DNA of 34,801 bases. It comes from Gammaproteobacteria bacterium (GTDB lineage Bacteria; Pseudomonadota; Gammaproteobacteria; SZUA-229). Positions 1 through 34,801 of this stretch are shown here, piece after piece; the first letter of the stretch is position 1, and each line of letters begins with the position of its first letter. The stretch is taken from the NCBI GenBank assembly GCA_015488885.1, contig WFMW01000052.1:1-34801 (forward strand), given 5' to 3'. Position numbers and translations under genes: made by a program. The notes under the pieces were generated by a model. That model saw only the letters and a program-made list of their open reading frames with translations. It was not told the DNA's origin and ran no database searches.

Positions 1-26
1 CCGAGCTGGCAAAAGCTACAGGCTAA
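1..26 (+). CDS. rpe: ribulose-phosphate 3-epimerase, last eight codons (partial)
   Basis: The window opens inside a reading frame whose last codons read ELAKATG and then TAA at 24-26. The E. coli Rpe C-terminus also carries a SELAK stretch, and rpe directly precedes gph in many gammaproteobacteria, here with only 12 bp between them. The assignment rests on eight residues plus gene order, so it is an inference. The rest of the gene lies outside the window. Confidence 0.55.
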
Positions 27-38
27 GCGGTTATCTGT

Positions 39-728
39 ATGTTAGCCCGTCCGCAAATGGTATTGATTGATGTGGACGGCACACTGGTTGACAGTGTGCC
101 GGATCTGGCCTGGTGTATTGATGCCATGATGCGTGAACTTGCCCTGCCAGAACGTGGTGAAGATGCCGTTCGACACTGGGTGGGGAACGGTGTTGAGCGG
201 CTGGTACAACGTGCGTTGATGAATCAGCTGGATGGTGATCTTGCTGGTGACGATGAGCAGGCGCTGTATGAAAAAGCCCTGCCAATTTTTCGCGCTTTGT
301 ATGCCAATAATACGTCAAAACGCAGTGTGCTTTATCCTGGGGTGAAACCAGCACTGGATTTTTTGCAGACCAGCGGGGTAAAAATCGGTTGTGTAACCAA
401 TAAAGCCAGCGAATTTACCCTGCCGATTTTAAGCGAGCTGGGCATCAATGACTATTTTGACATGGTGCTTTGCGGCGATATGGTCGAGCGTAAGAAACCC
501 GACCCCATGCCTTTATTACAGTCAGCTGAAGCATTGGGTGTTAAACCCGAGGCATCCTTGATGTTAGGCGATTCCATGAGTGATGTGAAAGCGGCCCGGG
601 CGGCCGGTTTTGCTATTATCTGTATGTCCTATGGTTATAACCATGGTGAAGATATTCGTGATTACCACCCCGATGCCGTGCTGGACGCCATGGACGAAAT
701 AAAACATATTATCCGCTGGTCGCAGTAG
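39..728 (+). CDS. gph: phosphoglycolate phosphatase (HAD superfamily)
   Basis: This 229-residue HAD hydrolase should dephosphorylate 2-phosphoglycolate, from RubisCO oxygenation or DNA 3'-end repair, to glycolate in the cytosol. HAD motif I is DVDGT with nucleophile D11 and acid/base D13. Motif II is T120 in CVTNK, motif III is K153 in RKKPDP, and motif IV is GDSMSD with D178 and D182. An alpha-helical cap of about 65 residues follows motif I, as in the Gph subfamily. Length matches the family (220-250). The start at 39 has no clear ribosome-binding site; M7 at position 57, nearer the motif, is an alternative. It lies directly behind the rpe remnant and ahead of trpE, a common order in gammaproteobacteria. 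Another HAD phosphatase specificity cannot be excluded, but context favours Gph. Confidence 0.88.
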   Translation: MLARPQMVLIDVDGTLVDSVPDLAWCIDAMMRELALPERGEDAVRHWVGNGVERLVQRALMNQLDGDLAGDDEQALYEKALPIFRALYANNTSKRSVLYPGVKPALDFLQTSGVKIGCVTNKASEFTLPILSELGINDYFDMVLCGDMVERKKPDPMPLLQSAEALGVKPEASLMLGDSMSDVKAARAAGFAIICMSYGYNHGEDIRDYHPDAVLDAMDEIKHIIRWSQ

Positions 729-730
729 CA

Positions 731-759
731 TTGACAGTCATAAATACCCGTTCTATGTA
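731..759 (+). promoter_or_regulatory. candidate sigma70 promoter for trpE
   Basis: An exact -35 hexamer TTGACA (731-736) is followed after 17 bp by TATGTA (754-759), a poor -10 match. It lies in the 70-bp gap between gph and trpE. No run of TGG codons or terminator/antiterminator pair follows, so there is no sign of a trpL-type attenuator. The weak -10 keeps confidence low. Confidence 0.3.
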
Positions 760-798
760 GTCATCACTTGACGGTTCTCAATTTATCGGAAAAAAACC

Positions 799-2343
799 AT
801 GTCAGTTGCATCAAACCATTCCCAAACGATTAATCAGGCTACCATCAAAAAATTGCAGCTTGTCGCAGATAGCGCGTCGATTAATCGTATCCCGCTGGTA
901 CGCGAGGTACTGGCCGATCTCGATACGCCACTTAGTACCTATCTCAAAGTCGCCAATGCGCCCTATACCTATCTGTTTGAATCGGTACAGGGCGGTGAAA
1001 AATGGGGACGTTACTCCATTATCGGCCTGCCCTGTAAAACCATCATTAAAATCAGCGGGCGTGAGGTAAACGTTTTTGAGCATGAACATTGTGTAGCCAG
1101 TCAGCAGGTCGATGACCCCTTGCAATGGGTAAAGGATTATCAACAGCACTATCATGTACTTGAAAGTGACGAACTGCCCCGTTTTACCGGTGGTCTGGTT
1201 GGCTATTTCGGTTACGAAACCATTGCCTATATCGAAAAACGGCTGGCAGAAAAGAATCAGCAGGCTAATAAACCTGATCCCCTTGATACCCCGGATATAT
1301 TGTTAATGGTTTCCGAGGAAGTGGTGGTTTTCGATAATCTTTCCGGCAAACTGTATATTATCGTCCATGTTGACCCGAATGCAGCACATGCGCTGGATCA
1401 GGGTGAAAAACGCCTGCGTGACATTGAACGTCGTCTGCGCCAGAATCTGCCGGACAGACCCGGGCATAATCCCAGGCAGATAGATGAAACCGATTTTGTT
1501 TCCGGCTTTACCCGGGACGGCTTTCAAGCGGCTGTTGCCAGGGCGCGTGAATATATTATTAATGGTGACATTATGCAGGTGGTGCTTTCGCAACGGCTCA
1601 CTATCGCCTATGACGCGCCACCACTGGATCTCTACCGTGCTTTACGCAGCCTCAACCCGTCACCGTATATGTACTATCTTGATCTGGGTGATTTTCATAT
1701 CGTCGGCTCATCACCGGAAATTCTGGTGCGTCTGGAAGAGGACAAAATTACCGTCAGACCGATTGCCGGCACACGTCCCCGTGGCAATAATGAGGCGGAA
1801 GATCAGCAACTGGAAGCAGACCTGCTGGTCGATCCCAAGGAGCTGGCAGAACATCTGATGCTGATTGATCTGGGGCGTAATGATGCCGGTCGGGTGAGTC
1901 AGACGGGCAGTGTCAGGCTGACCGAGAAAATGCAGATAGAACGCTATTCCCATGTTATGCATATTGTGTCAAATGTAAGTGGCAAGCTGAAACAGGGCAT
2001 GGACGCGATTGATGTTTTACGTGCCACGTTTCCGGCCGGTACGGTGAGTGGTGCGCCTAAAATTCGTGCCATGGAAATCATTGATGAACTGGAGCCGGTA
2101 AAACGCGGTATTTATTCGGGGGCGGTCGGTTATCTTTCCTGGAACGGGAATATGGATACTGCGATTGCGATTCGTACTGCGGTAATCAAGGACGGGGCGC
2201 TGTCTATTCAGGCTGGTGCGGGTATTGTGTATGATTCAGTGCCGGAAAATGAATGGCTGGAAACCATGAACAAGGCACGCGCGATTTTTCGTGCCGTGGC
2301 TATGGCGGAAGCCGGGCTGGATGCATCGCGGGTGCATCGTTGA
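799..2343 (+). CDS. trpE: anthranilate synthase component I
   Basis: TrpE converts chorismate plus ammonia, supplied by TrpG, into anthranilate, the first committed step of tryptophan synthesis. The 514-residue protein has the N-terminal regulatory region with an LFES sequence (residues 59-62), corresponding to the LLES element that binds feedback-inhibiting tryptophan in enteric TrpE. The C-terminal chorismate-binding domain carries [44 protein letters not shown] and the [10 protein letters not shown] loop. These distinguish it from isochorismate synthases. Its partner gene trpG is not adjacent but about 1.2 kb downstream, beyond a TIGR03790-type gene and a small inverted-repeat element. PabB is the main alternative, but the LFES element and the trp context support TrpE. 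Confidence 0.95.
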
Positions 2344-2357
2344 GAGTGGCTTATTCA

Positions 2358-3374
2358 ATGTCTGGCTTAAGGCATTGCGTTGTTTTCATGGTTTTTATGC
2401 TGGCAGTAGGCTATGAATTGCCAGCGTACGCGCGGGTCGAGCCGGCACAGATAGCGGTGGTAGTTAATTTAAGTGATCCGCAGAGTGTTAAAACAGGGGC
2501 GTATTATCAGCAATATCGGCACATACCTGCGCAGAATATGATATATGTGCATGTCCCGGTGCGCCGTAATCTGGGTAAACAGGCCTTTAAGCTTTTGCGC
2601 CGACAGGTATATCGTAAAACGCCGGCGGCGGTGCAGTTTTATGCGCTTGCCTGGACGCAGCCCTATCGGGTGGACTGTATGTCGATGACCAGCGCGATGA
2701 CTTTTGGTTTCGATCCGGCCTATTGTGCCCGAGGTTGCAAGGCAACGAAACGCAGTGTTTATTATAATTCCGACAGTGCGGCACCCTACACCGATCTGGG
2801 GATTCGCCCGAGTATGTTGCTGGCAGGGGAGTCGGAAAAACAGGTTCGGGCGATGATAGATCGTGGTATCAGGGCCGATGGCAGTTTTCCAGCCGGTACC
2901 GCTTATCTGGTGAGCACCACCGACCGGGCGCGTAATGTCCGCGCCTGGCGTTATCCGGTTATATTGCGGGCTCTGTCCTCGCGATTAAAATTGCGCCAGG
3001 TAGCCACCAATGCATTGAAAAACAAAAAAGATGTGCTGTTTTATTTTACCGGCAGAGCCAGGGTGAAGGGCATTGACACGAATCATTATCTGCCCGGTGC
3101 GATTGCCGATCATCTCACTTCGAGTGGGGGTAATTTACTCGGCAGCCGACAGATGAGTAGTTTGAAATGGCTGACGGCAGGTGCCACAGCCAGTTATGGC
3201 ACCGTGGTTGAACCCTGTGCGTTTACCCAGAAATTTCCTAACCCGGGTATTGTGATTGACCGTTATACACGCGGCGAGTCACTGATTGAAGCCTACTGGA
3301 AAAGTGTTGCCTGGCCCGGACAGGGGGTGTTCATTGGCGAGCCACTGGCTGCGCCCTTTGCAAAAAAGCATTAA
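2358..3374 (+). CDS. TIGR03790 family secreted protein of unknown function
   Basis: I take the start at 2358, giving 338 residues; the frame is open further upstream into trpE, but this ATG begins a good Sec signal peptide (hydrophobic core about residues 7-18, likely cleavage after AYA at 25). The mature protein shows features I associate with the TIGR03790 family: an early VVNLSDPQSVKTGAYYQQYR with HIPAQN, then late GATASYGTVVEPC, KFPNPG, a GESLIEAYWKSVAWPGQG segment and GVFIGEPLAAPF. The biochemical function is unknown to me; export and the conserved C-terminal block suggest a periplasmic or surface role. It sits 14 bp after the trpE stop, so it is probably co-transcribed with trpE and separates it from trpG. 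Its stop codon forms the left edge of the inverted-repeat element that follows. Confidence 0.72.
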   Translation: MSGLRHCVVFMVFMLAVGYELPAYARVEPAQIAVVVNLSDPQSVKTGAYYQQYRHIPAQNMIYVHVPVRRNLGKQAFKLLRRQVYRKTPAAVQFYALAWTQPYRVDCMSMTSAMTFGFDPAYCARGCKATKRSVYYNSDSAAPYTDLGIRPSMLLAGESEKQVRAMIDRGIRADGSFPAGTAYLVSTTDRARNVRAWRYPVILRALSSRLKLRQVATNALKNKKDVLFYFTGRARVKGIDTNHYLPGAIADHLTSSGGNLLGSRQMSSLKWLTAGATASYGTVVEPCAFTQKFPNPGIVIDRYTRGESLIEAYWKSVAWPGQGVFIGEPLAAPFAKKH

Positions 3375-3546
3375 CCCGAATATTCCATGAGAACGCTATA
3401 AATATGGCTTAACATAATGAATATACAAATAAATATTGGTATCAGAAAAATACACGATGTAGTTGTTGCCCGCTATGCAGTTTTTGGACTGCTTTTATAT
3501 AGCATCCGCCTCAAAACTCTGCATTCCCATGAAATATTCAGATTAA
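3371..3546. mobile_element. small non-coding element with about 26-bp terminal inverted repeats ending in TTAA
   Basis: Left arm 3371-3396 and right arm 3521-3546 are inverted copies of each other, both starting TTAA and sharing GAATATT then CATG; 21 of 26 positions match by eye. The 124-bp interior has no open frame of note. It contains a small hairpin with arms GCAGT and ACTGC around 3478-3495 followed by TTTT, possibly a weak terminator. The left arm contains the stop codon of the preceding gene (TAA 3372-3374). The structure is that of a MITE-like palindromic element inserted between trpE's neighbour and trpG. No transposase is present in the window. It could instead be a decayed intergenic hairpin. 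Confidence 0.5.
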
Positions 3547-3561
3547 CTTAAGTGAAAAATA

Positions 3562-4140
3562 ATGTTATTAATGATAGATAATTATGATTCGTTTACCTAT
3601 AACCTGGTGCAATATCTGGGTGAACTGGGTGCAGATGTCGTCGTGCGGCGCAATGATGAAGTCAGTATTGCTGATATTGAAACACTGCAGCCGGATCATC
3701 TAATGATTTCACCGGGGCCGTGTACGCCGGATCAGGCCGGTATTTCGATGGCGGTTATTGAACATTTTGCCGGCAAAATACCGTTGCTGGGAGTCTGTCT
3801 CGGCCACCAGTGTATCGGCCAGGTTTATGGCGGCAGGATTGTCCATGCAGGTAAAATCATGCATGGTAAAACATCAAAAATCTATCATAAGAGTCAATAT
3901 ATGTTTGCCGGGCTGAAAAATCCCTGTGTGGCAACCCGTTATCATTCGCTGGTAATTGAAAAGGACTCCTTGCCGGATTGTCTGGAGATTACCGCATGGA
4001 CCGAAACCGACAATGGTGAAATCGATGAAATTATGGGTGTTCGACATAAACAACTGCCGGTAGAAGGGGTGCAGTTTCATCCTGAATCCATTCTCACCGA
4101 ACAGGGTTATGATTTATTGAATAATTTTCTTCATATATAA
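3562..4140 (+). CDS. trpG: anthranilate synthase component II, glutamine amidotransferase
   Basis: This 192-residue class I glutamine amidotransferase hydrolyses glutamine and channels ammonia to TrpE. The nucleophile C79 lies in GVCLGHQ and the rest of the triad is H173 and E175 in QFHPES. The N-terminal [20 protein letters not shown] and the oxyanion [11 protein letters not shown] segments are typical of TrpG/PabA. It is a stand-alone subunit, not fused to TrpD as in enterics. In many gammaproteobacteria the same subunit also serves PabB. It is separated from trpD by about 85 bp and is probably transcribed with trpD-trpC. The ATG at 3562 has only a weak AAGTGA upstream. It probably has its own promoter or reads through from the interrupted trpE segment. 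Confidence 0.94.
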
Positions 4141-4225
4141 CCGGAATTTTGAAGTGGCTGCAAAGGATGGTTGTTATTCAAGACCGTCAGCCGTTACAAA
4201 ACTTTAACAACAATGAGGTAACCCC

Positions 4226-5242
4226 ATGGATATGCAGGCAGCAATTAAATCCGTTATGGAAAAACACAATTTAAGTCGTGATGAGATGACAGATGTGATG
4301 CGATTAATCATGACGGGTGCAGCGACACCGGCACAGATTGGCGGCTTTCTGGTTGGTCTGCGGATGAAAACTGAAACGATCGATGAAATTGCCGCTGCCG
4401 CCGGGGTAATGCGTGAGTTATCGACAAAAGTCAACGTGAATAAAACGCATCTTGTTGATACCTGCGGAACCGGCGGCGATGCTTCCGGCAGTTTTAATAT
4501 TTCCACTGCCAGTGCTATTGTGGTAGCGGCAGCCGGTGGTCGGGTCGCCAAACATGGTAACCGTTCTATCAGCAGTAAGTCGGGCAGTGCCGATGTGCTT
4601 GAGGCTGCCGGTGTTAAACTTGAACTCAGTCCTGAACAGGTTGCGCAATGTGTGAATGATATTGGTGTCGGCTTTATGTTTGCACCCCGGCACCACAGCG
4701 CGATGAAATATGCGATTGGCCCGCGACGTGAAATGGCCGTGCGGACGATTTTTAATATTCTGGGGCCATTGACCAATCCGGCAATGGCACCTAATCAGGT
4801 ATTAGGGGTGTTCGCCAGAGAGCTGGTTGAACCGCTGGCACAGGTCTTGAATAAACTCGGTAGTGAACACGTCATGGTGGTTCATGCCGAAGACGGCATG
4901 GATGAAATCAGTATCAACGCGCCAACTTTTGTTACCGAATTGCTGCACGGTGAGGTATCAAGTTATACCATACAACCGGAAGATTTTGGTTTACAATCTG
5001 CCTCACTGCAATCCATCCATGCGCAGGATGCGGACGACAGCCTTAACATCATTCATGCGGTCTTTGCCAATGAGCCTGGCCCGGCCAGAGATATAGTCTG
5101 CCTGAATGCGGGAGCGGCCATTTATGTCGCCGGGCTGGCAGATTCGTTGGCACAGGGGGTAGAGAAAGCCGGGCAGGTGATTGCAGAAGGTCTGGCAAGC
5201 AAGACCTTACAACAGTTGATTGAAAAGACCAATGATTTTTAG
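4226..5242 (+). CDS. trpD: anthranilate phosphoribosyltransferase
   Basis: TrpD transfers phosphoribose from PRPP to anthranilate. The 338-residue sequence has the glycine-rich PRPP loop DTCGTGGD (residues 78-85), FNISTASA, and [18 protein letters not shown] (109-126), which bind PRPP and anthranilate. The second anthranilate site region [30 protein letters not shown] is intact. GAGGT lies 9 nt ahead of the ATG at 4226, supporting this start over the second ATG two codons on. Length is normal for a non-fused TrpD. Its TAG stop lies within the first copy of a five-copy 14-bp tandem repeat that fills the whole gap to trpC. Confidence 0.96.
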
Positions 5243-5308
5243 ATAACCATTATTAGATAACCATTATTAGATAACCATAGTTAGATAATCGTTTTTAGAT
5301 AACCGTTA
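5239..5308. repeat. five tandem copies of a 14-bp unit filling the trpD-trpC gap
   Basis: Units start at 5239, 5253, 5267, 5281 and 5295. The first two are identical (TTAGATAACCATTA); the third to fifth differ at one to four positions. The first copy contains the trpD stop codon and the last ends on the A of the trpC start codon. Because 14 is not a multiple of 3, the TAG in each copy falls successively in different frames. No Shine-Dalgarno-like purine run is left upstream of trpC. Confidence 0.92.
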
Positions 5309-6114
5309 TGAATCAAAACACCCCGGATATTTTGCGTAAAATTTTACAGCATAAAGTACAGGAAATCGCCGAATCCTCTGCAAGCCTGCCCATTGAAGTG
5401 GTACAGCAACAGGCTGAAGAAGCTGACCGGACACGCGGATTTATCAAGGCTATTGAAGAAAAAATCCAGCAACAACAGTCAGCGGTGATTGCCGAAATTA
5501 AAAAGGCATCGCCCAGTAAAGGCCTGTTACGGGAACATTTTGTGCCTGCTGATATTGCCCGCAGTTATGCGACCGGTGGTGCCACCTGTCTGTCGGTATT
5601 GACCGATCATGCGTTTTTTCAGGGCCATGAGGAATACCTTAAACAGGCACGGGCGGCCTGTCACCTTCCGATTATTCGTAAGGACTTTATTATTGACCCT
5701 TATCAGGTCTATGAAGCTCGGGCGATGAGTGCGGATTGCATCCTGTTAATTGTTGCCGCATTAAATGATACGATGCTGCACGAGTTATTATCGCTGGCAA
5801 AAAGTCTGCATATGGATGTGCTAATGGAAGTTCATGACAGGGAAGAAATGCAGCGTGCACTGGATACACCGGCACAATTGATAGGTATTAATAATCGAAA
5901 TTTGCGTACTTTTGAAACTTCACTGGCTACCACCATTGAAATGTTAGACTTGTTACCGGCAGACCGGCTACTGGTAACTGAAAGCGGTATTCATACGCCA
6001 GAGGATATCGCGTATATGCGCGCGCATAATGTGCAGGCGTTTCTGGTTGGTGAGGCTTTTATGCGCGCCGAACAACCGGGTGAAAAACTGGCAGAATTAT
6101 TTAACGATACATGA
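5308..6114 (+). CDS. trpC: indole-3-glycerol phosphate synthase
   Basis: TrpC closes the indole ring of CdRP with decarboxylation. The 268-residue TIM barrel carries [11 protein letters not shown] (E63 and K65 by family correspondence catalytic), [16 protein letters not shown] with the catalytic K125, [19 protein letters not shown] and [11 protein letters not shown] with the phosphate-binding end VGEAFMR. It is not fused to TrpF, unlike the E. coli enzyme, so trpF, trpB and trpA must lie elsewhere. The ATG at 5308 abuts the 14-bp repeat array and has no visible ribosome-binding site, so initiation may be weak or coupled to trpD termination. A 13-bp gap leads to the OsmC-family gene. Confidence 0.95.
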
Positions 6115-6127
6115 CAGGTAAAACAAA

Positions 6128-6547
6128 ATGAAAGCAGTAGTGAAGTGGCTGGATAATATGACCTTTGTCGGCGAATCAGGAAGCGGGCACAGTATCGTTA
6201 TGGATGGCCCGCCGGAAAGCGGCGGGGCTAATCTGGGAGTCAGACCTATGGAAATGGTATTGCTGGGCATGGGCGGCTGTACGGCTTTTGATGTGGTGTT
6301 GATTTTAAAGAAAGCCCGTCAGCAGATTACCGACTGCCATGTTGAACTGAGTGCGGAGCGTGCGACCGAAGTGCCGAAGGTGTTTACTAAAATTCACGCC
6401 CATTATGTGGTAAAAGGCAAAGATCTGGATGAAAAGCGGGTAGCCAAAGCGGTTGAATTAACAGCGAATAAATATTGCTCGGTATCCATCATGTTATCGA
6501 GCAGTGTGGCCATTACGCATGATTATGAAGTGATTAAGGATGCTTGA
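6128..6547 (+). CDS. OsmC family protein, YhfA-like
   Basis: A 139-residue OsmC-fold protein. The redox cysteines are C51 in GMGGCTAFDVV and C117 in NKYCSVSIML, the pair used in OsmC/Ohr proteins to reduce peroxides. The overall pattern (KWLDNMTFVGES, MDGPPESGG, RPMEMVLLGMGGC, HYEV-like end DYEVIKD) resembles E. coli YhfA, whose physiological substrate is not established, more than OsmC or Ohr proper. AGG lies about 8 nt before the ATG. It is 13 bp after trpC in the same direction and probably rides on that transcript. It converges with coq7 across 21 bp. Confidence 0.88.
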   Translation: MKAVVKWLDNMTFVGESGSGHSIVMDGPPESGGANLGVRPMEMVLLGMGGCTAFDVVLILKKARQQITDCHVELSAERATEVPKVFTKIHAHYVVKGKDLDEKRVAKAVELTANKYCSVSIMLSSSVAITHDYEVIKDA

Positions 6548-6568
6548 AAACTGCTATTCAGCACGTCC

Positions 6569-7207
6569 TCAAATATAATAGGCCGATATGGTCATTACTT
6601 TTGACATCGCCGCCATCAGTTTTTTTACCGGGAAAGGCAGTTCCACACCACCGTTATCCAGTGCAGTCGTGGCATGGTGAGCTTCATCTTTTTTCATCTG
6701 CGTTAAAATCGCCCGGCTGCGGTGGTCTTCTGCGGGTAACCGGTCGAGATGTGACTGTAAATGTTTTACTACCTGATGTTCGGTTTCTGCCAGAAAACCC
6801 AGGCTCCATTTATCGCCCAGTACACCGGCAAAAACCCCCATTGCAAAGGCACCGCCATACCAGCACGGATTCAGCAGGCTGGTATGACTGCCTAGTTCCT
6901 GCAAACGTAGACGAGTCCATTTAAGGTGGTCATTTTCTTCGATGGCTGACTGTTGCAGTTTGTCACGAATCAGGCTATTTCTGGCAGTTAAGGCCTGACC
7001 CTGATATAAAGCCTGTGCCGATACTTCACCGCTGTGGTCAACGCGAATTAAACCGGCAATGTGTTTTTTCTCATTAGGCTTAAATTCAACATCATTGATA
7101 TCTTCAGCTGGATAGTCGCGAGCCGTCGTTGTACCAGAACCGGCAAACGTGCGCACCACGCTGTCCAGCTGCATAATGAATTGGTCGAACGGGTTGTAGT
7201 ATCTCAT
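6569..7207 (-). CDS. coq7: ubiquinone biosynthesis hydroxylase (demethoxyubiquinone monooxygenase)
   Basis: Coq7/UbiF-replacing di-iron enzyme that hydroxylates 2-polyprenyl-3-methyl-6-methoxy-1,4-benzoquinone, a late step of aerobic ubiquinone synthesis at the inner membrane. All six ferritin-like ligands can be placed: E61 (HSGEVSA), E91 and H94 (EENDH), E143 (ETEH), E175 and H178 (DEAHH). The 212-residue length and hydrophobic segment around GGAFAMGVFAGVLG fit proteobacterial Coq7. The start is the first in-frame ATG; M12 is a possible alternative. It is transcribed divergently from the [2Fe-2S] ferredoxin gene across 68 bp. Confidence 0.94.
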   Translation of the reverse strand: MRYYNPFDQFIMQLDSVVRTFAGSGTTTARDYPAEDINDVEFKPNEKKHIAGLIRVDHSGEVSAQALYQGQALTARNSLIRDKLQQSAIEENDHLKWTRLRLQELGSHTSLLNPCWYGGAFAMGVFAGVLGDKWSLGFLAETEHQVVKHLQSHLDRLPAEDHRSRAILTQMKKDEAHHATTALDNGGVELPFPVKKLMAAMSKVMTISAYYI

Positions 7208-7275
7208 TATCTAATAATGGTTTAATCTGTATTATTATGCAACAATTTTTTTTAACGTTTTAGGAGAGTCAAGGA

Positions 7276-7602
7276 ATGTCATTTTATCAATACCATGTTT
7301 TTTTCTGTACGAATCAACGGGATAACGGTGAGCAATGTTGTGAACAATGTCATGCTACCGAGATTCGTGCCTATACCAAAGCCAGGCTTAAACAACTGGG
7401 CCTGTCCGGGGCGGGCAAGGTGAGAATCAATACAGCCGGTTGTCTGGGCCGGTGTGAACTCGGCCCTGTGCTGGTGGTCTACCCTGAAGCTATCTGGTAT
7501 ACCTATGTCGATCGGGAAGATATTGACGAAATTATTGAACAGCATTTGCAGGGTGGGCAAATAGTGAAACGCTTACTGATAGACGCCGATACTGGAATTT
7601 GA
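7276..7602 (+). CDS. thioredoxin-like [2Fe-2S] ferredoxin
   Basis: A 108-residue protein of the (2Fe-2S) ferredoxin family related to the Shethna protein and to NuoE-type thioredoxin folds. Cluster ligands are C11 (FFCTNQR), C22 or the neighbouring C21, C56 and C60 (AGCLGRCELGPVLVVYPE). It is presumably a cytosolic electron carrier; its partner is not evident. AGGAG lies at 7262-7266 ahead of the ATG at 7276. It stands alone, divergent from coq7, and is followed by a strong promoter and a terminator that I read as a small-RNA gene. Confidence 0.9.
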   Translation: MSFYQYHVFFCTNQRDNGEQCCEQCHATEIRAYTKARLKQLGLSGAGKVRINTAGCLGRCELGPVLVVYPEAIWYTYVDREDIDEIIEQHLQGGQIVKRLLIDADTGI

Positions 7603-7623
7603 AGTCCATTGTTGCAAAAACAC

Positions 7624-7650
7624 TTGACAATATGGTGGTTATATTATAAT
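7624..7650 (+). promoter_or_regulatory. sigma70-like promoter ahead of a putative small RNA
   Basis: Exact TTGACA at 7624-7629 and exact TATAAT at 7645-7650, separated by 15 bp, which is shorter than the optimum of 17. It lies in a gap with no coding potential, 22 bp after the ferredoxin stop. A transcript from about 7657 would reach the terminator at 7722-7750. Confidence 0.55.
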
Positions 7651-7656
7651 ATTCTA

Positions 7657-7750
7657 ATCAAGTTATGTAATTGAGTAACTTTTTTCATATTTCCTCCATC
7701 CTCCCTTTGGTGGTAATCTTCGGCGCGGTTCCTTTCCGCGCCTTTTTTTT
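7657..7750 (+). ncRNA. putative trans-acting small RNA with CU-rich anti-Shine-Dalgarno segment
   Basis: The segment between a consensus-like promoter and a strong intrinsic terminator would give an RNA of about 94 nt. It could form a weak 5' hairpin (AGTTA 7661-7665 with TAACT 7676-7680). This is followed by a single-stranded pyrimidine stretch (7690-7708) with two CCTCC blocks (7693-7697 and 7700-7704), complementary to ribosome-binding sites. A GC-rich 3' hairpin and eight T complete the structure. These are the hallmarks of Hfq-dependent regulatory RNAs. I do not recognise the family. The alternative is a 3' untranslated tail of the ferredoxin mRNA, possibly itself processed. Confidence 0.55.
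7722..7750 (+). terminator. strong intrinsic terminator
   Basis: Perfect 7-bp stem GGCGCGG (7722-7728) / CCGCGCC (7736-7742), 7-nt loop, then eight T (7743-7750). It is oriented for the plus strand and ends the putative small RNA and any ferredoxin read-through. On the minus strand no T-run follows, so it is not a waaA terminator. Confidence 0.9.
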
Positions 7751-7773
7751 GCCCGCGTTATCCATGATTATTA

Positions 7774-9021
7774 TTAGTGAATAACCGCCTCGATAAGCTG
7801 AACATACGTTGTCACAATATGATTAAAACCCTGGCTGACCCTTTTTGCATTCTCTGCCAGCTGGCTACGTCGTTGGTCATCGGCAAGTAATTGCTTTAAT
7901 GTGCTTTCAAGTTCATCCATAGAGCTTAATTGTAGTAAGGCATTTTTAGCCAGTAATAGCTCTTTTTCATCACTAAAGTTATTCATATAGGGGCCACAGA
8001 TAATGGCACAGCCAAACTGGGCGGGTTCCAGTATATTATGTCCGCCTATGGGGACAAACGAGCCACCCATAATAACCAGTTTAGCTTCTGCAAAATAATG
8101 GATTAACTCACCAACGGTATCTAGAATATAAACATCCGTATTTTTATCAACACCATGGTGCTGGCTGTGAACAGCAATATTCAGCTGTGGATTTAACTGT
8201 TTTAACTGGCGGGTAATTGCCGAACAACGTTCAGGGTGGCGCGGTGCTAAAAACAGCAGTTCGCTACGGTTTAATTTAAACCAGCGTTCGCTAATCTGTA
8301 ACTCTTCATTATGGTGGGTTGAGGCCGCTAACATGTAGTCACGATGTATTTTTATGATGTTTTCGCGGGCAGGTTCAGGCTTTTTGCAAAATTTTAAATT
8401 GCCACCAAAATGCAGTTTATATTTATCTGCACCGATTTCTTTGAATGCGGATAGATCCATTTCCGAGCGGGTATAAATGGCATCGGCATATTGCAGTGTG
8501 GTTTTTATAATGGCTTTTATCCATGGACGAGCCTGGGTGGTTTTTATCGACAGGCGTGCATTGATAAGTGTAACCGGACACTGATTTTTATGGCAGTAAT
8601 AGAACAGGTTGGGCCAGATTTCTGTTTCAACAACAAACAAAGCAACGGGTTTGAGCTGATGAAGAAAAGCTTTGACCGCAAAACCCCAGTCAAAAGGCAG
8701 ATAGGTATGATGCAGGTTTTCAAGTTGCTGTTGGCGAACAATTTTTGCACCGGTAACCGTATTGGTGGTAATGATAATTGGTAATGCCAGCTGGTTTCTG
8801 GCAGATCTGTTTTGAATAATAGTATTCACCAGTGGCATGACGGTTATTACTTCACCGACTGATGCGCAGTGTATCCAGAGTGCGTTTGATGGTAGCTTGT
8901 TGAAAGATAAACCAGTACGCTGCCAGAAATAACGCGGTTGCTGGTTACGTAGACTCCCCCAGAGAAAATAAAGTAGAATGACAGGTGACAGAAAAATAAT
9001 GAGCAGGCGATAAGCAAGCAT
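7774..9021 (-). CDS. waaA: 3-deoxy-D-manno-octulosonic acid transferase
   Basis: WaaA (KdtA) transfers Kdo from CMP-Kdo to lipid IVA at the cytoplasmic face of the inner membrane. The 415-residue protein begins with an N-terminal membrane anchor (residues 5-21). It continues with WIHCASVGEV, containing the presumed catalytic E57, ETEIWPNLFYYC, NARLS, the GGNLKF segment, and the GT-B C-terminal GGSFVPIGGHNILEPAQFG that binds the nucleotide. Length is typical. It is the last gene of a probable minus-strand operon, 18 bp after the acyltransferase gene. Functionally it pairs with kdsA/kdsC/kdsB encoded at 26971-29923. Confidence 0.96.
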   Translation of the reverse strand: MLAYRLLIIFLSPVILLYFLWGSLRNQQPRYFWQRTGLSFNKLPSNALWIHCASVGEVITVMPLVNTIIQNRSARNQLALPIIITTNTVTGAKIVRQQQLENLHHTYLPFDWGFAVKAFLHQLKPVALFVVETEIWPNLFYYCHKNQCPVTLINARLSIKTTQARPWIKAIIKTTLQYADAIYTRSEMDLSAFKEIGADKYKLHFGGNLKFCKKPEPARENIIKIHRDYMLAASTHHNEELQISERWFKLNRSELLFLAPRHPERCSAITRQLKQLNPQLNIAVHSQHHGVDKNTDVYILDTVGELIHYFAEAKLVIMGGSFVPIGGHNILEPAQFGCAIICGPYMNNFSDEKELLLAKNALLQLSSMDELESTLKQLLADDQRRSQLAENAKRVSQGFNHIVTTYVQLIEAVIH

Positions 9022-9039
9022 AAGGCGCTTCCTGGTTAT

Positions 9040-9990
9040 TCAGAATTTCCCCAGAGAATAAAAATTGTTTTTTCTGTCTGGGGTGGTTTTAAAGCGTTTG
9101 TGCATCCAGCCATATTCTGTCGGGTTGGCATAAACCATAGCCTCAATGCTGTGGTTTATGCGGGCGCTATCCCTGTTAATATCGTCAGAGGGAAAATTTT
9201 CCAGCGGTGGCATGACAACTATTTTATACAGATATTTTCTGTCTGCTGAATGCTTTTTTATGCGAACAGGATAAAAAGGCACCACTGTGGCTCCAGTTAT
9301 TTTGGCCATTTTTGTGGTAGCAGTCAGGGTAGATGCCATCCCGCCCAGGTATGGGGTAAAAACGATGTCCTGAGTGGCGAAATCCTGATCGGGTGCAAAC
9401 CAGGTGGCATGACCCTTTTTTAGTCCTCGAATAACGGCACGTACATTTTTATTTTCGATTAACTCATCACCATATAATTCCCGGCAATAAACCATCATGG
9501 CATTGAACAATGGGTTATGGGCTTTTTTATAGACACCATTATAAGGTGCTGCATAAAAGCCAATCATCCTGGCACCAATATCCAGAGTAGTAAAGTGGCC
9601 GGTTAACAGGATAACGCCTTTGCCTTTTTTTATGGCGGTATTCAGGTAATGCTGACCTTCGATGGTGCAATATTTCTTCAGTTTTCTGGTCTTGCCAAAC
9701 CAGGCATAACCGGTTTCGAAAATTGACCTGCCCAGGCTGCGAAAACAACTTTGATTAAGTTGTTTTATCTGTGCGTCAGTGTAATCGGGAAACGCCTGTC
9801 TGAGATTGATTTGTGCAATGCGCCGACGAGAACCAGCCAGATGATAAATGAGCCAGCCAATGTATGAACCCAGAGCCAGTGACCAGTTTAGCGGCAACCA
9901 GGTAAAAAATTTTAAAACGCCAAATAATAACCACATTGGCCAGTATCTGGGGTGCAGGTAATTTTTATAAGGGAAGGATTTAACAGCCAC
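9040..9990 (-). CDS. lpxL: lipid A late acyltransferase, LpxL/HtrB type
   Basis: Adds a secondary acyl chain to Kdo2-lipid IVA at the inner membrane. The 316-residue protein has a hydrophobic N-terminus (about residues 19-50), the catalytic HX4D motif GHFTTLD (H132, D137), and the acceptor-binding segments NKNVRAVIRGLKKG and WFAPDQDF typical of LpxL/LpxM. The acyl-chain specificity (lauroyl, myristoyl, or another) cannot be read from sequence, so LpxM or LpxP is possible. It lies between tolC (40-bp gap) and waaA (18-bp gap) on the same strand, matching its place directly after Kdo transfer. Confidence 0.9.
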   Translation of the reverse strand: MAVKSFPYKNYLHPRYWPMWLLFGVLKFFTWLPLNWSLALGSYIGWLIYHLAGSRRRIAQINLRQAFPDYTDAQIKQLNQSCFRSLGRSIFETGYAWFGKTRKLKKYCTIEGQHYLNTAIKKGKGVILLTGHFTTLDIGARMIGFYAAPYNGVYKKAHNPLFNAMMVYCRELYGDELIENKNVRAVIRGLKKGHATWFAPDQDFATQDIVFTPYLGGMASTLTATTKMAKITGATVVPFYPVRIKKHSADRKYLYKIVVMPPLENFPSDDINRDSARINHSIEAMVYANPTEYGWMHKRFKTTPDRKNNFYSLGKF

Positions 9991-10004
9991 GCTGATTGTT
10001 CATT

Positions 10005-10034
10005 TTACATATATGCTCATTACATACATGCTCA
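10005..10034. repeat. two tandem 15-bp copies at the tolC stop codon
   Basis: Copies at 10005-10019 and 10020-10034 differ at one position (TTACATATATGCTCA / TTACATACATGCTCA). Read on the minus strand, each copy begins with TGA; the first one met is the tolC stop codon (10034-10032). Confidence 0.85.
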
Positions 10035-11405
10035 GTTTCTGTGTTTCCTGCCCGCCGGTTTTGGTATTAACCAGTGGTTGATTTGTGTGATATCGGCATC
10101 GTTTAATATACCCGCAACCTGCTTTAACTTCAGGCTGTCAATTATGTAAGTATAACGTGAAGTGAAAAAATCACGTTCGCTGCTGTATAACAACCCTTGC
10201 GCTAACAAAATATCAACACTGGTTCGGGTGCCGGCATCATAACCGGCAATGGTGGCATCCAGTGATGTCTGCGTTGAAATAACCGCCTGATGTCGGGCTT
10301 TGACTGTGGCAATATCGGATTTCACAGTGAGGAATGTAGAACGTGCCAGTGCCGTTGTGGTGCGTTCTGCCTGATCGAGTAAGGCCTGGGATCTTTCCAT
10401 TTCAGCTGCTTTCTGGCGGACGGTAGAACTGGTTAGCCCGCCAGTATAGATAGGAATGCCCAGAGTTAATAGAACTTTTGCATCGGTAGCCTGGTTGCCC
10501 GGAAAAGGCCGACCGGCGAAACTGCGTGGGTCTGAATCGATATAACCGTAAGAGGCATTCAGGTTAAGGGTAGGGTAATGACCGCCTTTGCTGGCATCAT
10601 AATCACTTTCAGCCGCCTTAACGGCATATTGTGCCGCCTTAATCGTGAAATTATTAGTCAGTGATTTATCTTTCCATGCATTGATATCCAGCGGTTGGGG
10701 TACCACCAGCGGAATCTTCGGTTTAACGATTTCCAGATTGGTCGTATATTTATTGATGATAACACTGAGGGCTTCACGGGCGTTTGACAGTGTGTTGGTG
10801 GCAATAATAACGTTGGCGGCAGCAATATCATAGCTGGCCTGTTGATCCTTGACATCGGTGATGGCAGACAGGCCAACTTTATAGCGCTCTTTACTTTGTT
10901 CGAGTTGTTTGCCAATGGCTTTTTTTTCTGCTCTGGAGGTTTCCAGTGTGTCAATCGCAGACAGAACATTGAAATAGGCGGTGGCAACACGGATAATCAG
11001 ATCCTGTCGCGCGGTTGCCAGATCAGCCTCGGCTTTGGCGACCGTGGCATCGCCCTGATCCAGTTTATCAAAGATGGTTTTATTATAAATAACCTGATCC
11101 AGATTCAGGGTATAACCTTTGTTATTGTTGTGAGAACTACTGGTACTGCTGCCATCGACAGAGGTTACTGTATTCCCTTGCTGAATAAAACCATTTAGAT
11201 TGATCTGTGGCCGAATAGCAGCCGTACTCTGGTTAGAGGCTTCGCTGGCGGCCAGATAGCTGGCGTAGGCAGCCTGATAAGTGGTGTCGTACTGTTTGGC
11301 ACGTTGCAGCGCTTCACTCAGGTCAAGTGCAAAAGCATTACCTGCTACACACAGGGAAGTCATACAAATAGCAGTAGTGATAATATAATGTGGTCGAATT
11401 TTCAT
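10032..11405 (-). CDS. tolC: TolC family outer-membrane channel
   Basis: A 457-residue outer-membrane efflux/type I secretion duct. A Sec signal peptide is clear (cleavage after NAFA, residue 26), followed by LDLSEALQRAKQYDTTYQAAYASYLAA, which opens the first helical repeat, and two homologous OEP halves (about 27-230 and 240-440). The mature form should trimerise into a beta-barrel and periplasmic alpha-tunnel. The stop codon begins a duplicated 15-bp unit. Co-directional with rhodanese and pcm-like genes upstream (18-bp gap to rhodanese) and lpxL downstream. tolC near thiC and a Pcm-like gene is an arrangement also known from pseudomonads. The start has a potential GGAAT-like site upstream. 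Confidence 0.92.
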   Translation of the reverse strand: MKIRPHYIITTAICMTSLCVAGNAFALDLSEALQRAKQYDTTYQAAYASYLAASEASNQSTAAIRPQINLNGFIQQGNTVTSVDGSSTSSSHNNNKGYTLNLDQVIYNKTIFDKLDQGDATVAKAEADLATARQDLIIRVATAYFNVLSAIDTLETSRAEKKAIGKQLEQSKERYKVGLSAITDVKDQQASYDIAAANVIIATNTLSNAREALSVIINKYTTNLEIVKPKIPLVVPQPLDINAWKDKSLTNNFTIKAAQYAVKAAESDYDASKGGHYPTLNLNASYGYIDSDPRSFAGRPFPGNQATDAKVLLTLGIPIYTGGLTSSTVRQKAAEMERSQALLDQAERTTTALARSTFLTVKSDIATVKARHQAVISTQTSLDATIAGYDAGTRTSVDILLAQGLLYSSERDFFTSRYTYIIDSLKLKQVAGILNDADITQINHWLIPKPAGRKHRN

Positions 11406-11423
11406 ATTGTGATAATTCCTGTA

Positions 11424-11744
11424 TTAATAGGTTGGCATTTTCTTGTCAACCATTTTTGCCCACTGGTCAACACCACCTGATAAATTAATAATATTGCTAA
11501 ACCCTGCCTGTTCCAGATACCTGCCGACACTGCGGCTGCGAATACCATGATGACAGATAACCACGGTTTCGCGGTTCTGGTCAAGCAGGTCTAATTTAGT
11601 CGGTATCTGCGACATAGGAATTAATGTGCTGTTTTCCAGTTTACACACATCGTTCTCCCAGGGCTGGCGCACGTCTAAAAGCAAAGGCTGAGTATCGGTG
11701 TTATCAAGATAATTTTTTAGTTCCTGCGCATTAAGCTCACGCAT
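11424..11744 (-). CDS. single-domain rhodanese-like protein
   Basis: A 106-residue single rhodanese domain. The active-site loop is CHHGIRS with C64 expected to carry a persulfide; LLLDVRQPWE (residues 21-30) and a C-terminal NLSGGVDQWA complete the CDC25/rhodanese signature. It is likely a cytosolic sulfur carrier or thiosulfate:acceptor transferase of GlpE/PspE type, without a signal peptide. It lies between pcm-like and tolC, probably in one operon. A sulfur-transfer role would suit a sulfur-oxidising host, but no specific partner can be assigned. Confidence 0.88.
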   Translation of the reverse strand: MRELNAQELKNYLDNTDTQPLLLDVRQPWENDVCKLENSTLIPMSQIPTKLDLLDQNRETVVICHHGIRSRSVGRYLEQAGFSNIINLSGGVDQWAKMVDKKMPTY

Positions 11745-11840
11745 TGTCGTTAACCTGTGTCGTTAAAAAGTCTGGATGGTTGGTTATTTCGCCCGGCACC
11801 TTTTTTCGTACTGTTGTTACGGCTTCAGGTGATAGTTGGT

Positions 11841-12509
11841 TCAGAAGATAAACTCAGCTGTCTTGCCTGCATGAATCAATGGTTCAATACAGGTTTCAAA
11901 CAGGGCTTCATCATCCCATTGATCGTTGGCGGAGCGTGTCGTACGCCAGGCTGTCATCACCGGGGGCTCACCGGTTACTACAAACATCCGGCCACCGACA
12001 CGTAACAGTTTTTTATAAACTGCTGGAATCTCAGGCATCGATGCACTGATAATAATCACATCATAGCAGCTTTTCTGTTCCCAACCGCGGGCAGCATCAC
12101 CTGTATTAAGATTAATATTGGTGATAGCCAGTGCAGCAAGGTTTTTTTCTGCCTGTACCATCAGCTCCGGGTTAATTTCAACACTGTCAACAAAACGGGC
12201 CAGTTTCGCCAGGCAGGCAGTGAGGTAGCCGGTACCGGTGCCGATTTCCAGTACCAGGTCGTCTTTGTTAATGGCCATGCTCTGCAGGATACGGCCATCC
12301 AGATTGGGTTTCATCATGCTTAAAGCCTGATCTTCAAAATGGCCAACCGGAATGCGGGTATCGCTATAGGCGATGTCTTTATATTGTACGGGGGTGAACT
12401 GTTCGCGGGGAACTTCAGACAGAACCGCCAGAACATCGTCATTTAATACGTCCCATGGGCGTATTTGCTGTTCCACCATATTAAATCGTGCTTTCTCAAA
12501 GTCCATCAT
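11841..12509 (-). CDS. Pcm-like SAM-dependent methyltransferase (COG2518)
   Basis: A 222-residue Rossmann methyltransferase of the protein-L-isoaspartate O-methyltransferase family. SAM motif I is VLEIGTGTGYL (residues 87-96), followed by an acidic SVEINPEL. The motif before it that contacts isoaspartate in true Pcm (usually GQTISQP) is replaced by HFEDQALSMMKP, so repair activity is uncertain. The N-terminal FNMVEQQIRPWDVLN is shared by a Pcm-like group encoded next to tolC/rhodanese genes. Two adjacent ATGs (12509 and 12506) could start it. It heads the minus-strand operon leading to tolC and the lipid A genes and is divergent from thiC. Confidence 0.82.
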   Translation of the reverse strand: MMDFEKARFNMVEQQIRPWDVLNDDVLAVLSEVPREQFTPVQYKDIAYSDTRIPVGHFEDQALSMMKPNLDGRILQSMAINKDDLVLEIGTGTGYLTACLAKLARFVDSVEINPELMVQAEKNLAALAITNINLNTGDAARGWEQKSCYDVIIISASMPEIPAVYKKLLRVGGRMFVVTGEPPVMTAWRTTRSANDQWDDEALFETCIEPLIHAGKTAEFIF

Positions 12510-14737
<2,228 letters not shown>

Positions 14738-14750
14738 TCTGAAATGGCCC

Positions 14751-14802
14751 AGGGATACTCTGAATAAGTATGGTTAGAATCAGGCTTGTTCAGAGTATCC
14801 CT
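14751..14802. repeat. 18-bp inverted repeat just after thiC
   Basis: Arms AGGGATACTCTGAATAAG (14751-14768) and the inverse at 14785-14802 pair over 18 positions with one G-U in RNA; the 16-nt loop is unpaired. No T-run follows on either strand, so it is not a classical terminator. It begins 13 bp after the thiC stop and precedes a second hairpin with a T-run. Confidence 0.7.
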
Positions 14803-14834
14803 AGAAAAAGACTGAAATAATATTACAAATATTG

Positions 14835-14907
14835 CCCTGATTTTCCTTTCAGAAATACAGAATACCGCTGGTATATTTGTATTTTCTGTCTGGAAGTCAG
14901 GGTTTTT
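14835..14907 (+). terminator. long imperfect hairpin with T-run, probable thiC terminator
   Basis: Nested complementary blocks CCCTGA (14835-14840) / TCAGGG (14897-14902), CAGAAATACA / TGTATTTTCTG and ATACC / GGTAT around a 3-nt loop form a roughly 68-nt hairpin with small bulges, followed by TTTTTATTT. Its size is larger than a simple terminator, so it may also be a palindromic repeat family member. Confidence 0.65.
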
Positions 14908-15036
14908 ATTTATCAAAATCAGTAATTAACCAGAAATAACTTAAGGTTTTCCAACCGTTGCCGAAAAAAGCAGGTGAGGGGATTATTTTTAATCATCCTG
15001 GCTGAATTATCGAACTATAGAACTGGAGAGCTTAAG

Positions 15037-15666
15037 ATGAAAACTGCACAAAATGTTTTTTCTAAACAACATATTTTTTCTAAACGTCATGGTTTTATTG
15101 ACCAACGTGGTTTTACCTTAATTGAAATGATTGGGGTGATGGCCATTATTGCCATTCTGGCCTCAGTAGCAACACCAAAAATACTGGATGCAATTCAAAG
15201 TTCAAAAATTTCTGCTTATCTGGCAGAAGCGAAAAATATAAAAGATGCGGCGTTTAATTATTATAAAGATACAGGAAGATGGCCTGCTCAATACTCTTTG
15301 AATACAGCTAATCAATACCAGAATTTAATGGTTAAGCCTGCTAGCGCAAGCATTAAAGGCTGGAATGGTCCTTATCTTAATGCCAGACTGGCGAATGAAA
15401 TTACCGAAGGCGCTGCTCAGTATGTTTTTGCTACTAATAGTACAAATTATGCCTGTGATATAAATGGTGATGGAAAACAGGATGGCACTTTTTTAATATA
15501 TCGTATTGATAATGTTAGCGATGAGATTGCAAAAAAGATCAGTAATATTGTTGATCATGATGGTGATAATGTTAGTGGAAATAACAGCTGGTTAAAGGCT
15601 GGGCGGATAAAGCGATATGCCGGGAAGGCGGGCTCTATCCTGGTGTATTGTCTGGCACGTGTATAG
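15037..15666 (+). CDS. type IV prepilin / GspG-like major pseudopilin of the filament locus
   Basis: A 209-residue prepilin. The class III leader is 25 residues, ending QRG, with cleavage before F26; the mature N-terminus FTLIEMIGVMAIIAILASV has the Glu at +5 required for assembly. The globular domain has a GWNGPYL segment (108-114) characteristic of GspG-type pseudopilins. It also has an EF-hand/dockerin-like calcium loop DINGDGKQDG (141-150) and a second acidic DHDGDN (173-178). Two cysteines (C140 and C205) could close a C-terminal disulfide loop. The ATG at 15037 follows a GGAG at about 8 nt; the frame is open upstream to 14974 but without a pilin-like sequence. First gene of the locus, just ahead of the ATPase. 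Confidence 0.85.
   Translation: MKTAQNVFSKQHIFSKRHGFIDQRGFTLIEMIGVMAIIAILASVATPKILDAIQSSKISAYLAEAKNIKDAAFNYYKDTGRWPAQYSLNTANQYQNLMVKPASASIKGWNGPYLNARLANEITEGAAQYVFATNSTNYACDINGDGKQDGTFLIYRIDNVSDEIAKKISNIVDHDGDNVSGNNSWLKAGRIKRYAGKAGSILVYCLARV
15055..15090. repeat. 18-bp tandem duplication inside the prepilin leader
   Basis: 15055-15072 and 15073-15090 encode VFSKQH and IFSKRH, two near-identical six-residue blocks in the basic leader peptide. The duplication is in frame and lengthens the leader to 25 residues. Confidence 0.8.
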
Positions 15667-15668
15667 TC

Positions 15669-17393
15669 ATGTTTGACAGCAGTATTGTCAATGAAGTGAG
15701 TGCTCCCCCAGTTGGTAGTGCAGAACATATGACAAAACCAGTAAAGCGGTTGGGCGAACGTCTGATTGATGCTGGCTTGATCACGCAAATGCAGCTTGAA
15801 CTGGCGCTACGCGAGAAAAAACGTCAGGATAAATTTCTTGGTGAGATACTGGTTGACCTGGGTTTTGTTACCCCGGATGCATTAACCCATATTCTTGCAA
15901 CAGAAAATAAAACAGATGTTGTTGATGTCGTTAATACAACCATTGATCCTAATGTGCTTGCAACGGTTGACTATGATATTGCAAAACAACATAAATTAAT
16001 ACCTCTTCAACTTGATGGTAATCGTTTAACGGTTGCCTTTTCTGATGCCTATAATATTGTTGCCATAGACCTGATTGAACGGCAGACGGGTAAAACGGTA
16101 AATGTTGTGACCGCGCCGGAAAAAGCCATCCTTGAAGCGCTGGAAAATAATTATGCACAGAGCCATTCCATTCTGGAAACCATCGACCAGTTATTAAATG
16201 AAGATATTGAACTGCTGGGTGAAAATATTGAAGATATTTCGCCGATGGTTAAACTGGTAGATCAGATTATTGCCCGGGGAGTTAAAGATAAAGCTTCCGA
16301 TATCCATATTGAACCTGATGAACGTGTGGTAAGAGTACGATATCGCGTTGATGGTGTACTTCGGTCTGATGTGCTGGTTCCCGGCGACTTTCGGCTGGCA
16401 TTAACCGCCAGATTAAAATTAATGGCGGGCATTAATGTTTCTGAAAAACGTGTGCCGCAGGATGGACGTATTCATTTCAAATACGGTAGTGGTGAAATAG
16501 ATTTAAGAGTATCAACCTTGCCAACCAGCTATGGTGAAAGTATTGTTCTGCGTATTCTTGATTCAGGCAGTGTGAAATTATCACTGGACAAACTTGGATT
16601 ATCCAGCCGGGATAATAAAAGATTTATTGATGCCATGAACCAGCCTTATGGCATGGTACTGGTTACCGGGCCTACCGGGAGTGGAAAAACCACCACCCTT
16701 TATACCGCGTTGGGACAGGTAGACAAGGAAACACGCAGTGTGTTTACACTTGAAGACCCGATTGAGTATAGCCTGCCAATGATTCGTCAAACGCCGATTA
16801 ATGCTGAAGTTGGTATGGACTTCGCGGCAGGATTAAGGGCTTTGTTAAGGCAGGATCCTGATGTTATATTGCTGGGGGAAATACGTGATCTTGAAACCTC
16901 TCAGTTAGCCATACGTGCTGCATTAACAGGTCATCTGGTACTGTCAACACTGCATACTAATACGGCTGCTGGATCAATTCCACGGTTAATTGATATGGGT
17001 GTTGAACGTTATCTGCTGCCATCAGCATTGCACGCAGTAATGAGTCAGCGTCTGGTGCGTCGTTTATGTGAACATTGTAAACAGGAAATAAGTGACAGTG
17101 ATAAGCTGGTTGAAACCTATGGACTGGCAGACTACTTGCCGCAAAGCTGGCAGTTTTATCAGTCATCCGGTTGTGATCACTGCGGTCAAAGCGGTTTTCA
17201 GGGGCGTAAGGTGATTTATGAAATGTTAATGATGGACGAAACCATGCATGATCTGGTTATTAATAATGCATCAGTTACCGAAATAGAACAACAGGCAAAA
17301 CACAATGGCATGAAATCTATCTTTGAAAATGGTGTGCAATGTGCCGCGCAGGGAATGACGACCATTGATGAAGTGTTACGTGTGGTGCGTTAA
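15669..17393 (+). CDS. mshE: type IV filament assembly ATPase, MshE/GspE-like
   Basis: A cytosolic hexameric extension ATPase of 574 residues from the ATG at 15669; earlier ATG 15648 overlaps the prepilin and later M21 is possible. An MshEN-type N-domain repeats the RLGxxL...I...L...L pattern twice (residues 27-50 and 57-79), the fold that binds c-di-GMP in V. cholerae MshE, though both expected Gln positions are K50 and E79. The motor has Walker A GPTGSGKT (334-341), an Asp box, Walker B VILLGEIRD (399-407) and His box LSTLHTNTAAGSIPRL. The zinc tetracysteine motif C467/C470 and C502/C505 is intact. It lies 2 bp after the prepilin gene and 24 bp before the platform gene. Confidence 0.92.
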   Translation: MFDSSIVNEVSAPPVGSAEHMTKPVKRLGERLIDAGLITQMQLELALREKKRQDKFLGEILVDLGFVTPDALTHILATENKTDVVDVVNTTIDPNVLATVDYDIAKQHKLIPLQLDGNRLTVAFSDAYNIVAIDLIERQTGKTVNVVTAPEKAILEALENNYAQSHSILETIDQLLNEDIELLGENIEDISPMVKLVDQIIARGVKDKASDIHIEPDERVVRVRYRVDGVLRSDVLVPGDFRLALTARLKLMAGINVSEKRVPQDGRIHFKYGSGEIDLRVSTLPTSYGESIVLRILDSGSVKLSLDKLGLSSRDNKRFIDAMNQPYGMVLVTGPTGSGKTTTLYTALGQVDKETRSVFTLEDPIEYSLPMIRQTPINAEVGMDFAAGLRALLRQDPDVILLGEIRDLETSQLAIRAALTGHLVLSTLHTNTAAGSIPRLIDMGVERYLLPSALHAVMSQRLVRRLCEHCKQEISDSDKLVETYGLADYLPQSWQFYQSSGCDHCGQSGFQGRKVIYEMLMMDETMHDLVINNASVTEIEQQAKHNGMKSIFENGVQCAAQGMTTIDEVLRVVR

Positions 17394-17417
17394 CCTGAAT
17401 TAAACGGGTATATCCTT

Positions 17418-18620
17418 ATGACAGAATATATCTATCATGCAGTGGATTCAAAAGGCCAGGCTATTGACGGGACAATGGCGGCTGACTCGGAACAGAACCT
17501 CGATATACAATTACAACAACTGGGTTACTGGTTAATTGATGCGGCAAAAAAGCATGGTAAAAAGGATCTGATTAAGGTCCGTACTTCACGTCGGGATCTG
17601 ATCGATTTTTTCAGTGCCTTGAGTTCCCTGCTGGCAGCAGGTGTAGGAATTTCCAAAACGCTTGATGCGATAGTCGGGGAAACTACGGATGAAGGCTTTG
17701 CAATAGTCATTAATGATATGAAAATTAATGTGGAAGCTGGTATCAGCCTGGATGTTGCAATGGCAAAACATCCACAAATTTTTTCATCACAGATAATCAA
17801 CTTAATCAAAGCGGGTGATTATAGCGGTAATCTTGCCACGGCCTGTGATGATATCAGTCGTCATCTTGAATGGCTGGATAAGATAATGTCTGAAGTAAAG
17901 CAGGCCAGTATCTACCCGGTAACTGTGCTGCTGGCAGTCATGGGGCTGGTATTTCTGATGTTTAGTTTTGTGGTGCCGCAGTTTAATAAGATATTTATCA
18001 GCCTGCATCTCAAGTTACCGGCTTTAACTCGGGCAGTGGTAGATATGGGTGAGTTCTCAACCCGATACTGGTGGCTGTTATTAAGCATACCAGTAGCCAT
18101 CACCGTGTTTCTAAAATACGGCCCTGTATGGTCATTAAAAATAAAAATAAAACTGGATCAGTTAAAGCTTGATATACCTGTGTTTGGCCATTTAAACAGG
18201 ATGATTCTGCAATCAAGGTTTTGCCATAATATGGCTTTATTATTAAAGGCTGGCGTACCCATTCTTGAAAGCCTGTCATTATGCAAAGCATTAATGGGTA
18301 ACTGGCAAATGCAAACTGCTGTCGCAGAAGCAGAGGCTGCTGTTAATGAGGGACAGCGAATGTCAGAAGCTCTACGTAAGCATCGAATTATCTCTCCTGT
18401 TGTATTGAGAATGCTGGTTGTCGGGGAAGAAACAGGTGAGCTGGATAAAATGCTGGAGTGTGCATCTTTACGTTTTGATAAAGAGATTCCGAGGCAAATA
18501 AAATATATTTTTAATCTTGTTGAACCGGTAGTTATGTTTTCCCTGATAAGCATTGTTGGTTTGATAGGTGGCGCAATATTCATGCCGATGTTTGGTCTGA
18601 TTTCAGGGATAGGAAATTAG
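17418..18620 (+). CDS. mshG: inner-membrane platform protein, MshG/GspF-like
   Basis: A 400-residue polytopic protein with two T2SS-F domains (about 63-186 and 262-390) that couples ATPase motion to filament assembly. Membrane segments are near residues 168-190 (VTVLLAVMGLVFLMFSFVV), 213-232 and 370-395 (VVMFSLISIVGLIGGAIF). The N-terminus MTEYIYHAVDSKGQAIDGT and the repeated FCHNMALLLKAGVPILESL / LSSLLAAGVGISKTL blocks are diagnostic of the GspF/PilC/MshG family. Length matches. Directly follows mshE and precedes the second prepilin. Confidence 0.92.
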   Translation: MTEYIYHAVDSKGQAIDGTMAADSEQNLDIQLQQLGYWLIDAAKKHGKKDLIKVRTSRRDLIDFFSALSSLLAAGVGISKTLDAIVGETTDEGFAIVINDMKINVEAGISLDVAMAKHPQIFSSQIINLIKAGDYSGNLATACDDISRHLEWLDKIMSEVKQASIYPVTVLLAVMGLVFLMFSFVVPQFNKIFISLHLKLPALTRAVVDMGEFSTRYWWLLLSIPVAITVFLKYGPVWSLKIKIKLDQLKLDIPVFGHLNRMILQSRFCHNMALLLKAGVPILESLSLCKALMGNWQMQTAVAEAEAAVNEGQRMSEALRKHRIISPVVLRMLVVGEETGELDKMLECASLRFDKEIPRQIKYIFNLVEPVVMFSLISIVGLIGGAIFMPMFGLISGIGN

Positions 18621-18630
18621 GAAGATGAGC

Positions 18631-19413
18631 ATGAGGCAGTCTAATATGAAACGGTTTAATATAAAACGAAAAAGCAATGGTTTTACCTTGATAGAGCTTA
18701 TTGGTGTAATGGCCATTATGGCAATACTTGCCGGTGCCTTAGCACCAAATATTGCAGACAGTATTAACCGGGCAAACAGTGATGCGGAAGTGCAGAATCT
18801 GGACAGTCTGGCAGATAGTCTCATCTATTATATATTAACAAAAAAGAAAATCCCTTCATCCTCTCCATCTTCATGGGTCAATGCCATTGCCACAAACAGT
18901 ATGTTTCAGGAAGAAAGAATTAAATATAATGTAAAAGGTTACCAGCGCATCCTGATCTTTGATCCAAGATTTTTTTCAAATAATAAAGATAATAACTTTA
19001 CTGGATATACACAGAATAAAGGCCTGGCTAACTCACCTTTTTCACCAAGGATGATGCTGATATCCAGCCTGACCGGAAATATTCCTAGCATAGGAAACAA
19101 AGCCAGTATTTTTAATGCAATCTGGAACCAGAAAAATGCACCGGTATTAATGGAAAGTAAAAACCTGAAAATAAAACGTATAAATGTGGCAAAAAAATTT
19201 CATCGCATAATTTTGAGTAATGCAAAGTCGAATAAAACATTTTATCAGCTTGAAAATGGAAGCGAGGTAACAATTCCTGCTAAAAGTAATGGCGTTAACG
19301 GTATGCTAACTCGATACATTCTTGGTAGTACGAAACTTTCACTTTATAACACCACCGGAAAACTAGTGGATGTTCGTGTTATTCAGTCAGACTGGTCGTA
19401 TCAATATAATTAA
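18631..19413 (+). CDS. second type IV prepilin-like protein
   Basis: A prepilin of about 260 residues with a short basic leader ending KSNG and mature start FTLIELIGVMAIMAILAGALAP, again with Glu at +5. The N-helix is nearly identical to that of the first prepilin (both FTLIE[LM]IGVMAI[IM]AILA), whereas the globular domain differs and lacks GWNGPYL, cysteines and the calcium loop. ATGs at 18625 and 18631 are both close to AGGAAG (18619-18624); spacing favours 18631, and M at 18646 is a third option. A minor pilin or tip component is likely; which of the two prepilins is major is not settled. Sits 10 bp after mshG. Confidence 0.8.
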   Translation: MRQSNMKRFNIKRKSNGFTLIELIGVMAIMAILAGALAPNIADSINRANSDAEVQNLDSLADSLIYYILTKKKIPSSSPSSWVNAIATNSMFQEERIKYNVKGYQRILIFDPRFFSNNKDNNFTGYTQNKGLANSPFSPRMMLISSLTGNIPSIGNKASIFNAIWNQKNAPVLMESKNLKIKRINVAKKFHRIILSNAKSNKTFYQLENGSEVTIPAKSNGVNGMLTRYILGSTKLSLYNTTGKLVDVRVIQSDWSYQYN

Positions 19414-19437
19414 CAGCAATAACAATAATAACTGAAT

Positions 19438-20838
19438 ATGGATAAAACAATGAAACGATCACAATATGCTATTTCGTGGATATATGGTGAATTTCGTTTT
19501 TCACATCTGTCAAATACCGGAAAAGCCGAGAGCTGGCTGGTCAGCTTTCCGGTTACCGATGTTGAAAGTCTTGCTCGCGCAATGGCTGAGGTAAGTCAGC
19601 ATATTGATTTAACGCATGGGGGTAGTGTTGTTATTGCGTATGAAGATGATATGCATACGCATGAGTTTTTTGAGGTTCCGGAGATGGCCAGCAAGGATCT
19701 CGAAAAATATCTGCAAAGAAAAGTTGACCAAAATAAACCATTCAATGGCAAGGCATCATGGTGTTATCACGATGCTAAATACAGTGAACAGGGTAAAGGC
19801 ATTTTGTTGCACCTTTTGCCGCAGGAAATTGTTGATGCCACGATCAGGATATGTGAAGAATTTTATCTTACGCCACGTTTATTTATACCATTGACTGCTG
19901 TTGTTTCGAGTCAGGTAAAAAACTATAGTTTTGATGGCAATTACGTTCTTGTGGTTGTTGCCCTGTTCAGTCAACGCACTGAAATCGTGGTTACCATGAG
20001 TGATGGTGAGGTATTATTTGTACGTGAGCTGCCATATGCAGGCTATCTTGAAGGTCAGCCACGGCTTGTTATAGATATCAATCGAACCATAAGCTATGTA
20101 AAACAGCAGTTTGCCATGGCTGTTAACCGGGTATGTCTGATTGGAGAAAATGCAGAAGCCGTTCAGAAAAATATACTGACTGATATCAATGTAGATATAC
20201 ACTATGATCAGGATGGTCTGGATGCGTTGTTCTGGGCAAAGATTACATCAGGACTAAAGACCAATATCTCTGCCAACTTTATCCCCTTATTAACCAGAAA
20301 GCGTATTAACAAAACACTCTTCTACCGGGTCGCTGTCTGGTCAACCATGCTGCTTGTTATAACATCATTGTTCATTACTGCCACTATTGAAAAAACGGTT
20401 TCGGATCGAGGCGGTAACAGTCAATCATTAGATGAAGATATCAGTCATCTTGAAAACAGTATTAAACACTATAAATTATTAAATTCCAGACGCGAGGAGG
20501 AAAAGAACAGATTAAGAATATTGCGTGCCAATGCAACAAATATACCAGCTATATTTATTAACCATCTTGGAGATATAGTGCCGCGAGGACTGGTTATAGT
20601 TAATGCAAATATAAAATTAAAAGATAGAAAATGGAATGTTATGTTGACAGGAACGAGTCAGGGAATACTTTCCAGTGACATGAAAAGTCTGGATAAAATG
20701 GAACAGGCACTGAAACAAGATCCATGGAATATGACTATTACAAGGAGCTGGAAATCGGCATGGTATAAACATTTAACATCAGGCTCGGCAGGGCATTCAG
20801 CTCAGTCAGAATATACAATAGCAGGCTGGATGAAATGA
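19438..20838 (+). CDS. mshI: MshI-like assembly protein, PilM-like plus PilN-like fusion
   Basis: A 466-residue protein combining an N-terminal cytosolic PilM/actin-like region (about residues 1-285) with one transmembrane helix (295-316, YRVAVWSTMLLVITSLFITA) and a PilN-like periplasmic part. The latter has a coiled coil (about 325-365) and a small ferredoxin-like end (LGDIVPRGLVIVNANIKLKDRKWNVMLTG). Nucleotide-binding motifs are too diverged to place. Such a fused architecture is also that of GspL. It should link the ATPase to the inner-membrane ring. Start at 19438 or the ATG four codons on (19450). The stop overlaps the next start as ATGA. Confidence 0.68.
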   Translation: MDKTMKRSQYAISWIYGEFRFSHLSNTGKAESWLVSFPVTDVESLARAMAEVSQHIDLTHGGSVVIAYEDDMHTHEFFEVPEMASKDLEKYLQRKVDQNKPFNGKASWCYHDAKYSEQGKGILLHLLPQEIVDATIRICEEFYLTPRLFIPLTAVVSSQVKNYSFDGNYVLVVVALFSQRTEIVVTMSDGEVLFVRELPYAGYLEGQPRLVIDINRTISYVKQQFAMAVNRVCLIGENAEAVQKNILTDINVDIHYDQDGLDALFWAKITSGLKTNISANFIPLLTRKRINKTLFYRVAVWSTMLLVITSLFITATIEKTVSDRGGNSQSLDEDISHLENSIKHYKLLNSRREEEKNRLRILRANATNIPAIFINHLGDIVPRGLVIVNANIKLKDRKWNVMLTGTSQGILSSDMKSLDKMEQALKQDPWNMTITRSWKSAWYKHLTSGSAGHSAQSEYTIAGWMK

Positions 20839-21560
20839 AAGCAGTGCCTGTACATGAACGACGCATAAAGCCACGCTTTAAGATGCCTGCACCATCACCG
20901 TTCAGAGCTTTTCTTTTTATGACTGATCGAATAGGCAGAAAAATATATCATTCATGGGTTAATACAGGCATTCTTCTTCTTGTTATAGCTGTTAGCCTGT
21001 CAATGATTCTTTGGGGTATATATGTTCGTATACCTGAGGCGGATAAATTATTAACGCAGTATCGCCAGAAAGAATCATTACAGAAACAGTTATTAAGTAT
21101 AGAAAAGCAATGGTCAGAACCTGGCATGTTATTACTTGAAAAGAAAATATCAAAAGAACAGGCAAGAGTATTTAATGGGGTTGATTCTCTGGCGCAATGG
21201 TTAGTCAATAAAGCCCATGAGGCAGCAAAACTAGGTTTTAATATGAATTATATTATTAACAAACAAAATAAAACCCGTTTAAAAAATATCTATACCCTGT
21301 CCATTGTAATCACATTAAAGGTTAAGGGTAAACCAGACGATAGTATCTATACAGGCGCATTAAAATTTATTCGTAGGCTTATTGAAGAGAATCAGCATCT
21401 TAATATTTCTGTTATCAATATGAAAAGCCTTGGTCATGGTGTTGATGAAATGGTTATTGAAATAAGCGTATGGGTTAGAGATATAAACGCAATGTTAAAA
21501 AAAACTAAAATGAATAATAAGGATAATGTTGATGAAAATACAGATATCACGGGTCTTTAA
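20835..21560 (+). CDS. mshJ: MshJ/PilO-like inner-membrane assembly protein
   Basis: A 241-residue bitopic protein: a basic cytosolic N-terminus, one transmembrane helix (about residues 38-58, NTGILLLVIAVSLSMILWGIY), a coiled-coil stretch around 70-100 and a periplasmic domain. Sequence similarity to a family is weak, but length, topology and position between the MshI-like and MshK-like genes match PilO/GspM/MshJ. Its ATG overlaps the TGA of the preceding gene, implying translational coupling. The last 29 bp overlap the next gene. Confidence 0.6.
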   Translation: MKAVPVHERRIKPRFKMPAPSPFRAFLFMTDRIGRKIYHSWVNTGILLLVIAVSLSMILWGIYVRIPEADKLLTQYRQKESLQKQLLSIEKQWSEPGMLLLEKKISKEQARVFNGVDSLAQWLVNKAHEAAKLGFNMNYIINKQNKTRLKNIYTLSIVITLKVKGKPDDSIYTGALKFIRRLIEENQHLNISVINMKSLGHGVDEMVIEISVWVRDINAMLKKTKMNNKDNVDENTDITGL

Positions 21561-22068
21561 TAAGAAACTGGCTATTATCTTGCTTGTTGGTATTGCTGTT
21601 TATGTTAATGCTACTAATTTTATTCATATCCATGCAGACAATGATTCGGCTGCTGTACAGGGAGACCCTGTTGGTATCGATGATGATATTGAAATATCAA
21701 CTGGTTCCAAAAATTCTGCTTTAAGCAGGATTAATATAAAATCTCTGCACTGGCGTGATAGTCCGTTACGAGATCCATTCAGTGTTTTATCAAACAAATA
21801 TTTATCAAACCGGTATTTATCAGGCAGGAACAGCTTGGTTCCCTCAAAAAAAGCTGCCTTACTAAGTCGGTCTGATACCCTGGGCTTTTCTCCAAAAATA
21901 ACTGCTTTAATTGCCGGGGTTAACTCGAAGTTAGTGGTGTTAAACGGAAAGATATTTACTGAAGGACAGCGCATAGGGGGCTATCGTATTGTAAAAATAA
22001 ATCATCAGGGTATTTTACTGGATAACATTCATGGGCATTCATCATTGACTCTGAAAATGGATAGATAG
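21532..22068 (+). CDS. mshK: MshK/PilP-like periplasmic protein
   Basis: From the ATG at 21532 (AAGGA 9 nt upstream) it has 178 residues; an ATG at 21526 gives two more. An N-terminal hydrophobic anchor (about 12-30) is followed by an LRDPF segment and a C-terminal beta domain with ALIAGVNSKLVVLNG and GQRIGGYRIVKI, the pattern of MshK/PilP/GspC HR domains that contact the secretin. It precedes the secretin gene by 3 bp, as PilP does PilQ. A 15-bp tandem duplication lies inside it. Confidence 0.66.
   Translation: MKIQISRVFNKKLAIILLVGIAVYVNATNFIHIHADNDSAAVQGDPVGIDDDIEISTGSKNSALSRINIKSLHWRDSPLRDPFSVLSNKYLSNRYLSGRNSLVPSKKAALLSRSDTLGFSPKITALIAGVNSKLVVLNGKIFTEGQRIGGYRIVKINHQGILLDNIHGHSSLTLKMDR
21793..21822. 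repeat. 15-bp tandem duplication within the mshK-like gene
   Basis: 21793-21807 and 21808-21822 encode NKYLS and NRYLS. A third, shorter partial copy precedes them (TTTTATCA). The reading frame is preserved. Confidence 0.75.
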
Positions 22069-22071
22069 TCT

Positions 22072-23625
22072 ATGAATAATATACTTAAAATTCTCCTTCT
22101 GCCATTTATATTAGCTTCCTGTACAACCATGTCTGATAGAATAAATATAGATGATTTCCCCAGACACCATTCACAGGTGAAGGAAGTTATTCATCACCTC
22201 GATATCAAGCCCCTTGCAGTGCGTGAGCGCATGTCATGGCCTTCGAACAGACCTGTTTTACCTATAAAAACTACAGAAAAACTCTATACTTTTGCAGCCC
22301 GAGATATGCCTGTTGATAAGGCGCTGGATTTATTCGCCAGAGCCTATAATCTGAATATACTTATTGATAAAAATATTCAGGGTACGATTAACGTTACTTT
22401 TCATGATTTGCCCTTTAATCAGGCAATGAGTTCCATTCTTGATTCACTGGGTTATTACTGGCAGCGCAATAATAACCTGATAGAAGTTAAAGCATTACAG
22501 ACAAAATTATTTAATATTAATTACATCAATCTGATTCGTACTGGCTCGGGTACAAGTGAAGCACAGGTTAGTACTGGTGGTGGTTCGGACGGTTCAGGGA
22601 GTTCGGGAGGTAGCAGTGACAGTAGCAGCAGTACAAGTGGTGGGAATATTACTGTTGAACAGAAAAATAATATTGCATTCTGGAGTGATCTGGAAAAGCA
22701 GTTAAAAATTCTGGTGTCACCCAAAGGTCGGCTGGTAATTAACCGGATATCGGGAACAATACAGGTGACCGATCTGCATCCAAGAGTGATGGAGATTGCT
22801 CGCTATATCAATGATATTAATAGTGCAATACTCAGGCAGGTGGACATTCAGGTGAAAATAGTTGAAGTGCTTCTGAATGATAATTTCAGTCTGGGGGTGG
22901 ACTGGTCACGTCTGGTTAATCAAACATCTGGTGCCAATTTAAATTTTAATATTAATAACACCATTACTTCTCCAACTGCTGGTGTTGGTGCTGCACTTTC
23001 GAATGTGCTTCATCTTACTGCTGCCGATATAGGGAGCCATGGTGAGAACAAGATTACCGCTATGATTACCGCATTACGCCAGCAGGGTCAGGTTCAAATT
23101 GTTTCCCAGCCACATATTCGAACATTAAATAATCAGTCGGCGTTAATCAAGGTGGGCACTGATCGTACTTTCTTTCGTCGTGAGCAGAATACCGATAATA
23201 CAACGGCGGGTTCTAACACCACAACCACTGATGTACCACAGGTAGTTACCGAAGGAATCGTATTGTCCATTACCCCGCAAATTTCAAAAGATGGTTGGGT
23301 TATGATGGACATTTCACCTGTGGTAACCCGTGTTTCCAGCGTTACTGAAGTTAAAGACAGCAAAGGTGATGTAAAATCCTCTGCACCTAATCTGGATATT
23401 CGCCAGATTTCCTCTTTAGTGCGTGCCTTTAATGGTGAAACCGTGGTCATTGGCGGTCTGATACAAACCGTTGATGCAGATACGCATCGTGGGGTACCGG
23501 GGTTGAGTGATGTTCCGGTAGCCGGAAATTTGTTTAAAGCTAAAAGTACCTCAAAGGCAAGAAAGGAATTGATTATATTTTTAACGCCAACAATTATTGA
23601 TACCAGAAAAATCTTTCATAGTTAA
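22072..23625 (+). CDS. mshL: outer-membrane secretin lipoprotein, MshL/PilQ-like
   Basis: A 517-residue secretin that forms the outer-membrane pore for the filament. It is a lipoprotein: lipobox LASC with lipidated C17. An STN/N0-like domain lies at about 70-140 (TFAARDMPVDKALDLFARAYNLNILIDKNIQG), then a Gly/Ser-rich linker at about 167-191, an N-domain at 200-290 and the secretin domain to the end, including the signature VPGLSDVPVAGNLF and LIIFLTPTII. The lipidated N-terminus and STN arrangement are as in MshL. Lies between the mshK-like gene (3 bp) and the TPR gene (11 bp). Confidence 0.9.
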   Translation: MNNILKILLLPFILASCTTMSDRINIDDFPRHHSQVKEVIHHLDIKPLAVRERMSWPSNRPVLPIKTTEKLYTFAARDMPVDKALDLFARAYNLNILIDKNIQGTINVTFHDLPFNQAMSSILDSLGYYWQRNNNLIEVKALQTKLFNINYINLIRTGSGTSEAQVSTGGGSDGSGSSGGSSDSSSSTSGGNITVEQKNNIAFWSDLEKQLKILVSPKGRLVINRISGTIQVTDLHPRVMEIARYINDINSAILRQVDIQVKIVEVLLNDNFSLGVDWSRLVNQTSGANLNFNINNTITSPTAGVGAALSNVLHLTAADIGSHGENKITAMITALRQQGQVQIVSQPHIRTLNNQSALIKVGTDRTFFRREQNTDNTTAGSNTTTTDVPQVVTEGIVLSITPQISKDGWVMMDISPVVTRVSSVTEVKDSKGDVKSSAPNLDIRQISSLVRAFNGETVVIGGLIQTVDADTHRGVPGLSDVPVAGNLFKAKSTSKARKELIIFLTPTIIDTRKIFHS

Positions 23626-23636
23626 ATGAGATTGTC

Positions 23637-24347
23637 ATGAGAATAATAGTATTATTGATACTGATGGGTTTGGCACCGTTTGCCAGTGCTGTGGAAAGTA
23701 ACGATTTATCACCGATCAAAATCATTCATCCTGCCCGTTCATTACCTCGTCAACAAAATACTGGTTCTATACTGGCGGCAGCATTAAAAGCGGAAAATAC
23801 GGGTAATTTGATCACAGCTATATCTCTGCTCAAACCCGTCTATCAACACCTGCCAGATAATGCATTGGTTCGTTTGAACTATGCAAGAGTGCTGATCGAA
23901 AATGGTGAGGCGAATAAAGCTATTGCTGTTGTCCAGCCTCTGGTGAACAAAAACTCTCAGGACTGGCGTCCCTGGTTCTGGTTGGGCAGTGCGCAGTTAA
24001 TGTCTGGTGATCTGGAAAACGCAGCTGAGTCACTTGATGCAGCGCTGGATCGAGAGGGGAAAGTAATGGCTATCTGGGTGCAACGAGCCATTGTTGCGCA
24101 GCAACGTGGCAAGACGAAAGCGGCATTAAGTTTATTACAGGTGGCTTATGGTATTGAACCGAAAAATGCTGATGTGGTATTAAATTATGCCTATACGCTG
24201 GAGCAGGCCGGGCAATTAAAAAAAGCACTGAATGCTTATCAGCTTTTTTTACAGATGACAGCAGCCAAACCTCATTATGGTACTTTACGCCGACAGATAC
24301 TTCAACGACTGGATAAAATTGCTGCCGGAGTAACCGTGTATAAATAA
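23637..24347 (+). CDS. periplasmic TPR protein, MshN-like
   Basis: A 236-residue protein with a signal peptide (cleavage after FASA, about residue 18) and at least four tetratricopeptide-like repeats between about 45 and 215, with regular ALKAEN / AISLLKP, ALVRLNYARVLIENGE, WFWLGSAQLMSGDLENAAESL, ALSLLQVAYGIEP and VVLNYAYTLEQAGQLKKAL helices. It closes the filament locus and resembles the MshN-type TPR gene that follows mshL/mshM in MSHA loci. No ExeA-like MshM gene is found between it and the secretin. Confidence 0.74.
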   Translation: MRIIVLLILMGLAPFASAVESNDLSPIKIIHPARSLPRQQNTGSILAAALKAENTGNLITAISLLKPVYQHLPDNALVRLNYARVLIENGEANKAIAVVQPLVNKNSQDWRPWFWLGSAQLMSGDLENAAESLDAALDREGKVMAIWVQRAIVAQQRGKTKAALSLLQVAYGIEPKNADVVLNYAYTLEQAGQLKKALNAYQLFLQMTAAKPHYGTLRRQILQRLDKIAAGVTVYK

Positions 24348-24689
24348 TCGACTATGGATGGTAGTGATGAAGCAGCCAAACCGTCCCAATGAGATTCCCA
24401 TAAAATTCTACATTTCCATAAAGTATCCCTGGGAGTCTGGGTCGTAGAAAATAATCGGCCGCAAATCCGCCTCCTTATTTTTGATGTCTCACCAGTGCGG
24501 CAATATTTCTTGATATAAATCAAGAGAAGTGCAGTTACTGGAAAAAGGCGATTATTATTATTCTGTAACTTGTTAACTGCGGCTTTACAGACGATTTTTA
24601 TGCGCTAATATACCAATAAACGGGGTGATAGTGACATAATACCTTTCCTTCGTTCTGATTACCTCGTTTCTATAGATAGAAGACAGAAT
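24348..24689. other. 342-bp gene-free stretch with an FNR-type palindrome
   Basis: No plausible gene or RNA gene is visible. The one recognisable site is an exact FNR/Anr box at 24510-24523. AT-rich sequence follows, including TATTAT at 24553-24558, which could be a -10 for the downstream lysozyme-like gene, giving a long leader. The distance from box centre to that hexamer is about 36-41 bp, longer than a class II arrangement. Confidence 0.5.
24510..24523. promoter_or_regulatory. exact FNR/Anr binding site
   Basis: TTGATATAAATCAA matches TTGATNNNNATCAA at all ten specified positions. It lies 166 bp ahead of the lysozyme-like gene and 162 bp after the filament locus. Confidence 0.55.
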
Positions 24690-25469
24690 ATGAGAAGTAA
24701 ATCGATTGTTAGTCGTATAAAATATATTCAGCAATATTTGAATTTAAACGCTGATGGTATTATTGGTGCTGATACACTGACGGCAATTAGCAATAAACTG
24801 TTTGAAAATGCTGATGAGAATAAGCTCTGGTCACTGACCATTTCAAGAGCTGGAAGGGATCAGTTAATGGCCAGTGAAATTACTTCGCTCACGCATTACC
24901 AGCGTTTTTTACAGTCTCCCGTCTGGCCTGGCGGTGGCTCGGGAATAACCGTCGGTATTGGTTATGATCTTGGTTATCATCGCGGCAGCCAGATACAGCA
25001 GGACTGGGCATGTATTGTTTCTGATAAGGATATACAGGCTTTAGTCAGCGTTTGCGGCTTAACTGGTAAACAGGCAGGCAAAGCACTCAAATCGGTTTCC
25101 GGGGTAGAAATACCCTATGCTGCTGCCAGTCAGGTATTCTGTGAAAGCAGTTTGCCACGGTATGCTGCACGTACAAAAAAAGTCTATCCCGGCGTGGAAT
25201 TATTATTACCCGATGCACAGGCCGCAATATTGTCACTGGTCTACAACCGTGGCACAGCAATGAGCGGAGTAAAGCGTAAAGAAATGGCAGCGATTAAACA
25301 ACTGGTTAAACAAAAGGATTATTCAGCCATTGCTGATGAAATAATCAGTATGAAACGCCTGTGGATTGGCAACGACCTGGACAGCCTGTTAAAACGCCGC
25401 GATGATGAAGCCGATCTGGTGCGTTACCCATCCTCAAAATACCAACCGGCTGATTTAATACGGGTATAA
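24690..25469 (+). CDS. peptidoglycan-binding and lysozyme-like (pesticin-type) protein
   Basis: A 259-residue protein with no signal peptide. Residues about 5-33 (IKYIQQYLNLNADGIIGADTLTAI) match a peptidoglycan-binding PG_binding_1 motif. The rest resembles a lysozyme-like domain found with PG-binding domains in bacterial proteins: SPVWPGGGSGITVGIGYDLG (90-110), LSLVYNRGTAMSG, then ISMKRLW and LLKRRDDEADLVR near the end. The catalytic Glu is probably E63 in MASEITSLTHYQRF, by analogy with T4-like lysozymes, but I cannot confirm it. No holin or phage genes are adjacent, so an orphan endolysin or toxin domain is likely. How it reaches the wall is unclear. Confidence 0.7.
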   Translation: MRSKSIVSRIKYIQQYLNLNADGIIGADTLTAISNKLFENADENKLWSLTISRAGRDQLMASEITSLTHYQRFLQSPVWPGGGSGITVGIGYDLGYHRGSQIQQDWACIVSDKDIQALVSVCGLTGKQAGKALKSVSGVEIPYAAASQVFCESSLPRYAARTKKVYPGVELLLPDAQAAILSLVYNRGTAMSGVKRKEMAAIKQLVKQKDYSAIADEIISMKRLWIGNDLDSLLKRRDDEADLVRYPSSKYQPADLIRV

Positions 25470-25505
25470 GAAATCAGGGTGTCTGTCACTGAGACAGGTT
25501 AAACC

Positions 25506-26840
25506 TTAATCCAGATTAATTCGTGCCACTTCGTCAGACAGAGTGCGGCATAATAAACCTGAACTTATTTCATTAATGTTTTTGTCCAGTGTTATCCATA
25601 CCGTGTGACCGCTACCCGGTGCGCATGTTATATCTTTGCCGTACTGGTCAGTCATGGTCGTCAACTTAAAACGGTAATTACCGTTGGCGGTTAATAATTC
25701 CATCTGATCACCACAGCGCATTTTATTTTTCACCTCAACCAGAATGCGGTGATTCTGTTGATCAAATTCAAGTACATCGCCGGAAAAGATTTGTCGTTGG
25801 CTACGTGAACTGCTGTCACGATAACGTTGCATCTCCTGAGGTGCATGACGTTCAAAGAAACCGTCGGTGTAACCGCGATGGGCAAGGTTTTCCAGTTCGA
25901 TCATTAGTTGCGGATCAAATTTTTTGCCACTGACGGCATCATCAATGGCGCGGCGATAAATCTGTGTGCTGCGAGCCGTGTAATAATAGGATTTGGTGCG
26001 GCCTTCAATTTTCAGGCAATCAACACCAATGTCCACCAGCCGATGTACATGTTCAACAGCACGTAAATCACGTGAATTCATAATATAGGTACCATGCTCA
26101 TCTTCTTCAATTGGCATGAACTCACCGGGGCGGCCCTGTTCCTCCAGTAAATATTGCTGTGAACTTACTGTGTCGGCATCGGCTTTCCAGATGCCAGTGT
26201 TTTCAATAGTTTGATCTGCATCATTATTTTTAAGTTTATAATTCCAGCGGCAGGAATTGGTGCAGCTGCCCTGATTGGGATCGCGATGGTTGAAATACCC
26301 CGACAGTAAACAGCGCCCGGAATAGGCAATGCACAGGGCACCGTGAATAAAAACTTCGAGTTCAATATCCGGGCAGTCCTGACGGATCCGGTCAATTTCA
26401 TCCAGTGATAATTCACGTGACAATATCACCCGTTCAATACCTGCCGCTTGCCAGAATTTAACCGCAGGTGAATTCAGGGTATTGGCCTGTACCGATAGAT
26501 GAATGGGCATTTCCGGCCATTGTTCACGGATCATGCTGATCAGACCGGGGTCGGCCATAATCAGGGCATCCGGTTTAAGGGCGATAATCGGTGCCATATC
26601 CGCCATAAAGGTATGAATTTTTGCCGTGTGCGGCAGAATATTGGCAGCGACAAAGAATTTTTTGCCCTGCTGATGCGCTTCGTTAATGCCGGTTTCGAGA
26701 TTTGGCAGACGAAAATCATTATTACGCACACGCAGGCTGTAACGCGGCAGACCGGCATACACTGCGTCCGCGCCATAGGCAAACGCATATCGCATATTTT
26801 TTAACAGCCCCGCAGGGGCAAGTAATTCTGGTTTTTTCAT
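25506..26840 (-). CDS. trhP: tRNA 5-hydroxyuridine synthesis protein, peptidase U32 family (YegQ type)
   Basis: From the second ATG (26840) the 444-residue protein begins KKPELLAPAG, matching E. coli YegQ (TrhP), which needs prephenate and iron-sulfur cluster assembly to hydroxylate U34 of several tRNAs. YegQ-like blocks are NMRYAFAYGADAVYAG, PRYSLRVRNN, LSVQANTLNSPAVKFW, VILSRELSLDEI, FIHGALCIAYSGRCLLSGYFNHRDPNQG with the cysteine pair CTNSC, and MNSRDLRAVEHV, LKIEGRTKSYYYTAR. The frame begins at 26861, but the longer start adds seven non-conserved residues. It is divergent from kdsA. Length matches the E. coli protein. Confidence 0.92.
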   Translation of the reverse strand: MKKPELLAPAGLLKNMRYAFAYGADAVYAGLPRYSLRVRNNDFRLPNLETGINEAHQQGKKFFVAANILPHTAKIHTFMADMAPIIALKPDALIMADPGLISMIREQWPEMPIHLSVQANTLNSPAVKFWQAAGIERVILSRELSLDEIDRIRQDCPDIELEVFIHGALCIAYSGRCLLSGYFNHRDPNQGSCTNSCRWNYKLKNNDADQTIENTGIWKADADTVSSQQYLLEEQGRPGEFMPIEEDEHGTYIMNSRDLRAVEHVHRLVDIGVDCLKIEGRTKSYYYTARSTQIYRRAIDDAVSGKKFDPQLMIELENLAHRGYTDGFFERHAPQEMQRYRDSSSRSQRQIFSGDVLEFDQQNHRILVEVKNKMRCGDQMELLTANGNYRFKLTTMTDQYGKDITCAPGSGHTVWITLDKNINEISSGLLCRTLSDEVARINLD

Positions 26841-26906
26841 CGTTCTTTTATAGTGGTGCAATGAGGGGGTATTGTAAACCTAAATTAATCCGTTGGCCGC
26901 TCTGAT

Positions 26907-26935
26907 TTGACTCAATCCGCTTTTCCTCGTAGTAT
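26907..26935 (+). promoter_or_regulatory. candidate promoter for kdsA operon
   Basis: TTGACT (26907-26912) and TAGTAT (26930-26935) at 17-bp spacing match the sigma70 consensus at five and four of six positions. They lie 35 bp ahead of the kdsA start in the trhP-kdsA divergent gap. Confidence 0.42.
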
Positions 26936-26970
26936 TTCCGGTTTCCTGTAGAATATGAAAGGGTCGGTCG

Positions 26971-27804
26971 ATGAATAAGGTCAAGATAAAACATTTTAGT
27001 GTCGGTAAGGGTGAAAAACTCTGTGTTATCGCCGGGCCGTGTCTGCTTGAAAGTGAAGCGCTGGGTATGCGTGTGGCCGAGCATATGGTTGGTCTGGCGG
27101 AAAAACTGGGGTTTAATTATGTCTTTAAATCCTCTTACGAAAAAGACAATCGTGGTGCAGCCGGTAACCACCGTGGCCTGGGGATTGACGAAGGCCTGAA
27201 AGCGCATCAGGCGATTGGCAAGGCGTTTGATATTCCTCTGTTAAGTGATGTGCATCGTGAAGCCGACTGTGCGGTGGCTGCAGAAGTGCTGGATGTTTTA
27301 CAGATACCGGCCTATCTGTGTCAGCAAACTTCCCTGCTGATTGCTGCTGGCGAAACCGGCAAGGTTGTGAATGTTAAAAAAGGTCAGTTTCTGGCACCGG
27401 AAGATATGGCCTCTGCGGTCGATAAACTGCAATCTGTTGGCAATAATAATATCCTGCTGTGCGAACGCGGTGCCAGTTTTGGTTATCACCGTCTGGTTTC
27501 CGATATGCGGGCTGTGCCGATTATGGCCGGGCTGGGTTATCCGGTTATTTTTGATGCCGGTCACCTTGTGCGCATTTACGGTATCAGCTCGAAAGACCCG
27601 CGTGGTGGTGAGCCGCAATTTATTCCCACGCTGTCACGTGCCGGGATGGCGGCGGGTGCGCATGGTCTGTTTGTTGAAACCCACCCCGAACCGATGGAAG
27701 GGCTGTGTGATGCGGCATCCATGTACAGGCTTGATGAAATGGAAGATTTACTGCGTAAAGCCGTTGAAATTCACGATCTGGTGCAGTCCTGGGATATAAG
27801 TTGA
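26971..27804 (+). CDS. kdsA: 3-deoxy-D-manno-octulosonate 8-phosphate synthase, metal-dependent type
   Basis: KdsA condenses D-arabinose 5-phosphate with phosphoenolpyruvate. The 277-residue TIM barrel opens IAGPCLLESE; C24 replaces the Asn of E. coli KdsA, and the other three metal ligands by comparison with Aquifex KdsA are present: H in FDAGH, E in VETHPEP and D in CDAAS. This is the class that needs a divalent metal. KSSYEKDNRG and NVKKGQFLAPEDM are family hallmarks, but the DATH motif is DAGH and the loop after it differs strongly from gammaproteobacterial KdsA. First gene of the Kdo operon; no kdsD is present. Confidence 0.84.
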   Translation: MNKVKIKHFSVGKGEKLCVIAGPCLLESEALGMRVAEHMVGLAEKLGFNYVFKSSYEKDNRGAAGNHRGLGIDEGLKAHQAIGKAFDIPLLSDVHREADCAVAAEVLDVLQIPAYLCQQTSLLIAAGETGKVVNVKKGQFLAPEDMASAVDKLQSVGNNNILLCERGASFGYHRLVSDMRAVPIMAGLGYPVIFDAGHLVRIYGISSKDPRGGEPQFIPTLSRAGMAAGAHGLFVETHPEPMEGLCDAASMYRLDEMEDLLRKAVEIHDLVQSWDIS

Positions 27805-27834
27805 TTCGCAGACAGGTAGAACACTGCATTCATA

Positions 27835-28386
27835 ATGTCTCTTAGCACTGAACTCAAACAGAAATTACGCAATATCCGTCTGATTGTACTGGATGTTGAT
27901 GGTGTACTTACCGATGGTGCGATTATTCTTGGCGGCGAAGACAGCGATACCAAAGCCTTTCATGTACAGGATGGTTTCGGGGTAACACTGGCACGGCAGG
28001 CCGGTATTCGCTTTGGTATTCTTACCGGTAGAACCTCTGTGGCGGTGAGTCGCCGGGTCAAAGAACTCAATATCGATTATTATGAATGCGGCCACTTCTA
28101 TAAGCGTGATGCCCTGAGCGAAATGATTAACACGGCGGGTTTTCATGCCGGGCAGGTATTATATATGGGCGATGACGTGCTGGATCTGGTGTGCAGGCCG
28201 GTGGTAAGTGTATTCGTGGCGCCGGCCAATGCCAGCCGTCGCGTATTACAGGCCGCAGACTGGGTAACCCAGCGAAAAGGTGGCGATGCCGCCGTACGAG
28301 AAATGATAGATACCCTGCTTGATGTGCAGGGTTTACTTGCCGCTACAGAAGATTATTTTATTGGTAACTGCCCAGCTAACCTCTGA
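27835..28386 (+). CDS. kdsC: 3-deoxy-D-manno-octulosonate 8-phosphate phosphatase
   Basis: KdsC removes the phosphate from Kdo8P. The 183-residue HAD protein of the C0 cap type carries LDVDGVLTDG (D20 nucleophile, D22), TGR with T64, K90 in HFYKRDAL, and GDDVLDL (D113, D114). FHVQDGFGV and the late TQRKGGDAAVREMID are typical of KdsC. It is 30 bp after kdsA in the same direction. The 3' end, including the stop, lies within a palindromic element that separates it from the transaldolase gene. Confidence 0.88.
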   Translation: MSLSTELKQKLRNIRLIVLDVDGVLTDGAIILGGEDSDTKAFHVQDGFGVTLARQAGIRFGILTGRTSVAVSRRVKELNIDYYECGHFYKRDALSEMINTAGFHAGQVLYMGDDVLDLVCRPVVSVFVAPANASRRVLQAADWVTQRKGGDAAVREMIDTLLDVQGLLAATEDYFIGNCPANL

Positions 28387-28468
28387 AATCCACCATATCT
28401 GCGTTAAAAAATGGTCATTTACACATGTAAACTCACATTTTTTGCCTTGATCTGGCGGATTTCAGAGG
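28380..28468. repeat. 89-bp imperfect palindrome spanning the kdsC stop codon
   Basis: Outer arms CCTCTGAAATCC (28380-28391) and GGATTTCAGAGG (28457-28468) are exact inverted copies. Inside, AAAAAATG pairs with CATTTTTT and TTTACA with TGTAAA around the centre, so nearly the whole 89 bp can fold as a single hairpin. The kdsC stop codon TGA (28384-28386) lies in the left arm. It looks like a palindromic repeat unit or MITE-like insertion within the operon. Confidence 0.8.
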
Positions 28469-28511
28469 CAATCTGAGCAGCTACAGTAGTTATTTTATTT
28501 GGAGAAAAAGA

Positions 28512-29156
28512 ATGAAAATTTATGTTGATAGTGCTGATATAGCCGAAATTCAGAACGGTCTTGATCTGGGCCTGTGTGATGGAGTTACCACCAACCCGAC
28601 GCTGATTGCAAAAACCGGCAAGTCGATGACGACAGCGATTGAAGATATCTGTAACATTGTTGAAGGCGACGTACATGCTGAAGTGTTATCGCTGGATGCG
28701 GAAGGTATTTATAAAGAAGGCAAGGAATACGCCAGCATTGCCAGCAATATCGTGGTTAAAATTCCCATGTGTCATGAAGGGCTGAAGGCGGTGAAACGGT
28801 TTGCTGATGAAGGCATTAAAACCAATGTTACCCTGATCTTTTCTACCAGCCAGGCCATTCTTGCGGCCAAGGCCGGTGCTACCAATGTGTGCCCGTTTGT
28901 GGGTCGGCTGGATGATATTTCCATACCCGGCAATGAATTGATTAATGAAATTGCCACGGTATTCAATAACTACCCGACCATGACCGCGGAAATTATTGTT
29001 GCCTCCATTCGTAACCCTTTGCATGTGGTTGAACCCGCCATGGCAGGGGCGCATATTTTTACCATTCCTGCCGGTGTGCTGAAACAGATGGAAAACCACC
29101 CATTAACCGATAAAGGGATTGCCGCATTCCTGCAAGATGCGAAGAAGTTTGTCTGA
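28512..29156 (+). CDS. TalC-type transaldolase
   Basis: A 214-residue protein of the small TalC/fructose-6-phosphate aldolase-like family, which transfers a dihydroxyacetone unit between sugar phosphates. YVDSADIAEI opens it. The Schiff-base lysine is K83 in VVKIPM; TNPTLIAKTG and KTNVTLIFSTSQ are family motifs. Residue F129 in CPFVGRLDD is Phe, as in transaldolases, where aldolases (FSA) have Tyr. Good GGAG lies 8 nt before the ATG. Its location between kdsC and kdsB is unusual and suggests a link to pentose phosphate supply for Kdo. Confidence 0.86.
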   Translation: MKIYVDSADIAEIQNGLDLGLCDGVTTNPTLIAKTGKSMTTAIEDICNIVEGDVHAEVLSLDAEGIYKEGKEYASIASNIVVKIPMCHEGLKAVKRFADEGIKTNVTLIFSTSQAILAAKAGATNVCPFVGRLDDISIPGNELINEIATVFNNYPTMTAEIIVASIRNPLHVVEPAMAGAHIFTIPAGVLKQMENHPLTDKGIAAFLQDAKKFV

Positions 29157-29191
29157 GCCAGCGGTATCATTCAGAAGTAGCGCTGCTTAAA

Positions 29192-29923
29192 ATGAAAGTA
29201 ACAGGCTGTATTCCCAGCCGCTATGCGTCAACCCGTTTGCCTGGTAAACCACTGTGTGATATTGTCGGCAAACCGATGGTAATACGGGTGCTGGAAAAAG
29301 CCCGCCAGGCAAAAACGCTGGATGATGTCATCGTACTCACCGATGACCCGCGCATCCTCGATACCGTTAATCATGCCGGTTATAAGGCGGTAATGACATC
29401 ATCACAATGCGCATCGGGAACCGACCGCATCGCTGATTATATGCAGCAGGCAGAAGGCGATATTTTTGTCAATATGCAGGGAGACGAAGTGCTGCTGAAC
29501 CCGGCGCATATCGACCGGCTGGTGGAGGATTTTACGCGTACTGCCAATGCACAGATGGGTACGCTGGCGCACTGGGTAACAGATAAAACCATTCTGGCCG
29601 ATCCCACCACAGCCAAAATTGTCACCGCGCTTCAGGGTAAAGCCCTGTATTTTTCCAGAAACTGCATTCCGGTAACCCAGTCGGGTGACTACCCCGCGCA
29701 GGGACTGGTGCATATCGGGGTTTATATTTATACCCGTCAAACCCTGGAAAAGCTGACCGCGCAGACACAGACACCACTGGAAAATATCGAAAAACTGGAA
29801 CAGTTAAGAGCGCTCGAATCCGGTATCGATATTCAGGTGACAACCGTCGAGGATTATCAAAGCCTGTCGGTTGATACCCCGCAGGATCTGGAAAAGGCGC
29901 GGCAGCTGTTCAGTGCCGGTTAA
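29192..29923 (+). CDS. kdsB: 3-deoxy-manno-octulosonate cytidylyltransferase
   Basis: KdsB activates Kdo to CMP-Kdo, the donor for WaaA. The 243-residue nucleotidyltransferase has IPSRYASTRLPGKPL near residues 7-21, VLTDDPRI, a QCASGTDRIA segment where most KdsB have HxSGTDR, VNMQGDEVLL, and LENIEKLEQLRALE toward the end. Length and order are normal. The substitution in the SGTDR block and LVHIGVYIYTRQTL vary from the E. coli protein, as does KdsA of this operon. Its TAA begins a duplicated 20-bp unit. Confidence 0.88.
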   Translation: MKVTGCIPSRYASTRLPGKPLCDIVGKPMVIRVLEKARQAKTLDDVIVLTDDPRILDTVNHAGYKAVMTSSQCASGTDRIADYMQQAEGDIFVNMQGDEVLLNPAHIDRLVEDFTRTANAQMGTLAHWVTDKTILADPTTAKIVTALQGKALYFSRNCIPVTQSGDYPAQGLVHIGVYIYTRQTLEKLTAQTQTPLENIEKLEQLRALESGIDIQVTTVEDYQSLSVDTPQDLEKARQLFSAG

Positions 29924-29960
29924 GCTGAATATTTTCCTAGTAAGCTGGATATTTTCCTAG
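29921..29960. repeat. 20-bp tandem duplication between kdsB and soxB
   Basis: 29921-29940 and 29941-29960 are copies with one difference. The first begins with the kdsB stop codon TAA. On the minus strand the second copy encodes part of the SoxB C-terminus, and the soxB stop (29937-29939) falls in the first. Confidence 0.85.
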
Positions 29961-31700
29961 TCCCGGATTACCTTTAACATTAATAATTTTTGGCGTATTG
30001 AGCTTTTTAATCGTAACGCGATCCTGCGCACGAATATGGTCGGCGACAATATCCCATATTGGTCTGCCCGGCGCGACTGAGTTCACTGTCGCCCAGCCGG
30101 CCACTTTATAGCTTTTGGATGCTTCGATGGCTTTGCCGTTATCCAGTGTCATGTGACTAATACGGTGGCCGGATTTTCCTGTCGGGTCAACAACGTAATC
30201 CATACCACCAACGCGAACCATATCACCACCCTGTTGATAGTAAGGATCCCGATTGTACAGATTGTCACAGACATCCTCAAGAATCAGCTTTATATCATTG
30301 CCATTCATCTTTCGGACATAAGTTTCAGGGTAGGTGGTGCCGGTCTGGTCCATCACATTTTCCATGGTTATCGGTTGCCCGGCCAGCACGGTTGTACCCC
30401 AGCGAAATCCGGGTGACAATGAAATCTCAGCGTCACTTTCTGCCCGCAGTGCATCACAAATAAGCTGATCGAAGGTGCCGTTAAAATTACCCCGGCGATA
30501 CAGAAGCTCATCGGTTATACCCAGTTTTTCACCGAGTTTATCCTGATAGGGTTTGCGTACCTTATCAATATAGGCCTGCATTTCCCTGTCAGCAGGTAGC
30601 AGGTTGGAGAATATCGGTAGCAGGCGATAGCGGAAATCCCGCAGTTTTTTGTTTTTGATATCAAGGTCGATAACCGCCAGGAATTTGCCATTAGAGCCGG
30701 CATTGGTCACCAGGGTTTTGCCGGATTTATTGCGGATAACACTGGGTTTGGGTACGGCATCATGGGTGTGGCCGCCAAAGATAATATCAATACCGGTAAC
30801 ACGCGAGGCCATTTTCAGGTCAACATCCATGCCGTTATGCGATAGTACGACGACAATATCGGGTTTCTCAGTGGCGCGTATTTTATCAACGATTTTTTGC
30901 ATTTCACCATCCTTGATACCAAAACTCCAGTCGGGAATAAAACGCTTCGGGTTAGCAATAGGCGTATAAGGGAATGCCTGGCCGATAACCGCCACTTTTG
31001 CCCCGTTTACATGTTTGATGGTGTAAGGTTTGAAAGCATGACCTTCATCATCAAACACAGGTGCATCATTAAACAGGGCATCTTCGGTAACGTTAATATT
31101 CTGGGCAATAAATTCGCCTTTGAAAGCTTTAATGTTTTTTAATACCTGTTTATCCTGATAGGTAAATTCCCAGTGGCCGGTCATGGCGTCCACACCCAGA
31201 CGGTTACAGGCACCAATCATATCCATCCCCTGCGTCCACAGTGCGGTGGCAGAACCCTGCCAGGTATCACCGCCGTCCAGCAGCAGACAGTTATTTTCTC
31301 CGCGCTCTGCCCGTACCCGTTTGATCAGGGTGGCCAGGTGGGAAAAGCCGCCAACTTTTCCGTAAGTCCGCGCTGCTTCGGCATAATTCAGGTAGGTAAA
31401 AGCATGGGCGCGAGCGCTGTTAGCAGGAATGTCAAAATATTTCAGAAAATGTTTACCGACAAGATGCGGGGGCTTGCCCCATGAATTACCCACACCAATA
31501 TTGACGCTGGGTTCGCGGAAATAAATCGGGTTTAACTGGGCATGACAATCGGTAAAATGCATTAAGGTCAGATTGCCGAATTTGGGTATTTCGTAAATAT
31601 CCTGTGGTTTGCGGTTCATGGCAAAGACTGAACCAGGTAGCATACCACTTGCCCCGGCAAGGCTCATTAACTGTAAAAATTCACGTCTTGAAATAGACAT
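29937..31700 (-). CDS. soxB: SoxB thiosulfohydrolase
   Basis: SoxB hydrolyses sulfate from the cysteine-bound sulfur intermediate on SoxYZ in the periplasm. The 587-residue protein carries a Tat signal SRREFLQLM (residues 4-12) with probable cleavage after VFA at 27, then a dinuclear metallophosphatase domain: FTDCHAQL (D51, H53), LDGGDTWQGS, GHWEF, LSHNGMD and GGHTHDAVP, plus a 5'-nucleotidase C-terminal domain. A ribosome-binding GGAGGAAG lies upstream. No other sox gene is in the window, so SoxB stands alone here. Converges with kdsB. Confidence 0.95.
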   Translation of the reverse strand: MSISRREFLQLMSLAGASGMLPGSVFAMNRKPQDIYEIPKFGNLTLMHFTDCHAQLNPIYFREPSVNIGVGNSWGKPPHLVGKHFLKYFDIPANSARAHAFTYLNYAEAARTYGKVGGFSHLATLIKRVRAERGENNCLLLDGGDTWQGSATALWTQGMDMIGACNRLGVDAMTGHWEFTYQDKQVLKNIKAFKGEFIAQNINVTEDALFNDAPVFDDEGHAFKPYTIKHVNGAKVAVIGQAFPYTPIANPKRFIPDWSFGIKDGEMQKIVDKIRATEKPDIVVVLSHNGMDVDLKMASRVTGIDIIFGGHTHDAVPKPSVIRNKSGKTLVTNAGSNGKFLAVIDLDIKNKKLRDFRYRLLPIFSNLLPADREMQAYIDKVRKPYQDKLGEKLGITDELLYRRGNFNGTFDQLICDALRAESDAEISLSPGFRWGTTVLAGQPITMENVMDQTGTTYPETYVRKMNGNDIKLILEDVCDNLYNRDPYYQQGGDMVRVGGMDYVVDPTGKSGHRISHMTLDNGKAIEASKSYKVAGWATVNSVAPGRPIWDIVADHIRAQDRVTIKKLNTPKIINVKGNPGLGKYPAY

Positions 31701-31850
31701 AAAATAGCTTCCTCCCAGATTTTTATTAACGATTAACTTATTAAAATAATTATGGTGTGATTGTGACCAGCGTCACCGCCAGAGCAAACAGGTTCGAATA
31801 CAGAACAGTAAAGACGGATAAATAGCAGTATTATTCCCTGTTTCTTTAAA

Positions 31851-31869
31851 ACCTTATAAATGGTAAGGT
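31851..31869 (-). terminator. weak hairpin, possible tRNA-Pro terminator
   Basis: Six-bp stem ACCTTA (31851-31856) / TAAGGT (31864-31869) with a 7-nt loop; the minus-strand transcript continues with UUUU. It lies 60 bp downstream of the tRNA on its strand. Weak stem and short U-run make this tentative. Confidence 0.3.
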
Positions 31870-31929
31870 ATAAACTTGGCGTGTATCAGGTAAAGACTAT
31901 CATGTTATTATGGTTAAAAGGGGAATAAC

Positions 31930-32006
31930 TGGTCGGAGTGAGAGGATTTGAACCTCCGGCCCCTACGTCCCGAACGTAGTGCTCTACCAGGCTGAGCTAC
32001 ACTCCG
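31930..32006 (-). tRNA. tRNA-Pro, anticodon CGG
   Basis: The minus strand reads a full 77-nt cloverleaf: acceptor CGGAGTG paired with CACTCCG, D arm with AGCCTGGTAGAGC, anticodon loop TTCGGGA with anticodon CGG (reads CCG), T arm GGTTCAAATCC, and encoded ACCA at the 3' end (31933-31930). The C1-G72 pair is typical of tRNA-Pro. Confidence 0.96.
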
Positions 32007-32029
32007 ATATAGCTATAACAGAATCAGGC

Positions 32030-32058
32030 ATCATACTAAAAAAATCGTCACTTGAAAA
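32030..32058 (-). promoter_or_regulatory. promoter for tRNA-Pro
   Basis: On the minus strand TTTTCA (32058-32053) and TATGAT (32035-32030) are spaced 17 bp, and the -10 is followed by a GCC discriminator as at stringently controlled stable-RNA promoters. It leaves a leader of about 17 nt before the tRNA and overlaps the TTG start of the divergent kinase gene. Confidence 0.55.
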
Positions 32059-33668
32059 CATTTATAAAAAATATGCTGAAACCGGAAGTTTATGATCACC
32101 CGGTCACCAGGATAAGGCTCATCGAAACCCATATTTCATGGGTGATTTTAACCGGTGAGTTTGCCTATAAAATAAAAAAGTCGGTTGATTTCGGTTTTCT
32201 GGATTTTTCTACACTGGAAAAAAGACGGCAATATTGCCAGCAGGAATTACAGTTAAACCGGCGCCTGGCCGCCGAACTTTATCTTGATGTGGTATGTATT
32301 ACCGGCAGTACGGCCAGGCCGGTTATTGCGCCAACGGCAGCAGTACCGGCTGAGAAGGTGATGGACTATGCGGTAAAGATGAAACAGTTCCCGCAATCTG
32401 CCCAGCTCGATAATTTGCTGGCGGCGGGCTATTTACATGTTGTGCAAATGGATCAAATTGCGCAGATGGTTGCAAAATTTCATCAGTCTATTGCCATTGC
32501 CGATAATAAAACCACCTATGGCAACAGTGATTCTGTGCAGCGTCCGGTAACAGAGAATTTTGTGCAGATACATAACACTATTGATGTTAGCCCGTATCAG
32601 GACACATTGAGGCAGTTGCAGGCCTGGGCTGAATCAGTATTTATAAAACATAAATCACAGTTTGATAAACGTAAGGCTGGGGGCTTTGTACGTGAGTGTC
32701 ATGGTGATATGCACTTATCAAATATGCTATGGCTTGATGGCAGGGCGATGGCTTTTGACTGTATCGAGTTCAACCCGTTTTTTCGCTGGATCGATGTCAT
32801 CAGTGAGATTGCCTTCCTGGTCATGGATTTACAGGACAGGCGACAACCGAAGCTGGCTAACCGGTTTCTGAATACCTACCTTGAGCAGACGGGGGACTAT
32901 GCGGGTTTGTCGGTGATGGCTTATTATCTTTGTTACCGGGCCATGGTGAGGGCAAAAGTCGCGGTATTACGGCTGGCACAAAAGAGTCTTGCTAAACAGG
33001 AAAAACAGCAAACCCGGGTCGAGTTTGAATCGTATCTCAATCTGGCAGTTAGTTATACCAGAGCGCAACAGCCGAAACTGATTATTATGCGTGGTCTGTC
33101 GGCATCCGGTAAAAGTACACTTTCTCAACAGTTGATTGATGCCGGGGGGATGATCCGTATTCGTTCTGATGTTGAACGCAAACGCCTGTTTAATATTCCC
33201 TTAACCAGTCATGTGATTAATAATACAAATAATCATGGTGTGAAAAATAAAGCAGCGGTAACTGATTCAGCAAAAATTAACCAGGGTCTGTATTCAAAAC
33301 GGGCATCAGAGCAAACCTATAACCGGCTGCTTGATTTATGTTCAGCAATCATTCATGCCGGTTATACCGTGATTGTTGATGCCGCTTTTCTGCATTTTGA
33401 GCGGCGTTATCCCTTTCAACAACTGGCGGCTGAGTTGGGCGTGGCATTTTGTATACTGGAAATAACGGCACCTGTTGAGGTGTTAAAACAGCGTATTAAA
33501 CAAAGAAAACATAGTGTTTCAGATGCGGATATTACGGTGCTCAACAGTCAACTTGCCAGCTGGCAACCACTGCACAAAAGTGAATCTGCATTTTCAATCA
33601 GAATAAATACGGTTGAAAAAATAAATGTCGATACACTTATAACGACACTGGGAGTCTGTCGGATTTAA
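32052..33668 (+). CDS. APH-like domain fused to P-loop kinase (COG2187/COG0645)
   Basis: A 538-residue protein with two enzymatic regions. The N-terminal half (about 1-320) is an aminoglycoside-phosphotransferase-like kinase with HGDMHLSN (H217, D219, N224) and AFDCIEFNP, where D of the metal-binding DFD-like motif lies. The C-terminal half has a Walker A GLSASGKST (348-356) and a following RIRSDVERKRLF with kinase-like Asp. This fused pair is widespread in bacteria but its substrate is unknown to me. Translation from a TTG at 32052 is proposed; ATG at 32073 seven codons later is an alternative, neither having a good ribosome-binding site. The final codons lie in a terminator stem. Confidence 0.85.
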   Translation: MKTFIKNMLKPEVYDHPVTRIRLIETHISWVILTGEFAYKIKKSVDFGFLDFSTLEKRRQYCQQELQLNRRLAAELYLDVVCITGSTARPVIAPTAAVPAEKVMDYAVKMKQFPQSAQLDNLLAAGYLHVVQMDQIAQMVAKFHQSIAIADNKTTYGNSDSVQRPVTENFVQIHNTIDVSPYQDTLRQLQAWAESVFIKHKSQFDKRKAGGFVRECHGDMHLSNMLWLDGRAMAFDCIEFNPFFRWIDVISEIAFLVMDLQDRRQPKLANRFLNTYLEQTGDYAGLSVMAYYLCYRAMVRAKVAVLRLAQKSLAKQEKQQTRVEFESYLNLAVSYTRAQQPKLIIMRGLSASGKSTLSQQLIDAGGMIRIRSDVERKRLFNIPLTSHVINNTNNHGVKNKAAVTDSAKINQGLYSKRASEQTYNRLLDLCSAIIHAGYTVIVDAAFLHFERRYPFQQLAAELGVAFCILEITAPVEVLKQRIKQRKHSVSDADITVLNSQLASWQPLHKSESAFSIRINTVEKINVDTLITTLGVCRI

Positions 33669-33697
33669 TCCGACAGACTCCCAGTGTGCCATTTTTT
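33645..33697 (+). terminator. intrinsic terminator overlapping the end of the kinase gene
   Basis: Exact 21-bp inverted arms (33645-33665 and 33667-33687) pair around a single-base centre, giving a hairpin of about 19-20 bp with a small loop, then six T (33692-33697). The stop codon TAA (33666-33668) lies in the loop region, so the last codons of the gene are part of the stem. Confidence 0.85.
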
Positions 33698-33706
33698 AGA
33701 TTTTAG

Positions 33707-33736
33707 TTAATCCTTCTTTAGTTAATCCTTCTTCAG
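33707..33736. repeat. 15-bp tandem duplication of the 3' end of the hemerythrin gene
   Basis: 33722-33736 encodes on the minus strand the last codons LKKD plus TAA; 33707-33721 is a copy directly downstream with one change and in the same frame, so the stop is followed by LKKD and another stop. Confidence 0.88.
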
Positions 33737-34156
33737 GGTGCGGACTAATGGATACAGGTGTTCAGTTTCATTCAGAATACGTTGCAGGACTAAATCAAAT
33801 AATTCATCGGTATCATGAATAAATTGCTGGTGATCTTTGACTAATAGTTCGTTTTTTGATTTATGTGGGCACCATTGGCGAATGAAATTCTTAAGAATTT
33901 TCTTGATTTCAACAGAGCCTGACATAAAATTTCTGGCAATATTATTGATTTTTTTATCAGAGCTTTTTAACAGGTCGCTATACATTTCTTTATCGACAAT
34001 ATCAATGTGATCCTTGATTAATACCATGTAATTATTAAACATTTCGCAGCAGGAGTCAGAATCACACATTGAGCGGTCTTTAAACAGGGTACGCAGAATA
34101 TTGGATAATTCAGTTATATGGTGGTTCTGCTCGTTTAGTTCTTGGTATGAAGTCAT
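33722..34156 (-). CDS. hemerythrin-like (HHE) domain protein
   Basis: A 144-residue all-helical protein. The arrangement H12/H13, H50 with E57 in KDHIDIVDKEMY, H109/H114, and E130 plus E132/H133 in NETEHLYPLV resembles the hemerythrin HHE family, which binds a diiron centre and senses or carries O2 or NO. H98 and H109 could supply the remaining ligand, but ligand assignment is not certain. A cluster of cysteines (C31, C36, C37) is unusual. No signal peptide. TGGAA lies 7 nt before the ATG. The gene is followed by a short duplication, and an exact FNR box lies about 117 bp upstream. Confidence 0.62.
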   Translation of the reverse strand: MTSYQELNEQNHHITELSNILRTLFKDRSMCDSDSCCEMFNNYMVLIKDHIDIVDKEMYSDLLKSSDKKINNIARNFMSGSVEIKKILKNFIRQWCPHKSKNELLVKDHQQFIHDTDELFDLVLQRILNETEHLYPLVRTLKKD

Positions 34157-34200
34157 TTTGTATTCCAGTGGTAAAATAAGATTTAGTATCTAAAAATATA

Positions 34201-34236
34201 TTAATATCTAAAATTTAATATCTAAAATTTAATATC
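34201..34236. repeat. 14-bp tandem repeat, 2.6 copies
   Basis: Copies of TTAATATCTAAAAT at 34201-34214 and 34215-34228 are identical, with a partial copy at 34229-34236. A diverged copy, TTAGTATCTAAAAA, lies at 34183-34196 four bases upstream. Confidence 0.85.
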
Positions 34237-34272
34237 GGGGCGTACAGGTTACTCGTTTTTTAGCTTTTTTTA

Positions 34273-34286
34273 TTGATCAAAATCAA
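34273..34286. promoter_or_regulatory. exact FNR/Anr binding site near hemerythrin gene
   Basis: TTGATCAAAATCAA fits TTGATNNNNATCAA at all specified positions. It lies 117 bp upstream of the hemerythrin-like start and 309 bp before the plus-strand adaptor gene; the AT-rich sequence at 34305-34315 would place a -10 about 20 bp after the site on the plus strand. Confidence 0.6.
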
Positions 34287-34386
34287 CTCTTTTTTATGTT
34301 TTGCTAATAAATATATGACAATTTGTCGGATCACTGTCATGCGTTTGCAGCTTGCCACAGGGAAAAATTTGCATCGTGCAAAATGT

Positions 34387-34420
34387 AATTCTACTAAATA
34401 TATAATTCTACTAAATATAA
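34387..34420. repeat. 17-bp tandem duplication
   Basis: 34387-34403 (AATTCTACTAAATATAT) and 34404-34420 differ only at the last base. Confidence 0.8.
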
Positions 34421-34507
34421 CTGTATGTCGCTATATTTAAGTATGTTATAACTGCTCACCTTTCTATGGTTTGAACTGGTAGAATCCGTGTCTGTCATAA
34501 TTATTTC

Positions 34508-34554
34508 TGGCTAATCAACTATGGCTAATCAACTATGGCTAATCAACTATGGCT
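34508..34554. repeat. 14-bp tandem repeat, three copies
   Basis: Copies of TGGCTAATCAACTA at 34508-34521, 34522-34535 and 34536-34549 are identical; a partial TGGCT follows. Same 14-bp period as the trpD-trpC and 34201 arrays, but a different unit sequence. Confidence 0.92.
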
Positions 34555-34577
34555 GAATTAAATTCAGGCTAATCAAA

Positions 34578-34609
34578 AATGCCCAATAGAATTAATGTCC
34601 AATAAAATT
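34578..34609. repeat. 16-bp tandem duplication over the start codon of the last gene
   Basis: 34578-34593 and 34594-34609 are near-identical. Each contains ATG. The second ATG (34595) opens the membrane-fusion protein; the first (34579) opens an eight-codon frame that stops at TAA. Confidence 0.85.
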
Positions 34610-34801
34610 TTTCAATTTATCAGCCAGTTATGGTCAAGCAAGATTAACCGCGCCAGAGTATTGCCGGTTGCTATTATTGTCGTCGCCCTGCTTATCATCC
34701 TTGTTTTTAAATTGCTGCAACCACAGCCGCCTGTCAAGGTTGTTGCAGAAAAAGTCTGGGTAGTGCAAACCCATCAGCTATCTGCGGGTAAAAAAATTCC
34801 A
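34595..34801 (+). CDS. probable HlyD/RND-type membrane fusion protein, N-terminal fragment
   Basis: The reading frame runs off the window after 69 codons. A basic cytosolic start (about residues 1-22) is followed by a strong transmembrane helix (VLPVAIIVVALLIILVFKLL, about 22-41) and a QPQPPVKVVAEKVWVVQT segment typical of the beginning of the periplasmic adaptor domain of efflux or secretion systems. Only the fragment is available, so this is a tentative family call. The ATG at 34595 is preferred because the ATG at 34579 terminates after eight codons. No ribosome-binding site is obvious. Confidence 0.55.
   Translation, partial: MSNKIFQFISQLWSSKINRARVLPVAIIVVALLIILVFKLLQPQPPVKVVAEKVWVVQTHQLSAGKKIP

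Follow-up and report, generated by a model that had tools for sequence, protein, structure and literature searches.

The question raised by this locus is what occupies the short interval between a ferredoxin gene and the converging waaA in the window (the whole 34,801-nt stretch of DNA that was analysed). The best explanation is that it holds a gene for an RNA of ~91 nt, a candidate gammaproteobacterial sister of the S17/BdhR1 (RF02278) RNAs with an anti-Shine-Dalgarno mechanism. We put the probability at about 0.8, a figure that covers the small RNA (sRNA) identity and the anti-Shine-Dalgarno mechanism jointly and does not extend to the ArsR regulator considered further on. Promoter, terminator, conserved core, homology, common neighbourhood and distribution were computed here. 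The features concerned are the following.

6128-6547, plus strand: OsmC-like gene (PF02566), a neighbour common to RF02278 loci
6569-7207, minus strand: coq7 (PF03232), a neighbour common to RF02278 loci and Bordetella S17
7276-7602, plus strand: thioredoxin-like [2Fe-2S] ferredoxin gene (PF01257), upstream of the sRNA on the same strand
7624-7629, plus strand: -35 element TTGACA, kept in relatives
7641-7660, no strand assigned: putative operator with 11/14 matches to ATATTAG-N6-CTAATAT, overlapping the -10 element
7647-7652, plus strand: -10 element TAATAT, separated from the -35 element by a 17-bp spacer
7659-7750, plus strand: predicted sRNA of ~91-92 nt, its start placed from the -10 element and its end at the T run
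7660-7681, plus strand: 5' hairpin AAGUUAU..GUAACUU, of variable sequence and conserved folding in relatives
7692-7714, plus strand: core UCCUCCAUCCUCCCUUUGGUGGU (DNA TCCTCCATCCTCCCTTTGGTGGT) with two anti-Shine-Dalgarno CCUCC blocks; a weak hairpin is possible, with the second block in its loop
7722-7750, plus strand: intrinsic terminator, a 7-bp GC stem GGCGCGG/CCGCGCC (7722-7742) and then eight T (7743-7750)
7774-9021, minus strand: waaA (Kdo transferase, PF04413), converging on the sRNA; rplM-rpsI take its place in many relatives

Elsewhere the window holds a tRNA gene (31933-32006, minus strand) and, at 14974-24347, genes for pilin-like, ATPase, inner-membrane and secretin-like proteins which, judged by eye from their translations, resemble an MSHA-type pilus cluster.

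The elements that a first-pass annotation had read in this interval are largely where it placed them. TTGACA (7624-7629) and TATAAT (7645-7650) are present with the 15-bp spacing that it gave; TAATAT, two positions further on, is the better -10 element because many relatives have GATAAT or GAAAAT there. The gap is free of coding frames, in the sense that no open reading frame of 70 or more codons lies between the stops of the ferredoxin gene (7602) and of waaA (7774), and both the 5' hairpin (AAGTTAT..GTAACTT in the DNA) and the GC-rich hairpin followed by eight T are confirmed. The CU-rich stretch does carry two CCTCC blocks; its description as wholly single-stranded does not stand, part of it being able to form a weak hairpin. 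The proposal of a trans-acting sRNA of about 94 nt is supported as to its nature, with a predicted length that is slightly shorter.

The 94-nt stretch folds at -23.9 kcal/mol versus -11.9 for dinucleotide shuffles (z = -4.57, with 0 of 200 shuffles as good), and the terminator stem covaries, with compensatory changes in 8 pairs. Folding is also significant in the 36 nt 5' of the core, despite their variable sequence: the mean z is -2.23 over 98 such regions, and z falls below -1.5 in 65 of the 98, versus 15/98 and 5/98 in two upstream control segments. Promoter, 5' hairpin, double-CCUCC core and terminator together are predicted to make up a free-standing small-RNA gene.

Homologs were collected in several ways. 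Comparison of positions 7600-7775 with 58 genomes by blastn gave strong matches centred on core and terminator, both in the window's own family (E down to 1.6e-27) and outside it, in two further families (G045, G051). When named genomes were scanned by pattern, so that the core is invariant by construction, at least 118 stretches were obtained; Thiocapsa, Thioalkalivibrio, Thiothrix, Chromatium, Halochromatium, Beggiatoa, Thiomargarita, Sedimenticola and Arenicella are among the matches listed. A covariance model, R1, was built from 68 homolog loci: a terminator could be detected, and enough sequence lay upstream, in 136 of 142 oriented loci (L087 and L097 are omitted by name), removal of redundancy left 70, and L003 and L077 were dropped as incomplete. 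The blastn and R1-scan loci were not chosen by that pattern, R1 itself having been built largely from loci that were. L097, where a core is present and a terminator lacking, is probably fortuitous. Tandem copies of the sRNA gene occur: there are three in L087 (5783-6025) and an array of four, the last diverged, at ~900-1470 of L252, in a genome (G393) that has seven in all over two places.

R1 matches 176 of the 369 genomes of the class at E ≤0.01. PrrF (RF00444) and SorX (RF02784) cross-match it weakly, at 31-36 bits, by way of a UCUCC-like stretch and a terminator, and the family count is therefore restricted to scores of at least 40 bits, which are reached in 114/369 genomes. In a sample of the phylum 44 of 397 genomes match at E ≤1e-4, 41 of them in the same class. 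The f156 sites checked among these 41 (four sites, two genomes) are PrrF; the other three genomes share a family in a different class, and the one that was checked proved to be SorX. The core of PrrF differs from that of the window RNA, and the window scores 23.8 bits with the PrrF model against a gathering score of 90.

The genes around the RNA bear on whether it is a separate unit. Among the 142 oriented loci, many of which stop early at the ends of the examined stretch, rplM lies within 1.5 kb in 78, the ferredoxin gene in 55, coq7 in 32, osmC in six and waaA in one. That one is the window's own, so that the ferredoxin/waaA pair, beside which the first-pass annotation would have sought homologs, is not their common setting. 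The conserved setting has osmC, coq7 and ferredoxin genes upstream and, in many relatives, rplM-rpsI downstream; the window retains the three upstream genes and has waaA next, Chromatiaceae loci have tgt/queA as neighbours, and other loci differ again. The frequent ferredoxin neighbour, and the position of the RNA on the ferredoxin strand ~90 nt beyond the stop of that gene, would suit a mere terminator and 3' untranslated region of the ferredoxin mRNA, with no independent sRNA. This is improbable: a conserved -35/-10 pair precedes the RNA, the core is kept beside tgt, queA or other genes and in tandem copies, and a terminator alone needs no such core. The rplM genes, mostly placed shortly downstream on the same strand, would likewise suit a cis-acting leader, for example an attenuator, of the downstream operon. 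On the other hand, no such gene comes next in the window, where waaA converges, or in the tgt/queA and other contexts, and a strong terminator separates core from operon, which makes a leader function very improbable. The variety of contexts (ferredoxin or coq7 with rplM-rpsI, tgt/queA, others) rules out a leader of rplM or of any one fixed gene and, together with the RNA's own promoter, argues that the sRNA gene is a separate unit. With its own promoter, covarying terminator, near-invariant core and several gene contexts, the reading of the RNA as a trans-acting anti-Shine-Dalgarno sRNA is well supported.

The core is nearly invariant in sequence among homologs, and its secondary structure is less firmly fixed. 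In the window the core hairpin amounts to ~-4 kcal/mol and has two competing registers. One of these, CCAUC/GGUGG, is in line with the stem, there stronger, that RF02278 members form; in a 23-sequence alignment 97.4% of its cells pair. Two-sided covariation was looked for in that alignment and none was found, nor does the hairpin do better there than shuffles; the seed hairpin is thus compatible with the data rather than proven. A search of the window's own genome for targets with AAAGGAGGATGGAGG, the reverse complement of the core, at up to two mismatches returned the sRNA gene itself as sole match. The minus strand offers, to the eye, a good ribosome site and then a 14-codon frame, and might be thought to specify a small peptide or a GGA-rich RNA resembling CsrA-binding RNAs. 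Relatives have lost the 14-codon frame, on which ground the peptide and the GGA RNA were rejected; T run and promoter lie on the plus strand in the relatives shown, and a functional product from the minus strand is hardly credible.

The first-pass annotation placed the sRNA in an unrecognised family. It is instead a relative of Rfam RF02278/BdhR1 and of Bordetella S17, although it lies below the Rfam cut-off. At Rfam's own thresholds the window gives a tRNA alone, and 14 homolog loci give tRNAs alone. With RF02278 ("Betaproteobacteria toxic small RNA"), whose gathering score is 50 bits, the window reaches 27.4; at a relaxed threshold the alignment runs from position 1 to 64 of the model, its full length, with core and terminator in register. 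All 16 of 16 homolog loci match RF02278 at E ≤1 with 25.1 to 42.4 bits, none reaching the cut-off. In the class as a whole 137 of 369 genomes match RF02278 at E ≤0.01 and two of 369 exceed the cut-off; 75 of 79 best RF02278 places coincide with R1 places, and G290:C25:1035 and G075:C4:324604 bring these to 77. In GTDB the Betaproteobacteria sit within the same class, so that betaproteobacterial genomes probably account for some class-wide matches, those exceeding the RF02278 cut-off among them.

The window RNA has the two-hairpin architecture of RF02278, the first hairpin (weak, and with no two-sided covariation) bearing the CU-rich anti-Shine-Dalgarno stretch and the second being the terminator; it also lies in the osmC/coq7 neighbourhood of RF02278 and S17. 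Seven RF02278 loci above the cut-off were examined (L221, L244, L245, L246, L247, L249, L251). In six of them osmC lies within 1 kb, accompanied by coq7 in four of the six; in two, osmC upstream is combined with rplM-rpsI downstream. The window family therefore shares with RF02278 (BdhR1; ncS03, ncS05, ncS27 and ncS62 of Burkholderia cenocepacia) a full-length model match, a CU-rich double anti-Shine-Dalgarno core, a hairpin plus terminator, and the osmC/coq7 and rplM-rpsI neighbourhood of the above-cut-off members. It differs in its core (UCCUCCAUCCUCC-UUUGGUGGU in the window family, with a weaker seed hairpin; UCUCCUCCACCUCCUCCUUUGGUGGA in RF02278), in the 5' hairpin before the core and in its own palindrome-bearing promoter. 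L251 passes both models (65.6 bits with RF02278, 59.6 bits with R1) and has the palindrome at its promoter; in sequence it is a bridge between the two families. None of the six neighbour genes occurs in the examined stretch of L251. By the curated score the window RNA is not a formal member of RF02278; its homology, neighbourhood and likely mode of action are nonetheless in keeping with the family.

The studied relatives indicate what such an RNA may do. Bordetella pertussis S17 (PMC11722255) is described as a repressor whose gene adjoins coq7, whose 27-nt CU-rich stretch is identical across Betaproteobacteria, and which works with Hfq and acts through ribosome sites; a lacZ fusion shows its repression of a gene for a sigma-54 activator, and the authors of that study tie S17 to BdhR1/RF02278. 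Coq7 neighbour, conserved CU-rich stretch and intrinsic terminator are common to S17 and the window RNA. In contrast, the form S17S arises by RNase E processing from a longer RNA, and S17 is higher in the Bvg+ mode according to the same text (PMC11722255), whereas the window RNA is read from sequence as having a direct promoter with a palindrome. Growth inhibition of E. coli on overexpression is reported for RF02278 in the text available (PMC4603805, PMC11722255); S17 is described there as not impairing exponential growth (PMC11722255). The alpha-r14/cuckoo RNAs and NfeR1 of Alphaproteobacteria also have anti-Shine-Dalgarno CCUCC seeds that occlude ribosome sites (PMC10746234). As described in the accessible part of that paper, alpha-r14/cuckoo RNAs consist of three hairpins each with CCUCCUCCC, an architecture different from that of the window RNA, in which this threefold repeat is not found; no common neighbourhood was seen. 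No account of the family in Gammaproteobacteria proper was found in the open-access literature searched.

What might switch the RNA on is suggested by the palindrome over its promoter, which is new here for this sRNA family. ATATTAG-N6-CTAATAT is matched at 11 or more of 14 positions in 61 of 98 upstream regions, with 2.2 expected from dinucleotide shuffles, the pattern having been chosen by inspection of these same 98 regions. A second set is the cleaner test for that reason: 17 of 29 loci found by R1 score at least 11, versus 0.3 expected from mononucleotide shuffles (the set comprises 29 of 30 R1-scan loci, L198 being unusable, and may share genomes with the first). In 36 genomes the exact palindrome has 35 forward sites versus two for a reversed control. 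Genes beside exact or near-exact copies include those for YceI, Hfq, YgaP-like protein, YeeE-type sulfur transport, rhodanese, peroxiredoxin/SLAC1, C_GCAxxG_C_C, and membrane-fusion and outer-membrane efflux proteins, and in the divergent promoter of one BigR-like arsR gene two exact copies overlap; some sites fall inside reading frames or beside unrelated genes. Exact sites are widespread (L153 at 1501-1520, L177, L179, L178, L263, L255, L254 and others). Those at YceI, hfq, YgaP-like, sulfur-transport and arsR genes look like an undescribed regulon, and the distribution of the palindrome suggests control by a putative sulfide- or persulfide-sensing ArsR repressor.

A candidate for that repressor is encoded in the window's own genome, a BigR-like ArsR protein (L270) whose best PDB match is BigR (E 1.8e-17). 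In the PDB search BigR is the top or nearly the top match of both this protein and that of L254, and each of the two has two cysteines, which we take to correspond to the BigR sensor pair; with 108 (L254) and 80 (L270) of the 155 bits of the NCBIfam BigR cut-off, they fall below it, and their operator binding is putative. Nearly identical BigR-like ArsR proteins with two conserved cysteines (L270-L293) are found in almost every genome of the window's family. Across the class, BigR-like ArsR proteins occur in 110 of 114 sRNA-bearing genomes versus 132 of 255 others, a comparison uncorrected for kinship. The window's own genome also has adjacent dsrA and dsrB (G000:C57, L297), both above their NCBIfam cut-offs, and the organism probably oxidises sulfur through reverse Dsr.

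The own-genome evidence for the palindrome is less favourable. At up to two mismatches its sites number 63 forward versus 58 for the control, which is the background level, and the best site upstream of the own BigR-like gene reaches 10/14, which is not a good operator; relatives have mostly weak sites, at 9-12 of 14, before the conserved BigR-like gene. For the first two reasons the proposal that, in sulfur-oxidising Gammaproteobacteria, the regulon of a BigR/SqrR-like dithiol ArsR includes the S17/BdhR1-type RNA, at some loci with hfq, is held tentatively, at somewhat below even odds. There is nearly an even chance that the palindrome is part of the promoter, or the site of another regulator, instead of an ArsR operator. 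It overlaps the -10 element in most members, the arsR gene of the window's genome lacks it, and the accessible literature on BigR, HlyU, YgaV, sHdrR and NfeR1 yielded no occurrence of the sequence, nor any footprint of the first three that contains it. Against a mere promoter part or another regulator's site stand members in which the palindrome lies further upstream, around a TTGACT -35 element (L085, L135, L150), and its presence at hfq, YceI, YgaP-like, sulfur-transport and efflux genes and at one arsR gene. No sRNA under a BigR-type repressor was found in the open-access literature searched.

The proposed course of events, in which the ArsR step is the tentative one, runs as follows. A repressor bound to the promoter palindrome would gate transcription; to judge from sequence it would most likely be an ArsR protein of the BigR/SqrR kind that senses sulfide or persulfide. 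As these rise it would be released and the RNA would appear. By analogy with the studied relatives, Hfq probably holds the RNA at its U tail, and the UCCUCC-AUCCUCC segment would pair with the Shine-Dalgarno stretch of several mRNAs, blocking ribosome binding, so that translation of a set of mRNAs would be shut down.

Filed as betaproteobacterial, the family thus turns up in 114 of the 369 genomes sampled from the class, with cultured Thiocapsa, Thioalkalivibrio and Thiothrix among its carriers, and gains an ancestral setting, osmC/coq7 and rplM-rpsI, as well as a concrete hypothesis for its on-switch. The sRNA gene is common to many sulfur-oxidising and related bacteria, and its RNA probably blocks the start of translation on selected messages. 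If the regulon reading is true, it would be a sulfide-responsive small RNA, and the ArsR link, if true, would couple the sensing of sulfur to the control of translation among bacteria that keep the sulfur cycle going.

Follow-up and report, generated by a model that had tools for sequence, protein, structure and literature searches.

Among described type IV filament systems, the closest to the locus reported here is the MSH pilus. The known MSH pili mediate adhesion and work with borrowed PilD and PilT (PMC6668835, PMC9815625). None of the MSH loci surveyed in PMC6668835 includes a prepilin peptidase, and Vibrio MSHA requires PilT for extension as well as retraction (PMC9815625); to have both of these encoded outside the locus is normal for MSH (PMC6668835, PMC9815625). 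In the published MSH model, MshM counts as mandatory, with one missing mandatory gene tolerated and a minimum of 3 (PMC6668835).

Here, we describe a nine-gene block on a 34,801-nucleotide stretch of DNA (the window), which is an entire contig of a 2.63 Mb gammaproteobacterial genome reported as 100% complete. The block shares with the MSH system (PMC6668835; example Aeromonas caviae, L106) the lineage of its ATPase (E), platform (G), and secretin (L), an MshEN domain, the I-J-K-L-N and E-G-pilin blocks, and the lack of a prepilin peptidase in the locus. It differs in that MshM is missing, the MshN-like protein has neither the cytoplasmic tail nor the anchor of MshN, there are two prepilins only, the presumed major one being GspG-like, and the gene order is circularly permuted. 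Because MshM is mandatory in the published model, the block should be classified apart from standard MSHA pili.

Content of the nine-gene locus

The block consists of nine plus-strand ORFs, all open and intact, that are contiguous over positions 15037 to 24347. The ORF coordinates bear out the initial annotation, which had described nine contiguous plus-strand genes with gaps of at most 24 bp or overlaps: intergenic spacing is 3-24 bp, and the overlaps are I/J and J/K. The family assignments made there also hold in Pfam and NCBIfam profile searches, with I, J, and K named by position and by conservation across relatives. The features are as follows.

15037..15666, plus strand: prepilin 1 (p1), class III prepilin; PF07963, 34.9 bits; best full model TIGR01710 GspG
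15457..15483, plus strand: p1 residues 141-149, DINGDGKQD, a Ca2+-loop-like motif; putative metal binding
15672..17393, plus strand: assembly ATPase E, GspE/PilB superfamily, MSH lineage by tree; PF00437, 446 bits
15747..15905, plus strand: MshEN domain of E; NF053729, 60.6 bits (cut-off 38); degenerate second c-di-GMP motif
17418..18620, plus strand: inner-membrane platform G, GspF/PilC superfamily; PF00482, 150 bits; included in the concatenated tree
18625..19413, plus strand: prepilin 2 (p2), class III prepilin; PF07963, 34.1 bits; large conserved head, own family
19438..20838, plus strand: MshI-like protein I; same place in 17 loci
20835..21560, plus strand: MshJ-like protein J; position conserved, sequence weakly so
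21526..22068, plus strand: MshK-like protein K; GspC/GspB-type C-terminal region, weak CdsD_C and T2SSB matches
22072..23625, plus strand: secretin L, MshL-like lipoprotein by tree; PF00263, 144 bits; TIGR02519, 238.9 bits; lipobox LASC
23637..24347, plus strand: TPR protein N; PF14559, 76 bits; MshN-like TPR part, signal-peptide-like N-terminal segment, no MS..xLK tail

The ATPase carries Walker A, Asp box, Walker B, and His box motifs plus two CxxC pairs, and both prepilins pass the N-methylation motif model (PF07963). I and J have no family match in Pfam or NCBIfam; the RDPF and C-terminal motifs of K are kept across relatives in the alignment. For the secretin, the MshL model TIGR02519 is the best match, just below its cut-off of 250.2 bits, which the secretins of the related loci L091 and L094 do reach. 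Models of other systems all scored below cut-off: GspE and GspD for E and L, the type IVa pilus models PilB (577.5 of 675.65 bits) and PilQ (174.2 of 284.35 bits), and the Tad/type IVb models TIGR03819 (53.6 of 373.15 bits) and TIGR02520 (168.4 of 287.65 bits). Promoter-like matches were at the level of shuffled sequence (33 observed vs 31.2 shuffled). Right after the block, a 259-aa ORF (24690-25469) matches neither Pfam (1e-5) nor NCBIfam (1e-6), and it is not conserved beside the block in the relatives examined.

E passes the MshEN domain model NF053729. The receptor criterion for this domain is two 24-residue motifs, RLG..Q; motif II of E reads F..E where Vibrio MshE has R..Q, and it fails even the relaxed pattern of PMC5013675. 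Since single charged-residue changes in MshEN cut affinity by no more than about fivefold (PMC5013675), c-di-GMP binding by the MshEN domain of E is uncertain but still conceivable.

Two prepilin families with a common N-terminal region

The initial annotation noted that the two prepilins share an unusual N-helix but have unrelated heads, and both observations are real. E-x-IGVMAI-(I/M)-AILA is present in p1 and p2, and a degenerate DNA pattern for it gave two matches among 398 genomes of the phylum, both in the source genome. In p1 and p2 relatives (alignments A5 and A6, respectively, 13 sequences each), the motif loosens to IGV(M/L/I)A(I/V). A p1-p2 profile comparison aligns 71 N-terminal columns only; the prepilins are thus two families with a common N-terminal region.

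Beyond the N-helix, p1 resembles the major pseudopilin GspG of the type II secretion system (T2SS). Its profile aligns with that of GspG over 116 columns (99.3%), including the W-x-GPYL region, whereas its alignment with MSH pilins is confined to the N-helix (54 columns). The p1 score on TIGR01710 GspG is 45.4 bits, half of the cut-off of 88.85. The p2 profile also matches GspG, more weakly (102 columns, 98.2%), so this likeness is a matter of degree. The pattern D-x-(D/N)-G-(D/N)-G-x-x-D of the Ca2+ loop occurs in 10 of the 13 p1 homologues in A5, which suggests that p1 perhaps binds Ca2+. Based on size and conservation, p1 is presumed to be the major, shaft-forming subunit and p2 a tip or minor subunit. 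AlphaFold models from two-row alignments (mean pLDDT 48 for p1 and 35 for p2) were too poor for a fold search, and matches of the two profiles to solved structures were mostly to N-helices.

Phylogenetic placement and gene order

The new loci form one clade in the ATPase tree (support 98/97), in the secretin tree (90/82, or 96/94 when two long Opitutaceae branches are included), and in the concatenated E+G+L tree (100/100). MSH and the new loci are joined against type IVa pili (T4aP) and T2SS in the secretin tree (100/100) and against T2SS in the concatenated tree (100/100), where five T2SS loci form their own group (100/100). E and L also fall outside the PilB/PilQ clade in the ATPase and secretin trees, which distinguishes the block from a type IVa pilus; Tad and type IVb pili were compared through profile models. 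In the concatenated tree, the new clade groups with MSH of the type found on contig C66 of the source genome (98/95), with Aeromonas-type MSH outside. Canonical MSH is paraphyletic to the new clade in the ATPase and concatenated trees and sister to it in the secretin tree. The nine-gene system is a further branch of the MSH lineage.

The suggestion in the initial annotation that this is a distinct machine is supported by the 100/100 clade and by a gene order conserved in two classes of the phylum. Its distance from MSH had been overstated, as the clade falls within the MSH lineage in all three trees. In the ATPase and secretin trees it proposed as a check, the genes lie inside the MSH lineage, in a clade of their own apart from T2SS and T4aP. 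The order p1-E-G-p2-I-J-K-L-(M)-N, described there as rearranged, is the Vibrio order I-J-K-L-M-N-E-G-pilins in circular permutation. In Aeromonas L106, the genes from K to the pilins follow the latter order.

Two MSH loci are especially useful for comparison. The canonical MSH locus of the source genome, on contig C66, has the order response regulator-M-L-N-E-G-I-J-K-pilins. It groups with the new clade in the ATPase and concatenated trees; however, it has MshM, an anchored MshN, a sigma-54 response regulator, and a different order, and its secretin is 29% identical to that of the window. Several genomes of the family keep the arrangement of the C66 locus (L040, 3776-17603), with the sigma-54 response regulator first (L053, L056). 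The second comparison is L066, from genome G772, which is the earliest branch of the new clade. This locus and those of its genus have the p1-E-G-p2-I-J-K-L order of the window and IGV(L/I)A pilins, but they keep MshM and an anchored MshN, and their p2 is much longer.

Conservation and origin of the block

The nine-gene block is a conserved, co-inherited unit. All nine genes are found in the same order in the gammaproteobacterial MAG NORP146, with a secretin 65% identical to that of the window. The NORP146 block sits between holA and proA (names by reading of the translations), and its gene coordinates match those of the locus in G452, a genome that falls in the window's family. Of 54 genomes of the order, only the window genome, G452, and G458 have the MshI-like protein. 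A single-sequence MshI search of 369 genomes of the class added G718, the distant G772, and the spurious G756, and a five-sequence MshI profile kept G718 and G772. Applied to a sample of the phylum, this profile detected another 11 genomes, all in two families of another class, f58 (8 of 74 sampled genomes) and f78 (3 of 3; denominators by hand count).

With one profile per gene, the p1-E-G-p2-I-J-K-L-N order was recovered in L061, L065, L091, L094, and L099. The block of L060 is truncated inside E by the contig end, p2 lies upstream on the opposite strand in L092 and L095, and the N gene gave no profile match in L093, L097, L098, and L100. The gene-order search proposed in the initial annotation thus shows that the order recurs across two classes of the phylum: it is the same in a genome of the same family, in a different order of that class, and in a further class, with unrelated surroundings. 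No description of this order was found in the literature searched, coverage of which was partial. No relative of MshI was found on plasmids, nor any relative of secretin L in viral contigs.

The block was probably gained by horizontal transfer, based on its low G+C (37-41% over much of the block vs 45-49% in most of the flanks), the different insertion site in NORP146, and the nesting of the window, NORP146, and G718 among loci of the other class in the secretin and concatenated trees. Altogether, the block is a real and conserved form of the MSH machine, and probably a transferable one.

Loss of MshM and the MshN tail

The absence of MshM is more telling than the gene order. MshM is kept, after L, in L066, the first branch of the clade; the remaining eleven clade members in the concatenated tree (98/98) are without it. 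Neither the window nor any other nine-gene locus gave an MshM profile match, and G077, a 99% complete genome with a nine-gene locus, has no MshM relative genome-wide at E 1e-8. In most of the other carriers, related AAA ATPases are encoded elsewhere in the genome, and the canonical mshM of the source genome belongs with the C66 locus.

This absence coincides with a change in the MshN-like protein. In 10 of 10 MshM-bearing loci examined (canonical and L066-type), this protein starts with MS(L/I/V)..x(A/M/V)LK, followed at some distance by a hydrophobic segment, which is weak in L055. The motif is absent from the nine MshM-less members with an N gene, which have a signal-peptide-like start; L061 is an exception, as its N-terminus includes undetermined residues. 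L051 (9537-15391, genome G056), a canonical-type locus, has no MshM match in the stretch compared, nor does G056 at E 1e-8. The presumed MshN of L051 is without the MS..xLK motif but keeps a membrane segment, so that MshM and the MshN tail may have been lost together here a second time, independently. These counts are not independent evidence, because they reflect about two evolutionary events. This pattern suggests that MshM may dock on the cytoplasmic MshN tail, and a natural MshM-less clade that has also lost the MshN tail and anchor makes this a testable idea of MshM's role.

Host genome and surroundings

The flanking genes that were checked are housekeeping genes: trp genes, kdtA-lpxL-tolC-pcm-thiC, kdsA, and kdsB. 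In the stretches compared, kdtA-lpxL-tolC-pcm-thiC is conserved in relatives without the nine genes beside it. The window has no MshM or prepilin peptidase profile match and no second T2SSE-family gene. The initial annotation had listed MshM, PilT, and prepilin peptidase as absent from the window, and this was confirmed, with MshM, PilD, and PilT-type genes found elsewhere in the genome. Contig C3 includes PilB-PilC-PilD, C55 PilQ, and C5 three PilT-type ATPases, and T2SS genes are also present. The locus can thus be supplied from outside, with PilD from C3 and PilT-type proteins from C5. The block had also been called nearly self-contained, which is only partly right, since a prepilin peptidase must come from outside the locus.

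Probable function of the putative filament machine

Our preferred reading, to which we give a probability of roughly 60%, is that the block codes for a single type IV filament machine of the MSH lineage, which spans the envelope, uses two pilins, and most likely serves attachment. This is suggested by the intact catalytic and pilin cleavage motifs, the same order in three orders/classes with unrelated surroundings, the single clade in three trees, inside MSH and apart from T2SS and T4aP, and the PilD and PilT-type genes in the genome. In such a machine, E would power pilin extraction through platform G, I-J-K would connect the platform to secretin L, and N would support the secretin from the periplasm. 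The GspG-like and perhaps Ca2+-binding p1 would polymerize as the shaft, with p2 and its large conserved head as tip or cap. PilD would cleave both prepilins, and the PilT-type ATPases may retract the filament, which, like other MSH pili, would attach the cell to surfaces or other cells. Against attachment as its role, the canonical MSH and T4aP of the genome could already serve adhesion.

Since p1 resembles the T2SS major pseudopilin more than it does MSH pilins, it could form a short periplasmic pseudopilus that pushes specific proteins through the secretin. The extent of the p1-GspG match, the weak GspC/GspB-type matches of K, and a block with just two prepilins all fit such a secretion machine, and we consider it a serious but distinctly less likely explanation. 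The ATPase, platform, and secretin fall outside T2SS with full support, the GspH, I, J, and K minor pseudopilin models all score below cut-off, there is no GspH-K set, no candidate substrate gene is conserved next to the block, and the genome already has T2SS genes. Of the two functions, adhesion is the more likely. Mineral contact, electron transfer, or DNA uptake, raised in part by the initial annotation, is improbable: there is no cytochrome or competence gene in or beside the block, and beyond that suggestion it would draw only on the block's occurrence in a second class that may be, at a guess, iron-oxidizing Zetaproteobacteria. Still less probable is a decaying, functionless remnant of an acquired MSH locus. 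The loss of MshM and the MshN anchor and the low GC content could be read as decay, but none of the nine reading frames is interrupted, the motifs are intact, and widely diverged members of two classes retain this same reduced set.

Within the filament reading, we propose only tentatively that this locus is the founding example of a separate, transferable filament family, that is, a reduced MSH machine without the cytoplasmic MshM-MshN coupling, with a Ca2+-dependent GspG-like subunit and a function of its own. If so, the disappearance of the MshN tail together with MshM would indicate that docking on this tail is how MshM acts. The nine-gene set (eight in one branch) is near minimal and offers a way to study MSH-type filament assembly with two pilins. 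Current annotation models scatter such loci among GspE, GspG-like, MshL, and hypothetical proteins.

Other type IV filament loci

Several candidate relatives were rejected. L067, the match in G756, was a false lead: it is a PilMNOPQ type IVa locus with a weak MshI match. Plasmid loci of Manganitrophus and Indioceanicola were among the better ATPase matches and have other gene sets. On the Candidatus Manganitrophus plasmid CP114554.1 (L110, 7316-15503), type IV filament genes lie near conjugation genes and include two prepilins, two GspE-family genes, a GspF-type platform, and PilT. Two Opitutaceae plasmid secretins join the clade in the secretin tree; given their long branches and other arrangement, they were not counted as members. 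These secretins (L045, 11695-13329; L046, 9869-11551) adjoin GspE/PilT-type ATPases. In the source genome, the three PilT/PilU-type ATPase genes on C5 (L041, 14228-17632) are in tandem near T2SS genes, and contig C30 (L043, 1-420) includes the C-terminal piece of another GspE-family ATPase, cut by the contig end, which adjoins a cysteinyl-tRNA synthetase-like gene.
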